Positions 1 to 64,000 of a stretch of DNA of 64,000 nucleotides are shown here, piece after piece. The notes below the pieces were generated by a model, which worked only from the letters and a program-made list of their open reading frames with translations, ran no database searches and was not told where the DNA came from. A program made the position numbers and the translations under genes. The stretch's first letter is position 1, and each line of letters starts with the position of its first letter. The stretch lies in NCBI RefSeq assembly GCF_004369205.1, contig NZ_QFGA01000002.1, positions 558,001 to 622,000 on the forward strand, written 5' to 3'. The stretch comes from Pelotomaculum schinkii. Its GTDB lineage: Bacteria; Bacillota; Desulfotomaculia; Desulfotomaculales; Pelotomaculaceae.

Positions 1-926
1 GCCGGCGCAGCGGAAGCGGGTTGGGGAGATAAGTTTCCTCTGGTTATTGTCGGGATCACTCTGGTGGCAAATTCATCGTCTGTATCAGCTTTGACCGCCT
101 TTTGGAAAACCGGTTTAGCTACCTTATCCAGATCCAGGGACAGCTGCCTCGCCGTCTCATAGCGCTCCACCGAATTTTTAGCCATTGCCCGCGCAATGAT
201 GCTTTCAAGCATCGGTGAAACTGCCGGGTTAAGGCTGGAAGGGCGGGGCGGAGCCTCCCGGATATGTTTGAGGGCTACGCCGATGGGCGTTTCTCCCTCA
301 AAAGGAAGTGCGCCGGTAACCATTTCATATAATACTATACCCAAAGAATAGATATCGGAACGGGGACCCGCGGTTTCTCCCCGTGCCTGCTCAGGAGAGA
401 TGTAATGGACTGATCCTACGATAGTGTCGGTTTGGGTCAGTGTGGCGGTTGTCGCCTCCTTGGCAATACCAAAATCAGTCAGCTTGGCCCGCCCTTCCCT
501 GGTGATCAAGATATTCTGGGGCTTTATGTCCCGGTGCACAATATTGTTTTCATGGGCATGCTGGAGGGCGTCACTAATCTGCCGGGCAATTTCCACCGCC
601 CGCTCCGTCTGGATTGTACCCTGCGCCCTGATTAAATTCTTCAGGTTGTCTCCTTCAATATACTCAATGACCAGGTAGTGGACCTTGTCCTCCAAGCCAA
701 CGTCGTAAATACTCACTATGTTCGGGTGGGAAAGACTGGCAATGGCTTGGGCCTCCCTGCGAAACCGTTGAATGAAATCCTCATCGCAAGTGAATTCAGG
801 CCGGAGAACTTTGATGGAAACCAGGCGGTTCAATAAGGTATCCCGTCCCTTATAAATGATAGCCATACCACCGCCGCCCAACTGTTCCAGGATTTCATAC
901 CGGTTCCCCAATAGTGTCCCGATCAA
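1..926 (-). CDS. prkC: PrkC/Stk1-type Ser/Thr protein kinase (C-terminus outside window)
   Basis: Membrane-linked eukaryotic-type kinase that phosphorylates cell-wall and division proteins; only the cytosolic kinase domain is visible (about 308 codons) and the expected transmembrane and PASTA part lies left of position 1. I read it from a TTG at 926 preceded by AGGGGTGA, giving the Gly-rich loop at residues 17-20, the ATP lysine K39, the catalytic HRD at 131-133 with K135 and N138, DFG at 151-153 and an SPE motif at about 177-179. All catalytic residues are intact. It is the last visible gene of a minus-strand run with the PBP, FtsW, the PP2C phosphatase and two FHA proteins, so the kinase, its antagonist phosphatase, phosphothreonine readers and likely wall-synthesis targets are together. 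Substrates are inferred from family knowledge. Confidence 0.93.
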   Translation of the reverse strand, partial: MIGTLLGNRYEILEQLGGGGMAIIYKGRDTLLNRLVSIKVLRPEFTCDEDFIQRFRREAQAIASLSHPNIVSIYDVGLEDKVHYLVIEYIEGDNLKNLIRAQGTIQTERAVEIARQISDALQHAHENNIVHRDIKPQNILITREGRAKLTDFGIAKEATTATLTQTDTIVGSVHYISPEQARGETAGPRSDIYSLGIVLYEMVTGALPFEGETPIGVALKHIREAPPRPSSLNPAVSPMLESIIARAMAKNSVERYETARQLSLDLDKVAKPVFQKAVKADTDDEFATRVIPTITRGNLSPQPASAAP

Positions 927-1117
927 TCTATTCACCCCTAATTCATTATGTAAAGAGTCCTGTGCCCATTGATCCGGTTATGCGATGCGCCATTATGCAT
1001 TCTGATGTAATCTTACCACGACTCCCGCCAAAGCAGAAGGCTGTTGCTATTTTAACTTAAAGCTCTTGGAGACAATCTCTGTTTTACGAAACAGTCCTCT
1101 TTTCTCCAGCCGGCTTG

Positions 1118-2512
1118 CTAGTAGCCGGCCGCCACGGCGGCCGCAAGGAGACTTCCCGCCACAGGCGCGGCCACTGCGCCGCCCGGACCGGCATTTTCCA
1201 ATATTACCGCCACTGCCAATCTCGGCTGGTCAGACGGGGCAAAACCGATAAACCAGGCGTGTGTTTGTCCCTGGGGGTTTTGGGCGGAGCCGGTCTTGCC
1301 GGCCACCTGCATGCCGGAAACAGCCGCGGCCTGGGCAGTACCGTTTTTGACCGCGCTTGTCATCCCGGCTTTAATTTTTTCCGCTATCTCCGGGGTGGTC
1401 GCAGTCAACCAGGTTCGCGCCACTTGCTGCTTTACCGTTGTTCCCAGAGAATCTTTGACTGTATCGACCAGATAGGGCTGCATGATGATACCCCTGTTGG
1501 CTATGGCCGCGGCAGAAAGCGCCATCTGCAGCGGGCTTACCAGTACTTCCCCCTGGCCGATGGCGCTGCTGGCCAGTTCGGTGGGGGTCATCGCCCCGGC
1601 GGCGGCCATTGTCCCGGCACGGGCGGGAATACCTACCGGAGGCTCCTGGAGCAATCCGAAAGCTTTGACAGCCCTTTGAAGACCTTCCGCCCCGGCTATT
1701 AAACCGAGCTGGGCAAAAGTTGTGTTGCAGGAAACAGCAAGCGCTCTGGTCAAGTCAACCTCGCCGTGCGCGGCTGTATCATCGAGCTTGAAGCCGTTCA
1801 CCACCAGATAGCCGGGGCAGTCAAACCTTTTTTCAGCCAGGCTCAGGTCGGTCGCCAGCGCTGCAGCCGCGGTAATGATTTTAAAAGTCGATCCGGGCGG
1901 ATAGGCGCCCTGGGTTGCTCTGTTGATAAGGGGCGCCTGGGGATCCTGCAGCAGCTGGGGCCAGATATCTTCCAGGCGGTTGGGGTCGTAGCTGGGGCTC
2001 GAAGCCATCACCCGCACTGCCCCGGTCCTGGGATCCAGCAGTACCACTGCTCCCCGCCGGCCGCCCAGCATATCCATGGCCAGCTTTTGCAGGGCTGAAT
2101 CCACCGTCAGGGTAACGTCGCCGCCCAGCTGTTCCCTGCCTAAAAGCCTGTTGAGCAGGTTTCTGAAACGGTCGGCGCCTTCCATACCCAGAAGGTTGCG
2201 ATCGTAAGCTGATTCGAGCCCGGCACGGCCGTAACGTTCATTAATGTACCCGATAACCTGAGCCGTGTTTTGACCGGCCGGGTAGACCCGCCTGTTCTTA
2301 CTCTGGCTGTAATCGCTTTTGGCCAGGGCTATCCCTTTGGTGTCATAAATTGTGCCCCTTTTTACCTGGGCCTCGTATTCCTGATAGCGGCGGTTGTAAG
2401 GGTTGTCCGCCAGAGCAGGCCCCCTGTACAACTGCATATAGGATAGATATATCACCAGAACCGCCAACAGCCCCAGCAACAGGTAACCCAGTTTTAAAAT
2501 ATTTTGTTTCAT
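1118..2512 (-). CDS. pbpA: Penicillin-binding protein transpeptidase (PbpA/FtsI-like)
   Basis: Peptidoglycan transpeptidase working with the SEDS protein encoded just upstream. The 464-residue product has one N-terminal membrane anchor (about residues 9-27), a short dimerisation region, and the acyl-serine transpeptidase motifs STFK at 208-211, SCN at 261-263 and KTGS at 406-409. It is much shorter than classical class B PBPs (about 600-700 residues), as in the compact PbpA proteins found beside ftsW and prkC in actinobacteria and Clostridia. Its start overlaps the stop of ftsW by four bases (ATGA), indicating translational coupling. Confidence 0.92.
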   Translation of the reverse strand: MKQNILKLGYLLLGLLAVLVIYLSYMQLYRGPALADNPYNRRYQEYEAQVKRGTIYDTKGIALAKSDYSQSKNRRVYPAGQNTAQVIGYINERYGRAGLESAYDRNLLGMEGADRFRNLLNRLLGREQLGGDVTLTVDSALQKLAMDMLGGRRGAVVLLDPRTGAVRVMASSPSYDPNRLEDIWPQLLQDPQAPLINRATQGAYPPGSTFKIITAAAALATDLSLAEKRFDCPGYLVVNGFKLDDTAAHGEVDLTRALAVSCNTTFAQLGLIAGAEGLQRAVKAFGLLQEPPVGIPARAGTMAAAGAMTPTELASSAIGQGEVLVSPLQMALSAAAIANRGIIMQPYLVDTVKDSLGTTVKQQVARTWLTATTPEIAEKIKAGMTSAVKNGTAQAAAVSGMQVAGKTGSAQNPQGQTHAWFIGFAPSDQPRLAVAVILENAGPGGAVAAPVAGSLLAAAVAAGY

Positions 2513-3825
2513 AGGCGCATTTCTGCCTCGTGAGATATGTTTAACAATAGTCCCAGCAGGATAAAGTTGGCAACCAGGGAACTGCCGCCGTAGCTCATAT
2601 AAGGGAGGGTTACCCCGGTAAGCGGCAGCATTTTGGTCACCCCCGCCAGAATGATAAAAGCCTGCAGGCCCAGGAGCGCGGTCAGTCCCGCAGCCGCCAG
2701 GGAAGCAAAATCGTCTTTGGTCTTAAGAGCAATTTTAATCCCGCGGTAAACAAAAATCATAAAAAGTATAATGACGCTCACACCGCCGGCCAGTCCCATT
2801 TCTTCGCATATGGCAGCGAAAATGAAGTCGGTATGGACGGCAGGTATCAGGTTGGGGAAGCCCTGACCCAGGCCGGCGCCGATTACCCCACCTGAACCGA
2901 TGGCAAAGATGGACTGGATAACCTGGTACCCGGTTGTGTCAATAAGGGGCCACGGGTTGAGCCAGATTTCAACCCTGGAACGCACGTGGTCAAAAAGAAA
3001 ATAACTCGCCGACGCCCCCGTCAAAAAGAGCCCCATGCCAAAAACAGCGTAAACAATGCGGGAAGTGGCCACATAGACCATAGCCAAAAAAGTACCGAAA
3101 TAGATCAGGGCTGTACCCAGGTCTTTCTGGAAAACCAGGAGCAAAAGCGATACTCCCCACATCACCACCAGCGGCGCCCATTCCTGCGGGCTTGGAATAT
3201 TGAGCCAGCCCACACTCCTCGTGCCTGCGGCCAGAGCCTCCTTGTTTTCATCCAAAAAGCTGGCCAGGAAAAGGACTACCAGTATTTTGACAAACTCAGA
3301 AGGTTGGAACTGGAAGAGGCCGAAGTCCAGCCAGCTTTTGGCCCCGCCTTGCTCCCTGCCGAAAAATATGGGCAAAATCAGGGCCACCAGTCCCACCAGG
3401 GCATAGATATATTTATAGTCGCCAAGAAACCGGAAATCTTTTAGCAGCCTGGTGGTCAGCAGCAGCGCCAGCAGCGCGGCCAATAGCCATATAAACTGGC
3501 GTGTTCCATAGGCGGAGTTGAGCCGGAACAAAAAGACGAGACCTGTAGCTGAAAGAACCGCAGTTACCGGAAGTAAAAAGCAATCACCCTTAAAACCCGT
3601 AAAATGCCAATAGATATGCACCAGGAAAAAACCTGCGACCGTCGCCAACCCTGCTTGCAGCGCGATGCGGCCGGTCGCGCCGGGCATGGTCAGGAAAATC
3701 ACCAGCATTCCGGCCAGGGTATAAACCCCGGTCAGGAAGAGCAGCTTTTGCTCGGCCTTGCGGCTCCCGAAAAGAGAGGCGGCATTGGACAACAAGCCCG
3801 GCCTGTCATGGTCCGCAGAATTCAT
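2509..3825 (-). CDS. ftsW: FtsW/RodA/SpoVE family SEDS protein
   Basis: Polytopic SEDS peptidoglycan glycosyltransferase. The 438-residue protein has about ten hydrophobic segments and ends in the typical family block with a Gly-rich loop followed by PYMSYGGSS near the C-terminus. A clear Shine-Dalgarno (GGAGG) precedes the ATG at 3825. Coupled by overlap to the PBP, which is the standard SEDS-PBP partner arrangement. Whether it serves division, elongation or spore cortex cannot be decided from sequence; the link to PrkC/FHA genes favours division or elongation. Confidence 0.93.
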   Translation of the reverse strand: MNSADHDRPGLLSNAASLFGSRKAEQKLLFLTGVYTLAGMLVIFLTMPGATGRIALQAGLATVAGFFLVHIYWHFTGFKGDCFLLPVTAVLSATGLVFLFRLNSAYGTRQFIWLLAALLALLLTTRLLKDFRFLGDYKYIYALVGLVALILPIFFGREQGGAKSWLDFGLFQFQPSEFVKILVVLFLASFLDENKEALAAGTRSVGWLNIPSPQEWAPLVVMWGVSLLLLVFQKDLGTALIYFGTFLAMVYVATSRIVYAVFGMGLFLTGASASYFLFDHVRSRVEIWLNPWPLIDTTGYQVIQSIFAIGSGGVIGAGLGQGFPNLIPAVHTDFIFAAICEEMGLAGGVSVIILFMIFVYRGIKIALKTKDDFASLAAAGLTALLGLQAFIILAGVTKMLPLTGVTLPYMSYGGSSLVANFILLGLLLNISHEAEMRL

Positions 3826-3924
3826 GCAATACCTCCGTAAACATTAAATACGATGTTGATATCATTTTTTTGTAGGTCTTTTCGGCACAAATAACTTGGT
3901 ATAATCTTGAATTATGACGTCCCA

Positions 3925-4638
3925 CTACATTTCCAGCAGGATAACCGTTATATTATCCTTCCCCCCGGCGCCCAGCGCCTTATCCACAAGAACACGGGCA
4001 GCGGTATCCAGGTTGGGTGAAGTGCGGACGGTGAACATAATTTCTTCAGGGCGAAGGTGCCCTGTGAGCCCGTCTGTACAGAGCAGCAGCAGGTCGCCCG
4101 GGCCTACCTTGTGAAGATAAAGATCAACGGTTAAGGAAGGCGCAGTCCCTAAAGCCCTGGTCAGGACGTTGCGTTGCGGGTGCTGCAAGGCCTGTTCCTC
4201 CGTTAGCCCCCCGTTTTTGACCAATTCCCGCACCAGAGAATGGTCCTCGGTAAGCTGCGCGATCCGGCCTTCGCGTAACAGGTAGGCCCGGCTGTCTCCT
4301 ACCTGGGCTATATAAATTACTTCCTCCCGCTTTAAGCAGGCCGTGAGCGTAGTGCCCATACCCGCCCACTGCTGGTTGCTGCCTGCCAGTTCAAATATCT
4401 TGCGGTTTGCTCCTTGAACTGCGTTAACCAGAGCATGCTGCGGGAATTCTCCGTTTTGCAGCCGCTTGCCAAGGTCCTGCTCCAACATTTGCAGCGCTGT
4501 GGCGCTCGCCACCTCACCGGCCAAATGACCACCCATCCCGTCGGCTACGGCAAAGAGGCCGATTTCCGGCGAAACACAAAGGCTGTCTTCATTAAGAGAC
4601 CGGACCAGACCTCTATCAGTTAGCTGAGCCCACCTCAT
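3925..4638 (-). CDS. stp: PP2C-type Ser/Thr phosphatase (Stp/PrpC)
   Basis: Metal-dependent protein phosphatase expected to reverse phosphorylation by the PrkC-like kinase of the same cluster. The 237-residue domain is complete: NED at 16-18, the metal-binding DGMGGH at 33-38, GDSRAYL at 114-120, TDG at 188-190 and GKDN at 226-229 carry the four conserved aspartates. No membrane segment. Its start overlaps the end of the upstream FHA gene by 23 bases, and about 100 bases separate it from ftsW. Confidence 0.95.
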   Translation of the reverse strand: MRWAQLTDRGLVRSLNEDSLCVSPEIGLFAVADGMGGHLAGEVASATALQMLEQDLGKRLQNGEFPQHALVNAVQGANRKIFELAGSNQQWAGMGTTLTACLKREEVIYIAQVGDSRAYLLREGRIAQLTEDHSLVRELVKNGGLTEEQALQHPQRNVLTRALGTAPSLTVDLYLHKVGPGDLLLLCTDGLTGHLRPEEIMFTVRTSPNLDTAARVLVDKALGAGGKDNITVILLEM

Positions 4639-5113
4639 GTCCCCACCTCACAAACTGAAAAATAATGCCTCCGATTTTGATTATGTCTCCGTCGGCCAGC
4701 AGAGTAGGCTGGTCAATCTTAACCTCGTTTAAAAACGTGCCGTTGGTGCTTTGCAAGTCCTCAAGCCAGTACTGCTCTTCGTTAAAAAAGACCCTGGCGT
4801 GTCTGCTGGAAGCAAACGAATCCCTGATCAGGATATCACTGGCTTCCCCCCGGCCAAGCAGGTTTTGCCGGCCTAAGGGCAGGAAATCCCCCGGCCTGAA
4901 ATCAGGGGAGGCGCTATCCTTTACAGCCAGCAGAGCGCCGCCACTGGCGGCATTGCCTACCCCTGCCGGCTGCCCGGTTTTTTGGCGCAGGCCGGAATAG
5001 TGGCGCCTGGTTTGTTGAAGGTCGCCAACCATCCATTTAACCAGCCTGAAGATGAACACCAGCAAGAACACCAGGAAAATGTAGCGCAAAGCCATAATCG
5101 CGATATTTAACAA
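4616..5113 (-). CDS. fhaB: FHA-domain membrane protein (FhaB-like)
   Basis: Phosphothreonine-binding adaptor. A single N-terminal membrane helix (about residues 8-26) is followed by a linker and one FHA domain (about 75-158) with the conserved GR (87-88), SxRH (102-105) and STNG (122-125) residues that bind pThr. The start is a TTG at 5113 with GGTGG upstream. Located between the second FHA gene and the PP2C phosphatase, so it probably relays the PrkC signal to the wall machinery at the membrane. 165 residues, as in FhaB/FipA proteins. Confidence 0.9.
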   Translation of the reverse strand: MLNIAIMALRYIFLVFLLVFIFRLVKWMVGDLQQTRRHYSGLRQKTGQPAGVGNAASGGALLAVKDSASPDFRPGDFLPLGRQNLLGRGEASDILIRDSFASSRHARVFFNEEQYWLEDLQSTNGTFLNEVKIDQPTLLADGDIIKIGGIIFQFVRWGHEVGSAN

Positions 5114-5115
5114 TG

Positions 5116-5877
5116 TTATTCCACCTTAAAGGAGCAGGTTGTTGTCCCAAGTATAACCGTATCACCCGGTTCCAGGACCTTTGTCCCGATCCTGACACCG
5201 TTAACCATGGTACCGTTGGTGCTTCCCAGGTCCACGATTGTATACCGCCCCCGGTGCAGTTCCAGCCTGGCATGGCGGCGGGATACACTGCTGTCGTTAA
5301 GGACGATGTCACAGCTTTCATGCCTTCCCAAGACAATAGAAGCCGCCTTAAGCTGAAAAACCTTTCCCCGGTCGGGCCCGTCATTCACCCGCAGGGACCC
5401 GCAGGCGGGTGATACTGCTTCCCCCCTGGAATATTCCTTGACCGGGCGAAAACGCTGGGTATGTTCGATAGGTTTCTCATCCGGGGCCGTATGCTCCTTT
5501 TCGGGAGGAGATTCACTGAATTCACCGGCTACCCGCAGTCCCCCGGCAGGCAGTGCCTGGTCCTGTTCAAATTTCACAGACGGCGGCCCGGTCAGCGTAT
5601 ATTTTTTTTCTGCCGCCTTCTTGGTAACATAGTCCCCGAGCTCTTTGGCCAGCAGCGAGCTAAAAGTGGCTATGTTTTCACAATCGGCGGGATGAAGAAA
5701 AACAGTGTACAGGTTTGGTACGTATATGTTTCTAATACTGACCCGCCGTGCGTCCCTCATCTCGCGCGCCAGTTTTTTGGCGATATCGACAGGTTGGACG
5801 CGGCCCCCAAAATTATCCTTAAAAAAACTATCAATGTATTTTTCCAGGCTTCCCTCCAAGCCGGAGAAAACCCCCAT
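5116..5877 (-). CDS. fhaA: DUF3662 plus FHA protein (FhaA-like)
   Basis: Two-domain adaptor: an N-terminal DUF3662 (FhaA N-terminal) domain of about 100 residues, a charged linker, and a C-terminal FHA domain with GR, SRRH and STNG signature residues. I favour the ATG at 5877 (253 residues), which has AAGGAG 11 bases upstream; a GTG at 5889 is possible. It precedes fhaB by two bases. In actinobacteria FhaA binds phosphorylated MviN and regulates late peptidoglycan steps; the same role here is an inference from domain order and neighbours. Confidence 0.88.
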   Translation of the reverse strand: MGVFSGLEGSLEKYIDSFFKDNFGGRVQPVDIAKKLAREMRDARRVSIRNIYVPNLYTVFLHPADCENIATFSSLLAKELGDYVTKKAAEKKYTLTGPPSVKFEQDQALPAGGLRVAGEFSESPPEKEHTAPDEKPIEHTQRFRPVKEYSRGEAVSPACGSLRVNDGPDRGKVFQLKAASIVLGRHESCDIVLNDSSVSRRHARLELHRGRYTIVDLGSTNGTMVNGVRIGTKVLEPGDTVILGTTTCSFKVE

Positions 5878-6061
5878 GACGCTCACCACTCCTTCAATAC
5901 GCTAACAGCAGGTGCGAATTCCTTCGCACAGACCCCGCAGAGATGCAGTATATACAAGCATTGGTAGAAATCCCTTAAACTGCTTCGCAGTGCAAGTGCG
6001 ATTGAAATCCGTGCTGGACCACACCAGCAACCGTACACATAATAAAGTGTAGAAGATTTTA

Positions 6062-7102
6062 TTAAGGCGCCGGTAATCTGCGCCGCAGTTGCCCGCAGGC
6101 GGCATTGATGTCGGCGCCCAGTTTTCGGCGGACGGTGACAGCAATACCATGGCGCTCGAGAACACCTTTAAAAAGTTCAACCTGCGCCTGTGCAGAAGGT
6201 ACGACACCCCTCTCGGCAACCGGATTGGCCGGGATCAGGTTGACATGGCACAGCATTCCTTCAAGCAGGCGGGCCAATTGCAGCGCCTGTTCCTCACGAT
6301 CATTGATCCCTGCCATCAGGGCATACTCAAAGGTTACCCGCCTGCCGGTTTGTCCGGCATAATCACGACAGGCCGCTATCAGCTCTTTCAGGGGATACTT
6401 TTTATTGATAGGCACGAGAGTATCCCGCAGGGTATCTTCAGGGGCATGCAGAGAAACAGCCAGGGTCAGGGCCAGCTTCTGAGCAGCCAGATCTCTAATG
6501 GCCGGGACCAAACCACAGGTCGATACGGTGATGTGGCGACCGCTGATGTTTAAGCCGTATCCGGCGGTGATATTGGTAATAAAATCAAGAGTAGCCCGGT
6601 AATTATCAAGCGGTTCGCCCGCACCCATCAAGACCACGCGGCTCACCCGCTCTCCGGTGTCCTGCTGGATCCCGAGGACCTGATCATACATTTCGCCGGA
6701 GCTCAAATTCCTGACCAGTCCCCCCAGTCCGGAGGCACAGAGGCGGCATCCCATCCGGCACCCCACCTGGGTTGAAACGCAGGCGGCGCTGCCATAGTCA
6801 TGCCTCATAAAAACACTCTCAACCGCCTCACCATCATGCAGCCGGAAAAGGTACTTGATGGCGTCCCCCTGTTGGGCAACCTCCCTGGTATGGATCTCCG
6901 GATGGCTGAGCCAGGCGGCGCCGGCTATCCGTTCTCTTAAATCCTTCGAGAGATTGGTCATTTCCCCGAAGCTGGATACGCCCTTCTTAAAAATCCATTC
7001 AGCTGCCTGTTTGGCCCGGTATTTTTCAACCCCTAACCCGGTAAAAAAAACTTCAAGCCGCGGCAGGGTAAGGTCCCTCAGGTTAACCTTTGCTGAGCTC
7101 AC
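6062..7102 (-). CDS. rlmN: Dual-specificity 23S rRNA/tRNA adenine-C2 methyltransferase RlmN
   Basis: Radical SAM methyltransferase that makes 2-methyladenosine in 23S rRNA (A2503) and in some tRNAs. The 4Fe-4S motif CxxxCxxC is C115/C119/C122 and the mechanistic C-terminal cysteine is C336 in the AACG motif. Length (346) is typical. Starts at GTG 7102 with GAAAGGA upstream. Sits between rsmB and the FHA/stp genes, the usual Clostridia order. Confidence 0.96.
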   Translation of the reverse strand: MSSAKVNLRDLTLPRLEVFFTGLGVEKYRAKQAAEWIFKKGVSSFGEMTNLSKDLRERIAGAAWLSHPEIHTREVAQQGDAIKYLFRLHDGEAVESVFMRHDYGSAACVSTQVGCRMGCRLCASGLGGLVRNLSSGEMYDQVLGIQQDTGERVSRVVLMGAGEPLDNYRATLDFITNITAGYGLNISGRHITVSTCGLVPAIRDLAAQKLALTLAVSLHAPEDTLRDTLVPINKKYPLKELIAACRDYAGQTGRRVTFEYALMAGINDREEQALQLARLLEGMLCHVNLIPANPVAERGVVPSAQAQVELFKGVLERHGIAVTVRRKLGADINAACGQLRRRLPAP

Positions 7103-7145
7103 TTTAGAATCCTTTCTTCTATGCCTATATACAAACTATTCTCCA

Positions 7146-8510
7146 TCATTTTACCCGATCCTTTTTTCTCATTCTGGCGATAAAAAAGCCGTCCATACCA
7201 TGGCAGCCGGGGTAAAGCTGGATGTAGCCGCGGCTCAAGGTCCCATTGTCGTCCAACTCGCCGGGCAGGGTCGCACTCAGTCCTTCCAACCCAAACTCCG
7301 GGTTTCCGTTCAGGAAATCTTCCACTTGCCCCAGGTTTTCTTCATGCGTTATGGAACAGGTGCTGTAAAGCAGGACGCCTCCGGCTTTCACACAGCGGGA
7401 AGCGCTTTCCAGAATCTGCGACTGCAGCTGAACAACAGCCGGGATCTCGCCCGGGTCCTTGCGCCAGCGGGCGTCGGGACGCCGTCTGAGCACGCCCAGC
7501 CCGGAACAGGGGGCGTCGACCAGCACGAAATCAGCCTGTCCATGCAGTCCGGCGGGCAGCTCTCTGGCATCACCGGCAGCCGCCTCTACTATTCCGATCC
7601 CCAGCCTGGCACAGTTTTCTTTAATCAGGTCCAGTTTATGGGGGTGGATGTCAAAGGCGAGGATCCTGCCCCGGTTTTCCATCAACTGGGCCAGGTGGGT
7701 GGTTTTCCCTCCGGGAGCGCCACAGGCGTCAATTACAAATGAGCCGGGCAGCGGCATGAGCGCCCTCCCGGCCAGCATGGAGCTCTCGTCCTGGACCTGG
7801 AAGAGTCCCTCCCGGAAGCTGTCAAGAGCACCAAGGGAGAGGAATCCCTCTATATACAGTCCTTCCGGAGCAAAACCGGTTTTAACAACCGACAGTCCTT
7901 CCCGGGTGAGCCTGTCCGCCAGGCCGTCCCTGTTAATTTTTAGAGTGTTGGTGCGTATGGTATTGGGGGCGGGCTCGTTGTCGGCACGGCAGATGGCAAT
8001 AGTATCCTTAAGTCCAAATTCTTCCAGCCAGCGTTTGATCAGCCAGACAGGGTGGGAGTATTTCAGCGCAATATGCTCCACCGGGTCCTCCTCCAGCGCC
8101 GGGTATTTAATGTCGCCAAGCCGCCGCGCTACGTTGCGCAGCACGCCGTTGACAAAGCGTACCACCCCCTGGTGGCCGTATTGGCGCGCCAGTTCCGCCG
8201 CTTCATTGCAGGCTGCGGCAGGAGGCACCCGGTCCATAAACATCAGCTGGTAAACTCCGAGCCTCAAGATGTTGCGCACAGCCGGCGACTGGCGGGCCAG
8301 GGGCTGGCTGACAAACTGTGCCAGGACCCAATCCAGCGTGTTCAGGGAACGCAGAGCGCCATAGGACAGCTCTGTGGCAAAGGCCCGGTCAAGCTTGCCG
8401 GGCCTGTATTTTTCAAGGACCTTATGCAGCGCCAGGTTGGCATAAGCGCCATCCTGCTCAACATCTATGAGTACTCTTAGCGCCAGTCCTCTGGCTGATA
8501 TTCTGGGCAA
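7146..8510 (-). CDS. rsmB: 16S rRNA (cytosine-967-C5)-methyltransferase RsmB
   Basis: Methylates C967 of 16S rRNA. The N-terminal third is a NusB-like RNA-binding domain, the rest a Rossmann SAM domain with an acidic GAPGGK-type motif (here ACGAPGGKTTH) and the two catalytic cysteine motifs DAPCSG and STCS. 454 residues is normal. The likely start is TTG 8510 because the residues that follow match the usual RsmB N-terminus; this places the start 53 bases inside the preceding DUF116 gene. Confidence 0.93.
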   Translation of the reverse strand: MPRISARGLALRVLIDVEQDGAYANLALHKVLEKYRPGKLDRAFATELSYGALRSLNTLDWVLAQFVSQPLARQSPAVRNILRLGVYQLMFMDRVPPAAACNEAAELARQYGHQGVVRFVNGVLRNVARRLGDIKYPALEEDPVEHIALKYSHPVWLIKRWLEEFGLKDTIAICRADNEPAPNTIRTNTLKINRDGLADRLTREGLSVVKTGFAPEGLYIEGFLSLGALDSFREGLFQVQDESSMLAGRALMPLPGSFVIDACGAPGGKTTHLAQLMENRGRILAFDIHPHKLDLIKENCARLGIGIVEAAAGDARELPAGLHGQADFVLVDAPCSGLGVLRRRPDARWRKDPGEIPAVVQLQSQILESASRCVKAGGVLLYSTCSITHEENLGQVEDFLNGNPEFGLEGLSATLPGELDDNGTLSRGYIQLYPGCHGMDGFFIARMRKKDRVK

Positions 8511-9348
8511 CCACGCTAACCCCTTCCATATTGTCGTTTATACCTATGTCCTTCCCTGTCCCCGTGAGAGGCTGCCACCTGTCATGTATAAAAAAACGGA
8601 CTGCCTCCTCCACTTTGGAAAGGGTTATATTCGTGTTAAAACAGGGCCCAAATGGCCGTTCGTTGGCGACACCGAGGACCGGAAGCGGGTTTGAGTCCTG
8701 AATGCCGCTGGTCAGGTCACGTTCACAGGCTATGGCGACTATGGCCCGGGGCCGGTATTCCTGCACAAATTTGCGGGCCAGGGTCCCGCCGGTGGCCATA
8801 CCCACCTTAATACCATAGCGGTCCCTGAGGTCAAGCAGGCTGTTGACCGGACATCTCCCGCAGCGGTGGCAGTTGTCGATATCAACCGTAATCTTATGCG
8901 GGCAATCACTGTTCTGCAGGCAGTGAGGCGCCAGCAGCAGGAGCTGGTCCGGCAGGATATTCAACTCCTTGGACCGGACCAGGTGGTTGTTGACTTCAAT
9001 AAATGAACTTTTAATCCTGTTCACATCAATATGAAAAATCCTGCCGAGGGTAAGGACAATAGGAAAGAAAAGGCTGACGGCAATCCGCATCGGGCCGTGC
9101 AGGGCGTTAATATCCCTGGCGTAGAGGATGGTCAGGACTATTCCGCCAATGCCAAAAGCGGCTACGACCATCCCGCCAAACAGCATGCCTGCCAGTGTCA
9201 GCAGCAGGATCTGGTTAAACGCCGTCCTGTTGGGGTTAGTGGCCAAGTAGTATATACCGCCCAGAAAGAGGGCCGCTGACAGCAAGCTGACGGCGAGAAG
9301 GCCTATAAATAGCCTTTTGCGCACCGGAATTAAGTTGCTTACGAACAT
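8458..9348 (-). CDS. DUF116 membrane protein
   Basis: Protein of unknown function. Two N-terminal hydrophobic segments (about residues 12-36 and 44-74) are followed by a soluble part with a cluster of cysteines near residues 140-165 (pattern C-x4-CPH then CxxCGRCP) that could bind metal or an Fe-S cluster. DUF116 genes are regularly found between fmt and rsmB in Clostridia. Its last 53 bases overlap rsmB in another frame. No activity can be assigned. Confidence 0.85.
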   Translation of the reverse strand: MFVSNLIPVRKRLFIGLLAVSLLSAALFLGGIYYLATNPNRTAFNQILLLTLAGMLFGGMVVAAFGIGGIVLTILYARDINALHGPMRIAVSLFFPIVLTLGRIFHIDVNRIKSSFIEVNNHLVRSKELNILPDQLLLLAPHCLQNSDCPHKITVDIDNCHRCGRCPVNSLLDLRDRYGIKVGMATGGTLARKFVQEYRPRAIVAIACERDLTSGIQDSNPLPVLGVANERPFGPCFNTNITLSKVEEAVRFFIHDRWQPLTGTGKDIGINDNMEGVSVVAQNISQRTGAKSTHRC

Positions 9349-9367
9349 TTGGGATCACCTCCGGTGT

Positions 9368-10303
9368 TTATCTGCTGCCCAGCACAGTTCCAGCCGGGAG
9401 TGGGTTGCCTCTGACAAAATCCGCCGCGCTCATGCGCTTGCCGCCCTGCAGCTGAAGTTCCTTGAGCAGGATCAGGCCCTGCCCGGTACCAACCGTGATA
9501 CCCTCCCGGCCGGCGGCCAGCGCCTGGCCTGGAACGTGACCCATAGCGTCCTCATCCAATACCTCCGCCCGCCATAATTTGAGTACCCTGCCCCAAAGGG
9601 TAGTACGGGCGCCCGGCCAGGGGTCCATACCCCTGATCTGGTTAAATAAATGACGTGCGGGCCTCGCCCACTCAACTATTTCATCCTCTGCCTTAAGCAT
9701 GGGAGCGTAAGAAGGCTCCCCGGTCTGCGGCGCGCCTGCAAGCTCGCCTCTGCCGGTCAGGGCAAGCCCCTTCAGCAGTAACCGCGCGCCAAGGGCGGCC
9801 AGTTTATCGTGGACCGCTCCGACATTGTCTGTCTCACGAATCGGCACGGCCTCCTGAAGGAGAACTGCGCCGGTATCCATTCCCTCGTCCATACGCATGA
9901 TAGTTATCCCCGTCTCCCTTTCCCCGTTCATAACAGCCCAGTGCAGCGGGGCGGCGCCCCGGTATTTCGGCAGCAGGGAAGCGTGTACGTTGACGCAGCC
10001 GTATACGGGAAGATAAAGAACAGCCGGGGGAAGGATGCGCCCGTAGGCAGCTACCACAATTATTTCCGGCGACAGTTTTTTTAAAACCTCAATAAAGTCC
10101 GGATCTTTAACCCGCTGCGGCTGAAGAACCGGGGTCTGGAAAGCTTGAGCGGCGACTTTAACCGGGGACGCCGCCTCCTTTTTACCCCTTCCCCTGGGCC
10201 GGTCAGGCTGGGTTACAACAGCAGCCAGGTCGTGGCCGGCTTGTACCAGGGCTTGCAAGGTGGGGACCGCGAAATCAGGGGTCCCCATAAATACAACCCG
10301 CAT
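9368..10303 (-). CDS. fmt: Methionyl-tRNA formyltransferase
   Basis: Formylates initiator Met-tRNA using 10-formyl-THF. The ATG at 10303 gives a 311-residue protein that begins exactly like the family; longer upstream reading overlaps def and is not supported. Visible motifs are GTPDFAVP near the N-terminus and the catalytic block NVHASLLPKYRGAAP with the conserved Asn, His and later Asp (GMDTG). The C-terminal tRNA-binding domain follows. Paired with the deformylase gene 11 bases upstream, so the two opposing steps of N-formyl processing are co-expressed. Confidence 0.95.
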   Translation of the reverse strand: MRVVFMGTPDFAVPTLQALVQAGHDLAAVVTQPDRPRGRGKKEAASPVKVAAQAFQTPVLQPQRVKDPDFIEVLKKLSPEIIVVAAYGRILPPAVLYLPVYGCVNVHASLLPKYRGAAPLHWAVMNGERETGITIMRMDEGMDTGAVLLQEAVPIRETDNVGAVHDKLAALGARLLLKGLALTGRGELAGAPQTGEPSYAPMLKAEDEIVEWARPARHLFNQIRGMDPWPGARTTLWGRVLKLWRAEVLDEDAMGHVPGQALAAGREGITVGTGQGLILLKELQLQGGKRMSAADFVRGNPLPAGTVLGSR

Positions 10304-10314
10304 CTGCAACTCCT

Positions 10315-10782
10315 CTAATCTTCCTTCTTCTTGATTTTTGATATATTTTTCGCGCGGTCTATGAACAGCACCCCGTCGAGGTGGTCGATTTCGTGCTGGA
10401 GGGCTCTGGCAAAAAAACCCTTTGCCCGGAGCCGGCATTCCTTGCCGTTGCGATCAAGTGATTTTACCTCAACCAGGGTTGCCCTGGCCACTTCCCCCAT
10501 CAGTCCGGGGATGCTGAGGCAAGCTTCGTTATCAATTTCCTGTCCTTCGGAGCGGACAATTTCCGGGTTAATCAGCTCGTGCAGGCCATCCCCGGTATCC
10601 ACAACGATCACCCGTTTGGATATCCCGACCTGGGGAGCGGCCAGACCAACGCCTTTCGCCATGTACATAGTCCTGGCCATATTATCCAGAAGCTTAATGA
10701 TATTGGGGGTAATTTTGGGCACCGCCCTGGCTTTTTCTCTCAGGACATCGTCTCCCAATTCAACAATATTGTATACAGTCAA
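10315..10782 (-). CDS. def: Peptide deformylase
   Basis: Removes the formyl group from nascent proteins. The three family motifs are complete: GVGLAAPQ at 44-51, EACLS with metal ligand C88, and HEIDH with H130, E131 and H134. At 155 residues it resembles the short type 1/3 bacterial enzymes. The ATG at 10782 has GGAGG upstream. Lies between priA and fmt. Confidence 0.96.
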
Positions 10783-10796
10783 AACCGGAGCCTCCT

Positions 10797-13043
10797 TTAA
10801 ACCATACCCTGTGGGTTAATATCTACGTGGACGGACGGCTTAAAAGCCGGTCGTTCCTTGTCCAGAATATTTAAGGCTTCTTTGATCACATCTTTCAAAG
10901 TATTGCGGCGCGGTCCTTTCAGTACCAACTGCCAGCGATACTGCCCCTTGATCCTGCTCATTGGGGCGGGGGCCGGGCCCAGGACATCGACAGGTATATT
11001 CACACCTGCCGCTATTTTCTCCAGCACTTCTTTCGCCAGCAGCGCTCCCTTTGTTAATGTTTCCTCGTCGGTATGGGTCAACAGCAACCTGGCCAGGTGA
11101 CTGAAGGGGGGGTAATCCAGCGCGCGCCGGACCGGCGCCTCGCTCCGGTAAAAGCTCTCGTAATCGTGAGCTGCCGCAGCTATGATACTGTAATGGTCCG
11201 GTGTGTATGTCTGAATCTGGACCTCTCCGGCCAGACTGCCGCGCCCGGCCCTGCCGGCAACCTGCGTCAAAAGCTGAAAAGTACGCTCGGCGGCCCGGAA
11301 ATCCGGCATATGCAGAGTCGTATCCGCATTGATTACACCAACCAGGGTCACCTTCGGCAAATCCAAGCCCTTGGCAATCATCTGGGTACCGATCAATATG
11401 TCGGCGCGACCATCCCGAAAAGAACTGATAAGCCTTTCATGCGCTCCCCGGCGGGAGGTTGTGTCGCTGTCCATGCGTAAAACTCTCGCCTCCGGGAACA
11501 ATCGCCGCGCCTCTTCTTCCACCTTCTGGGTGCCCACTCCGAAATGCCTGATATCATCACTGCCGCAGCGGGGGCACAGGACAGGCCGGTTTGTGCTGTA
11601 GTTGCAGTAATGACATCGCAGGGTGCCGTCCAGGTGATAGGTGAGGGATATGTCGCAGCTCGGGCACTTGATCACAAGCCCGCACTGGCGGCATACCACA
11701 AAGTTGGCATAGCCCCGCCGGTTTAAAAACAGGATCACCTGCTCGTGTCTTTCCAGACGCCGGTTTATGGCCTCAACCAGGGGTACACTGAATATGCCCC
11801 GGTTGCCGCGTTTTAATTCATCCCTCATATCGACCACCTGCACCGGCGGGAGGGGGTGGTTGTCAATCCTGACGGGTAGTTTGAGGAGGCGGTAGAGGCC
11901 GCCTGGCCCGGCTCTCAGGTAGGATTCCAGAGACGGAGTGGCGCTCCCCAGGATTACTACCGACCCGGACTGCTGCGCTCTTTTCAGAGCCACTTCCCTG
12001 GCGTGATAGCGCAGGTGATCATCCTGCTTGTAACTTGACTCGTGCTCTTCATCGATAATAAAGAGTCCAGGCCGGGGCGCCGGCGCAAATACTGCCGAAC
12101 GTGTGCCCAGGACCACCGGAGCTTCACCGCTCTTGACCCGCCGCCAGGCCTGGTACCTTGCCGTACCGGCCAGGCCGCTGTGCAGTACCGCTACCAGGCT
12201 GCCAAAGCGCGCCCGAAAAAGTTCGATCATCTGAGGGGTCAGCGCAATCTCCGGGACCAGAGCCACCGCCTGGCGGCCTTCCTGCAACACGGCAGCAATG
12301 GCCCGCAGGTAAACCTCGGTCTTGCCGCTGCCGGTAACCCCATGCAGCAGAAACACGCTGAACCTGCCGGCCTTTAAGGCGCCTTCAATCTGCTCTAAGG
12401 CTGTTGCCTGATCCGCATTCAGCTGCAATTCGCCGTAACCGGCTGTGAACTGCGGTCCGCCATACCCGGGGGGCGCCTGGGACGTATTGTTAACAGCCGC
12501 CAAATACCCTTTATGCACCAGCAATTCCACTGTTTTGCCGGTAGTCTCCGCAGCAGCCGCCAGTTCCTTTACAGTTAGCCCCGGACTGGCCATGGCTGCC
12601 CGCAGCACGGCTGCTTGCCTGGGCGCGCGGGCCAGGGAGGCTGCTGCTTGTTCAAGTTTCTCCCCGTCAAGGGCGGGAATGATCCTTCTTACCCCGCGGC
12701 CTGACTTTACCTGCAAGCGGGGGGAAATAATCCGCTGCAACGCTTCAGCTGTGCTGCAGAGATAACTTTCCGACATCCAGCGGGCCAGCTCTAAAAGCTC
12801 CGGGCTGAAGACAGGCTCCTCGTCCAGTACCCCGGCTATTTCTCTGATATTAACCTGGCTCTCCGGCGCCCCGAAACCCACCACATAGCCCGTCAAACAC
12901 CTTTCCCTAAAAGGGACGAGTACCCGCGCGCCAATTTGCAGGACGTTTTCAAATTTCTTGGGCACGGCGTAATGGAACACACGGTCAGTCTTCCTGACAG
13001 CCAAATCGACGATTATCTCGGCACAGAGACCGTTTTTTACCAT
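10797..13043 (-). CDS. priA: Primosomal helicase PriA
   Basis: Replication-restart DNA helicase. N-terminal 3'-OH-binding and winged-helix regions precede a superfamily 2 helicase with Walker [14 protein letters not shown] box and a Cys-rich zinc-binding insertion (four CxxC pairs: CRQC, CPSC, CHYC, CPRC), followed by helicase motifs V and VI ([16 protein letters not shown]). Length of 748 residues is normal. First gene of the priA-def-fmt-DUF116-rsmB-rlmN run; the upstream 94 bases show no obvious promoter. Confidence 0.96.
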
Positions 13044-13137
13044 TATACCCTCCAGGGAACATGTTTACAAATACCAGCCTTATTATAACAAAAAAGGCGC
13101 CATACCGGCAGGGTCAATCCTTATTCCCGTACCTCTT

Positions 13138-13299
13138 TTAATCCTGACGCGCCGGCTTATGATGGGAGCACAAGGCTGTCAACTCCCGCGTACCGGGTTC
13201 CATATTGTGACGTTTCAGAACAAGCGGCCATACGCCTTTTTCGGGCCTGGTGAACCTTTTTCCGTCAGCTTTGCGCACAATGAGCACGCCCCTATCCAT
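13138..13299 (-). CDS. Possible 53-residue basic protein
   Basis: An open frame from ATG 13299 to TAA 13138 encodes a small basic protein with one Cys and a His pair (CSHH) near the C-terminus. The upstream AAGGAAAA is a weak ribosome site. It would be transcribed towards priA. I do not recognise it; coding status rests only on the uninterrupted frame and codon texture, so it may be spurious. Confidence 0.3.
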   Translation of the reverse strand: MDRGVLIVRKADGKRFTRPEKGVWPLVLKRHNMEPGTRELTALCSHHKPARQD

Positions 13300-13467
13300 T
13301 TTTCCTTAGTTTATCATCTTGTTCCGTCGCTTAATCCTCACAAGCAGCGACATCAACGCAGGCCATACTGATAGCGATAAATCATATGGATTATGGCATA
13401 AAAAAACATGTATTTTCCGCCTGAAGCAAAACAACATAAGGGATATAGGCTTTTTAGGAGGAGATTT

Positions 13468-14595
13468 ATGTCTACATGCAGGATCGCGGCGGTTTTATTA
13501 ATCATTTTCACGGTGGGATTTGTAAGCGGGACAGCCCACGCCAACTCTGAATATAAGGAAAACCAACTAAAAAATGGCGTAAGGGAAATGTTTGAGGCCC
13601 GCGCCCTGGCTATAATTACCGGCGCGGACCCGGCGCCTGTCCTGGCCGCTTACGAAACCTCGGAAACACTGGGACTCTGGGCGCAAATCCATGAGCGCGA
13701 GAGGTTGGACTACGTCCAGCAGTGGGCGAAAAAAAGAGGTGTACATTTTACTGAAGCAAAATCATCGTTGAGCATCCCCTGGTACAGGATGGAAGGGAAT
13801 TACGCCGAGCTGTTGGTCAACGAGACCCTCCAACTTGGCTATGTTTATCCCGGCAGCCCCACTGTCAACCGCTTTGGTACAGGCTCCAGGCATTGGTTAA
13901 AGCTGGTGTGCCGGGGGAGCAAGTGGTTAATTCTGCAGGACTTTTATACCGATGGTCTGGGTGATAATTTCCAGGTACCCAACCCCACGCCGGCAGACGG
14001 CGCCGCAGTGGTAGGGCAGCCGGGAAAAAGGCCTGCAGCAAAAAATAGTACACCGGTAGTTTTCGACCGCGAAGGAGCTGTTCGATATGCCGATAAATAT
14101 GCCGGGCTGGCCTGGGGCGCCGGCAATGACAATAGTTATAACCGGAATTACCGCGATTTTAATGACCGTGGCGGAGACTGCGCCAACTTCGTATCCCAAT
14201 GCCTGGGCGACCAGGATGGCGGCAAAATGGTGATGGACGACCTCTGGTATTACGACCGGCAGGAAAATGCCGGGAGCCAAAGCTGGGTGCGGGCTGAGTC
14301 CTTCGGCGACTGGATCCTCTACAGCGGGAGGGGGCGGCGGCTGGCGCGGGGAACTTTCTCTGAATTAAATCAACCCACCAGCAAATTTCCGGGAGGAGCT
14401 GTCCGGGAGTTGGCGCCGGGGGATGTTATCGGTTATGGAGAGACGGGTTATTCCAGGCACCTGGCTATAGTCGTGGGGACCGACTCACAAGGTTATCCCC
14501 TGGTCAACGCCCATAACGTTGACCGCTACCATTGCCCATGGGATATGGGTTATGACAAAACAACGTTTTTTCATCTTTATCAGGTGAACGACTAA
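13468..14595 (+). CDS. Secreted amidase-domain protein (Amidase_6 type)
   Basis: Exported putative cell-wall hydrolase. The ATG at 13468 is chosen because AGGAGG lies 8 bases upstream and it starts a clean signal peptide (basic start, hydrophobic 6-20, AHA cleavage site near 25). Residues 26-165 form an unrecognised domain; 200-375 matches the putative amidase domain of Clostridia (GGDCANFVSQ with C238, SRH with H331, NAH with H349, giving a Cys-His dyad). It is the only plus-strand gene in 1-22 kb, between priA and coaBC, so it has its own transcription. Substrate is unknown. Confidence 0.8.
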   Translation: MSTCRIAAVLLIIFTVGFVSGTAHANSEYKENQLKNGVREMFEARALAIITGADPAPVLAAYETSETLGLWAQIHERERLDYVQQWAKKRGVHFTEAKSSLSIPWYRMEGNYAELLVNETLQLGYVYPGSPTVNRFGTGSRHWLKLVCRGSKWLILQDFYTDGLGDNFQVPNPTPADGAAVVGQPGKRPAAKNSTPVVFDREGAVRYADKYAGLAWGAGNDNSYNRNYRDFNDRGGDCANFVSQCLGDQDGGKMVMDDLWYYDRQENAGSQSWVRAESFGDWILYSGRGRRLARGTFSELNQPTSKFPGGAVRELAPGDVIGYGETGYSRHLAIVVGTDSQGYPLVNAHNVDRYHCPWDMGYDKTTFFHLYQVND

Positions 14596-14611
14596 AAATG
14601 AAGTATTGTAT

Positions 14612-15814
14612 TTACTGGCTGGATGCTCTCAAGTTAAGCGCCTCATCCAAGATCCGGTCAGCCAAAGTTTTCTTATCCATTTTGGGCAACTGGACAATGA
14701 TTTGTCCCGGATAAACCAGTTTTACAATATTAGTATCAGCACCAAACTCCGCGCCTGGCCTGGTCACATCGTTGGCGACCAGGAGATCAAGATTTTTCAT
14801 CTCCAGCTTGCGGAGGGCATTTTTTTCGAGCTCCTTGGTTTCAGCCGCAAAGCCCACCAGGATCTGGCGGGTCTTTCTCCGTCCCAGTTCTGCCAGGATA
14901 TCCGGGTTTTTCTCGAGCTCTATGGTCATTTGATCCTGATTCTTTTTGATTTTATGCTGAGCGGCTTCTTTAGGTCTATAATCTGCAACAGCAGCTGATT
15001 TAACAACCACATCGACGTGGGGATAATGTGCCAGCACGGCGTCAAACATTTCCCTGGCGGTCTCCACTCCAATAAATTCGACCCCGTGGGGCGGTTTCAA
15101 TGCGGTTGGGCCGCTGACCAGAATAACCCTGGCCCCCCGGCGCAACGCGGCGCCTGCCACCGCGTAGCCCATCTTACCCGAACTGCGGTTGGTCAGGTAG
15201 CGCACCGGGTCAATTGGTTCGACAGTTGGGCCTGCCGTTACCAGCACGCTCATGCCGCTCAAATCTTGATCAGAAGCCAAAAGGACTTCTATATTTTCTT
15301 GAATAGCTTCTATCTCGGCCAACCTGCCAATCCCTTCCACCCCGCAGGCCAGCCTCCCCCGGCCTGGTTCGACGAAATGATAGCCCAATTCCCGTAAGAC
15401 AGTCAGGTTGCGCTGGACAACCGGGTTTTCGTACATGTTTTTGTTCATAGCCGGGCAAAAAAGGACCGGACAGGCTGCGGCTGTTATAACGGTGGACAGG
15501 AGGTCGTCGGCAAGACCAACTGCCGCCTTGGCAATGATATTGGCGGTGGCGGGGGCAACAACGATCAGGTCGGACTGGGTTGCAAGCTCAACGTGTTGAA
15601 CGTTCCAGCCGGAGGCCCGGTCAAAGAGATCGGTGTAGACCCGGTTGTCCGTAAGCGCCTGAAAGGTAAGAGGCCGGACAAATTCCTGGGCCGACCTGGT
15701 CATAACCACATGGACCTCCGCGCCGGCTGCTTTAAGATTGCTTGCCAATTGGGCAACTTTAAAAGCAGCTATGCCGCCGGTCACTCCCAGGGTGATCGTT
15801 TTTCCAGCCAGCAT
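14612..15814 (-). CDS. coaBC: Bifunctional phosphopantothenoylcysteine decarboxylase/synthetase
   Basis: Two steps of coenzyme A synthesis: CoaB couples cysteine to 4'-phosphopantothenate and CoaC (FMN-dependent) decarboxylates the product. N-terminal flavoprotein domain (about 1-180) with VTGGIAA and the mechanistic Cys loop CGVEGIGR, C-terminal CoaB domain (about 185-400) with NRSSGKMG and KKN motifs. The ATG at 15814 is preceded by GGAGG and yields 400 residues. Downstream of rpoZ in the gmk operon. Confidence 0.94.
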   Translation of the reverse strand: MLAGKTITLGVTGGIAAFKVAQLASNLKAAGAEVHVVMTRSAQEFVRPLTFQALTDNRVYTDLFDRASGWNVQHVELATQSDLIVVAPATANIIAKAAVGLADDLLSTVITAAACPVLFCPAMNKNMYENPVVQRNLTVLRELGYHFVEPGRGRLACGVEGIGRLAEIEAIQENIEVLLASDQDLSGMSVLVTAGPTVEPIDPVRYLTNRSSGKMGYAVAGAALRRGARVILVSGPTALKPPHGVEFIGVETAREMFDAVLAHYPHVDVVVKSAAVADYRPKEAAQHKIKKNQDQMTIELEKNPDILAELGRRKTRQILVGFAAETKELEKNALRKLEMKNLDLLVANDVTRPGAEFGADTNIVKLVYPGQIIVQLPKMDKKTLADRILDEALNLRASSQ

Positions 15815-15863
15815 GGGCTTCCTCCTATCTAAAAATGCAGGGGTGAATTCATTCGCACAAAAG

Positions 15864-16070
15864 TCACTTGATACCAGCGTGGGTCCTTTTGTATCCAACT
15901 CTGTTGCCGGCTATTTCCTTCAGGGCGGCAGTTACCGGCTTACTGGAAGCTTCGTCGGCCTTGGCGCTTCCCCTCTCGGTCAGTATCCTGGCCCGCTTGG
16001 CGGCAACCACGACCAGGGTATACCGGCTGTCAACCTTTTGCATTAGCTCATCAAGAGTTGGTGCATTCAT
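15864..16070 (-). CDS. rpoZ: RNA polymerase omega subunit
   Basis: Small RNA polymerase assembly subunit. The 68-residue product shows the family core: L..KVDSRYTLVVVAAKRAR near the N-terminus and the KPVTAALKEI helix. Position between gmk and coaBC is the standard order in Firmicutes and supports the call despite its size. Confidence 0.9.
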   Translation of the reverse strand: MNAPTLDELMQKVDSRYTLVVVAAKRARILTERGSAKADEASSKPVTAALKEIAGNRVGYKRTHAGIK

Positions 16071-16095
16071 AGCGTTCCTCCATCTTCAAAAAAAT

Positions 16096-16710
16096 CTAAC
16101 CGCCCAACTGGGAGAGATGGTCAATGATTGGCTGCAGGCGCCAGGTACGGCACTTTTCGGCTAATATGATAGCCCGGATGTTATCAATTGCCCTTCTAAT
16201 ACTGTCATTTACTACGATGTAGTCGTAGCCCGCCGCCAGTTTCATCTCCCCGGCCATACATTGCAAACGTTTTTCAATTTCTTCCCGGGAATCCGATTTC
16301 CTGCCAAATAAGCGCTGCTGCAGCTCTGTTCTGGATGGAGGGGCAATAAAAATCAGCACCGCCTCAGGCAGTTTTTTCTTAACCTGAAGGGCGCCCTGGA
16401 TATCAATTTCCAATATAACGTCGTTACCCCGCTCAAGGGCTTCCAGGACAAAATGCCTGGGTGTGCCATAATAATTTCCGTAAACCTGAGCCCACTCAAG
16501 AAGCTGGCCCTCGTCAATCATTTTATTGAAGATGTCCCGTTCCAGGAAGAAATAATCAACCCCATCCACCTCGCCGCCCCTGGCCTGTCTGGTAGTGGCA
16601 GAAATGGATACGATTAAGGTTGGGATTTCTCGCTGCAGCGCTTTCACGATAGTCCCCTTACCGGCCCCCGAAGGACCGGATATGATCAATAATAAACCTT
16701 TTTTACCCAC
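16096..16710 (-). CDS. gmk: Guanylate kinase
   Basis: Phosphorylates GMP to GDP. P-loop SGPSGAGKGT at residues 9-18, GMP-binding residues in the SATTRQARGGEVDGVDY region and LID arginines around 130-150. 204 residues, GTG start at 16710. Upstream of rpoZ and downstream of remA. Confidence 0.96.
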   Translation of the reverse strand: MGKKGLLLIISGPSGAGKGTIVKALQREIPTLIVSISATTRQARGGEVDGVDYFFLERDIFNKMIDEGQLLEWAQVYGNYYGTPRHFVLEALERGNDVILEIDIQGALQVKKKLPEAVLIFIAPPSRTELQQRLFGRKSDSREEIEKRLQCMAGEMKLAAGYDYIVVNDSIRRAIDNIRAIILAEKCRTWRLQPIIDHLSQLGG

Positions 16711-16727
16711 AGCTAATTCTCCATGCT

Positions 16728-17003
16728 TTATTCGCCGGGTTCCTCAGCCTGTACCGGAGCGTCTTTGGAAACCAGGCGATGGGCCACTGTTTCCGGCTGT
16801 ACCGCGGAAAGGATAATGTGATCGCTGTCGGTGATGATAACCGCCCTGGTCCGGCGTCCGTAGGTTGCGTCGATCAGCATACCCCGATCGCGGGCTTCGG
16901 TTATAATCCTCTTAATGGGGGCAGATTCCGGGCTTACAATAGCTATAATGCGGTTGGCCGATACGATATTGCCAAAACCGATGTTAATTAATTTAATCTC
17001 CAT
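16728..17003 (-). CDS. remA: RemA/DUF370 DNA-binding regulator
   Basis: In Bacillus subtilis RemA is a small DNA-binding activator of biofilm matrix genes that forms octamers. This 91-residue homologue keeps the conserved INIGFGN and [12 protein letters not shown] segments. ATG 17003 has AAGGGGG upstream. It lies between yicC and gmk, the usual neighbours. Matrix control in this organism is inferred only. Confidence 0.93.
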
Positions 17004-17034
17004 ACTGCTTCCCCCTTAATACTTTCTATTATTA

Positions 17035-17913
17035 TTATTCTATGTTCTGTACTTGTTCTCTTATTTTTTCCAGCTCGCTTTTTGCTTCGACCACTGCCCG
17101 GCTTATTTCCAGGTCGCTTGCCTTAGAAGCGATAGTATTGATTTCCCTGTTCATCTCCTGGATCAAAAAATCCAGCTTTCTTCCCACTGATTCTCCTGCT
17201 GTCAGGCAGCTTTTCAGCTGCTGCAAATGGCTCTCGAGGCGAACGTTTTCCTCGGTTATGCTGGAGCGCTCCGCAAAGATCGTGGCCTCGGCGGCCAGCC
17301 GGTCGGGAGTTATAATACCATCACGCATGTAATCATTCAAACGGGCGACCAGTCTCTCCCGGTACTCCTCCACGACAAACGGCGAGCGCTCCCTGATGCT
17401 CTGGTTGAGATAAAAAAGCCGCTCCGACCTGCTTAAAAGATCCCTTGCCAACTGCTCACCTTCCACCATCCTCATGCGGACCAGGTTATCAACCGCTTCT
17501 TGCACCGCGTTCTGAATGGAAGGCCACCATTCTTCGACATCATCGGCAGGTTCCTCCACGGTCACTACCCCGGGTAAGGCAACCAGCTCTTGAAACTGTA
17601 TTTCTCCACCAATGCCAAGGGTTTCCTGGAGTTCTTTCATTGCATTATAATACGCCGCAGCAAGGGCTTTGTCAACTTTCACTGTGGCGTTTTTTTCCCC
17701 GCACTCCTCCACTCCGAGAAAGCCATCAACCCGGCCACGGGCGATGCGGGCCTGGATGAACCGGCGGATCCGGTCTTCCAGGGGGGAAAGTGAGCGCGGC
17801 AACCGTAAGACAACCTCATTATAGCGATGGTTGACCGCTTTCAGCTCGAAAATGAATTTTTTCCCGGCAGCAACAGCCTCTCCACGGCCGTAGCCGGTCA
17901 TGCTTTTAATCAA
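17035..17913 (-). CDS. yicC: YicC/YloC family endoribonuclease
   Basis: Family with reported endoribonuclease activity. A TTG at 17913, seven bases after AGGTGGT, gives the typical beginning MIKSMTGYGRGE and a 292-residue product, matching family length; the frame can be read further upstream but nothing supports it. The C-terminal region holds the conserved HLxQL and GRKLDFLIQEMNRE blocks. First gene of the yicC-remA-gmk-rpoZ-coaBC operon. Confidence 0.92.
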   Translation of the reverse strand: MIKSMTGYGRGEAVAAGKKFIFELKAVNHRYNEVVLRLPRSLSPLEDRIRRFIQARIARGRVDGFLGVEECGEKNATVKVDKALAAAYYNAMKELQETLGIGGEIQFQELVALPGVVTVEEPADDVEEWWPSIQNAVQEAVDNLVRMRMVEGEQLARDLLSRSERLFYLNQSIRERSPFVVEEYRERLVARLNDYMRDGIITPDRLAAEATIFAERSSITEENVRLESHLQQLKSCLTAGESVGRKLDFLIQEMNREINTIASKASDLEISRAVVEAKSELEKIREQVQNIE

Positions 17914-17984
17914 TTCAACACCACCTGTCAGTTGATACCAGCACAGCAAAATAAAAGTCCATCACCAAAACCCATCTAATGGAA

Positions 17985-18045
17985 ACATTCCCCAATCGGG
18001 GACATTTTAATCGGGGACATTCCTTCATTCTTTAAAGGTCTGTCC
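17985..18045. repeat. GGGGACA-type intergenic repeat
   Basis: Two close copies of AATCGGGGACATT (around 17992 and 18010) plus an inverted TGTCCCC (about 18041) lie between yicC and the aspartate aminotransferase gene. Such GGGGACA boxes are common as short dispersed repeats in Clostridia; a related hairpin with GGGGGACGG occurs at 53104-53134. Function unknown. Confidence 0.5.
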
Positions 18046-18112
18046 CCACTACTCATTATTATTGGCAATTACCATGAAATTATTTTTCTACCCAAAAAAA
18101 GAAAATCCTTTT

Positions 18113-18156
18113 CATAAAGACAAAAACTCCAGTATTTCAAGGAAAAATACTGGAGT
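18113..18156 (-). terminator. Terminator of the aspartate aminotransferase gene
   Basis: A 12-bp perfect inverted repeat (ACTCCAGTATTT and its complement, 18126-18156) is followed on the minus strand by TTTTTGTCTTT. It lies nine bases past the aminotransferase stop. Confidence 0.93.
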
Positions 18157-18164
18157 CTTATATT

Positions 18165-19358
18165 CTATCTAATTTGTTCCATCAGACTGGAAATACGGTC
18201 CAGGCCCTCCTTGATGTTTTCCATGGAACAGGCATAGGACAGACGGAAGTAGTCGTCATTCCCAAAGGCGACACCAGGCACCACGGCAACACGCGCTTCT
18301 TTCAATAACAAAGCTGCAAGGTCAGTGGCGTTATGAATTAAGGTTCCTTGATAGGATTTTCCAAAATAGTTCTTAACGTTGGGGAAAAGGTAAAATGAGC
18401 CGTTTGGCCGGGTGCAGCTGACACCTGGAATCGCCCGCAACCGCTCCAGCATGTAATCCCTTCTATGGTGAAACTCTACTCTCATGAGTTCGGTGGGTGT
18501 CTGGTCTCCGGTCAGAGCCGCCACGCTGGCCGCCTGGGCGATGGAATTAGGGTTTGACGTCGAGTGGCTCTGCAGGTCTCCCATGGCTTTGGCCACTATG
18601 GCGCTGCAGGCGGCGTAACCGATCCGCCAGCCGGTCATGGCATAGGCTTTTGATACGCCGTTGATAACCATGGTACGCTCTTTGAGTTCAGGAGAAATGG
18701 AGGCTATGCTTTCATGCCTGTCACCGCTATAGATCAGCTTGGCATAGATTTCATCGGACAAGACCATAAAGTCGTACCGGGCGATAACCCCGGCCAGTTT
18801 TTCAAGTTCCTCTCTGCTATATACAGCCCCGGTGGGGTTGCTGGGGCTGTTCAGGATCAATAGCCTGGTACGGGAATTAATGGCGCCTTCAAGTTCGTCC
18901 GGCGTCAACTTAAACCCGTTTTCTTCCCTGGTGGCTACAATCCGGGCGGTAGCGCCGGACAGCTTGATTTGTTCCAGGTAGCTTACCCAGTATGGAGCGG
19001 GAAGGATTACTTCGTCACCTGCCTGCGCCAGTACCTGCATGGCGTTGTAAAGGGTGTGCTTAGCCCCCGATGATACAACGATCTGCTTTGGCTGGTAGTC
19101 AAGCCCCTGGTCAATCTGAAACCTGTGACAGATAGCCTCTTTTAGTTCTTTGGTGCCCGAAACTGCTGTATACTTGGTTATACCCGAACGGATTGCCGCG
19201 ATGGCCGCTTCTTTAATATGGTCGGGTGTATCGAAATCCGGTTCCCCGGCCCCAAAGGTAACCACGCTGTCACCGTTTGACTTCATCTCTTTAGCTTTCG
19301 CGTCGATCGAAAGGGTCGGGGACGGACTGATATTTAACGCCCGGTCAGCTAGTTTCAC
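18165..19358 (-). CDS. aspC: Class I aspartate aminotransferase
   Basis: PLP enzyme interconverting aspartate and oxaloacetate. The 397-residue protein belongs to the Thermus/Bacillus AspB subgroup (subfamily Ib): N-terminal LADRALNISPSPTL, GEPDFDTP, NSPSNPTGA, the Schiff-base lysine in SKAYAMTGWRIGY and the substrate-binding arginine near RLSYA. AGGAGG precedes the start. Followed by its own terminator and preceded by 213 bases without a recognisable gene. Aspartate feeds both the lysine/DAP genes just upstream and the pyrimidine operon of this window. Confidence 0.92.
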   Translation of the reverse strand: MKLADRALNISPSPTLSIDAKAKEMKSNGDSVVTFGAGEPDFDTPDHIKEAAIAAIRSGITKYTAVSGTKELKEAICHRFQIDQGLDYQPKQIVVSSGAKHTLYNAMQVLAQAGDEVILPAPYWVSYLEQIKLSGATARIVATREENGFKLTPDELEGAINSRTRLLILNSPSNPTGAVYSREELEKLAGVIARYDFMVLSDEIYAKLIYSGDRHESIASISPELKERTMVINGVSKAYAMTGWRIGYAACSAIVAKAMGDLQSHSTSNPNSIAQAASVAALTGDQTPTELMRVEFHHRRDYMLERLRAIPGVSCTRPNGSFYLFPNVKNYFGKSYQGTLIHNATDLAALLLKEARVAVVPGVAFGNDDYFRLSYACSMENIKEGLDRISSLMEQIR

Positions 19359-19572
19359 AGGTACTTCCTCCTTCGTATATATGAGGGCCGGCTTGTTATA
19401 AGCCAGTATAAATTATGTTTCCCGGCCTTCGTGGTTCGATTAGCAGCTACCGTGTTCAACCAGGCGCTTAAATTTAATCTTGCGACTTCACAGTTCTGCC
19501 TTGCATAGCTTAAAGCTCTTTGAACCACACTGTTCAATAATGTAATGTAAAAATACTTTATGGAACAATCCG

Positions 19573-20751
19573 TTAAAACGAAACCCGGCCGATATTTGCA
19601 GCCAACCTGTCCAGCGCTTCCCGGATCCGTTGTTTCTCAATAGTCAGGGCCATCCTGAAATACCCCTCTCCGTTTTGGCCATACCCGATGCCCGGGGTGA
19701 TGACTACGCCTGCCTGTTCCAGTACCAATTCGGCAAAGGACGCGGAGGTATACCCTTTTGGGACCGGCGCCCATACATAAAAGGACGCCTTGGGCTTCGT
19801 CAGGTTCCAGCCGAGGCTGTTCAATCCGTCAACCAGAATGTCGCGGCGTTCCTGGTAGATTGCGTTCTGTCTATCAACAATTTCCTGTGGACCCGTGAGA
19901 CCTGCCGCTGCGGCATACTGAACGGCCTGGAATACACCGGAATCGATGTTGGACTTGAGCCTGCCCAGAGCTTCAACCGCCTCCGGATTGCCTGCGGCCC
20001 ACCCGATCCGCCAACCGGTCATGTTGTAAGTCTTGGATACCGAGTGAAATTCGATACCGACTTCTTTCGCGCCGGGAAATTCCAGAAAGCTGTGGGGCTT
20101 ATAGCCGTCATAAGCAACGTCGGAATATGCGGCGTCATGGCAGATCAGGATTTCATACTCCCTGGCAAAGTCAATGGCCCGGCGGTAAAAATCACCGCCG
20201 GCCACCGCGCCGGTTGGGTTGTTGGGATAGTTTAAGAAGAGCATTTTGGCCTTTCTGGCCACATCGGGGGATATCGCGTCGAAATCGACCAGGTAGCCGT
20301 TTTCCTCGCAAACAGGTATATAATGGGGCGTCGCTCCGGCCAGAATAGCTCCGCCGGAATAGACCGGGTAACCCGGATCGGGCGCCAGGACCGTATCTCC
20401 GGGATCGAGATAACACCACGATATGTGGGCGATACCTTCTTTGGAGCCAAGGAGGGACACAACTTCGGTACGGGGATCGAGCCCAACCCCGAAACGCTGG
20501 TTGTACCAGTAAGCCACAGCCTGGCGGTAGCTGAGCATACCAACCGAAGACGGGTACTGGTGGTTGGCAGGATTTCTGGCCTCTTTTATCAGTTCCTCAA
20601 TAATATGGTCCGGTGTCGGGCGATCCGGGTCGCCGATACCGAGGCTGATTACATCGACTCCCTCTTCCTTTTTTGCGGCAATAAGATTCTCAATCCTGGC
20701 AAAAAGATAGGGCGGCAGGTTGCGGATACGTTGCGCTTCTGTAAATTTCAA
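19573..20751 (-). CDS. dapL: LL-diaminopimelate aminotransferase
   Basis: Converts tetrahydrodipicolinate directly to LL-DAP, bypassing the succinyl/acetyl branch. I start it at TTG 20751 (AAAGGAAAG six bases upstream) because this gives the canonical [20 protein letters not shown]-terminus and 392 residues; the ATG at 20769 has no ribosome site. PLP lysine is in [24 protein letters not shown] is present. dapF, the next enzyme, lies directly upstream. DapL is typical of Desulfotomaculum-type Clostridia, methanogens and plants. Confidence 0.92.
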
Positions 20752-20973
20752 CCTATACTTTCCTTTCATATATGTATTATCAAGGTCAAGCTAATTCAAG
20801 CTTACCTAATACATTTTATCACTGCGACCTCAACTTGCAACATTTTTATAAAATCATTACGTTATTATGACGAATTTTTTATGAAATTGATGTACCGTTA
20901 ATAACCAACTAAATTGCCAGCAAAACCCTGCTTTAAACAAGAGACTGTCGAAGCGGTGTGCAACAGAATTGTA

Positions 20974-21810
20974 TTAGAAGGGATATACCCCGCTGAACAC
21001 CTCTTCGGCCGGTCCGGTCATGTAGACATGGTTATCACCTGCCCACTCGATTAAAAGGGCGCCCGTACTTAAATGGACCGTAACCAGCCGGCCGGTGTAC
21101 CCGTTTAAAGCGCTGGCTACACCGGTCGCGCAAGCGCCGGTGCCGCAGGCCATGGTTATGCCAGCCCCTCTTTCCCACACCTTCATATTCACTTCGGAAC
21201 GGTTCAATACCTGTACAAACTCCACGTTGGTCTTGCGGGGAAAGGCTGGGTGAGTCTCAAAACGGGGACCCAACCGGGACGGAGAAACTGCCTCAACGTC
21301 AGGGACAAAGATAATGCAGTGGGGATTCCCCATGGAAACCGCTGTAATCCGGTAAGCTGTCCCATCGATCTCCAATTCCTCATCAACAACCCGGCCGGGA
21401 GCCCCCAACATGGGGATATCTGCCCGCTCAAGGCGCGGTTCACCCATATCCACCCTGACCAGCGTTACTTGGCCGTTCTCTATGATCAACTCTGGAATGC
21501 GAATGCCGGCCAGGGTTTCCACCCGTATTTTTTTCTTTTTAACCAGGTCGTGCTCAAACAGGTATTTGGCTGCACAGCGGATGACATTGCCGCACATCTC
21601 GGCCTCACTGCCGTCGGAATTATAGATGCGCATGTTAACATCGGCTGTACGCGAGGGGAGCAGCGGCACTAAACCGTCTGCGCCGACTCCGAAATGACGA
21701 TCGCAAATTTTGACGGCCAGTTCTGGAAAACGGTCTAAATCCAGCTCCTGTTCAAAACCGTTGACCAAAACGAAATCGTTGCCCAGACCCTGCACTTTAG
21801 TAAATCGCAA
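20974..21810 (-). CDS. dapF: Diaminopimelate epimerase
   Basis: Epimerises LL-DAP to meso-DAP for lysine and peptidoglycan. The two catalytic cysteines are present in MCGNVIRC (about residue 73) and ACGTGAC (about 222), with the N-terminal [10 protein letters not shown] motif. 278 residues. Paired with dapL 220 bases downstream; the gap between them shows no gene. Confidence 0.95.
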
Positions 21811-21958
21811 GCCTACAGGAACCTCCTTTAGCTTTTAAAACTTGATCCGCCATATATTTTACCCTATTTGCACACGCAGGTACATATTATCCTACAAATT
21901 TACTTTTTACTGTCTTTTAGGCCATACATATACAACGTTTTGTTATAAGTGTCTGAAC

Positions 21959-22414
21959 TTATTTAATTTTTACAACTATTTCAACTTCCACGGCAGCTCC
22001 CAGCGGCAGTTCACTTACCCCGACGGCGGACCTGGCATGCCGTCCCGCCTCTCCGAAAATTTCACCGAGTAACTCTGAAGCCCCGTTGATCACCTTGGGC
22101 TGGTTGACAAAACCCGCTGCGCTGTTGACGAAACCGGTTACTTTGACAATCCTTTCCACATGATCAAGGCTGCCTGTCATCTCCCTGACCGCGCTTAAAC
22201 AGTTGACGGCACAGATTTTTGCCGCTGTATAGCCCTGGTCTTCCGTCAGTTCACACCCCATTTTGCCCTTGTACGCAAGCTTCCCATCCACCAGGGGGAG
22301 TTGGCCCGAAGTGTAGATATACTTGCCGACCATAACCGCCGGTACATAGGCCGCTACAGGTTTGGGGACCGGGGGCAGTCTCAAACCCATACTTTCCAGC
22401 TTTGCTTCATACAT
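21959..22414 (-). CDS. ridA: RidA/YjgF family protein
   Basis: Probable enamine/imine deaminase of the Rid superfamily. The ATG at 22414 has AAGGAGATG upstream and gives 151 residues, somewhat longer than RidA (about 130), with the core ...YTSGQLPLVDGKL and ECLSAV-like NCLSAV segments. It lacks the clear C-terminal EIEAVA Arg-containing motif of true RidA (here VEVEIVVKI), so it fits the YjgH/Rid-like subgroup of about 150 residues. Single gene, divergent from the small transcription unit to its right. Confidence 0.8.
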   Translation of the reverse strand: MYEAKLESMGLRLPPVPKPVAAYVPAVMVGKYIYTSGQLPLVDGKLAYKGKMGCELTEDQGYTAAKICAVNCLSAVREMTGSLDHVERIVKVTGFVNSAAGFVNQPKVINGASELLGEIFGEAGRHARSAVGVSELPLGAAVEVEIVVKIK

Positions 22415-22544
22415 ATGCTCATCTCCTTCGTAATCACATAATAACATGCCCATTACAGTTATAGAGATTCTTTTTCGTTTGGCTCATGCTTTGTTATAGG
22501 CGGGCTATACTATAAAGGATGTTGACCAAGAAAGGAGCATGCCT

Positions 22545-22595
22545 GTGCCGGATCATACCGGACCCAGGGGACCTGCCGTCAACCCCAGTTCTTAA
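22545..22595 (+). CDS. Possible 16-residue peptide (or leader) ORF
   Basis: GTG 22545 follows AAAGGAG with seven-base spacing and opens 16 codons rich in Pro and Gly, ending at TAA 22595; an in-frame ATG two codons earlier is too close to the ribosome site. A possible -10 (TATACT, 22506-22511) lies upstream and a terminator 16 bases downstream, so the ORF fills a stand-alone transcript of about 120 bases. I do not recognise the peptide. Confidence 0.35.
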   Translation: MPDHTGPRGPAVNPSS

Positions 22596-22610
22596 TACCT
22601 TTTGGTAGCC

Positions 22611-22639
22611 AAGCCGGGGAGCCACCCCGGCTTGTTTTT
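22611..22639 (+). terminator. Rho-independent terminator
   Basis: AAGCCGGGG (22611-22619) pairs with CCCCGGCTT (22625-22633), followed by GTTTTT. It ends the short unit that starts near 22515 and sits 115 bases before rqcH. Confidence 0.88.
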
Positions 22640-22754
22640 CGAGATGCCCTTTATCTACCGGCCTCTATGTAATATAATGTAACAGGATCTGCCAGGTTAC
22701 TATCTTGTCGAATCCCCTAAGAACAGTTTTAGTCTTCAAACGGAGGAATATACC

Positions 22755-24548
22755 ATGCCTTTTGACGGCCTGGTCCTGGCTGCCGTGCGCCAAGAACTTG
22801 AGGTAAGATTTTTAGGTGCCCGCATAGAAAAAATCTACCAGCCGGAGAGGGATGAACTTGCTCTTATCCTGCACCAGCCCGGCCTGCGGCAGCGGCTGCT
22901 CCTCTCGGCCCATGCCCGGGACGCGCGGGTCCACCTGACGGCAACCGCAAAAGAAAATCCCGTCAGCGCTCCCCTATTCTGCATGGTGCTGCGCAAACAC
23001 CTGGAAGGCGGGCGAATTCTTGCATTTGAACAGCCTGGACTGGAGCGGGTACTGATTATTAAGATTGAATCCCGCGATGAACTGGGACGTTTATCTGAAA
23101 AACACCTGGTCTGCGAGATTATGGGCAAACACAGCAACATTATCCTTTTAGACCCGGACTCAAGAATTATCCTTGACGGGATCAGGCGCTACTCGCACTC
23201 GGTCAGCCGTTACCGGGAAGTACTGCCGGGCCGGGATTACCTCCCTCCGCCTGCCCAGGGCAAGCTCAATCCCCTGGCGCTGGACGAGGATGGATTCCGC
23301 CAGATTTGTCTTGACGCGCCGCTGGAAACCACCCTGCCAAACTTGCTGCAGAAACGTCTGGAAGGCTTAAGCCCTGTCACCTGCCGGGAAATTGTGCACC
23401 GGGCCAACCTGCCCCTCGACTTGCCTTTGGACCAGTGCGGTGATTATGACCTGAGAGCCCTGTGGACAGCGCTTTGCACAATAATCATCCCCGCCAGAAA
23501 GGGAGAATTTGAACCTTGCCTGCTTACCGGCAAGAAAAGGGAACCCCTGGACTTCGCGGCAATCGACCTCAGCCACACAGGTAAGAATAGCAAGTACAAC
23601 GGCATGAATGCGCTGCTGGACTTTTTTTTCACCGCCCGCAGCCACCAGCAAAAATTCAGCCTTCAGAAAAACGTTGTTACCGGCTTGCTGAACAAAGAGA
23701 TTACCCGGCTGGCCAAAAAGGTGTCTATATATAACGAGAGTATGGATGATACAGCAGGGGCTGATCGGCTCAGGCTATACGGTGAACTGCTGACGGCCAA
23801 CCTTTACCGCCTGGATAAAGGGATTGCGGAAGCTCGCCTGGAAAATTATTACGATCCCTCCTGCCCCCTCGTAACCGTACCCCTCGACCCGCAGTTAACG
23901 CCTTTGGAAAATTGCCGGGTTTATTTCAAAAAATATGTTAAAGCAAAGCATACCCGTGCTGCGGTAGAGTCGAGGCTGGCCTTGGCCCGGGAAGAGCTCA
24001 GCTACCTGGAAGGGGTTAAAACAACCGTGGAGCAGGCCGGCAGCCAGGCCGAACTGGATGAAATCAGGCAGGAACTAACCGAGCAGGGTTACCTGAAAAT
24101 GCCCGTCCCACGACCGGGCACAAAGAAAAACAAGAAGGAGCGGCTTATACCCAAGCCTCACTCCTTCCGCTCTTCCGATGGCTTTACAGTTTTCGTGGGT
24201 AAAAACAACAAGCAGAACGACTACCTGACTTTGAAAATGGCCGTCCAGGACGATCTTTGGCTGCATACCAAGGATATCCACGGAGCGCACGTGATTATCC
24301 GTGCGGAAGGGAGGGAAATCCCTGCCAGGACGCTGGAGGAGGCCGCCGGGTTGGCCGCCTTCTTCAGTAAAGGACGCTCTTCGACAAAGGTGGCGGTAGA
24401 CTACACCTTGGTCAAGCATGTACACAAGCCCAAGGGAGCAAGGCCCGGCATGGTCATCTACGAACACCAAAAGACCATAATGGCGGCGCCCGATGAGGAT
24501 AAAGTTGAAATGCTAAGAGCCCCGGAGCCGGACCAAAGTCAAGCCTAA
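22755..24548 (+). CDS. rqcH: RqcH/FbpA, NFACT family ribosome quality-control factor
   Basis: Bacterial Rqc2 homologue that binds stalled 50S subunits and recruits Ala-tRNA to add C-terminal alanine tails. Domains in order: NFACT-N (about 1-200), helix-hairpin-helix region (200-290), long coiled coil (about 300-450) and NFACT-R (450-590) with the LWLHTKDIHGAHVII core. 597 residues is normal. GGAGG lies before ATG 22755. Monocistronic on the plus strand, upstream of a repeat element. Confidence 0.93.
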   Translation: MPFDGLVLAAVRQELEVRFLGARIEKIYQPERDELALILHQPGLRQRLLLSAHARDARVHLTATAKENPVSAPLFCMVLRKHLEGGRILAFEQPGLERVLIIKIESRDELGRLSEKHLVCEIMGKHSNIILLDPDSRIILDGIRRYSHSVSRYREVLPGRDYLPPPAQGKLNPLALDEDGFRQICLDAPLETTLPNLLQKRLEGLSPVTCREIVHRANLPLDLPLDQCGDYDLRALWTALCTIIIPARKGEFEPCLLTGKKREPLDFAAIDLSHTGKNSKYNGMNALLDFFFTARSHQQKFSLQKNVVTGLLNKEITRLAKKVSIYNESMDDTAGADRLRLYGELLTANLYRLDKGIAEARLENYYDPSCPLVTVPLDPQLTPLENCRVYFKKYVKAKHTRAAVESRLALAREELSYLEGVKTTVEQAGSQAELDEIRQELTEQGYLKMPVPRPGTKKNKKERLIPKPHSFRSSDGFTVFVGKNNKQNDYLTLKMAVQDDLWLHTKDIHGAHVIIRAEGREIPARTLEEAAGLAAFFSKGRSSTKVAVDYTLVKHVHKPKGARPGMVIYEHQKTIMAAPDEDKVEMLRAPEPDQSQA

Positions 24549-24678
24549 TAGAGCTGAAAATAGATATTCATCATACCATAACGAAACCCAAAAAATGTTG
24601 GTATGAATTAATGTGAAATTGTTTACAGCCCGATATATACGAGTGTATCGCAATGTAAAGGTCATTGTTAATTGGATC

Positions 24679-25016
24679 TCGAAAAGCCTCATGCGTAGTG
24701 GGCTTGGGGTTATCCTCCGCTCTCTTCGCAATTCTCCATTTGTGCAACAAGAGTGTCATGCCGACCGCATCTACAGACAGCCATCCGCTAGCTACGCGCT
24801 ATTCAAGCTTTTCTGCAAGCTACGCACGCGCTAAGGAACGCACCCAGGTGCAGGCTTATACTGCATTTCTTACCGGTCAGTCGTAGGGCGTAGGCTTATA
24901 CTGACTTGTATCTGGGTCAGGCGTAAGGTGATGATCCCCGGGTATTATTTTTTACGCCTTACGCCTTACGGCCTACGGCTATTTTAGCCCCAAGCCCGCA
25001 AGTCAAGCCTTTTCGA
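24679..25016. repeat. MITE-like element with imperfect terminal inverted repeats
   Basis: Left end 24679-24709 (TCGAAAAGCC...GGGCTTGGGG) and right end 24988-25016 are imperfect inverted copies of about 30 bp. Inside there are no credible genes but a TATACTGCATTTCT box (24858-24871) and 7-bp units of the CGTAAGG/CGTAGGG type on the left with their complements (CGCCTTA CGCCTTA CGGCCTA) at 24952-24978, able to form a long hairpin. The remaining parts of the 24549-25177 gap show nothing else. Confidence 0.7.
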
Positions 25017-25177
25017 ACAATATTCTTGAGACAGGTGAGGTAAATGACGTGGAATATGTCTCCCCATTGTCACTCTCCAGTGTGCATTTTCATTGGTAGC
25101 TTATACTTGTTTATAGAACAGCGTAATGCTTCTATCTTAACCTGTGTTTAATCCTGCGCGATAAACAGTACTTGTCT

Positions 25178-25750
25178 TTAAGTTCTGCTGCCCGGCTTGA
25201 TTGCCGGAATGCCCTGCCGGCAGAGCGGGCATTCCTCTGGCTCGTAAGATACTACCTCCATGGTCAGGAGCGCTTCCGTCCTGACCCCCAGGTCCACCGT
25301 GCCGTTGCTGCGGTCAACCAGCACCCCCGCGCCCACGACCTCGCCGCCCAGACCGCGCACAACTTCAATGACCTCCCGTACCGAGCCGCCTGTCGTAACC
25401 ACGTCCTCAACGACCAGGACTTTTTCCCCCGGTTCAATAGAAAAGCCCCGCCTGAGTTTCATCATGCCGTTTTCTCTCTCTGTAAACAGGCTGCGCACAC
25501 CCAGCGCCCGTGCCGTTTCATACGAAACGATAATGCCGCCCATGGCCGGACCGATAACTGCCGACACCCCTTCCCCCTGAAACCGTTCCGCCAACTCACG
25601 GCAGAGTGTTTCCGTATAATTGGGATGCTGCAAAACCAGGGCGCACTGAAAGTACCGGTCCCCGTGCCGGCCCGAAGTCAGGCGAAAATGGCCGGACAGC
25701 AAAGCCCCGGAATCTTGAAAGATTTTAACAACCTCATTTTGTGATAACAT
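25178..25750 (-). CDS. pyrE: Orotate phosphoribosyltransferase
   Basis: Joins orotate and PRPP to give OMP. The PRPP-binding motif VLVVEDVVTTGGS is intact near residue 110. The 190-residue protein is of the archaeal/Clostridia length class and ends with a short Cys-containing tail (CPLCRQG) that could be a zinc knuckle, seen in some family members. It lies 5 kb from pyrF and outside the pyr operon, with no PyrR attenuator upstream. Confidence 0.94.
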   Translation of the reverse strand: MLSQNEVVKIFQDSGALLSGHFRLTSGRHGDRYFQCALVLQHPNYTETLCRELAERFQGEGVSAVIGPAMGGIIVSYETARALGVRSLFTERENGMMKLRRGFSIEPGEKVLVVEDVVTTGGSVREVIEVVRGLGGEVVGAGVLVDRSNGTVDLGVRTEALLTMEVVSYEPEECPLCRQGIPAIKPGSRT

Positions 25751-25838
25751 GACGCACCTCTCTATTCAAGTATCCGTAAACACTGATATCTTAGACACTC
25801 ATGCCGCATGAGCAGCATCTGCTGAGAATGAAATAATG

Positions 25839-27008
25839 CTATTTCCCCTCGCCAGTGAAGTGAATCGTAATATCAACAATCTCCGGATGGTTCCCAATCC
25901 GGATCGGCGGACCCCAGGTCCCGAACCCAGACGACACGACAATTTGGAAATCCCCCTTACGGAGGTACCCCCAGTCGGTTTCAAAAATCCTCTTGGTGAT
26001 CAGGTTAAACGGAAACAACTGCCCCCTGTGAGTATGTCCGGATAGCTGCAGGTCTACGCCCTGCAGCCGGGCTTCTTCCAGATGGCTAGGCTGGTGGTCC
26101 AGCAAAATCACCGGAAAGGAGCGGTCAACGCCAGCCATCACTGCTGACAGCTCTTTGCGGCCGGACCCTCCGAAACGTTCTCTCGAGCTGTAGTCGCGTC
26201 CGGCGATATAAAAGCTGCCCGCAACTTTAAGACAGTCATCGCGCAACACCGTAACCCCAGCCTCCGAAAGATAATGGCAGGCCTCTTCCGCATGCCCCCC
26301 GATGTATTCGTGGTTGCCGAAGACAGCGTAGACCCCGTACCTGGACTTTAGCTTTAAGAAGCTTTCCGACATCTTTTGCTCTACAAAGGGTCCTATATTT
26401 TCATCAATAATGTCTCCCGGCAACAACACTATGTCGGGGTCAAGGCTGTTTACCCTGTTGATCATGGCCATAAGCCTGCCATTGTGGACAATATTACCAA
26501 GATGGATATCCGACACCACTACCATATGAAGCGACTGCAGACTGCCGGCCTGTTTATCAATGGTAAGATCATAACTGGTGAGCTGCGGGTTCCTTGCATT
26601 CCAGGAGCCGTACAGAACAATCCCCAACACCGCCACGACTACAACAAGGCCTGTTACAGCCGGAAACTGCTTCAGGCCGTGCGGTAAAAAATGCAGCCAG
26701 CGGTCTGCCAGACGTAACAGGTCGACCAGGATTAATGCCAGTACAAAAAAATTCATGGCAGCCAGCCAGTATGAGCCTACCACCGTCAAGCCCGCGCTTA
26801 GCGAGTCCGGCATGAATTGAGCCGCAAACCGGCCGATCAGATAAGAAAAGGCCAGGAAAGAAAAAACAATCCAGTAAACCACACCATACCCGGCGGGTAT
26901 CAGCCTGCCGAAAGCCTGCCAGCCGCGGATACCGATATAGTAGTTTAGACCCGCAAAAATCATGATAAATGCGGCCAGGAACAGCATTAGTTGTGTTTTC
27001 ATTACCAA
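25839..27008 (-). CDS. Membrane-anchored calcineurin-like phosphoesterase (YkuE-like)
   Basis: Four or five N-terminal hydrophobic segments (about 5-30, 40-65, 70-100, 118-135) precede a metallophosphoesterase domain (about 150-385) with all metal motifs: SDIHLG, PGDIID, GNHEY and SGHTHRGQ. Members are often UDP-diacylglucosamine or phospholipid-related phosphodiesterases, but substrate is unknown. Start is TTG 27008 or ATG 27002. Stands alone between pyrE and the GGDEF gene. Confidence 0.88.
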   Translation of the reverse strand: MVMKTQLMLFLAAFIMIFAGLNYYIGIRGWQAFGRLIPAGYGVVYWIVFSFLAFSYLIGRFAAQFMPDSLSAGLTVVGSYWLAAMNFFVLALILVDLLRLADRWLHFLPHGLKQFPAVTGLVVVVAVLGIVLYGSWNARNPQLTSYDLTIDKQAGSLQSLHMVVVSDIHLGNIVHNGRLMAMINRVNSLDPDIVLLPGDIIDENIGPFVEQKMSESFLKLKSRYGVYAVFGNHEYIGGHAEEACHYLSEAGVTVLRDDCLKVAGSFYIAGRDYSSRERFGGSGRKELSAVMAGVDRSFPVILLDHQPSHLEEARLQGVDLQLSGHTHRGQLFPFNLITKRIFETDWGYLRKGDFQIVVSSGFGTWGPPIRIGNHPEIVDITIHFTGEGK

Positions 27009-27132
27009 CCCGTCTGTAATGGAATTGCGAAAATCATTAAAACTAATTATAACTTGCTCACCGGAAATTTCACACTGCCCTTTAAAGAGTTTTTTCGTCT
27101 TTCATAAAAAACAACACTTCCCTGATAAGACT

Positions 27133-27169
27133 AAAACCCGCCAGTTCAATTGTCACCGGCAGGAGTTTT
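27133..27169 (-). terminator. Terminator after the GGDEF/HD-GYP gene
   Basis: On the minus strand CCTGCCGGT and ACTGGCGGG pair with G-U wobbles around an eight-base loop and are followed by TTTTAG. A T-rich stretch on the other side suggests it may also act on the plus strand. Confidence 0.65.
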
Positions 27170-27193
27170 TTTCCCTTGTATTTATTCTTAAAT

Positions 27194-28912
27194 CTAAGTG
27201 TATGTAAACCCGGCTTGCGTTGAGCTCAAGTAATTAAAGTCCGGGTGTTCATTTTTTATTTCAGCAATCAATTTTAAAAACACATCAACTAATCCTGGAT
27301 CAAATAAAGAGCCGCTGCAGCTCTTTAACTCCGCGCATGCTTCAACGAAATTTTTTGCTTTTTTATACGGCCTGTCTGTAGTCATGGCATCAAAGCTGTC
27401 GGTTATCCGGAGGATTCTTGCCTGCAGAGGTATCCCCTCTCCGGCTAGTCCTTCCGGGTAACCCGTTCCATCGTAATTTTCATGATGGTGAATTATAGTG
27501 GGGATTACTTTTTTCAAGGAACTTATTGGCCGTACTATATCGCCGCCCCATTCCGGATGCTTTTGTAGAATTGCCAAATCTGAAGGTTTTAAGGCCTCTG
27601 TACTATTCAATATATCGCGGCTAATTTCGAGTTTGCCGATATCATGCAGGATAGCGCCATATCTCAGTATAAGCATTTCTTCGGTGGTGAAATTCAGTTT
27701 CTCCGCCAGTTTAAGGGAATAATACACCACCCTTTCGGAATGGCCGAAGGTGTACCTGTCCTTAGCGTTGATTATCGTCAGTAAGGTTTTGATGGAATGA
27801 AAAAAATCTCTTTCAGCGCCATTAAAACTATCACGAAGGTCATCTATTACTGAAAAGTACAACTGTACTCTGTTCCTGCTGTACTTGGCCTTATACATTG
27901 CTTCATCGGCCAGGCGGAGAAGCCCCTCGGGGGTACTGCCTTGCTCCGGAAAGCCGGCCACACCGAGAGAAACCGTAATTCTCCCATTGGGCAGGACTTC
28001 CGCTCCCGGAAAGGAATGTGTTTCTATTTTTTTACGAATTCTCTCTGCTATTTTCAGTCCCTCACTATTTGTGTCCGGCACTATTACAGTGAATTCGTCA
28101 CTACCGTAGCGTGCCGCAAAGCATGGCCGCCATTTCACCACACTATTAATAATACCAGCGACCTGTATGAGCACTTCGTCCCCTTGCTGATAGCCGTAGT
28201 TTTTATTATAGAACTTAAAGTAATCGATATCCAGCTTAATTAATGAGAGAGACTTGTTGTTTTTTTCCGCCGACTCAACGCTCTCACGCAGGACTTCCTG
28301 AAAGTGCCGGTGGTTTGACATACCGGTCAGGTCATCGGTGTTGGCTAAGAGGGTCAGGTTTTCCCTGGCCACCCTTTCGGTATCGGCAAAACCCCCAAAC
28401 AGCCAGGCCAGCGTAAATAAAACCATACTGTTGATGATATCCGCCTGAAACTTGACACTTGGGCCGGGTTCAAAACCGGCTTTAAAATCAAAATAAAACA
28501 GGATTGCACCGGAAAAACCCGCAGTTATAAGCCCGGCGGTTTTACCAAGGCTTGTCGAGGCAATGATAACCGGTATAATAAAGATAATTTTAACGATACT
28601 GTCAGCTTTTCCGGTCAAAAACAAAATACTGACAGCGGTTATATAAGAAAACAAAAGTAAAAATGAATCAGTTAGGTTGGGATTACTTGCCAGCAATACA
28701 CCCGAAACAATCCTATTCACGATATAATAAAAGACCGCCAGTCCAATGAAAGCTCCCATTAATGAAATAAGTATTAATTTATAGAGACCACCATCCAAAG
28801 GAACATTAGTCATAGTAAGAAAGGCCATGAAAAAAATAAGCACGCTTATAACATGTGCTACCAGGATGTGTTCAGAGATGCTTTCTTTTCTTATTTCTTC
28901 CCATCTTTTCAT
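27194..28912 (-). CDS. Membrane diguanylate cyclase with HD-GYP domain
   Basis: 572 residues: six to seven N-terminal membrane segments (about 20-185), a GGDEF domain (about 190-350) whose signature reads GSDEF, acceptable in active cyclases, and an HD-GYP domain (about 370-555) with HDIGK, HHE and DGTGYP metal/catalytic motifs. It could both make and break c-di-GMP. No accessory I-site (RxxD) was confidently located. Located beside the agr-like locus but divided from it by a strong terminator. Confidence 0.9.
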   Translation of the reverse strand: MKRWEEIRKESISEHILVAHVISVLIFFMAFLTMTNVPLDGGLYKLILISLMGAFIGLAVFYYIVNRIVSGVLLASNPNLTDSFLLLFSYITAVSILFLTGKADSIVKIIFIIPVIIASTSLGKTAGLITAGFSGAILFYFDFKAGFEPGPSVKFQADIINSMVLFTLAWLFGGFADTERVARENLTLLANTDDLTGMSNHRHFQEVLRESVESAEKNNKSLSLIKLDIDYFKFYNKNYGYQQGDEVLIQVAGIINSVVKWRPCFAARYGSDEFTVIVPDTNSEGLKIAERIRKKIETHSFPGAEVLPNGRITVSLGVAGFPEQGSTPEGLLRLADEAMYKAKYSRNRVQLYFSVIDDLRDSFNGAERDFFHSIKTLLTIINAKDRYTFGHSERVVYYSLKLAEKLNFTTEEMLILRYGAILHDIGKLEISRDILNSTEALKPSDLAILQKHPEWGGDIVRPISSLKKVIPTIIHHHENYDGTGYPEGLAGEGIPLQARILRITDSFDAMTTDRPYKKAKNFVEACAELKSCSGSLFDPGLVDVFLKLIAEIKNEHPDFNYLSSTQAGFTYT

Positions 28913-28924
28913 AAATACACCCCA

Positions 28925-28962
28925 TTTTAAACGAGGCCGGGTAATCCCGGCCTCGTTTAAAA
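28925..28962 (-). terminator. Bidirectional terminator after agrD
   Basis: A 17-bp perfect stem (28925-28941 with 28946-28962) closes a TAAT loop; the stem itself begins and ends with A/T runs, so it can terminate on both strands. It lies eight bases past the agrD stop. Confidence 0.95.
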
Positions 28963-28969
28963 GGACACC

Positions 28970-29104
28970 TTATTTTAGTAAAGAAGACGGAACCTTGGGT
29001 TGATACCACATGTTAGCACACATTGGTCCTATTACACCGCTACTAGCAAATGATACAAGAAGTGTAAATAAACTAAAAAGAACGGCGTTTTTAATATGTT
29101 TCAT
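28970..29104 (-). CDS. agrD: AgrD-like cyclic (thio)lactone autoinducer prepeptide
   Basis: 44 residues from ATG 29104, which has GGAGGTGATAAGA upstream. An amphipathic/hydrophobic leader (about 4-25) is followed by Cys29 in CANMWYQPKVPSSLLK; Cys followed by aromatic residues and then QPKVP plus a charged C-terminal tail is the hallmark of clostridial AgrD prepeptides, in which the Cys thiol forms the macrocycle. Overlaps the end of agrB by 14 bases, as usual. Ring size and final peptide cannot be read from sequence. Confidence 0.88.
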   Translation of the reverse strand: MKHIKNAVLFSLFTLLVSFASSGVIGPMCANMWYQPKVPSSLLK

Positions 29105-29735
29105 TCTTATCACCTCCTTTATCAGTAAAATAAAGCAATAACCTATCATAATAACCTACAAGAGCATGTCCTGGTTTTGTTAGCATAAAAGACTGCCAGA
29201 ATATACTTATATCAATTGCGATAATAAATGAAGCAGTTCTATCAGAAATAAGGATAATTAAGATGACTTGCGCTATTGTTATCAACACAAGCAACAGAAA
29301 AGAAAAATACCGCCGGTTTTGAATGTGCCGCTCCGAAACAATTGGCAAATTAACTGGAGCCAACTTGTAAACTATAGTATAAGAAAATAAAACACTAAGG
29401 ACTGTAAGGATTATTAAAACATATAATGTAAAGTATTGGCCGGCAATGAATGAAAGCTCGGCAAAAGAAGGTATTAACAACATGCTTAATATCGTACATC
29501 TAGTTGCAGAGCTGCAGTGGGCGCCACCGGCAAAATTCTTAAAAAGAAACATAACTATTATTAAAATGACAGCTTCTCTAAGTGGTCCTATAAGCCATGC
29601 TATTAGCAACACCAAAAGTAATGTTACGGATGTATGAAATATTAATTCTAGACTGTAAGCCACAACTTCCCGGTTATCACTGTCGAGGTTGAGTGCATCA
29701 CCCATATAGGATGCGATACGCTGGCTAATACCCAT
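29091..29735 (-). CDS. agrB: AgrB-like autoinducer-processing membrane endopeptidase
   Basis: Cleaves and cyclises AgrD. Five or six hydrophobic segments and the catalytic pair H73 and C80 in the motif GGAHCSSATRC. 214 residues is typical. Follows a membrane-protein gene by six bases and overlaps agrD. No AgrC histidine kinase or AgrA regulator is adjacent, which is unusual. Confidence 0.92.
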   Translation of the reverse strand: MGISQRIASYMGDALNLDSDNREVVAYSLELIFHTSVTLLLVLLIAWLIGPLREAVILIIVMFLFKNFAGGAHCSSATRCTILSMLLIPSFAELSFIAGQYFTLYVLIILTVLSVLFSYTIVYKLAPVNLPIVSERHIQNRRYFSFLLLVLITIAQVILIILISDRTASFIIAIDISIFWQSFMLTKPGHALVGYYDRLLLYFTDKGGDKNETY

Positions 29736-29741
29736 TAAATA

Positions 29742-30230
29742 TCATAACCTTCTTTCACTTGTTGTTGTATTAAACCGGTTAAGTTTCTTATTCTTATAGT
29801 TTAGAAATATAGCAAGTCCAAGTAAAACGATTTCGTAAGGCAAACAAAAAATACCTCTCAAAAGCGGTGAAACATTAACATCCTCATATGACAGGTGAGT
29901 AATATTAAGTAATGGTTCCGCATACAATATCTGCATAGATAGCAATATTACAAAAACTAAAATAGTAAAGCCAAATATTTTTGTAATTTTTTCTTTGGTA
30001 ACCAATCTCACATATACAGCAAGTGTGATGATCAAAATTAATGTATGTACTCCAAAAGCTATCGGTAAAAGACGAATAAGGTTGGTAAAGGTCTGTAATA
30101 TGGCTACAATTAATATCTTTTTATAATCAAACCTTAGACGCAGCAAGGCAAAAACTGCTAACGCAAATATAAAACTTTCAGGAAAGTCCTGAAACAGTAG
30201 TGAAAGCAACTCTTTTTGATACTGCAGCAT
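29742..30230 (-). CDS. Membrane protein of the agr-like locus
   Basis: A 162-residue protein with about five hydrophobic segments and no recognisable catalytic domain. Its pattern resembles the membrane sensor half of AgrC-type kinases without the HATPase part. ATG 30230 is preceded by GGGGG-CTGAAG. It heads the three-gene unit with agrB and agrD, so a role in autoinducer sensing or export is plausible but unproved. Confidence 0.65.
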   Translation of the reverse strand: MLQYQKELLSLLFQDFPESFIFALAVFALLRLRFDYKKILIVAILQTFTNLIRLLPIAFGVHTLILIITLAVYVRLVTKEKITKIFGFTILVFVILLSMQILYAEPLLNITHLSYEDVNVSPLLRGIFCLPYEIVLLGLAIFLNYKNKKLNRFNTTTSERRL

Positions 30231-30723
30231 CTTCAGCCCCCTGCTTTTTTACCTTAAATTGTAATGTAATTCGGAATTAGCTCGCACTATTAAATATACC
30301 AAATAATAACATTATAATAATTGAATCCCATTTAATAATGAGCCTTGCCATTACTGCAAAAATAAGGCACTTGAACTACTGTGCTGTTTTGAAATTTAAG
30401 TATTCTACTAACTCCTATATTTTCCTTCAAATTATATTTAAATCTTAATAAAACTTGTGGGAAAGCGTTCAAATAAATAGCCAACATACAAAACTTAATC
30501 ATCAGCCTGACAAGCTATAACAACGTAAAATCAAAATAATATCTCTCGTTAACCTCATTGTAATAAATAATTAAGTCTTTAATTAATTTCAATAAATTAC
30601 CATGACAAGACCGATACGGTGAGCTATTTTCAACAAATTCACAATTTATGTAATACACTTACCGGAGTCCTAAATAAATTTCCACCACATTTGAATATAC
30701 TCCTATTTCCAAGAAATAAATAA
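30231..30723. other. AT-rich intergenic region
   Basis: About 490 bases without a convincing open frame on either strand. It contains the presumed promoter region of the agr-like unit, but I could not single out a promoter pair with confidence. Confidence 0.6.
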
Positions 30724-30747
30724 GGCCACACCGCTTAAGTGTTGGCC
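30710..30747 (-). terminator. Terminator of the pyrF unit
   Basis: GGCCAACAC and GTGTGGCC pair on the minus strand (30724-30747) with one bulge, followed by TTATTTATTTCTT. It lies 43 bases past the pyrF stop. Confidence 0.85.
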
Positions 30748-30790
30748 CATTGCTGTACTGCTTGCCAAATGCTATCACTATACATATTCA

Positions 30791-31513
30791 TTACATGCTA
30801 TGAATTTCAGTTAGTATGGCTTTTACAGCCTCTAGCTGGTCATGAGCCGCAGTGACCGGTCTTCCGACAACCAGGTAGTCAGCCCCTTGCTTCAGAGCCT
30901 CCCCGGGTGTCAGGGTCCTCTTCTGGTCATTAATCGCCGTTCCTGCCGGACGTATACCGGGCGTGATGATGGTGAAGTCCGGTCCGCAGGCTTTCCTGAT
31001 CGCAGCTATCTCCAGTGGTGAAGCTACCACCCCATCCAGGCCGGCCTCCCGCGCCATCAAAGCCCAGGCAACGACGCGGTCCTGAATTGTACCGGAATGA
31101 CCCATCTCTTGTTTGAATGATTCCTGGTCAAAGCTGGTCAAGACCGTAACTGCCACTACAAGAGGGCGAACTGTACCGGCTTTTTCAGTCTCATCGCGTG
31201 CAGCCTCAACCGCTGCCCGCATCATCGCTTTGCCTCCTGCAGCGTGTACATTCAAAATTGCAGCTCCCTGCCTGGTGAGAGCCCGGGTCGCCCCGGCCAC
31301 AGTGTTGGGGATGTCATGCAGTTTCAGGTCGACAAACACGGGTAATTCTTTCTCCCTCAGCCGGAGCAGGACCTCTTGTCCGGCACTGTAATAAAGCTGC
31401 ATGCCAACCTTAAACCCACCGGCATAAGGTCCAATTTTTTCAGCGAGCTTTAGCGCTTCCTCGACATTGTCAACGTCAAGGGCAATAATTAGCGGGTTTT
31501 TAAAACTGTGCAT
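30791..31513 (-). CDS. pyrF: Orotidine 5'-phosphate decarboxylase
   Basis: Last step of UMP synthesis. The catalytic Asp-Lys-Asp set is in FVDLKLHDIPNTV (about residues 60-72). 240 residues, start ATG 31513 after GGAGG. It follows the PAS protein gene by 24 bases and continues the pyr operon; a terminator lies downstream. Confidence 0.96.
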   Translation of the reverse strand: MHSFKNPLIIALDVDNVEEALKLAEKIGPYAGGFKVGMQLYYSAGQEVLLRLREKELPVFVDLKLHDIPNTVAGATRALTRQGAAILNVHAAGGKAMMRAAVEAARDETEKAGTVRPLVVAVTVLTSFDQESFKQEMGHSGTIQDRVVAWALMAREAGLDGVVASPLEIAAIRKACGPDFTIITPGIRPAGTAINDQKRTLTPGEALKQGADYLVVGRPVTAAHDQLEAVKAILTEIHSM

Positions 31514-31537
31514 CTCGTCCTCCGTACTAAATTAATG

Positions 31538-31876
31538 CTATCTCAGATAATTAGGGATCTCAAAAGGTATTTCAATTAACATTTCAACAAATCCCATATA
31601 CTGACCGTCTCTGTACCACGGAGTCTGGTACACAAGCTTCTTGACACCGTTCTTTTCGGTCGTGTAACAGTTTACAGTCTGATCTTTGAGCATCGCTGCC
31701 AGTTTTTTTCGAGCGCCCTTCGGATGACACTCCAGCAGGTTGGCGCCTATCAACAGCTTACCCCCGTCTTTTGCAAAAACCTGGCAGGATTTTTCGTTCA
31801 TATCCAAAATTATTCCTTCGGGATCGCAAATGGTAACTGCAACATTGGCATCTCTAACCCAATCTTCCATATGCAT
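31538..31876 (-). CDS. Single PAS-domain protein
   Basis: 112 residues forming one PAS domain (VRDANVAVTICDPEGIILDMN... to the closing strands) with no output domain. ATG 31876 or the ATG two codons later. It lies between pyrD and pyrF in the same direction, so it may be co-transcribed with pyrimidine genes. Ligand and partner unknown. Confidence 0.75.
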   Translation of the reverse strand: MHMEDWVRDANVAVTICDPEGIILDMNEKSCQVFAKDGGKLLIGANLLECHPKGARKKLAAMLKDQTVNCYTTEKNGVKKLVYQTPWYRDGQYMGFVEMLIEIPFEIPNYLR

Positions 31877-32059
31877 AAAAACAACCCCTATCCTTAAAGA
31901 AATAACCTCAATATCCCAAAAAAAATGTTCCGGGTACGCATCGCGATCTTATCTTCTACGGGTGCTGCATCAACAGTATGATTGCCTAAGTCTTCATTCT
32001 TCGCCGGCACTTCTCAGCGGTACAGTCTACTTCGTTAAGAGTTGCAGCGACAGGGCCAA

Positions 32060-33004
32060 TTAACCGTGCGCAGCCCCGATAAGTTCTTTGATATCGCCGA
32101 CACCATTTTCGCTTAAGTATTTTTCAATACCCTCCAGCACATCGATAGTGGCGCGAGGGTTGACGAAGTTGGCGGTGCCTATGGCTACGGCGGTGGCTCC
32201 GGCTAATATAAATTCCAACGCGTCTGCAGCGGTTGCAATGCCGCCCATGCCGATAATGGGCAGTTTTACAGCCTGGTAGACCTGCCAGACCATGCGCACC
32301 GCAACAGGCCTGACGGCGGGACCAGAAAGCCCTCCCATAGTGTTGCCAAGTATGGGACGCCTGGTTTTGATATCAACAGACATACCCAGCAGGGTATTAA
32401 TCAAGGAAATAGCGTCCGCTCCGGCTTCCGCCACTTTTTCAGCAACAGCCGCGATACTGGTGACATTGGGAGATAGCTTGACTACCACAGGCAGCTCACT
32501 GTTCTCTTTGACCGCCCGGGTTACCTCAGCCGCCATGGCCGGGTCGCCGCCGAACTGCATGCCGCCCTTTTTGACATTGGGACAGGATATATTAACCTCC
32601 AGCCCGGCCACACCACCAGCCCGGCTGAGCCTGGCAGCGAGCCCGGCGTAATCCTCCAATGTGTCACCGGAAATATTAACAATGACCGGGACGTCGAAGC
32701 CGGCCAGGTAGGGCAAAGCCTCGTCGATAAAATGCTCAACACCGGGATTCTGCAGGCCGATTGAGTTGAGCACCCCGGCAGGCGTCTCCACCAACCTGGG
32801 GGTCGGGTTCCCGGCGCGCGGCTCCAGGGTTGTCCCTTTTACCACTATAGCGCCAAGCCGGTTTAAATCGATATAAGGAGCGTATTCCGGCCCAAACCCA
32901 AAGGTCCCCGAGGCTGTGGTCACCGGGTTTTTCATCCTGATGCCGCCGACGTTGACGGAAAGGTCAGGCTTGGATATTGAAGCATTGTCACTGTCTGAAA
33001 TCAT
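32060..33004 (-). CDS. pyrD: Dihydroorotate dehydrogenase, class 1B catalytic subunit
   Basis: FMN enzyme oxidising dihydroorotate to orotate. Class 1 catalytic cysteine in [11 protein letters not shown] (about residue 137) and FMN-phosphate loop GMGGI near the C-terminus. 314 residues. Its start overlaps the pyrK stop (ATGA), consistent with the PyrD2-PyrK2 complex that uses NAD. Confidence 0.96.
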
Positions 33005-33828
33005 TCCCAGCTCACCTCCCCTGATTGAAAGACAGGGCCTTCCACACAGACCCGGTGGTATACGGACCCGCCATCCCCGGTCTTTACTTTACAGGCGCAG
33101 GACAGGCAGGCGCCCACGCCACAACCCATCCGTTCCTCCAGGGATACTTCACACGGTATCCCCCACCGTGCCGTAATCTCACTTAGCTTTCTCAGCATGC
33201 CGTGTGGCCCGCAGGCATAACTTTTATTCATAATTAAATTCTCACCTGCTCCAGGGCCGGGAGCAAAGTCACTATTTTGCAGATAGTTTTCAAAAAGTGT
33301 AGTTACACTCCCGTGGAAGTCCCTGGTACCATCATCAGTCGCTATAAATACGCTGTGGCCAAGCTCCTTAATCTCGTTTCCCAAAAGGACCTGTTGGGAG
33401 GTAGCGGCGCCCTGAAAGACAGTGGCTTTGATGCCCAGGCCGGCAAGCTCCTGCAAAAAGAAGTAAAGTGGCGCAATTCCAATGCCTCCGGACACTACGA
33501 TAACTTTTTCATTCCCCTCAGGTATTGTAAAGCCGCGCCCCAGGGGACCAACGATGCTGACCATATCGCCGGATCTGTGCCCGGCCAGAAGAGATGTTCC
33601 CCTGCCGGCGACCCGGTAGAGCAGAGACACCTCGCCGGTACGCCTGTCCACCGCGTTTATACTTATTGGCCGGCGCAGGAGGGGGTCATGCGTACTGCCG
33701 CAGCGCACGTGCAGAAACTGCCCCGGCCTGGCCCGTTCCGTCACGGATGGAGCTGCCAAATCCATCCGGTAATACCCCGGGATGACTTGTTTGTTTTGAA
33801 TAACCTTTGCGTCAGTGACAAGAGACAA
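33001..33828 (-). CDS. pyrK: Dihydroorotate dehydrogenase electron-transfer subunit
   Basis: FAD/2Fe-2S subunit passing electrons from PyrD to NAD. N-terminal FAD domain with RRPISI, central NAD-binding part, and the C-terminal 2Fe-2S cluster C-x4-C-x2-C in [15 protein letters not shown] plus the distal Cys (RVCVEGP). TTG start at 33828 with GGGGGG seven bases upstream; that ribosome site abuts the heptamer-repeat block lying between this gene and carB. 275 residues. Confidence 0.94.
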
Positions 33829-33842
33829 ATCTGAAACCCCCC

Positions 33843-34221
33843 TTTTGGGTCGTGGGACGTGGGTCGTGAGTCGTGGGTATATACTGCATTTCTATTGGGT
33901 CATGGGTATACTGCATTTCTAATAGATTAGATAACCTGCCGCAGAAGTTACGCCGGCAGTAGGATGAAAACGTGAGCCGGTGTGGGTGCGATTTCAATCG
34001 CACACGGCGCGCCGGCGCCGCACTTGCCGGATCGGAGGTAGCATTTGTGCGAATAAATTCGCACCTACATTTTTTTCGTGAGTCGTGTGTCGTGGGACAT
34101 GGGTATATACTGCATTTCTAATGAGTTTAATAAGGCTTTGCCGATATTTCGTGCTCGCATACGTGAGACAAGGGATGGTTCTCACGTCTCACGTCCCACG
34201 TCTCACGTCTCACGTCCCATA
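33843..34221. repeat. Composite heptamer-repeat and palindrome block
   Basis: The 390-base gap between carB and pyrK is built of repeats. Left: tandem 7-mers CGTGGGA/CGTGGGT/CGTGAGT (33849-33878) leading into ATATACTGCATTTCT; a second such block at 34077-34098 leads into the same box. Right: complementary 7-mers (CTCACGT CTCACGT CCCACGT repeated, 34180-34219). Between them are the perfect-arm palindromes at 33986-34003 and 34047-34064 (GTGCGA...TCGCAC). No gene is evident. It splits the pyr operon between carB and pyrK. Confidence 0.8.
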
Positions 34222-37200
34222 TTACCGGAGGTACTCCTGCAGCGGGACCATTTTGAAATCACCGTCTTCTTTATGGCCGGCCAGCACGTCCAGGATCACC
34301 CGTGCGGTGTCCAGTGAGGTCATACAGGGCACACCATGCTCCACTGCCGTGCGGCGAATCTGGAAGCCGTCCCGCTCCGGGTTCTTGCCCCTGGTCAGGG
34401 TATTTATGACCAGGTTGACCTTGTTGGCCCTGATGCAGTCAACTATATTCGGGGAACCCTCGTGTACCTTCTTGACCTGGTCGACCGGCAGCCCTGCCTC
34501 CTTCAGCATAGCCGCGGTTCCCGCGGTGGCCCGGATTTTATAGCCCAGCTCCGCCAGCCCCTTGATGATGGGCAGGGTCTCTTCCTTGTCCCGGTCGGCG
34601 ATGGTAACCAGGGCGGTCCCTTCCCTGGGGAACATTCTGCCCGCCGCCAAAATGGCCTTATAAAACGCCCGGTAAAAATCACGGTCAACCCCCATCACCT
34701 CACCGGTGGATTTCATCTCCGGCCCCAGTGAAATATCGACCTGGAGCAGCTTGGCGAAGGAGAAGACCGGCACCTTGACGCCTACAAATTCACTTTCCGG
34801 GTAAAGCCCGCCCTGGTAGCCCAGTTCCTTTAAGGTCCTGCCCATAATCAGCCTGGTCGCCAGGTTGACCATGGGGATACCGGTAATCTTGCTAATAAAC
34901 GGTACCGTCCGGCTGGAGCGAGGGTTTACCTCGAGCACATACAGCTGTTCCCCCTGCAGGACGTACTGAATATTAATCAGGCCTTTGACGTTCAGCGCTT
35001 TGGCCAGCTGGGTAGTGTAGGCCACCACCTGCTCTTTGGTGCGCCGGCTCAGCGTCTGGGGCGGGTAGACAGCGGTACTGTCACCGGAGTGCACCCCGGC
35101 TCTCTCGATATGCTCCATGATGCCCGGGATTAAAACGTCCGTCCCGTCAGAGATGGCGTCAACCTCCAGTTCCTTGCCGGAGATATATTTATCCACCAGC
35201 ACGGGGTGTTCGGGGGTAACTTTGACGGCGCTGGACATGTAGCCTAAAAGTTCCTCGTGGTTATATACAATCTCCATGGCGCGCCCGCCCAGGACATAGG
35301 AAGGCCGGACCAGCACCGGGTAGCCTATATCATTGGCTATAACCACGGCCTCCTCCACGGAAAAGGCAGTCCGCCCGGGCGGTTTGGGTATGCCCAACTC
35401 AATCAGAAGTTGATCAAACCTCTCACGGTCCTCCGCCCGGTCAATATCTTCAACGGAGGTGCCGAGGATTTTTATACCGGCGTTTTCCAGGGGCTTGGCC
35501 AGGTTGATGGCGGTCTGGCCGCCGAACTGGACGATAACCCCCTCCGGTTTTTCCCGGTCCAAAATGTTCAGCACATTCTCCGCAACCAGAGGTTCGAAAT
35601 ACAGCCGGTCGGCCGTGTCAAAATCTGTGCTGACAGTTTCCGGGTTATTGTTAATGATGATGGCTTCATAATTTTCCTCCTGCAGCGCCCACACCGAGTG
35701 CACCGAGCAGTAGTCGAATTCAATTCCCTGACCGATGCGGATGGGCCCGGAACCCAGCACCACCACCTTACGGCGGGTGGAGGCCTCCGCTTCGTCCTCC
35801 TGATCGTAAGATGAATAGTAGTAGGGCGTCTCAGCCTCGAACTCGGCGGCGCAGGTGTCGACCATCTTAAACGTAGGCAGGATTCCTTGCTCTTTGCGCA
35901 GGGAACGTATATCTGTGACGCTCAGGCCGGTCTTTTTAGCCAGGTAGGCGTCGGAAAAACCGAATTTTTTAGCTCTCTCCAGCAGCCCGGGGCTAAGCTT
36001 TGCTGCTCCGGCGGCCTTGATTTCTTCCTCAAGGAGCAGTATGCCCTGGATTTTCTCCAGGAAAAAGTGGTCAATCTTGGTTATTTCGTGGACCTTCTCA
36101 CAGGTCATGCCCCGGTACAGCGCCTCCGCCACCAGGAACAACCGCTCGTCGTCGGCGCCAGCCAGCCTTGCTTCAAGTTCCTCAAGGCTTAATGTTTCCA
36201 CACCGGGCAGATCCATGTGATCGAGGCCGATTTCCAGGGAGCGGACGGCTTTTAAAAGCGCCCCCTCAAAGGTGCGGTTGATCGACATGACCTCTCCGGT
36301 GGCCTTCATCTGCGTGCCCAGTGTACGGTCCCCCTTGGCAAATTTGTCAAAGGGCCAGCGGGGGTACTTGACAACTACGTAGTCGAGGGCAGGCTCAAAA
36401 CAGGCGTAGGTTTTGCCGGTAACGGCATTCCTGATTTCATCCAGGTTCAGGCCGATAGCGATCTTGGCGGCCACCTTGGCGATAGGGTAGCCGGTGGCCT
36501 TGGAAGCCAGGGCCGAGGAACGGGACACCCGCGGGTTGACCTCAATGACATAGTACTGGAAGCTGGCCGGGTCAAGCGCAAACTGCACATTGCAGCCGCC
36601 CTCGATACCCAGGGCGCGGATAATTTTCAGCGAGGCGGTCCGCAAAAGCTGGTATTCCTTATCACTCAAGGTCTGGGAGGGCGCCACCACGATACTGTCC
36701 CCGGTATGGATTCCCATGGGGTCAATGTTTTCCATATTGCAAATGGTGATGCAGTTGTCGGCGCCGTCCCGCATCACCTCGTACTCAATTTCCTTCCACC
36801 CCACCACACACTGCTCGATCAGCGCCTGGTTGATAATGCTGTATTTCAGACCTTTGGTGGTGATGGCCCTGAGTTCCTCCATGGTGCGGGCAATGCCGCC
36901 GCCGGTGCCGCCCAGGGTATAGGCCGGCCTGACAATCAGCGGCAGGCCTACTTTTTCGGCAAAGGCCATTGCTTCATCCAGGGTGGATACGATGGCGCTG
37001 TCAGGGACGGGCTCGTTGATGGCCTGCAGCATATCTTTGAACATTTCCCGGTCCTCGGCCCGTTTAATGGCGTCCAGAGGGGTGCCCAGGAGCTTCACCC
37101 CCTCCTGTTCCAGTACGCCGGACTCGGCCAACTGGAGGGCCAGGTTGAGGCCCACCTGCCCGCCCAGAGTGGGCAGCAAACCGTCCGGCTTTTCCTGCCG

Positions 37201-37434
37201 GATAACCCTGGTTACAAATTCCAGGGTCAGGGGCTCGATATAGACACGGTCGGCCATATTGGCGTCAGTCATGATCGTGGCCGGGTTGGAATTAATCAGG
37301 ACCACTTCCAGTCCTTCTTCCCGCAGGGAGCGGCAGGCCTGGGTGCCGGCATAATCAAACTCTGCCGCCTGGCCGATAATAATGGGGCCGGAGCCAATTA
37401 CCATAACCTTCTTGATATCTTGCTTGAGCGGCAT
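34222..37434 (-). CDS. carB: Carbamoyl-phosphate synthase large subunit
   Basis: Synthetase subunit with two homologous ATP-grasp halves (about 1-400 and 555-930), an oligomerisation region between them and a C-terminal MGS-like allosteric domain (about 940-1070). 1070 residues is normal. Starts one base after the carA stop. Supplies carbamoyl phosphate to PyrB in the same operon. Confidence 0.97.
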
Positions 37435-37435
37435 G

Positions 37436-38515
37436 TTACGCCTCCTTCCCGGTCATCATGTCCATGAATTGATCAAAGATGTATTCTGAATCCTTCGGCC
37501 CTGGTGAGGCTTCAGGGTGATACTGCACTGAAAAAACGGGCAGGAATTTATGCTTTAGCCCTTCCACCGTATCGTCGTTCAAGTTGCGGTGGGAGACAAT
37601 GACATCCAAGCCCCGCATTGATTCCTCGTCAACAGAGAAACCGTGGTTGTGTGAAGAAATGTAAACCCGGCCGGTAATCAAATCTTTCACCGGGTGGTTG
37701 GCTCCGCGGTGGCCGAACTTCATCTTGTAGGTTTTACAACCCATGGCTAAACCCAAAATCTGATGGCCAAGACAAATGCCCAGGATGGGCACGTGACCTA
37801 CCAGTTCCCTGGCGGTCTTAATCGCATATGGTACGTCGGTGGGATCGCCGGGTCCGTTGGAAAGGACCACCCCGGCCGGGTTCAGGGACATGACTTCTTG
37901 AGCGGTGATGTTGTAAGGCGCCACTACCACTTCGCAGTCCCTCTCCTGCAAGCAGCGAATGATGTTCTGTTTGGCGCCGAAATCGATCAGCGCCACCCGG
38001 CGCCCCGGCCCGGGAAAGGTGTAGCTTTTCGTCGTAGCCACGGTGGGTACAAGCTCCTGCCCGGTCAACTGGGGGCAGTTTTTGGCCCGCTCCACCAGTG
38101 CCTGCACGTCGTTGGTACCGGTACTGATTACGCCGCGCATGGTCCCGAAACTACGGAGATGTCTGGTCAGAGCCCTGGTATCGATGCCGGAGAGACCTAT
38201 CACATTCTCCTTTTTAAGGAAGCTGTCGATGGTTTCGGCCAGGCGCCAGTTGCTCGGATGCCTGCACTCTTCCCGTACCACAAAACCGCGGACAAACGAT
38301 CTTTTGGACTCGAAATCCTCTTTCATGATACCGTAGTTGCCAATGAGAGGATAAGTCATCACCACAATTTGACCGCAATAGGAGGGGTCGGTAAGGACCT
38401 CCTGGTAACCGGTCATACCGGTATTGAATACAACTTCCCCCCATCTCTCACCGGTTGAGCCAAAAGCTTCGCCGGTAAATATGGTTCCGTCTTCCAGAGC
38501 CAGCATTGCCTGCAT
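37436..38515 (-). CDS. carA: Carbamoyl-phosphate synthase small subunit
   Basis: Glutaminase subunit. Class I amidotransferase triad: Cys in [11 protein letters not shown] and His/Glu in [10 protein letters not shown]; the N-terminal CPSase small domain begins [15 protein letters not shown]. 359 residues. Lies 105 bases downstream of pyrC. Confidence 0.97.
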
Positions 38516-38620
38516 AAAAACACCTCCGCTATCTAAAAGACTATTTTTTATGAAATAAACTACCTCTAGGCTAAAACGTCTTTGTAGCAGCCTAATAAGA
38601 CAGGCACTTGCGGCAATAAG

Positions 38621-39919
38621 TTATTCCAAGCTATCCGCTATGCGGCGCTCCACCATCACTAACCGTCCCCCCACAATGGCAGCCCAAGGCAAGCCTTTTA
38701 GCGCCCGGCCGGCAAAGGGTGTATTCCTGCCCTTGCTCTCAAAAAGGGACGGGTCCACTGTTTCTGACGCGGCTGGGTCAATTATGGTGATGTCGGCTGG
38801 GGCGCCGGCCCCCAGGGTTCCTCCGGGTATGTTCAGCACCCGGGCCGGATGCAGTGTCATCTTCGTCACTGCCTGCAGCGGTGTCAGCACGCCGCCAACC
38901 ACCAGTTCGGTCCAGACCAGCCCCATCGCTGTTTCCAGCCCGACCATGCCAAACGGCGCGCGCTCGTATTCAACATCCTTCTCCTCAATGGTGTGCGGGG
39001 CATGGTCGGTGGCGATTACATCTATGGTCCCGTCGGCCAGCCCTTCTTTAACCGCAGCCACGTCAAAAGCTGTGCGCAGGGGCGGGTTGACTTTGGTCGA
39101 AGTATCGTAGCCGACTACCGCTTCATCGGTAAGGGTGAAGTGGTGAGGGGTAACCTCGGCGGTTACCCGGATCCCCCTGGCTTTGGCCTCGCGGACCAAC
39201 CGCACCGAACCGGCAGTGCTGACGTGGGCGATGTGCAGCCTGCAGCCGGTCTCTTCGGCCAACAAAAGGTCGCGGGCCACCATTACCTCCTCGCTGGATG
39301 CGGGTATTCCTTTTAAGCCCAGCAGGGTAGACACGTAACCCTCGTGCATCGTCCCACCCAAAGACAACTCTTTATTTTCACAGTGAGAGATGACGGTCAT
39401 GCCCAGCATCCGGGCGTACTGCATGGCCCGGCGCATCAGACCGGCGTCGGCCACCGGCTGTCCATCATCGGAGAAGGCCGCCGCGCCGGCTTTTTTCATA
39501 TGGCCCATTTCGGCCAGCTCTTCCCCCCTGCTGCCGCGGGAAATGGCGCCTACCGGATAAACGCGGGCCAAGCCAAGCGCCGCAGCGGTATTCTTTATAT
39601 AGGATACCAGGGCGGCGTTGTCGACTACCGGGTTGGTGTTGGGCATGCAGGCTACGGAGGTAAAGCCCCCGCGCACGGCGGCGCGGGCGCCGGTAAGCAA
39701 GGTCTCCTTAGCTTCATAGCCTGGTTCGCGCAGGTGCACATGCATATCAACCAGACCCGGCACAACCAGCTTGCCTGACGCGTCAATTACTTCGGCTCCG
39801 GCGGCGCTCAGGTTCCTGCCGGTCCCGGCAATTCTGCCGTCAGACAACAAAACATCCTGTTCAAGCATTCTGCCATCCACAGGCTCGACCACTGTACCGC
39901 CTCTAATAAGCAGCTTCAA
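38621..39919 (-). CDS. pyrC: Dihydroorotase
   Basis: Zinc amidohydrolase cyclising carbamoyl aspartate. HxH metal motif in [10 protein letters not shown], later metal ligands and the catalytic Asp in ATDHAPH. I start it at TTG 39919, eight bases after GGAGG, giving 432 residues; the GTG at 39928 overlaps that ribosome site. Overlaps the pyrB end by 17 bases. Confidence 0.95.
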
Positions 39920-40841
39920 TGTGGGCACCTCCTGTCAACAGGTATAATAGCGCCATACGCACAGCAACCCCGTTGGTAACCTGTGTATTAATAACCGATT
40001 GCAGGCCGTCGGCCACCTCGGGAGATATCTCCACTCCCCGGTTCATCGGACCCGGATGCATCACCAGGGCGTCCGGGGCGGCCAGTTTGAGCCTGTCCCG
40101 GTTAATGCCGAACATGACGGCATACTCACGCAGGCCCGGGAACAGGCCCTGCCGCTGCCTTTCCAGCTGGATCCGGAGGATGTTGACCACGTCGGCTCCT
40201 TCCAGAGCCTCCTCGAGGTCGTTGTAAACGCGGGCGCCTGTCTTCTCGATACCGGGCGGCATCAGGGTGGCCGGACCGGCCAGCCTCACCTCGGCTCCCA
40301 TCGTGGTGTAGCCCCAGATGTCGGAGCGGGCTACCCGGCTATGCAGGATATCACCAACTATGGCAACTTTGAGTCCTTCCAGCCGGCCCTTCTTTTCCCT
40401 TACCGTAAATAGGTCCAATAACGCCTGAGTCGGGTGCTCGTGGGCGCCGTCTCCAGCGTTTATTACTGAAGCGTCCACGGTACGGGCCAGCAGTTCCGAA
40501 GCCCCGGCCATGGGGTGGCGCAGCACCACCACGTCCGCTCCCATGGACGTGATAGTACGGGCCGTATCTTTAAGGCTTTCTCCTTTGCTGACACTGCTGG
40601 TCGCCGCGGCAATGTTGACCACGTCGGCGCTCAAGTATTTTGCCGCCAGTTCAAAGGACGTCCTGGTACGGGTACTGGCCTCGTAAAAGACCGTCACCAC
40701 CGTCCGCCCCCGCAGGGTGGGGACCTTTTTTATTTGCCTTTTTATGATTTCCTTCATGGGTTCAGCCGTGTCCAGGATCAGCTTGATTGTCTCAGCCGGG
40801 ATATTTTTCAGGCTGATCAGATCCTTCCCGTTTATGGCCAT
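39903..40841 (-). CDS. pyrB: Aspartate carbamoyltransferase catalytic subunit
   Basis: Commits carbamoyl phosphate and aspartate to pyrimidines. Carbamoyl-phosphate site [18 protein letters not shown] and GPMNRGVEI motifs present. ATG 40841 with AAGGAGG upstream gives 312 residues. No pyrI regulatory subunit follows, as in Bacillus-type enzymes. A PyrR attenuator precedes it. Confidence 0.96.
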
Positions 40842-40862
40842 AAAACTACCCTCCTTGAAGCT

Positions 40863-40952
40863 TAAAAATAAAGACCTTGCCCGAAACACCGGGCCAAGGC
40901 CGTAAAAGGGAAAACTCTATGGACCCTCCCTTTTCGGCCTCACAGGACCGTT
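40863..40952 (-). promoter_or_regulatory. PyrR attenuator between pyrR and pyrB
   Basis: On the minus strand the PyrR-binding loop core CGGTCCTGTGAGGCCG (about 40935-40951) is followed by an overlapping antiterminator and a terminator hairpin GGCCTTGGCCCG / CGGGCAAGGTC with TTTATTTTT (40863-40901). PyrR bound to UMP stabilises the loop and favours termination. Confidence 0.9.
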
Positions 40953-40972
40953 CTTTAAAGGTGGTACCAGAT

Positions 40973-41625
<653 letters not shown>

Positions 41626-41643
41626 GCTTTTTTCCTTCCATAT

Positions 41644-41672
41644 ATCTTACAGTAAAACAGGAAAAGTGTCAA
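41644..41672 (-). promoter_or_regulatory. Sigma-A promoter of the pyr operon
   Basis: TTGACA (41672-41667) and TAAGAT (41649-41644) on the minus strand with 17-base spacing, just upstream of the attenuator leader. Confidence 0.88.
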
Positions 41673-41690
41673 TTAAAACTATTCATGACC

Positions 41691-42126
41691 AGAGCTCTCG
41701 CTCCCAGTTATTAACAGTCACGTAAACCAACCACCATCAGGCTTCCAGTTATCATGGTTTGGCTCTGCGTTCGAGTTCTTCCAGGCTCTGTGCCTGGAGG
41801 GCGAAGCCGATCAGGAGTGTCGCCCAGATGGTGCCGGGTTCTATGTCGGGATCTTTTCTTTCGTCTCTCGCCCACTTGGTCCAACCCTTGGGCAGGAAAA
41901 CCTTGTGGACGTATCGAAGAAAATCTTTGAGCCACCGTTGTGACATCGGTGGTGACACCTCCTGAGATGGTGAATTGGCGTTTGTGTTTCCCAGGAGGTT
42001 TTTGCTATTTGTGGAGGCTTTTCCTGCCTATTCGAGTTTGAAAAATGAGAATTTAGCGGGTTTTTCTTTAATGCCGGCCTTCTTTGACTGCAAGGGCTCC
42101 GGGGATCGGGTGCGGAGGTTCTGATT
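41691..42126. mobile_element. Deletion derivative of a DDE insertion sequence, copy 1
   Basis: Shares both ends with the element at 45528-46197: left 66 bases (41691-41756) and right about 84 bases (42043-42126). Between them only the first part of the transposase remains. No clear terminal inverted repeats or target duplications could be drawn, so exact borders are approximate. Confidence 0.8.
41752..41946 (-). pseudogene. Transposase N-terminal fragment
   Basis: From ATG 41946 (AGGAGGTGT upstream) about 60 codons of a transposase-like N-terminus are open, ending with SLEELERRAKP and then running into the conserved IS end. The DDE catalytic region is deleted. It complements copy 2, which keeps only the C-terminal part; both probably derive from the same element, though the halves do not overlap, so this is inferred from the shared ends. 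Confidence 0.65.
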
Positions 42127-42286
42127 GCCATATGGGCAAACTGTCGGGGCGAACCGTAAAGTCGAATTGCCGGGTCGCTGTCGTCTAGCTGCCGGAAGAT
42201 GCTGCGGGTTGTCGTCCTGACCCGGCCACCAGGACCTGCTATCCGGCGGCCTGGCATCCTCTCGACGCCGGTAGAACGAATTGCCA

Positions 42287-42340
42287 TAAAAAAAGAATCA
42301 GGCGGCGCGGGCTCTTGGCCCGAAGCCGCCTGATTCCGTT
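42287..42340 (-). terminator. Terminator of the S-layer protein gene
   Basis: GAATCAGGCGGC and its exact complement (42294-42305 and 42327-42338) flank a GC-rich inner hairpin, followed by TTTTTTTATGG on the minus strand, 30 bases past the stop. Confidence 0.93.
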
Positions 42341-42371
42341 TACCGGGAAGGCTGTTTACCGGAAGCTTTAC

Positions 42372-43970
42372 TTACTCGGAGAGGCTGTCTGTGCCGCCTC
42401 TCGCGCTCAGGAAATTGCTGATCATGGTGCAGGCCTCGGCACGGGTGGCATTGTTCTGCGGCTGGAAGCTGCCGTCAGGGTAGCCTTTCAGCAATCCGTA
42501 CTTCACCGCAACCACGATGGAGCCTCTCGCCCAGGAGGAAATCTGGGCATCATCCGTGAAGGCGGTGCTCTCGCTGATGCTGGCCGCAGCCTCGCCCTGC
42601 TTGCCTAGGGCGTTGACCATGAGGGTGGCCAGTTCCTCCCGGGTGATCGATCTGCCCGGGCCAAAGATGCCATCGCCATAACCCTTGATGATGCCCGCAT
42701 TGAACGAGCTCTCCACGCTCGTATAGAACCAGTCCCCCGGGGAGACGTCGTAGAAGTCGGGCGTGGCCGGGTTATAGGCCTGCAGCTCCAGCACCCTGTC
42801 GATGACGGTGACAAACTCCGCCCTGGTGATGGTGTTGTCGGGCTTGAAGGTACCGTCCGGGTAGCCGTACACATAGCCGGCGCTGCTCATCTGGCTGATG
42901 ACGTCATAGGCCCAATGAGACAGGGGGACGTCGGAGAATGCCTCGCTTGTAGGGGGAGTCGTCGGCTCAGTATAACCCGACTCCTCGGTAGTGAAGCTCT
43001 TCACCGCTCCGTACGATGTCCCTTTCTCATTTGTGGCATAGGCCTTGAAGTAGTAGGTGGTTTCTGCGGTCAGATCGTCCAGGGTCGCCGTGAAATCGCC
43101 TTCCTGGTCATCCGTGCCCACGGCCAGCTTGTCGGTGAGGGCGCTGGAGGTGGTGCCCCAGTAGAAGCCGTAGTCGGTGATGTCGTATCCTTTGTTGGAG
43201 GTAATGCTGCCGTTCAGGACGGCGGAGGTATCCGTGATCTCTGTGGCCGCCTCCGTCTTCACGCTGGGCTTGTCCGTCGACGTACCACCACCGCCGCCAC
43301 CGCCGCCGCCGGAAGACCTGACGGTAAAGGCGGCTGTGGCCACCTCGCTCCACAGCTTGGCACCCGCATCATACACCGCCGCATTCACCGTATAGGTGCC
43401 CGTCGGCAGGGTAAATGGCGCCGCGTAGACAGTGGCGTTGACTGAGCCGGTATCCGTATAGGGCCAGCTCCCATCCGTGGTGTAGTAGACGTCCTGGTTG
43501 ACCGTCAGGGCGGCATCGAAACCTATTTTGGTCGATAGGGTGATGCTGCCGCCGTTCGGGTTGATCACCGGGGCATCCGGAGCGCCTGTGGCGTTATCCA
43601 CCACCAGGAACAAGGCTCTGGCCACCTCGCTCCACTGCCCGGTGCTCGCATCATACACCGCCGCCTTCACCGTATAGGTGCTCGGCACTGACGGTGCGTG
43701 GAACGGTGCCGTGTAGACGGGGCTGCTGACAGATGGGTCACTCCCATCATCGGTGTAGTAGACGTCCTGACTGACTGTCGTGCTGGCCTCGATGCCCACA
43801 GTGGTGGACACGGTAATGCTGCCGCCGTTCGGGCTGATCGTCGGTGCCGCCGGAGCGGCTGTGGCGCCGAAAGCCATCCCCGCCGGCAGGCAGGACAGGA
43901 TGAGCATGGCAGCCAGCAAGACCGCCAGAGCCCTTCCCCTCCCTTTCTTCGTCTTCCTTGTCAATATCAA
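42372..43970 (-). CDS. S-layer-homology surface protein with CHB_HEX and FN3-like domains
   Basis: Exported protein anchored to the wall by three C-terminal SLH domains (about 340-395, 403-455, 465-520). I prefer TTG 43970 (AAGGGGG eight bases upstream), which starts directly with a basic signal peptide ending near AFG-A and gives 532 residues. Two chitobiase-C-terminal-like repeats (ISPNGGSI / INPNGGSI with VYYT.DGS) occupy about 40-200, then a nine-glycine linker, then an FN3-like domain (about 235-325). No catalytic domain is seen, so a structural or binding role is likely. High GC compared with the flanks. Confidence 0.85.
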   Translation of the reverse strand: MILTRKTKKGRGRALAVLLAAMLILSCLPAGMAFGATAAPAAPTISPNGGSITVSTTVGIEASTTVSQDVYYTDDGSDPSVSSPVYTAPFHAPSVPSTYTVKAAVYDASTGQWSEVARALFLVVDNATGAPDAPVINPNGGSITLSTKIGFDAALTVNQDVYYTTDGSWPYTDTGSVNATVYAAPFTLPTGTYTVNAAVYDAGAKLWSEVATAAFTVRSSGGGGGGGGGTSTDKPSVKTEAATEITDTSAVLNGSITSNKGYDITDYGFYWGTTSSALTDKLAVGTDDQEGDFTATLDDLTAETTYYFKAYATNEKGTSYGAVKSFTTEESGYTEPTTPPTSEAFSDVPLSHWAYDVISQMSSAGYVYGYPDGTFKPDNTITRAEFVTVIDRVLELQAYNPATPDFYDVSPGDWFYTSVESSFNAGIIKGYGDGIFGPGRSITREELATLMVNALGKQGEAAASISESTAFTDDAQISSWARGSIVVAVKYGLLKGYPDGSFQPQNNATRAEACTMISNFLSARGGTDSLSE

Positions 43971-44066
43971 GCTATCGTCCCCCTTCGATTCCCTCATCCC
44001 CCGGACAGACCGAGGATTTACGGACCGGTAAGCAACGGTTTCGCTTCTTGAAAACTTGCTCTGCAC

Positions 44067-45527
44067 GCAATTTTACTTCGCCTTACCTTAGATTTTTTAC
44101 CGGGCCCATTATGATGATCGGCCTGCCTGGACTCAGGTTGTCGTAGTCACTGAAATACCGGTTTTACCATACCCGGCTCATAGACCTCATGCCCTTGGTC
44201 GCATCCGCATGCCGGGCCGTCCCGTAAAGCATCATACCTGGTTTATTGGCTCACCTCCTCCGCTTCGCTCTGTCTCTCGGTTCATCACATCACCTCCTGC
44301 GTTGTTGCGCCTCATCAGGCTTGGCTACGTTGTGCCCACAACCCATACACAACTCCTACACAACTTTATAATTTATGTGAACAACCAACGCAATAATGCT
44401 CTCTTGGAAGCCCCCGCTTCTTCAACTGGGTCTTAGCTTGGGGTACCCGCCGCAGGTGGGTCGGGGGATTGTGGCCCCCACTGGAGCTTAGAGCCAGTTA
44501 ATAGTGGTTATCCGCCCTTAGGGGGAATTGCTGTTGCTTCGCGTCCGCAAAGGGCACCCGGCTTTGCAATTCGCATCGCAATTTTCCCACCGCCTTGAAG
44601 AGGCGGGGGCATTATGTACGCCGTTTTCCTGACGCGCAGGCGGCTTTCAGTATGAAGCGAAGCTTCATAGCCTGCGTTAAGGCTGGGCGTAGCCCACGGG
44701 TGCCGGGTGCCCTTTGGGCGCCGGGCGCGGCGGAGCGGGTTAGCCATCTGTGGTAAATTAATGCATTTATAGTTTAGATACCCATATTTTTACCGGTAGA
44801 CCCATCCCTCCATTTTCAGGAGTTGGAACTACCGAAGAAAATGACGATTTACCCCTCCCTTTGGTGGAAGGGGACTTCTCGCCGCATCTGTTGGAATTTT
44901 TTTAAGTTGCTAGCGTGACTTCTGAACAAATCGTGATAAGTATTGACACCACTGGTTTCCAGCAACTTTTTATGTGTAGACTAATATAGACTAATTTTAT
45001 ATTTCTAACAATCGAGTATCTGTAAGGCTTTCAGATCTTATATCGGAATGAAAACAGAGTTCATTAATCCGGTTTCAGTACATTGTTGATAATCAGTTCC
45101 TTGATTCTTTCGACCAGTTGTTCATAATAGCGGTGCACGGCTACGCAAGTCCAACTCGAACATCGAATTCCTCCCTTCTATTAATGGCAAAAGCCGTATC
45201 CCTGGACCTGTATTAGTACAACTAGTACACCTTAATATATACCCTTTCCGTTAAAATGTAAATACATATTTTCCCAACGAGTAGGCGAAAAACTCTCGCA
45301 CGGAAAGTATTTTGGAATTTTTCGTCCTACCGCCCACTATCTTGGGTGGTTAGGCGGGCAAGATCGAGCGCCGGGCAAGGTTAAGTCCTCTATTACCTTA
45401 AAAATCTCTTAGTATGGATGACTCTTTCAGTGTTCTTGATGAGATTGACAGCAATTAATGTTTACCAAGTATTATTTGTATAATACACCAACAACCTGAA
45501 AGAAAACTTAAAAAAACCTTAAAAAAA
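44067..45527. other. Gene-poor region with repeats
   Basis: No convincing gene in about 1.46 kb. It contains the inverted-repeat segment at 44410-44610, further short palindromes (for example around 44650-44740), and a minus-strand 24-codon open tail ending at about 45062 (VHRYYEQLVERIKELIIN) that could be the end of a degraded gene. The rest is AT-rich with nothing recognisable. Confidence 0.5.
44410..44610. repeat. Segment bounded by 16-bp inverted repeats
   Basis: GCCCCCGCTTCTTCAA (44410-44425) and TTGAAGAGGCGGGGGC (44595-44610) match inverted with one mismatch. The GC-rich interior has no gene and resembles the end structures of IS200/IS605-type elements, so it may be a solo end or a small non-autonomous relative. 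Confidence 0.5.
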
Positions 45528-46197
45528 AGAGCTCGCGCTCCCAGTTATTAACAGTCACGTAAACCAACCACCATCAGGCTTCCAGTTATCATGGCTGGCA
45601 AGAAGTGTAAAGCATTCACTTCCCGGAAGTCATCGTCTTTCAGGAAAGGAACAACGGTTATCCTTTTGTCATGGCGCCTGCTACATCATCGAGAGGCCGC
45701 CTTCATGCTAGCTCGTGTCGAAGAGATAGCGGGCCAGGCTCCTGTCCCTGATGTATTCCAGGGCGCTCCGCATCTTCTCCGCTATCTCCCGGGCGCTGAA
45801 GCCGCTGTCCTTGCGCCTGTTCCTGTGAAGGAACAGCCAGAGGAGGTTGACCGCCAGAAACATGATCCACAGTATGACCTGGAAGGCGATCTCCTGGTGG
45901 ATGTAGCAGTGCTCCATGTTCCAGTTTCCTTTGAGTTCGTGAAAGAGGGTGTTCTCGATATCCCACCTCCTATGAATGATCTCCCGGACTAGATCCGGGG
46001 TCGCTTCCTGTTTGCTCAGGGTGGTGGCCACCAGGATCTCCCGTTACCTGATCGCCTCCTGGCGTTTGCCACCTACTATTGCATAGCCGTGCCTGGTCTC
46101 GATGATCTTGAAAAAATGAGAATTTAGCGGGTTTTTCTTTAATGCCGGCCTTCTTTGGCTGCAAGGGCTCCGGGGATCGGGTGCGGAGGTTCTGATT
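45528..46197. mobile_element. Deletion derivative of a DDE insertion sequence, copy 2
   Basis: Left 67 bases (45528-45594) and right about 90 bases (46107-46197) are nearly identical to copy 1. The interior holds the C-terminal end of a transposase on the minus strand. Confidence 0.82.
45708..46107 (-). pseudogene. Transposase C-terminal fragment with internal stop
   Basis: Reading leftwards, a frame with TRHGYAIVGGKRQEAI is interrupted by a stop near 46046 and then continues for 107 codons containing HRRWDIENTLFHELKGNW, the block with the catalytic Glu of IS4-like DDE transposases. The N-terminal catalytic aspartates are gone. Inactive. Confidence 0.8.
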
Positions 46198-46233
46198 CAT
46201 GACTGCCATGGCATCACGGCTTACGGAAACGGC

Positions 46234-46503
46234 TCAAATACGGTTTATTCCCAAAAAAATCAGGGCGACACCTAGCATAATCAGGCCTATTCCGCCTGAT
46301 GAAACCTTACCGGCCAGGCCCACCAGGCCCAGGCTGGTCACGGTGAGCAGGATCGTCGGGCCGATTAGAGCCAGCAAGGCGTTAATTTTAAAAGCTGTCT
46401 CGACCCGGCCAAACTTGAGCATCAACATGGCCGCCGTGAATTCTATGGTAGCGGACAGGATCCTTAACCCCGCCATCCCGAACACTATTTTTTCAATAAA
46501 CAT
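46234..46503 (-). CDS. yqhV: YqhV-like small membrane protein (DUF2619)
   Basis: 89 residues from ATG 46503 (GGAGG eight bases upstream) with three hydrophobic segments and no charged catalytic residues. It matches YqhV, which in Bacilli lies next to the spoIIIA sporulation operon; here that operon is not in the window. Function unknown. Confidence 0.8.
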   Translation of the reverse strand: MFIEKIVFGMAGLRILSATIEFTAAMLMLKFGRVETAFKINALLALIGPTILLTVTSLGLVGLAGKVSSGGIGLIMLGVALIFLGINRI

Positions 46504-46733
46504 TGAAAATCCCTCCACCCTGCTTTTTACATTTCATATGCAAGTCCGGGGAGATAAATGCCGGACCTTAATTTACAGCTGATTGATTTTGTCACAAGCC
46601 GTATACGTCTTCAGTAAGGTAACACTTTTGTTTAGCAATGAATATCCTGAACCGAAGGCCTTCCCCTAATATTGCAACGGGGATGGCAGCCATACGCCTA
46701 AAGCATGATAGGCAGGGAAAGGAGCATTGGTAT

Positions 46734-47546
46734 ATGGGGGGACAAGCACATTCCAGTATGTGGATGGAACTGCTGGATTTTCCTCTGCCAGGGAGGTTAA
46801 GCAAACCAAGGACCCAGGGGCTTACCATGGTCATAGATAAGGGCCTGGGCCTGCATGAAACAAAAGATTTATTGCATACGGCCGGTGCATACATAGATTT
46901 TATAAAACTCGGCTTCGGGACATCAGGCCTGTATCCCCAGGATCTCCTGGAAGAGAAAATCAACATGGTCAAGGCTTGCGGTATTGACATATACCCCGGC
47001 GGTACCTTCCTGGAGATTGCGGTGCTGCAGGGAAAGCTTAAAGATTACCTGGCTTATGCCAAGGACCTCGGCTACACCGCCGTGGAAATTTCCGACGGCA
47101 CCATTAAAATACCACCAGAGGTGAGAGAGCGGGCTATATGTATGGCCCTGGAACATGATTTAAAAGTATTGACCGAGGTTGGCAATAAAGACCCGCGGGA
47201 CCGGGTCGAAGTAGGCCGCTATATCGAACAAATTCTGAGTGACCTGGAACAAGGCGCCTTCAAGGTCATCCTGGAAGGCCGCGAGTCGGGCAAAGGCGCC
47301 GGCTTTTATGACCCGGAGGGACGCTTCCTGGCCGACGATGTGGAACAAGTGCTCGCGGCCGTGGGCGACCCGCAGCCGTTGATTTGGGAGGCCCCGCTGA
47401 AACAGCAGCAACTGGAATTAATCCTCCGCTTCGGCCCGAACGTCAACCTGGGAAATATCGCGCCGGCAGAGCTGCTGTCACTGGAAGCCCTGCGGGTTGG
47501 GCTGCGGGGAGACACGCTCCGGCCGATTTGCCGGGAAAGCGTCTAA
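46734..47546 (+). CDS. comA: Phosphosulfolactate synthase (ComA family)
   Basis: Adds sulfite to phosphoenolpyruvate to give phosphosulfolactate. The ATG at 46734 follows AAAGGAG and gives 270 residues; the family core DFPLPGRLSKPRTQGLTMVIDKGLG, FIKLGFGTS, YPGGTFLEI and EGRESGKGAGFYD are all present. In methanogens this begins coenzyme M synthesis; in spore-forming Firmicutes it is linked to sulfolactate made during sporulation. No ComB/ComC partner is next to it. A strong terminator follows. Confidence 0.92.
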   Translation: MGGQAHSSMWMELLDFPLPGRLSKPRTQGLTMVIDKGLGLHETKDLLHTAGAYIDFIKLGFGTSGLYPQDLLEEKINMVKACGIDIYPGGTFLEIAVLQGKLKDYLAYAKDLGYTAVEISDGTIKIPPEVRERAICMALEHDLKVLTEVGNKDPRDRVEVGRYIEQILSDLEQGAFKVILEGRESGKGAGFYDPEGRFLADDVEQVLAAVGDPQPLIWEAPLKQQQLELILRFGPNVNLGNIAPAELLSLEALRVGLRGDTLRPICRESV

Positions 47547-47565
47547 ACCTGATCAGATGAATGCC

Positions 47566-47611
47566 ATAAACAGACCGGGGAAGGCGAAAACGCCTTCCCC
47601 GGTCTGTTTAT
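47566..47611 (+). terminator. Terminator of comA
   Basis: 21-bp perfect stem (47566-47586 and 47591-47611) with an AAAA loop, 20 bases after the comA stop. The U-tract is short (TTTAT), but the stem is unusually long and works in both directions. Confidence 0.85.
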
Positions 47612-47812
47612 GGCGGGCGCCATTTCAATCGCACCCGCACTGCCCAGCAGTTCAAGAGACTTCAACTGATCCTGCTCATACCGTATCACAGCGTCACGCA
47701 TCATAAACACCGGTGATGCAGTTGTAATTTCAATCACACAGATGATATACTTTCAATTACTACTTTTATTTTCCATACTGTTTAGCAAATGGATCCCCCG
47801 GTATGATCTTCA

Positions 47813-48010
47813 ATGTTTTTTTGGGATAAAGCTGCTAAAACTATATGCAGGGAGGTGATTGACATCTATCATGATCGAATGTCCCGCTCAGAAATGACGT
47901 TTTTTATTTTGGCTTCGGCAGCTATGACCATCCCGTTTATTCTCCTGGGAAAAGACATGGCCGATTCACTGCGGACCATAGCTAAAACAAAAACAGACGC
48001 TTCCGAATAA
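47813..48010 (+). CDS. Possible small membrane protein
   Basis: Open frame of 65 codons with one hydrophobic segment (ILASAAMTIPFILLG). GGGAGGTG lies inside the frame at about 47850; no start sits at a good distance from it (GTG 47855 is adjacent, ATG 47879 is far), so the start is uncertain. A terminator follows at 48051-48091, which supports a real transcription unit. Not recognised. Confidence 0.4.
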   Translation: MFFWDKAAKTICREVIDIYHDRMSRSEMTFFILASAAMTIPFILLGKDMADSLRTIAKTKTDASE

Positions 48011-48050
48011 GTGAAAACCTGAGCTTCAGGCTATATCCTTCTGCAAGAAA

Positions 48051-48091
48051 TTAAAGCAGGCCTTTAACCGGTAGAGCAAGGCCTGCTTTAA
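48051..48091 (+). terminator. Hairpin terminator
   Basis: TTAAAGCAGGCCTT and its exact complement (48051-48064, 48078-48091) around a 13-base loop; about 40 bases past the small ORF and 30 bases before the IS605 right end. Confidence 0.75.
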
Positions 48092-48121
48092 TACATACCC
48101 TCCCGTAAATACTGGCGTCAA

Positions 48122-48252
48122 TTTGACACTCCGCACGGCTGAAGCCGTGGGATTCTTGGGTGATTAAACCGAAGTCTGTTTCCAGTATCGGAGTATGACC
48201 CCAAGTTCAGGGCTGTGCCATCAGCCCGTCCTAGTCCAGTGCATATAGCAGA
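48122..48252 (-). ncRNA. Predicted omega (reRNA) of TnpB
   Basis: In IS605-type systems the guide RNA of TnpB is transcribed from the end of tnpB through the right end and ends in flanking DNA. Here 130 bases follow the tnpB stop on the minus strand, with several GC-rich palindromic segments and the terminal CACGGCT/AGCCGTG hairpin. The guide would then lie just left of 48121. Position is inferred from family knowledge, not shown directly. Confidence 0.55.
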
Positions 48253-49350
48253 CTAGGCTGGCAGACTGTTACCGTCTGCCACAGTTGCAGAAATGATATT
48301 AATCGCACCTAACCTGTCGCGATGTGTTTTATATCCGCAACCGCATCTGTATTTTCTACCGGTAGCTTTATTGAGTCCTCCACATACAGGGCATTTCTGG
48401 CTGGTATGTTTGGGGTTAACATACTCCGCATGGATACCCGCCAATTTTGCCTTATACTCAATAAACTGTGCCAACCGGTAGAATGACCAGGTATGCAAAT
48501 TCTTTTCGTTTTTACGGCTTGTCCTTGCCGTCTGACGTATGCCGGAAAGTTGTTCCAAGCGGATCGTCGTTACATTGTTTTCTTGAGCAAAACGAACTAT
48601 CTGCCGGCTTATTTTATGGTCTTGATCTGTCATCCAGCGCTGCTCTTTATCATGCAGTTTCTTGATCGCCTTGAGTTTCTTTAATTTGCCAAGTTTACGG
48701 CGTACTGAACGGTGTTTGCGTTTGATAAACTTGTTTTGTCTGCCATTGCCAAAGAATTTCGTTTTGCCGCTCTCCAGGACAGCGACAGCGGGAACTTTCA
48801 GGCCCAAGTCGACCCCCATAATTTGACTGTCAGCGGCCGTATTTTCTGCCACTTGTACGGCAATTTGCGCTATGTACTTGCCGGACTTTTGAGTGATGCG
48901 CAGGCTGCCTGGTTTGTTATTCAATAGATTTTTCTGGTAGCCGGTCAAGATAGCTTTCATCTCCATGCGTTTTGATTTTCCTTCGACAAACACAGGAAAA
49001 GAGAGAACATCTTCTTTCAAAGAATAGTTTTGATTGTTCCAAATAGCCACGGGCTTTTTGAGAACAGGGAGCTTGACTTCTCTTTGCTCATCGGGCTTTA
49101 GTCTGGCGTTAGCCCAGACTGCCTTCTTATATTTCGCAAAAACACTCTTGGCGTCTCGAATAGCTTGATTTTTAACAGCGCTAGGAAGGTCTGCGATCAC
49201 GTCTTTGCTTGAGTATTTAAGGTTTCTGTCCGCCACAGCATAGTCTGATACGATTTGATTGACCAAATAGATATAGTGTTTGGTTGTTTCCATTAGCAAT
49301 TTGGACTGTTCTTTTGTGGGCTGCAGCTTGACTTTTACAGTGATTTGCAA
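48253..49350 (-). CDS. tnpB: TnpB RNA-guided nuclease
   Basis: Ancestor-type Cas12 nuclease. TTG 49350, preceded by GGGGGTGA, gives 365 residues and removes the overlap with tnpA. RuvC catalytic residues are all present: D181 in MGVDLGLK, E266 in IRLEQLS and D345 in HRDRLGAIN; the zinc finger has C320, C323, C336 and C338. Likely active. Follows tnpA by four bases. Confidence 0.92.
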   Translation of the reverse strand: MQITVKVKLQPTKEQSKLLMETTKHYIYLVNQIVSDYAVADRNLKYSSKDVIADLPSAVKNQAIRDAKSVFAKYKKAVWANARLKPDEQREVKLPVLKKPVAIWNNQNYSLKEDVLSFPVFVEGKSKRMEMKAILTGYQKNLLNNKPGSLRITQKSGKYIAQIAVQVAENTAADSQIMGVDLGLKVPAVAVLESGKTKFFGNGRQNKFIKRKHRSVRRKLGKLKKLKAIKKLHDKEQRWMTDQDHKISRQIVRFAQENNVTTIRLEQLSGIRQTARTSRKNEKNLHTWSFYRLAQFIEYKAKLAGIHAEYVNPKHTSQKCPVCGGLNKATGRKYRCGCGYKTHRDRLGAINIISATVADGNSLPA

Positions 49351-49354
49351 TTTG

Positions 49355-49753
49355 TCACCCCCTTGTCTTTTGTTCTGCAATATACCGTTGGATCGTATCG
49401 CTGGATACATTTCCTGCTGTAGAACAGAAAAATGAGCGTGTCCATAGACTGGGCAAATGCTGCAAGTGTTTAAATTCTTGCCGCAATCTTCTTGAAGTCA
49501 CTCCTTTCACTTTTGCCATAATCTCTGAGGGACTAATAGACGGCAAGGCGTTTACGAATAGGTGGACATGGTCCGGCATTACTTCAAGCGCCACAATGAT
49601 GAGTTCGTGTTCCCGGCATATCTCTTGAAGAAGTTTCCGGAACCTCTGTTCAACCTCTTTGACTAACACCTTTCGCCTATACCGTGGACAGAAAACAAAA
49701 TGATAGTTGATTAGAGATACTGTGGTTTGTGTTCTTCTATACTCTTGTCCCAT
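49355..49753 (-). CDS. tnpA: IS200/IS605 family Y1 transposase TnpA
   Basis: HUH single-strand transposase. HUH motif H62-V-H64 in MPDHVHLFV and the nucleophile Tyr at about 124 in QRYIAEQK. 132 residues is normal. Complete, so the element may be mobile. Confidence 0.93.
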   Translation of the reverse strand: MGQEYRRTQTTVSLINYHFVFCPRYRRKVLVKEVEQRFRKLLQEICREHELIIVALEVMPDHVHLFVNALPSISPSEIMAKVKGVTSRRLRQEFKHLQHLPSLWTRSFFCSTAGNVSSDTIQRYIAEQKTRG

Positions 49754-49915
49754 GACTATATTGTATCATTTGATTGATACTACGCAATAAAACCAAAGGG
49801 ACTAATCGGGAGCCGCCTTCATCCCTCGATTAAAACCGGGGGCTTTCGGCTACGTTTCTGTAAGGAGTTGGCAATATTAAGCCTGGGTTTTCATATATTA
49901 CATGAGGAGTGATAG

Positions 49916-50392
49916 TTGAAAGCCGGGTGGAAGCTGTTGTCCGGGGTAAATATACTTGTAGGCCTGCTTTTAATCGGAATAATGGCAAAAAGCAACCTGA
50001 TTGCTACAGCCGCCTGTCTGCTTCTGATTTTAAAATTCACCAACCTGAAAATGATGTTTCCACTGCTTGAGCGACGCGGCTTGGAACTGGGGCTGCTCTT
50101 TTTAATTCTCTCGATCCTGGTGCCTTTGGCTAACGGCCGGGTATCCGAACGGGACATCATCTATAATATGACTTCCCTGCCCGGACTCCTGGCCATCGCC
50201 GGAGGGGCGCTGGCCACTTACCTGAACACCATCGGGATCAGGCTTATGAAAATTGACCCGGAAATAGTATTCGGGCTGGTGATCGGGTCGATTTTCGGCA
50301 TTGTTTTCCTGCACGGGGTGCCGGTCGGGCCGCTGATGGCCGCCGGCATAGCAGCCCTATTCACCGGGTTCACACGCTTCCTCAGGCGTTAA
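49916..50392 (+). CDS. UPF0756/DUF441 membrane protein (YeaL-like)
   Basis: 158 residues with four or five hydrophobic segments and the conserved tail GVPVGPLMAAGIAALF. TTG 49916 follows GAGGAGTGATAG. Function unknown; converges with rluD, with their coding ends overlapping by 36 bases. Confidence 0.85.
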   Translation: MKAGWKLLSGVNILVGLLLIGIMAKSNLIATAACLLLILKFTNLKMMFPLLERRGLELGLLFLILSILVPLANGRVSERDIIYNMTSLPGLLAIAGGALATYLNTIGIRLMKIDPEIVFGLVIGSIFGIVFLHGVPVGPLMAAGIAALFTGFTRFLRR

Positions 50393-51289
50393 GTGATCAA
50401 GAACATCCTGCAAAACTTTAGGCAGGGGGGCTTTAAATTCCAGATACCGTCCACTGCGCGGGTGGCTGAAGCCAAGCAGCCCCGCGTGCAGGAACTGCCC
50501 GTGCAGGTTAAAATGGGCCCTGGCAGGACCATACTTGGGATCCCCTACCACCGGATATCCGATAAACGACATGTGCACTCTGATCTGGTGGGTACGCCCG
50601 GTCTTTAGCTTTAATTCGAGGTAAGTATAACCATGATAGCGGCCCAGAACCCTGTAGGTGGTTACAGCCTGCTTGCTGTTTTTCTGCACCACGGCCATCC
50701 GCTGTCTGTCACGGGGATCGCGCCCGATAGGGGCGTCTACTTCGCCTGCCTTCTCCTTGACCCGCCCGTGCACCAGCGCCAGGTAGCGGCGGTTGACCTG
50801 CCTGTCTTTAAATTGCTGGGCCAGGGAGGCATGGGCGGCGTCGTTTTTGGCCGCCACGAGCAGGCCGGAAGTATCCTTATCCAGCCGGTGGACAATTCCC
50901 GGACGCATCACGCCGTTGATCCCCGAGAGATCGCGGCAGTGGTAAAGAAGGGCGTTCACCAGGGTACCCGAGTAATTCCCTTCGGCCGGGTGCACCACCA
51001 TCCCGCGGGGTTTATTGACTACAACCACGTCGGCGTCCTCATAGTAAATGTCAAGAGCTACCGGCTCGGCGACTACCTCAAGCGCCTCCAATTCCGGCGT
51101 CTGGAGGCAGACCAAATCCCCCGGCTTCAAGCGGCAATTGGCCCGCGCCGGTTGAGAGTTGACTGTCGCCATTCTCTCCGAGATCAGCTTTTGGATATAT
51201 GAACGGGTTAGCTCATCCACCTGCTCTGCCAGGTAAACATCCAGTCTTTTTCCAGCGTCTTCATCATCAACGGTAAAGGAGTTCTCCAT
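50357..51289 (-). CDS. rluD: RluD-type 23S rRNA pseudouridine synthase
   Basis: Makes pseudouridines in the large-subunit rRNA. N-terminal S4 domain (about 10-70) and catalytic domain with the nucleophilic Asp in VHRLDKDTSGLL. 310 residues. Downstream of lspA, the usual Firmicutes order. Confidence 0.95.
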   Translation of the reverse strand: MENSFTVDDEDAGKRLDVYLAEQVDELTRSYIQKLISERMATVNSQPARANCRLKPGDLVCLQTPELEALEVVAEPVALDIYYEDADVVVVNKPRGMVVHPAEGNYSGTLVNALLYHCRDLSGINGVMRPGIVHRLDKDTSGLLVAAKNDAAHASLAQQFKDRQVNRRYLALVHGRVKEKAGEVDAPIGRDPRDRQRMAVVQKNSKQAVTTYRVLGRYHGYTYLELKLKTGRTHQIRVHMSFIGYPVVGDPKYGPARAHFNLHGQFLHAGLLGFSHPRSGRYLEFKAPLPKVLQDVLDHLTPEEACEPGE

Positions 51290-51297
51290 CTATGCTG

Positions 51298-51759
51298 CTA
51301 CAACCCACTTTCCTTTTCAGGTTCTTTTTTGGACCGGTCCTTAACCAGCTCCAGGACCAGCAGACACGCGCCGATCACTATGGCGGTGTCCGCCAGATTG
51401 AATACAGGCCAGACCCGGAAGTCCAAAAAGTCCACGACCTGGCCGTATCGCAACCGGTCGGCCAGGTTCCCCAGGGCTCCGCCCACGATCAAGCTCAGAC
51501 CATAGCGGAGTAAAGGACTCCCCGCGCGAATTCGCCGGTATCCCACAATTACCCCGGCCAGCATTATTACCGTAACGGTCACTAAGAGGGGAGTCTGGTA
51601 AGCCATCAGACCAAAAGCAGCGCCGGGGTTAAGGATGTAGGTCAAATGAAAAAAATGCGGCGCTACCGGGATCGACTCTCCCTGGTACATCCAAAGCTGC
51701 ACGGCGGCTTTAGAGACCTGATCCAACAAAAAGGTTGCCAATATCATTAAGAAGAACAT
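51298..51759 (-). CDS. lspA: Lipoprotein signal peptidase (signal peptidase II)
   Basis: Aspartic membrane protease processing prolipoproteins. Four hydrophobic segments; catalytic aspartates in GGALGNLADRL and FNLADTAI. 153 residues. Eight bases upstream of rluD. Confidence 0.96.
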   Translation of the reverse strand: MFFLMILATFLLDQVSKAAVQLWMYQGESIPVAPHFFHLTYILNPGAAFGLMAYQTPLLVTVTVIMLAGVIVGYRRIRAGSPLLRYGLSLIVGGALGNLADRLRYGQVVDFLDFRVWPVFNLADTAIVIGACLLVLELVKDRSKKEPEKESGL

Positions 51760-51960
51760 TTCATCACCAATACTAATTTTACCATTTTTTCAGGCTCTGC
51801 GCATCCCGTCCAGGAGACATTTAGTCATCAACCTATATCGTTCTCCGGTGACAGTGTCTCCTCAAAACTGCCTGAAAATAATCTGAGAAATTTTTGCCCA
51901 GTAAAATATTAACAAATAATTATGTAATAATTAAATCCTTTATGGGCATGATACTATCAC

Positions 51961-52359
51961 AAGGGTTCGTAATGGCCGAGCCAAGAGCGTTACAGGGTCA
52001 AATGGCTCTGTAATGGTCGGCCAAAGGTCGGTATCGGGTCATAATGGTTCGATGCCGGCCGGAGGGAAGATCGGTGGATGTTCCGGCAGGTTCTGCAGCA
52101 GTCCAAAATGATTGCTGCAGGGTCGTAAGGGATATTCATCGGTCGAGCTAAGATTACCATGGGTGTCGGCATGCTTTTACTTCGGTACAGCAAGAGGTTT
52201 ACAGCAGTCGAAAGATTGCTGTGGGCTTCCTAGGCATGCATGGTAGTCGAGCAAAGGTCATTACGGGTTCCGTAATGGTCTATGGCAGTCGAAAGATTGT
52301 CATGGGCTATGCAGGGATGCGTAGTGGCTGTAGCGTAGGTCATTGCGGGCTCTTAACAT
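51961..52359 (+). ncRNA. Array of about ten short hairpin modules (candidate structured RNA)
   Basis: No open frame. About ten modules recur every 32-62 bases (often 41-43), each a 5-7 bp stem around a loop of the type GTCGAnnAAAGRT, followed by GGG and a linker rich in AATGG. The loop GTCGAAAGAT is identical at 52207-52216 and 52288-52297 although the stems differ in sequence yet still pair (ACAGCA/TGCTGT and ATGGCA/TGTCAT). A perfect terminator follows. I do not recognise the family. Confidence 0.65.
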
Positions 52360-52394
52360 AGAAACCTTCCTCTTTTGAGGAAGGTTTCTTGTTT
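52360..52394 (+). terminator. Terminator of the hairpin array
   Basis: AGAAACCTTCCTC pairs perfectly with GAGGAAGGTTTCT (52360-52372, 52377-52389), followed by TGTTT on the plus strand; the minus strand lacks a T-run, which sets the direction. Confidence 0.9.
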
Positions 52395-52413
52395 AAACCT
52401 GAGCGATAGCCTG

Positions 52414-53077
52414 CGAAGCTCTACTGCGAGGAGAGCCTCAAGGAGTGCAACAAGTTCAACAACATCAACCGCAACCTGATTGCTTCAGTGAAGACGATCC
52501 AGAACAACGGGATGGAGGTCAGCGCCGGCTTCATCGTCGGATTTGACAGCGACACCCATCCATTTTCGAGCGGCAGATCAACTTCATCAAGCAGAGCGGC
52601 ATCATCAACGCCATGGTGGGGTTGCTGAGCGCTCCCAGCGGGACGCGGCTATTTGAGCGCCTGAAGCGGGAGAATCGGTTGCTGTCCGATTTTACAGGTA
52701 ACAACACTGACTTCTCTTCTTTAAACTTCATCCCCAAAATGAACCCTCAGAAGCTGCTGGAGGGCTATCAGAGCATCATCACCGCCATCTATGACCCGGC
52801 TGCCTTCTACGATCGGGTATACAAGTTTTTCAAGGAGTTCAAGCCGATTAAGCGGAAGCGTGCCGAACGCTTCCAACTGGTCTACATCAAGGCACTACTG
52901 AAGGCGATGTTCTATCTGGGCATACTGGAGAAAGGCCGGCGCCACTACTGGAAGCTCCTGATCAAAACCACCTTCCGCTACCCGCGCTTCCTACCGGAAG
53001 CGGTGAGCTTTTCCATCAAAGGCTTCCACTACCGGAAGATGTTCAGGCAAATGGTGCGTTTGGAGGGAGAGGTCTAA
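52414..53077 (+). pseudogene. Truncated, frameshifted radical SAM protein (DUF4070 type)
   Basis: The plus strand encodes LYCEESLKECNKFNN...SAGFIVGFDSDT up to about 52559, then a one-base loss shifts the frame and IFERQINFIKQSGI continues to 53077. This is the C-terminal half of a B12-binding-type radical SAM protein with a DUF4070-like tail; the Fe-S cysteine motif and N-terminus are missing. Non-functional. Confidence 0.85.
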
Positions 53078-53278
53078 GCATCATGCCACCCGACCCGCCA
53101 TCAGACGCACAGGGGGACGGTTCTCATGTGCGTCCCAGGTTCTGCTTTCTTACAATATGCAATGGCAGTCCGGTGACTTTGGATAGAAAGCAGTAAAACG
53201 ATATACCAGGTCAACTGTGTTGGAGCATGATCGCCTTCCAAATAAAGTGGCCGGATGTTTTTGTCAGCAGGGGCCAAG
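53078..53278. other. Intergenic stretch with a GACGCACA hairpin
   Basis: GACGCACA (53104-53111) and TGTGCGTC (53127-53134) enclose GGGGGACGGTTCTC, a motif of the dispersed GGGGAC repeats. Otherwise nothing is seen. Confidence 0.5.
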
Positions 53279-54451
53279 TTACAAATTTTTAATAAATAAC
53301 CGTACCACATCGGCCCCACCTATCAATGTTCCTATTGAGCCTCCTAAGTTTGCTGAAGTAACTATTAGTAGAATCCTGGTTACCTTATTATTCCAGAATC
53401 CTTTAATACTAAAAACATCTTCACTGAGATTCTCAAAGTCTCTTACACTCGGTCGACGTATATAGGCTTGCGTAAGTCCGGCAAACCACCCCGCTGCAAT
53501 CAAAGGATGCAAGGTAGTTATGGGTGCTACAACAAAGGCGGTGAGAACGGAAAGCGGATGTCCAAAAGCAATCGCAGTTCCAAGTGCTGCAAAAGTTCCT
53601 GTCCATAACACCCAACTCATTGATTGCTGGGCTCCAACAGAAGGGTTGAGAATAAAGGTATAGACAATAAGTGCAAGAATCAGGATGGGAATTGTCCACC
53701 CAATAATCATAGGTACTTTGGATTTAGCAGGAAGCTGAGATAATGCCGCTAAATCATGTTCTTTGTATATCTCTTCTTTAATACCGGGAACATGTGCAGC
53801 TCCCAGAACAGCAACGACCTTGTTTCCCGGAGCTTCTTTGATTTTCTGGGCCAAATATTGATCGCGCTCATCAATTAAGGGGAGCTTTAACTTGGGAAAG
53901 GATCTTGTAAAATCATTGAGTATGGAGTTAAGCATATCCTGAGATTTCAATTTTTTCAGTTCCTCTTCCGTTATACTTTCATTACTGAAAATACTAAGGA
54001 TGATCTCGGTAATAAGCCTGACTTTTCCCCAGAGCCCAACACTATGCCAAATACGGGAAAAGGTTATTTGAATGTTTCGATCGGCTAATACCAAGTTGGC
54101 GCCTATTTCTTTTGCTGATTCAATTCCCTGAATCATTTCTTGTCCGGCATTAATACCAAATTGTCTGGCTATGCGCTTTTGAAAGGATGAAATCACAAGA
54201 TTTATTAAAAGCAAAGTGGCTTTTTTTTCTTTAAGAATTTTAAAAATATCGGTATCTTTCCATTTGTTCCCTTCTGTTACTGTTTGATACCTTTGCTCAT
54301 CCAATTCGATACATACAGAGTCCGGCCTTTCGGACTCAATAACTTCCTTTACCTGTTCTGCGCTGTGTTTTGATACGTGAACAGTTCCAATAAGTATGAA
54401 TTCTTTACCATCTAAGTATAGTCTCGTAATGTTTTCATTTTCTTCAGACAT
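53279..54451 (-). CDS. TraB/PrgY family membrane protein
   Basis: 390 residues. N-terminal TraB domain (about 5-225) with LIGTVHVSKHSAEQV, a conserved Glu-rich ELDEQRY and GAAHVPG motifs, followed by four to five hydrophobic segments (about 250-390). Related proteins include enterococcal PrgY (peptide pheromone shutdown), and the fold is shared with Tiki-type proteases; activity here is unknown. Single gene. Confidence 0.85.
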   Translation of the reverse strand: MSEENENITRLYLDGKEFILIGTVHVSKHSAEQVKEVIESERPDSVCIELDEQRYQTVTEGNKWKDTDIFKILKEKKATLLLINLVISSFQKRIARQFGINAGQEMIQGIESAKEIGANLVLADRNIQITFSRIWHSVGLWGKVRLITEIILSIFSNESITEEELKKLKSQDMLNSILNDFTRSFPKLKLPLIDERDQYLAQKIKEAPGNKVVAVLGAAHVPGIKEEIYKEHDLAALSQLPAKSKVPMIIGWTIPILILALIVYTFILNPSVGAQQSMSWVLWTGTFAALGTAIAFGHPLSVLTAFVVAPITTLHPLIAAGWFAGLTQAYIRRPSVRDFENLSEDVFSIKGFWNNKVTRILLIVTSANLGGSIGTLIGGADVVRLFIKNL

Positions 54452-54680
54452 AGATACCTTCCTTTACGCTCTTCTTATGCAACAACTTACTACCAATGCA
54501 ATCATTATACAATAATAAAGTGCGCCTTGGCTATGCGATTAACGGGATTATCGTCACCGGCTCCGCTTTAACAGAGCTATTTGTACTGCAGGCGGGTGAT
54601 GCTGCCGGGCATGATAGTGGCTGAGGAAAACCTGCATAACAAGCTAAAAAACTAACTGTAGAATCTTGAGCTTGTCACGT
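54452..54680. other. Intergenic region left of the IS21 remnant
   Basis: No intact gene. Plus-strand fragments such as AINGIIVTGSALTELFVLQ (about 54540-54600) read like the tail of a decayed gene but cannot be assigned. Confidence 0.3.
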
Positions 54681-54681
54681 G

Positions 54682-55277
54682 CGTATTTCGGCCGCATCCG
54701 GACACGAATTCCGGTAGTATCCGGACAGTGTAACGGAATTATTCGGACAGCATTTCGGCTTAATAGTCCGGACACCTTGTCGAGATTATCAAATTACTGG
54801 TACCCTTGTAGCAGAATGTGTAAAGGCGGCCAGAATATGAGGAGACTCGACATGCTGAAAGCAAGAGAAATTCTAAGGCTCAGACACGATTTAGGCTTGT
54901 CCCTGAGGGAAATTGGCAAATCGTGCAATTGTGGTAAAAGCACCGTTTCTGAGGTACTTGAACGAGCAGAAAAAGCCAAAATAGCCTGGCCGATACAGAT
55001 GAGCGACAAACAACTAATGTCACTGCTCTATCCTCCGATAGAAAGCAAGAATTCACCACAGGAACCCAACATGGAATATGTTTTCTGCGAAATGAAGAAA
55101 AAAAGTGTCACACTTATGCTCCTGTGGGAAGAATACAAAGCCAAACATCCTGACGGGATCATGTATACTCAATTCTGCGAGCGTTACCGGAACTTCAAGA
55201 AGGCTAACGATATTACCATGCACAAGGAACATAAAACCGGTGAAGAGGTCGAGGTCGATTGGGCCAAATGTAAAGCT
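54682..55277 (+). mobile_element. Truncated IS21-type element A
   Basis: Starts with a terminal region holding repeated CCGGACA sites (54697, 54721 and 54774; a CGGACAGC variant at 54743), the multiple-site end typical of IS21. It continues into the first part of istA and stops at the palindrome near 55268-55287. istB and the other end are absent. Confidence 0.8.
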
Positions 55278-55278
55278 T
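54837..55278 (+). pseudogene. istA: istA N-terminal fragment, element A
   Basis: About 145 codons of an IS21-family transposase: N-terminal helix-turn-helix (LSLREIGKSCNCGKSTVSEVL), linker and the beginning of the DDE core up to the first catalytic Asp (EVDWA). The frame then runs into inverted foreign sequence. Inactive. Confidence 0.85.
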
Positions 55279-55287
55279 TACATTTCA
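55268..55287. repeat. 20-bp perfect palindrome at the IS21 junction
   Basis: AAATGTAAAGCTTTACATTT lies exactly where the two istA fragments meet head to head, each broken just after the EVDW codons. Confidence 0.85.
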
Positions 55288-55720
55288 TCCAGTCCACTTC
55301 CATAACTTCGCCGGGCTTGTGGTTTAGGTGCAAGGTCGCTTTGGTTTTGCGGACATAGTCGTTGTAGTATTTATTGAACTGGGTGGATTTGTACGGAATC
55401 TCCCCAGCCTCACGACATTGATCGCAGTACTCCACCCAAAGAAGAGTAAGTGTGACGCTGCTTTTGGCCATCTCACGATGGATATACTCATAATTTGGCA
55501 TCTTGTAGTTTGCCTTTAGTGCGTTGGGTGGGAACAGCTTTTCTGAAAGCTCCTTGTTGCTCAAATCCTGCACATGCTTCCAGTCAAGACCACAGTCAAC
55601 TGCACGTTTCAGAACATTTGCCACAGTATTTCTTGAACACTCGCAGGCGGTTGCTATGTCCTGCTTGTTGATCCCAAGGTCTCCAAGTCTCAGGATCTCT
55701 CTGTAATTGGTCATCCGCAT
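55279..55720 (-). pseudogene. istA: istA N-terminal fragment, element B
   Basis: Starting at 55720 on the minus strand, about 145 codons of a different IS21 istA (HTH: LGINKQDIATACECSRNTVANVL) run to EVDW and stop at the palindrome. It shares the domain plan but not close sequence with fragment A, so the two come from distinct IS21 relatives. Inactive. Confidence 0.85.
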
Positions 55721-55885
55721 GACCTCCTATGAATTTATTTGCGTCGAAATTATGACACATAAATTCATTATATAGAGGCATGCAGACACTATTTTCCAAT
55801 GCATAATCCGCGCGGTGACCATGCACAATTTCAGCGGTCAGAGTGCTCAATCTCGGCGGTTAACTTGCACATTCTGCGGCGGCAT
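55721..55885 (-). mobile_element. Terminal repeats of IS21-type element B
   Basis: Three tandem copies of a 22-24 bp motif, each with TGCnCA/TGCTCA and ending in GCGG/GGCGG, occupy about 55813-55883, the multiple transposase-site end of IS21. It lies upstream of istA fragment B. Confidence 0.75.
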
Positions 55886-55893
55886 ATTCACTT

Positions 55894-55938
55894 AAAGCTT
55901 CTTGTTTACAAAAACCGTCAGTTTTTTTGCAACGCTAG
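55894..55938. repeat. 45-bp direct repeat, left copy
   Basis: Begins AAAGCTTCTTGTTTACAA and ends TGCAACGCTAG; about 39 of 45 bases match the copy at 59588-59632 in the same orientation. A second short match (ATTATTACATTAAA) follows each copy. The pair brackets the M50/radical SAM sub-cassette. Confidence 0.75.
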
Positions 55939-56023
55939 TGCTTGGAATTATTACATTAAACCTGATTTAAGGCATTGCTCCGCATAATAGTGATAAGAAA
56001 TCTGCTACCATATCTCCCTTGTA

Positions 56024-56137
56024 TTACTTAAATATTCCGAAAGGCATAAAAATTATCACTAAAGGTCCTATTACGAAAGCAACTACTAAAAGAACTAGGA
56101 TTACAATACGCCGCACCTTTCTAAGTTCAATAACCAA
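56024..56137 (-). CDS. 37-residue hydrophobic peptide
   Basis: TTG 56137 follows AGGAGGGTG with six-base spacing. The peptide has a short basic start (ELRKVRR) and one membrane-spanning stretch to the end (FGIFK). It lies 268 bases after the second SPASM enzyme in the same direction. It could be a small membrane, immunity or accessory peptide of the cluster; it has no Cys and is a weaker precursor candidate than the one at 63.2 kb. Confidence 0.55.
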   Translation of the reverse strand: MVIELRKVRRIVILVLLVVAFVIGPLVIIFMPFGIFK

Positions 56138-56404
56138 TAGATTCACCCTCCTATTTTTAAAATTATTTCAGAACGCAAATTGACGGATGGAAACATGGTT
56201 TAAAGGAAAATCAAGTGGAATTTACACTTACCAGCTTTGGAATGACTACCATTGCCTTATTCTTTTTTTGGGGATAAAAGCTAATTTTTGATACTTTAGA
56301 AGTCCTGCTGTATCAAGGGCTTACAGTTTTCCAATTAGCTCTAATCGTATAAGAAATATTGTTTTTCTTTAATTTTGATGCTAACATTTGTTTACCCACA
56401 CGAT
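56138..56404. other. Intergenic region downstream of the second SPASM gene
   Basis: AT-rich, no open frame with a ribosome site. No clear terminator was found, so the 37-residue ORF may be read from the upstream operon. Confidence 0.4.
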
Positions 56405-57733
56405 TTAGCGAGGAACCGAATCATGTTTAATTCTGGGGAGGACAAAGCAAGCAATCTTATCGGGTTCTTCTACTGATCCACCTTCAATATAAGCACGAGC
56501 TCTGCATCCACCTCTGCATAAGGATGCATGTTGGCATCTATCGATACGATTACATTGAAAATTACGGTAACGATTAAATCCTTCACCATACTCCCAAATT
56601 TCCTTTATACTTCTGTCGCGAATATTTCCGCTCCCAAATTTAGGATTCGTAGAATGGCTTAACACCTCGCATAAGCCAGTCTCCCCAACTGCAGATATAA
56701 ACATACGAAAAGAGCCTACACCACAACTAGGGGCGATAGGTCCATCATTATCGATTTGCTCTACAGGGTGTCTGCCCTGAATTACAATATTGCTAGTAAT
56801 TTTTGCTTCATATGCTGATGCGAGCATATCGGCAAATTGTTGTTCAGGTAAATTAAGATAGTTGCTCTCTTTTCCTCTGCCGAGCGACATAATATTTGAT
56901 ATTCTCCACGAAAAACCTAGGCGTCTAATGATCTGTATTAACTCATAAAATTCATTTCTGTTGGATTTATGTAGTATCACATTAATACGTAACGCGATTC
57001 CTTTTTCTTTCAATTTCGCTATCGTTCGACAAACCTTATTATAAGCTCCTTTAGTCCCTTGGAAGCGATCATGTGTTGGGCCTAAACCAGTTATAGTAGT
57101 TGCCAATTGGCGGAGTTTTAGTTTTGCAAGCTCTCCAATCATTGCATCGTCAATTAACGTAGCATTGGTAAAAATGTCAATGACCATGCCTTTAAAGCGC
57201 AAATAATGGAGAATATCAAGGATATCATCACGCAGAAATATTTCACCACCTGTCAAAGAAAAACGCCACACACCCAACTCTACCGCATCATCGATTAATC
57301 TCTTGATCTCTTCATTAGATAACTCTTTACTTTTTGCTCCAGCAATTGGAGGTACATAGCAGTGAATACATTTGAGGTTGCATCTCGTAGTGAGCTCTAG
57401 AGAAATCATATCAAGGGGCGGCTTGGTATAACTTTTTCTCATTCCATAGCAATACTCTTTTGGTTGTCCTTCAACTAGTATTCCTACTCTAAACATATCT
57501 GAGATGCAGTCCAAGATTTCTGTTTCAAGGAATATATCACATTTTTGAGCAGCATAAACAGGAACTTTTTTTGGTCTCTGGCCTTGCATCAATAGTTTGA
57601 TGGTTTTTAGCATAAGTGGACTTACAGAGTTTACTTGGGTTAACGAAGGAACATGATAGAGTCTACCTCGCTCGCCCAAACTATCTTCTATGACAACAAA
57701 ATTATCAGATAATCTCAATAATGAGCTTTCCAA
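56405..57733 (-). CDS. SPASM-domain radical SAM peptide-modifying enzyme, second
   Basis: 442 residues from TTG 57733 (GGAGG eight bases upstream). A 105-residue N-terminal region of winged-helix-like spacing precedes the radical SAM core with C118, C122, C125 (TTRCNLKCIHCY) and GGE motif; the C-terminal SPASM region (about 325-435) has eight or more cysteines including CGVGSF, GLCEVLS, CNRIDRCQHASLCRGGCRAR and a final Cys. Such enzymes form thioether or C-C/C-O crosslinks in RiPPs. Follows the M50 gene by 16 bases. Reaction type cannot be deduced. Confidence 0.88.
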   Translation of the reverse strand: MESSLLRLSDNFVVIEDSLGERGRLYHVPSLTQVNSVSPLMLKTIKLLMQGQRPKKVPVYAAQKCDIFLETEILDCISDMFRVGILVEGQPKEYCYGMRKSYTKPPLDMISLELTTRCNLKCIHCYVPPIAGAKSKELSNEEIKRLIDDAVELGVWRFSLTGGEIFLRDDILDILHYLRFKGMVIDIFTNATLIDDAMIGELAKLKLRQLATTITGLGPTHDRFQGTKGAYNKVCRTIAKLKEKGIALRINVILHKSNRNEFYELIQIIRRLGFSWRISNIMSLGRGKESNYLNLPEQQFADMLASAYEAKITSNIVIQGRHPVEQIDNDGPIAPSCGVGSFRMFISAVGETGLCEVLSHSTNPKFGSGNIRDRSIKEIWEYGEGFNRYRNFQCNRIDRCQHASLCRGGCRARAYIEGGSVEEPDKIACFVLPRIKHDSVPR

Positions 57734-57749
57734 ATATTCTCCCTCCGCG

Positions 57750-58646
57750 CTATTTATCCTCAAGCTTAATTAGTCTATGATTCAACATAATAAAAAGAGA
57801 ACTTAAAGCACTGCTTCCAAAATGTTGGATGATCTCCCCGATTGTTGTACTGCTATCTATCATGGCCCATATCTTACTATTTTCCCCAATATGCGGCAAA
57901 CCAGAAAACACATAATTTTCGTTCCAACGAGAAATTATTTTTACAGGCTTTTTATTAAGTAGACATTGGTATGATATGACTTCAGACATACCAAAAATAT
58001 AGCCGATGATGCACTTAAAAACATAAATAATTTCTTTTACAGTATCTAAACCATGTCTGGATAGTCTTTTCATACGACTGAAGTCATCATTGCCGTTTAT
58101 GTCAGCCCATTTAAACCTAATGGCCATAGTTATCGGCAAAAGAATGGGAAGAAAATAGATTCTAGGTTTGCTCGACTCAAAAAACCCTAAAACTAAACCA
58201 AGATGAATAAAAATAACTAAAAAAACACACCCAAAAGTAGCCATCGCTATTGGGCCTCCAGCGAAATACCGGTACTGGATCGAAGGTGATGCAGGAATTC
58301 CAAATATACAGTCAGTTGATATGGCTTGCCATAGTCCCCAAGTATAATAACGAATGCTAACCTGTACTAAACCCTTGCTTTCTGCAATGGCTATCGCGGC
58401 GTGCCCAAATTCGTGGATAGCTAAAAGAAACCATATAATCAATACAGCAAAGACATAATACTTAACTAGATTTAATAATATGAACTGTTGTTTCGTTAAG
58501 TCAACAAGGATCATTAAAATTAATATTAACGAATAAACCCGTTGAAGTCTGACCAAAGCTTCAATAAGTATGCATAAAAATATCTTCCATGGTTTTGAGT
58601 TACTTTCAACGGATATATTATACGCTCTAATATTAGCAATATTCAT
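57750..58646 (-). CDS. M50-type membrane metalloprotease of the RiPP cluster
   Basis: 298 residues with about six hydrophobic segments. Zinc motif HEFGH at 78-82 and a second ligand region ADINGNDDFSR (about 181-191) match intramembrane site-2-type proteases found in RiPP clusters. The last 60 residues (IDSSTTIGEIIQHFG) resemble a PqqD-like recognition fold, so it may bind the precursor. ATG 58646 has AGGAAG upstream. Probable role: leader removal or release; inferred. Confidence 0.8.
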   Translation of the reverse strand: MNIANIRAYNISVESNSKPWKIFLCILIEALVRLQRVYSLILILMILVDLTKQQFILLNLVKYYVFAVLIIWFLLAIHEFGHAAIAIAESKGLVQVSIRYYTWGLWQAISTDCIFGIPASPSIQYRYFAGGPIAMATFGCVFLVIFIHLGLVLGFFESSKPRIYFLPILLPITMAIRFKWADINGNDDFSRMKRLSRHGLDTVKEIIYVFKCIIGYIFGMSEVISYQCLLNKKPVKIISRWNENYVFSGLPHIGENSKIWAMIDSSTTIGEIIQHFGSSALSSLFIMLNHRLIKLEDK

Positions 58647-59709
58647 TAATTATCTTCCTAATAGAAATAGTCCTTAATGGTTCGATTCCAGCTCAGCCCC
58701 CATTTGACAACCCAATCGTGTAAATCCACCAAAATACTAGGTATTTTAGAGATTAAGAGGATGTTTCAATATATCACTAATTAATAATATATCAACATAA
58801 TTAGTCAGCACCCTGCTCGGTTAACCAGTTTATTACAATAACCGTGTTATGAACATGCTGATTACCGTAAAAAACAAAACATAAAACTAGCAATAGGTGT
58901 AATCAGAGCAAAAATCTGATTTTTTATTGGATGCGTTTTAAAGTATCAAAATTTCTTAACACATATTACTAACCGATCACGTATGAATCAGTCAGTCATA
59001 AAACCCGGGACAGTGAAGGAAACCCCATTTTATTCTAACAACCGATTTTAGCATGGACACTTTTGAGATTCAGAAATATACCGTTAAGATGGCAAGGAGA
59101 GCTGTTTTTTTAATGGCTAAAACAACACCTTAAGATAAAAAGGTTCTTTGGTACCAGTGATAGCGCTGTATACGGCCAGATATGGATAGCTCTTATAACG
59201 TATTGCTTGCTGATGATGACACGCTTGACCTGCCTGTGAAAATAACTTTTTGGCTATCTTGCGTCTTATTGCCGACCAACTCTATAGTCCCTATGCTGTC
59301 TTAATTGAGGTCCTGAAAAAGTCTCCGGTCAGGCCATCCCGTGGCAGGTGAAGAAAAGAGCATCATGAAAGCTTTAATCTATTGGTAAAACAAATTGATG
59401 TTGAGGCTACTGAGTTCTTAAATACTGTTGATGTAGAGCTATTTTACTTATAGGCCGCATCGTAGAAAGAAATATAGGCAGAAAATGTGGATCAGAGTTA
59501 TCTTTTATGGAGCCGTTGTCCTTTTAATCTGGTAAAAAAATTCGTCTAAATATTGCGAATTAGACGCTCTTCTGTTGCGAGTAACCTAAAACTTCTTGTT
59601 TACAAGAGCCGTCGCTTTTTATGCAACGCTAGAGATAAGCTATATAGAATAGGTTTTTAATATAACGATTTTGTTGGTTCTGTCCCAACTGACTTGTGAT
59701 ATTATTACA
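58647..59709. other. One-kilobase degenerate spacer inside the cluster
   Basis: No intact gene. The plus strand has broken coding-like pieces: a response-regulator-like start (YNVLLADDD, 59182-59230) and frames near 59251-59340 and 59375-59450, suggesting a decayed regulatory gene. The right copy of the 45-bp direct repeat lies at 59588-59632. Confidence 0.45.
59588..59632. repeat. 45-bp direct repeat, right copy
   Basis: Begins AAAACTTCTTGTTTACAAG and ends TGCAACGCTAG; pairs with 55894-55938. Located 78 bases past the stop of the first SPASM enzyme. Confidence 0.75.
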
Positions 59710-61155
59710 TTAAATTGATAAGTCATGCAATTTTACTATTTGTTGATTCATATCTTCTAATAGTCTCTCCATTTTGTGCCCTTTATGCCACATAGCAGTT
59801 TCAATGCTACTTTTAAGAACAGAACATCTTGGATCATGTCCATCAATGTTACCAGTATGCCATAATGCCCGTACTCGACAACCACCACCACAGAAATGCC
59901 GGAGCCAGCAAGCTTGGCATCCCTTTATAGAAGTATCTACGCTAAACTTGCTGTATTTGTCAGCAGCTCTTTCATAAATATTTCTTATTGATTCCTGCTT
60001 TAAAGTGCCAAGTACATACTGTTTCTGTTGTAATGCATGGCAGGGAAATACAAACCCATCGGGTGAAATGCTAAGTTGATTAATTCCTAGACCACAATTC
60101 TTCTTAGGAATCCTATGATAGATGAAATCATAGGGGAGATCTGCCACCGTCAATGAAAAAATAGGCTTATGCTGTTCAATAATTTCTCTTATGGATCTAA
60201 ATTGTTCACCGGCTTCCCGTATAGTAGACACATAGGCTCGGTAAGCACGATTTGAAGCATGTACGTATTCCGCATTTGACACTTCCAGACCTTCTGTATC
60301 TTTTCCAACAGGTATGAGCCGAATAAGCGACAAGTTACATTCTAAATCATGGGCAAATTTTACCATCTCTGCTGTCTTATTGACATTATTTTTGTTTACA
60401 ACCATCGATAAAGTGATCTTTCTTACTTTGCTAGCCTTTAACGACTGTATGGCTGATATAATTAAATTGAAGGTTCCAGGGCGGATTGATTCATGCGTCT
60501 GTTGATCAGGACCATCTAATGAGATATGTACATTACTAAATTTCTCGGCAATAGTTTTCGCGTTCATTTCGTCTATCTGAGTCCCATTTGTAACCAAAAC
60601 AGTATCAGCTTCGATTCCTTTTGGCAAAATTTCAAAAAGATCTTTCCTAAGCAAAGGTTCTCCCCCAGAGATATTAATTTGCCTTACCTCCATCTCAAGC
60701 AAATCACATATTAGATTGCGTAAAGTCGTAGTGTTCATCTCGTCTTCTAGCTTGTTACCTGCTTGATAATAGCAATAAGCACACTTCAAATTACATTGAT
60801 TAGTTACATTGATGGTGACGCTTTCTAGGCCTGATTGCGATTCTATTGTAGTTTGTTCTCCCAAAATTAATCCCGCTTTTTTGGCATCAAGAACAAATTG
60901 GATTATATCTTCTCTTATTAGTTCAACTGGAACTGCATATTCATCAGCGACTCTATTAACTATCCCATCAAGCGTATAATTCGAGTCACAACATGATAGT
61001 ATTAAATGACCAATGTCATTTGTTCTGATCCATGCTATAGTCTCAGGATCTACCGCTAAGTATTCATCGCCTTTATTTCTAAATATTATATTTTTAGGGG
61101 AAACCGGGCGTGAATTTAAAATATTAGCTATTAACTTATTATCTTGACTTTTCAT
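59710..61155 (-). CDS. SPASM-domain radical SAM enzyme with N-terminal PqqD-like domain
   Basis: 481 residues. A PqqD-like recognition domain (about 28-98) is fused in front of the radical SAM core (C121, C125, C128 in NQCNLKCAYCYY; GGEPL) and a C-terminal SPASM domain (about 350-455) with the cysteine series CGLG, CHAL, CQACWLRHFCGGGC and a final Cys. Expected to crosslink the precursor peptide. Start overlaps a 27-residue ORF by four bases. Downstream of the cobalamin enzyme. Confidence 0.92.
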   Translation of the reverse strand: MKSQDNKLIANILNSRPVSPKNIIFRNKGDEYLAVDPETIAWIRTNDIGHLILSCCDSNYTLDGIVNRVADEYAVPVELIREDIIQFVLDAKKAGLILGEQTTIESQSGLESVTINVTNQCNLKCAYCYYQAGNKLEDEMNTTTLRNLICDLLEMEVRQINISGGEPLLRKDLFEILPKGIEADTVLVTNGTQIDEMNAKTIAEKFSNVHISLDGPDQQTHESIRPGTFNLIISAIQSLKASKVRKITLSMVVNKNNVNKTAEMVKFAHDLECNLSLIRLIPVGKDTEGLEVSNAEYVHASNRAYRAYVSTIREAGEQFRSIREIIEQHKPIFSLTVADLPYDFIYHRIPKKNCGLGINQLSISPDGFVFPCHALQQKQYVLGTLKQESIRNIYERAADKYSKFSVDTSIKGCQACWLRHFCGGGCRVRALWHTGNIDGHDPRCSVLKSSIETAMWHKGHKMERLLEDMNQQIVKLHDLSI

Positions 61156-61235
61156 AACTCTATACCCTCCAAGTAATCCAGCTTCTCTTCATTCCTAGAC
61201 TTTTGGAAAACCATTATGTTTTCAGTGTTCCCCAA
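61152..61235 (-). CDS. 27-residue ORF coupled to the SPASM gene
   Basis: TTG 61235 lies 12 bases after AGGAGG and opens a charged 27-residue frame whose stop overlaps the SPASM start (ATGA). It may be a leader ORF for coupling, a remnant, or a small partner peptide. Spacing of the ribosome site is long, so the call is weak. Confidence 0.35.
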   Translation of the reverse strand: MGNTENIMVFQKSRNEEKLDYLEGIEL

Positions 61236-61280
61236 TATATTTTATTCCCTCCTATACACCCTGAAAACAAATCGCACACC

Positions 61281-62684
61281 TCATACTATTATGTTTGGGG
61301 ATTGTGATTTGTGTTTCGAACGCCTTAATCGAATATTTTCTATTTTCTTTATGTCGTCACGAAACAACTCGGAGGCCTTATAATACCATCTCTGAATATC
61401 CTGTCTAGTTAAGTACTTAGTGCTTATGTTGGAATAAATGAGCTGGTGAGTATCCCAACCTTTAGAATAAATCGTAACACCTAGCTTTTCTCGATTTCTG
61501 TAAAGATATGTTCCGGGATAAGGTGTACACATGCCAAAAAATGGGGTAACTCCGTAACTGTCACGTAGATGCTTCGCAAATTCTAGCGTCTGCCGTACTG
61601 TGTCATGAGTATCTGAGTGATGTCCTATTATAAATGAGCAAGCAATAAACCTGATTCCTGCCTCTCTAGCCCACCTAACGGCAACTTCTATCTGTTCTAC
61701 TGTAATATTCTTCCTTATAGAATACAAAACGCTTTGGACTCCCGACTCAACGCCAAATTGTATTGCATCGCAACCACTTTCAACCATTAATGTAAGTAGT
61801 TCCCTCGATACGTCGTCAACCCTTGATTCGCAGCCCCAAGCAAAACCGCTGTTACTTTTGTTGTAGTAGTGGCAGAAAGCCCTTGTTCGTTCGGGAAAAG
61901 CCGTAAATGTATCATCGACTACTGTTATATAGTCGATTTTAAAAATACGCCTCATTTCTTCTATTTCTAATATCACATTATCTATCCCTCTTGTTCGGTA
62001 TCTTCCACCTGATATTGCTCCAGCAGCACAGAAGATACAGCTTCCGGGGCATCCCCTGCTCGTAATAATAGTCCCTGGCATCGGGTATTCTTCCATATCT
62101 ATTGCAGTGCGGAGTGGAAAGGGTAACTGGTCTAATTCTTTAATATAGGGTCGGCCTGGATTTCTAACTATTTCTACATCTTTTCCAGTGTTCATTTTGT
62201 ATGTTATTCCTTTAATCTCATTCAGCGAACCTCGCTGCTGAAGAAAATAATCAGCCAATTCTGCCATGGACAGTTCACCTTCGCCCCTGACGATAATGTC
62301 AACTGCTTCGTGTTGCAATGTCTCTTCATCCATGAAAGTTACGTGTGGGCCACCTAGGACAGTAATCACATTCGGGTTCCACTCTTTAGCAGAAGAACAG
62401 AATTCAAATACGGATACCGTTGCTTCAGAGAAGACAACTAACCCAACAATTTTAGGCTGTTCTTGTTCCAAAAAACCAATAAACTCACTCTTCTTTATCT
62501 TTTTTCGCATTATATCTAATACTTTTACTTTATACCCCCGGGAAACAAGATAAGCGGCGATATAAAGTAAACCCAATGGAGGGCTACCCACTGGAGGTTT
62601 TAACCAATCCTTCTCTGGGTGAACTTCCAATACTTCCGTATACCATGATGGTATTATAGGGTTTACTAAAACAACATCAGCCAC
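61281..62684 (-). CDS. Cobalamin-binding radical SAM enzyme
   Basis: 467 residues from GTG 62684 (GGAGG nine bases upstream, right after the stop of the PqqD-like gene). N-terminal B12-binding domain (about 1-150) with GGPH, then radical SAM core with C212, C216, C219 (SRGCPGSCIFC). The usual cobalamin His motif DxHxxG reads DIMRKK, so B12 would bind without a protein His ligand. In RiPP clusters such enzymes often C-methylate or rearrange residues; exact reaction unknown. Confidence 0.9.
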   Translation of the reverse strand: MADVVLVNPIIPSWYTEVLEVHPEKDWLKPPVGSPPLGLLYIAAYLVSRGYKVKVLDIMRKKIKKSEFIGFLEQEQPKIVGLVVFSEATVSVFEFCSSAKEWNPNVITVLGGPHVTFMDEETLQHEAVDIIVRGEGELSMAELADYFLQQRGSLNEIKGITYKMNTGKDVEIVRNPGRPYIKELDQLPFPLRTAIDMEEYPMPGTIITSRGCPGSCIFCAAGAISGGRYRTRGIDNVILEIEEMRRIFKIDYITVVDDTFTAFPERTRAFCHYYNKSNSGFAWGCESRVDDVSRELLTLMVESGCDAIQFGVESGVQSVLYSIRKNITVEQIEVAVRWAREAGIRFIACSFIIGHHSDTHDTVRQTLEFAKHLRDSYGVTPFFGMCTPYPGTYLYRNREKLGVTIYSKGWDTHQLIYSNISTKYLTRQDIQRWYYKASELFRDDIKKIENIRLRRSKHKSQSPNIIV

Positions 62685-62685
62685 A

Positions 62686-62988
62686 CTATTTTCCCTCCGA
62701 TTTCCATATCCTTGCATCGAGAGTCTTCAAAACGATTAATTCTTGCTCGGCTAATTCTTCTAGTATGCTTATAACTTCATCTTCAGAAATCCCAGTCGTT
62801 TCAATAATCCTTGATACAGTACTATACCCGTCCAGTTCCTTCCACACCGTTGAAGCATCCTTATCTAAAATCATCCGCCCTCGATCCTCCAAGCTTATTA
62901 CTATTTGTCCCATTTTTTCATCTTCCATCCAATAAATAGGAATCATTATAGGGAAATAATGGTATATATCTTTTAACTCCTTATACAT
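62686..62988 (-). CDS. PqqD-like RiPP recognition element protein
   Basis: 100 residues from ATG 62988 after GAGGTGA. Pattern of three short strands and helices with DxxGRMILDKDASTVWKELDGYSTV and a C-terminal winged helix (EDEVISILEELAEQELI) is that of PqqD-type proteins that hold the precursor leader for the modifying enzymes. Its stop precedes the cobalamin enzyme start by one base. Confidence 0.88.
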   Translation of the reverse strand: MYKELKDIYHYFPIMIPIYWMEDEKMGQIVISLEDRGRMILDKDASTVWKELDGYSTVSRIIETTGISEDEVISILEELAEQELIVLKTLDARIWKSEGK

Positions 62989-63170
62989 CGGATTCACCTC
63001 ACTATATAAACATTTAAACACTTAAGTAATGCTATTCATTGATAGATTTTAGTTTTCAGAAATGACTGAGGTAAAGGTAAGACTTATAAGGGAGTTATTC
63101 TAATCATTATGTCTCCAGTATTTTAGATTTTTCCAAAACCATATTTTCAAGGACATGCCATAAAATTATT

Positions 63171-63323
63171 CTAGCAAAGCGCGCCTGATTCTACACCTAT
63201 CATTGCACAGGCAGCTGTGGCAATAAAGAATTGTGCGCACCCGGCTTCGAATTCCAGTCTCTTATCGTCACGGTTACTGACCAACCACGGCGTTCTATAT
63301 ATTAATCGCTTTATCTTATTCAT
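63171..63323 (-). CDS. Candidate RiPP precursor peptide
   Basis: 50 residues from ATG 63323, preceded by a near-perfect AAGGAGGTG. Residues 1-27 form a basic then acidic leader (KRLIYRTPWLV, DDKRLEFE); residues 28-50 form a small, hydrophobic Gly/Ala-rich segment with Cys29, Cys39 and the C-terminal Cys50, suited to thioether crosslinking. First gene of the cluster, 182 bases before the PqqD-like gene. No known family recognised, so novelty is open. Confidence 0.8.
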   Translation of the reverse strand: MNKIKRLIYRTPWLVSNRDDKRLEFEAGCAQFFIATAACAMIGVESGALC

Positions 63324-63385
63324 GAATTTACACCTCCTTCAAAGGGTATTTGCCTACCTTTACCTCATCGATATATGATTAAATA

Positions 63386-63442
63386 TTAACAATACGTCGG
63401 ACGGTAATATCATCAGTTGTTAACCTGACTTTGTATTGTTAA
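63386..63442. promoter_or_regulatory. Repeated TTGTTAA motifs upstream of the precursor gene
   Basis: TTGTTAA occurs at 63417-63423 and 63436-63442, and inverted at 63386-63392; the outer pair forms an 11-bp inverted repeat (ATTAACAATAC). They lie 60-120 bases upstream of the precursor start and could be sites for the neighbouring LytTR regulator or another factor. The rest of 63324-63712 shows no gene. Confidence 0.4.
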
Positions 63443-63712
63443 TTCTGTCGTCGATGCCCTGCTAATACTAAAATATAAAAGCATCTTATGAAAAAATGGT
63501 TTCAATGCACTTTGACATTATACGAAAATAGAGCATATCAGTATTTATTTAATTCCCGTATATCCAGTTGACCGTACCGTATAATCGAGCACTCACCGGA
63601 AGGAAGAACTACAGCTACTCATAATTATAATCAATTAATTTCATATATCTAGTACTTTTTCCTTAATAGCCAATTTATGGGCGTGAATAACCAAAAGGCA
63701 GGCCGCGAGAAC

Positions 63713-63746
63713 AAAAAAACACCCCTTCTCTCATTACAAAGGGGTG
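63713..63746 (-). terminator. Terminator of the LytTR regulator gene
   Basis: CACCCCTT and AAGGGGTG (63720-63727, 63739-63746) with seven T on the minus strand. The stop codon lies within the loop. Confidence 0.92.
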
Positions 63747-64000
63747 AATCTATGCTTGTATTCTTTAAATTTGTACCGGCTCATCAAGGCCGTTTTACCA
63801 TACCCGGCAAAGCCGATCTCATACGATCTGTTGCTTACCTCTTCTATTCTGCTGACTTTGTTCAGGTTCACAATAAATGATCTGTGAACTCTGGAAAAAT
63901 TATCTCCCAGCTTTTCCTCCAACTCGCCCAGGGTTTGCTGCACCCTGTAAACGTTGCCTCCAGTGTGGATTAAACTGACTTTATCCCGCTTCTCAATAAA
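63734..64000 (-). CDS. LytTR-domain transcriptional regulator (N-terminus outside window)
   Basis: The visible 88 codons run off the right edge and form a LytTR DNA-binding domain (RDKVSLIHTGGNVYRV, FSRVHRSFIVNLNKVSRIE, FKEYKHRF). Such domains usually end AgrA-type response regulators and respond to peptide signals. It lies upstream of the RiPP cluster, transcribed the same way but separated by a terminator, and about 34 kb from the agrBD locus. Confidence 0.9.
   Translation of the reverse strand, partial: FIEKRDKVSLIHTGGNVYRVQQTLGELEEKLGDNFSRVHRSFIVNLNKVSRIEEVSNRSYEIGFAGYGKTALMSRYKFKEYKHRFTPL

Follow-up and report, generated by a model that had tools for sequence, protein, structure and literature searches.

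The window analysed here is a stretch of 64,000 nucleotides of the Pelotomaculum schinkii genome (C2:558001-622000, in an assembly of 4,436,185 bases on 8 contigs). On its minus strand carB is followed by pyrK, and the spacer between the two genes holds a heptamer-armed element together with the Shine-Dalgarno stretch of the host. Positions without a contig name are those of the window, and the parts of the locus are as follows.

33001 to 33828, minus strand: pyrK, the downstream gene, named from sequence, with a TTG start taken at 33828.
33829 to 34221, minus strand: the whole carB-pyrK spacer, that is, the heptamer-armed element plus the host Shine-Dalgarno stretch (repeat search and comparison with relatives).
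33837 to 33846, minus strand: the pyrK Shine-Dalgarno stretch, AAAAGGGGGG in sense (the complement of 33837-33846), outside the element.
33846 to 33878, minus strand: the 3' arm, pyrimidine-rich in sense, four full units (period-7 and inverted-repeat searches).
33880 to 33894, minus strand: subterminal box TATACTGCATTTCTA, copy 1.
33907 to 33921, minus strand: subterminal box TATACTGCATTTCTA, copy 2.
33981 to 34069, no strand assigned: a REP-like repeat nested in the element, with a pair of GTGCGA..TCGCAC palindromes; it belongs to a dispersed family of its own.
34077 to 34104, minus strand: the 3' arm repeated in the interior; arm and box together make up a direct repeat of 51 nt, 84% identical.
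34106 to 34120, minus strand: subterminal box TATACTGCATTTCTA, copy 3.
34180 to 34219, minus strand: the 5' arm, CGTGRGA, purine-rich in sense, five full units (period-7 and inverted-repeat searches).
34222 to 37434, minus strand: carB, the upstream gene, named from sequence.

Two bases separate the carB stop codon (34222-34224) from the right-hand arm, which is the 5' arm in sense, and the sense end of the pyrimidine-rich arm directly abuts AAAAGGGGGG. The initial annotation had proposed that the spacer supplies the ribosome site of pyrK. Because AAAAGGGGGG is found immediately beyond the left arm, and the carB-pyrK spacer of a relative (L112) is bordered by a very similar stretch, the element is apparently not the source of this site.

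In Tandem Repeats Finder three arrays of period 7 come up, at 33846-33878, at 34180-34216 (or 34180-34219 with a period of 21) and at 34076-34094. The inverted-repeat search pairs 33846-33875 with 34183-34212 over 30 nt (83% complementary) and 33853-33877 with 34195-34219 over 25 nt (88%). Both searches bear out the complementary CGTGRGW heptamers first noticed on the two sides of the spacer. The left and right layout drawn for them holds for the complementary outer arms, but not for 34077-34104, a third array, which lies further in and is oriented like the left one. Between the arms we found the three boxes and the nested palindromes that had been described there: exact copies of TATACTGCATTTCTA start at 33880, 33907 and 34106, and a repeat search of the spacer gives a palindrome pair at 33981-34004 and 34046-34069, plus direct copies. 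The sense RNA of the spacer has a predicted fold of -134.3 kcal/mol (z = -6.07), and none of 100 shuffles is equally stable; the inverted arms and this predicted fold support the large hairpin suggested earlier from the complementary heptamers. A search of Rfam with positions 33000-35000 gave no match up to E = 1, and a riboswitch, a leader or another known RNA was rejected on this ground.

A genome-wide search for the heptamers and boxes, recommended in the initial annotation, shows that both recur at many sites. The three-unit pattern CGTSDSWx3 has 62 + 53 = 115 matches in the genome, and the reversed pattern has none; the 115 are matches and not arrays, as longer arrays are counted several times and a few places match both strands. 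The number of units differs from copy to copy. The TATACTGCATTTCTA box is found at 20 places with at most one mismatch (7 exact), against one for the reversed-pattern control. Heptamer arms and boxes form a dispersed element, far beyond chance. The GTGCGA palindromes are present inside the element, as had been claimed, but they belong to a separate dispersed repeat, 6 of whose 7 fetched copies lack a CGTGRGW array nearby. This repeat has at least 61 matches in the genome, mostly to the palindrome part of the query (40 of 250 first-look candidates were scored). A second element-like stretch lies in the window at 24855-24979, where a box TATACTGCATTTCTT is followed by CGTAGGG units and a TTACGCC array.

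We surveyed the arrays in the window and in 20 stretches fetched from among the matches listed, with gene starts and neighbours taken from a simple home-made caller. Of 65 arrays, 53 lie between co-directional genes, 2 between convergent and 1 between divergent genes, 4 inside ORFs and 5 at stretch edges; as background, 36 of 46 neighbouring gene pairs in the window are co-directional. Arrays that carry CGTGRGW on the coding strand (purine-sense) lie close to the upstream gene, 15 of 19 at -12 to +10 nt of its stop codon. Those with the complement on the coding strand (pyrimidine-sense) lie 16-26 nt before the called start in 15 of 34 cases and elsewhere in the other 19. A 50-kb block with the ribosomal-protein and rpoBC cluster, its genes named from sequence and order, holds 30 of the 65. 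In this cluster the called start of rplV (L068, 2165-2575) is upstream of a pyrimidine-rich arm, such that the first codons would translate heptamers (RTSHVPRLT); the call is probably wrong, and possibly an N-terminal extension. The cluster also contains an apparently identical 1500-bp ORF twice (L068, 11864-13363; L069, 8330-9829). The two copies have equal length and the same first 60 residues, MNTSPQIQAAQDYL..., and are perhaps an insertion sequence.

Elsewhere in the genome a gene lies between such arms. In a spacer of protein-coding genes (L064/L181), an intact 119-aa ORF of PF05635 ('23S_rRNA_IVP', a four-helix-bundle family; IVP below) is located at C1:1609464-1609778 between CGTGRGA arms at C1:1609390-1609417 and 1609826-1609853, and the window element has the same CGTGRGA arms. 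A profile search of the window element itself gave no IVP match. Three further PF05635 copies of the genome (L178, L179 and L180) lie inside 23S rRNA genes, judged by the surrounding sequence; Rfam confirms LSU rRNA for L178 and L180, and the 900 displayed bases of L179 are identical to L178. The arms of these copies are likewise tandem heptamers, of a sequence other than CGTGRGA. The link to the 23S rRNA intervening-sequence protein is an addition of this analysis, absent from the initial annotation. We define an IVP-associated heptamer-armed element by its inverted arms of period 7, and the window element has such arms.

Among 190 element or spacer sequences tested, a significant IVP match was found in two, the intact L064 and a decayed IVP between arms in a relative (L120). 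Another relative (L145) has a short IVP ORF tail between arms, which was seen by eye and is not significant in the HMM search. With L120 and the L145 tail as the only finds, we rejected IVP relics as a regular content of short elements. No PF05635 hit was obtained in four genomes of the family that have CGTGRGW arrays, G001 (94% complete), G004 and G023 (85-87%) and G015 (100%).

Heptamer repeats accompany IVP genes well beyond this genome. A strong lag-7 repeat was seen in the PF05635 flanks of 18 of 32 loci from the own genome and relatives, against 7 of 124 control stretches. A separate draw across the phylum gave 17 of 29 against 7 of 116, and plasmids (14 loci, 12 cyanobacterial) 8 of 14 against 3 of 56. 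The other lags between 4 and 13 reach the threshold at no more than 2 loci per set (lag 8, 2 of 14 plasmid loci; lag 11, 2 of 29), and the signal at lag 14 tracks that at lag 7. An extra, small control of whole non-IVP genes gave 3 of 34 against 43 of 75 for the pooled PF05635 loci, a pool that includes duplicates and partial matches and, for the plasmid rows, flanks of 120 nt. As these sets were gathered by PF05635, they show that IVP genes have heptamer arms and not what share of arrays comes from IVP elements.

After 5 rows were dropped, the pooled arm set comprises 70 PF05635 loci. A 5' arm was found at 46, a 3' arm at 43, both at 37, an arm on either side at 52 and none at 18, with median arm lengths of 33 nt (5') and 32 nt (3'). 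At the 37 loci with both arms, the 5' unit and the reverse complement of the 3' unit differ at 0, 1 or 2 positions in 14, 10 and 10 cases (34 of 37 with at most 2), whereas exchanged unit pairs give 0, 19 and 51 of 370 (70 of 370). The two flanks of a PF05635 locus pair better with each other than with the flanks of other loci in 48 of 58 cases (p = 1.5e-7). The arm sequence varies by species and locus, with 36 distinct 5' units, and purines make up on average 0.67 of a 5' unit and 0.36 of a 3' unit. Two ideas about the arms were abandoned. A stop triplet in the unit would appear in every frame, because 7 = 1 mod 3, and 16 of the 36 different 5' units have such a triplet, as do 11 of the 38 3' units, which is too weak against an expectation of roughly 28%. 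We also dropped the purine-first polarity of the arms as a sign of insertion orientation, because an inverted repeat keeps its polarity in either orientation.

Outside rRNA, both neighbours could be called at 34 IVP loci; co-directional genes flank 29 of them, and in 27 of these 29 the IVP gene is on the strand of both neighbours. On cyanobacterial plasmids (L243, L244, L245 and L250) we observed IVP genes between cas6 and cas4, between cas10 and cmr3 or, on the strand opposite to its neighbours, between ribonucleotide reductase genes. The three IVP proteins tested match TIGR02436, and one cyanobacterial copy has a weak match to the retroelement protein Avd (E = 1.9e-6, below the model cut-off). 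The sole solved relative by sequence is XCC0516, the Xanthomonas homologue, with five chains in PDB entry 2GSC. Of the seven matches to the reverse transcriptase family PF00078 in the genome, one is partial and another contains a stop; nothing links any of them to the element.

A comparison of the same spacer in relatives, also recommended at the outset, revealed short, armed and composite forms. The three-unit array is present in 8 of 60 genomes searched: besides the own genome, these are 6 members of the same family and 1 further genome of the order. The carB-pyrK spacer is short (17-30 nt) in L099, L100, L105 and L110. In L112 it measures 129 nt with CGTGRGW arms and looks orthologous, and in L102 it is a composite of 561 nt. 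Further relatives have spacers of 51-280 nt of other sequence, and at six loci carB was not found beside pyrK. One spacer of 41 nt (L097) keeps only the box of the element (GAATGCAGTATATA).

Spacers of the ribosomal operon were compared across 16 relatives; one and the same spacer is short or carries a hairpin of other heptamers, and long heptamer-free spacers occur as well. For example, the rplE-rpsN spacer is 10 nt long in L163 and L167 and has TTAGTGG-type arms in L164 and L169, where it is 115 and 113 nt long. The placement of period-7 runs was tested over 17 genomes, with the starts in relatives estimated from tblastn. Such a run is found in 58 of 171 ribosomal spacers of 60-800 nt and in none of the other 113. 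Of 41 purine-rich runs, 25 begin no more than 6 nt from the stop, where uniform placement expects 2.35, and only 2 are near a start. Of 31 pyrimidine-rich runs, 19 end no more than 30 nt from the start (5.7 expected), and 4 are near a stop.

We also compared the pairing of the two ends in every usable spacer of 60 nt or more, 158 in all, whether or not it has heptamers. In 109 of 152 cases the own ends pair better than ends swapped in from the equivalent spacer of other genomes (p = 9e-10), and in 106 of 158 better than ends taken from other spacers of the same genome (p = 5e-9). Strongly pairing ends are seen in some long spacers without heptamers too. A single closing helix is predicted for 23 of 29 arm-bearing spacers, compared with 36% of shuffles and 52% of 112 lag-7-free spacers. 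The predicted unpaired distance from stop to Shine-Dalgarno site averages 11.4 nt, against 13.6 nt in dinucleotide shuffles; as the shuffles give a similar value, this distance alone does not support loop-out, and we discarded the shortening of the distance as a stand-alone argument. One set of array loci was found with a pattern requiring AT after the array, and so the conserved AT that flanks those arrays is no evidence. Long exact CGTGAGA arrays were seen in Treponema MAGs (L119, L128, L132, L142, L146, L147, L150 and L160), where they are apparently unpaired (8 of 43 stretches), and several of them adjoin a shared GGACGTACTACGCC-like motif.

We consider it probable that the carB-pyrK spacer holds an IVP-less copy of an insertion element resembling the intervening sequences (IVSs) of 23S rRNA, whose arms pair in the mRNA and fold the insert out. 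The ends of such an element would be inverted arrays of about four 7-nt repeats each. Full elements would carry the four-helix-bundle gene (PF05635/TIGR02436) between the arms, and would sit in 23S rRNA genes, as classical IVSs, or, mostly, between co-directional protein genes. The arms, their complementarity and position, the occupied and short sites and the association with IVP genes are seen directly; we infer that full elements move and that shorter copies lost the IVP gene by internal deletion. In the mRNA the arms would pair into a stem of about 30 bp, the base of which would bring the upstream stop codon beside the downstream Shine-Dalgarno site. With the two signals joined at the stem base, the insert would be folded out and the operon would stay usable, its translation preserved. 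The analogy with 23S IVSs suggests possible cleavage of the stem by RNase III. Several observations weigh against the reading: 18 of the 70 PF05635 loci show no arm under the criterion applied, significant IVP matches were confined to 2 of 190 sequences and did not include the window element, four array-bearing genomes of the family gave no PF05635 hit, 113 of 171 ribosomal spacers are free of lag-7 runs, strongly pairing ends occur without heptamers too, 19 of 34 pyrimidine-sense arrays lie elsewhere than 16-26 nt before a called start, and the long Treponema arrays look unpaired.

ERIC, BOX, NEMIS and REP/BIME are small transcribed palindromic repeats in operon spacers, some of them known RNase III substrates. 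Their sequence is fixed within a genus, and they are not known to have heptamer arms or an IVP gene. The short tandemly repeated repetitive (STRR) sequences of cyanobacteria are tandem repeats of heptamers, and the initial annotation had likened the spacer to cyanobacterial heptamers of this kind. The kinship gains support from the arms of IVP loci, which are like STRR in unit length: at the strict threshold, the 8 armed loci among the 14 plasmid loci of the PF05635 family are all cyanobacterial.

The 23S rRNA IVS of Coxiella burnetii is cut by RNase III and has tandem heptamers (GACAGAT) at its 5' end (PMC4990558). 23S IVSs have complementary ends that form a long stem, like the window element, a subset of them has an ORF of the S23p/IVP family, and their distribution is sporadic; the own genome has three such IVSs. 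The window element differs from these in lying in the mRNA spacer between carB and pyrK, without an ORF. Located outside rRNA and lacking an ORF, it does not count as one of the 23S IVSs, and is best called an IVS-like, IVP-related heptamer-armed element.

Intergenic heptamers have been described in Xanthomonas (GGGAATC) and Nostoc (GGGGA(C/T)T), mostly as four units between aligned ORFs (PMC4692102). They lie within 50 bp of the stop (sense) or of the next start (antisense), and some overlap the stop. Convergent pairs number 70 and 75 in two Xanthomonas genomes, and Nostoc has few inverted pairs (PMC4692102). The arrays of the window genome fit the rules given in PMC4692102: about four units, aligned ORFs, sense near stop, antisense near start, and convergent pairs. 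That paper reads the heptamers as G-quadruplexes, reports that generally no association with mobile elements was found, and states that their functional role is still to be elucidated. The term 'four helix' is absent from its main text, where we found no link to IVP or IVS. The TAACTGA repeats of Beggiatoaceae are intergenic heptamers near start codons, found in distant phyla including cyanobacteria and Bacteroidetes (PMC4679880). According to the same source they are nearly all direct (169 sets, one inverted), unlike the window arms, and they overlap the expected ribosome site, whereas the window arms border it. Among the titles and beginnings of abstracts listed by searches of PMC, a scope that excludes most subscription journals and bioRxiv, no paper joins IVP genes with heptamer arms except that on the Coxiella IVS. 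The closest prior work is PMC4692102 for the heptamers and PMC4990558 for the IVS.

The alternative that fares best, though we think it unlikely, is an ordinary MITE, a non-autonomous transposon served by an unrelated transposase, whose terminal inverted repeats are heptamer arrays by chance and whose position between stop and Shine-Dalgarno site only reflects the loss, by selection, of insertions elsewhere in tight operons. Inverted ends, variable interiors, dispersed copies and the occupied and short sites in relatives are as a MITE would have them, and a flush position is expected where the spacer had only 10-25 nt before insertion. However, among elements found through their arms, IVP is the only gene recognised between the arms (L064 and L120), in a search that did not extend to transposases and over elements most of which are too short to code. 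The arm sequence varies by species and locus (36 distinct 5' units), unlike the fixed ends of a transposase family; in 27 of 29 cases the IVP gene runs in the direction of its neighbours; and inspection of the relatives' spacers by eye revealed no target-site duplication.

A little less probable still are hairpins that evolved locally, with selection for a stem from stop to Shine-Dalgarno site building slippage-prone heptamer arms in place, no moving element, and IVP ORFs that merely exploit the sites. The different heptamers in the same spacer of different species agree with such an origin, as does the excess of cognate over exchanged pairing, which extends to heptamer-free spacers. Yet the same heptamer and the same box recur at many unrelated sites of one genome, which points to copying, and IVP genes with heptamer arms are found in 23S rRNA as well, where stop and Shine-Dalgarno sites do not exist.

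We regard it as very improbable that the arrays are regulatory repeats forming G-quadruplexes, as proposed for the Xanthomonas and Nostoc heptamers (PMC4692102), in spite of the shared preference for four units, the strand preference near stop and start and the convergent pairs described in that paper. Some CGTGGGA runs of the genome do have four GGG tracts, but GAG units interrupt the tracts in the window arms. By an eye count, GGG occurs in no more than 6 of 36 distinct 5' units of the IVP loci, and G-quadruplexes therefore cannot be the general basis of the arrays. Finally, a unique product of local slippage without function, which the initial annotation had named as the outcome that would undo its reading and with which the varying unit number would agree, is rejected by the genome-wide count (115 matches against none for the reversed pattern) and has against it the corresponding CGTGRGW-armed copy in a relative (L112).

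The IVS-like insertion element remains our preferred reading of the carB-pyrK spacer, and we tentatively extend it to a broader proposal, which we hold to be possible rather than probable. The intergenic heptamer repeats of many bacteria may largely be arms that belong to a single widespread class of RNA-level insertion elements, intercistronic counterparts of the 23S IVSs, carried by or derived from IVP (four-helix-bundle, Avd-like) genes. Such elements would colonise operons exactly between stop and Shine-Dalgarno site and would persist because the stem rejoins the two. The stem, about 30-33 bp made of about four heptads, might be recognised by an IVP ring (the PDB entry of the Xanthomonas homologue has five chains) or by a host reverse transcriptase. 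That the unit has seven bases in order to match the IVP ring or about three turns of the helix is speculation. If true, the proposal would join the origin and movement of 23S rRNA IVSs, the function of the 'four helix bundle protein' and the excess of intergenic heptamers, and it predicts where a polycistronic mRNA tolerates such inserts.
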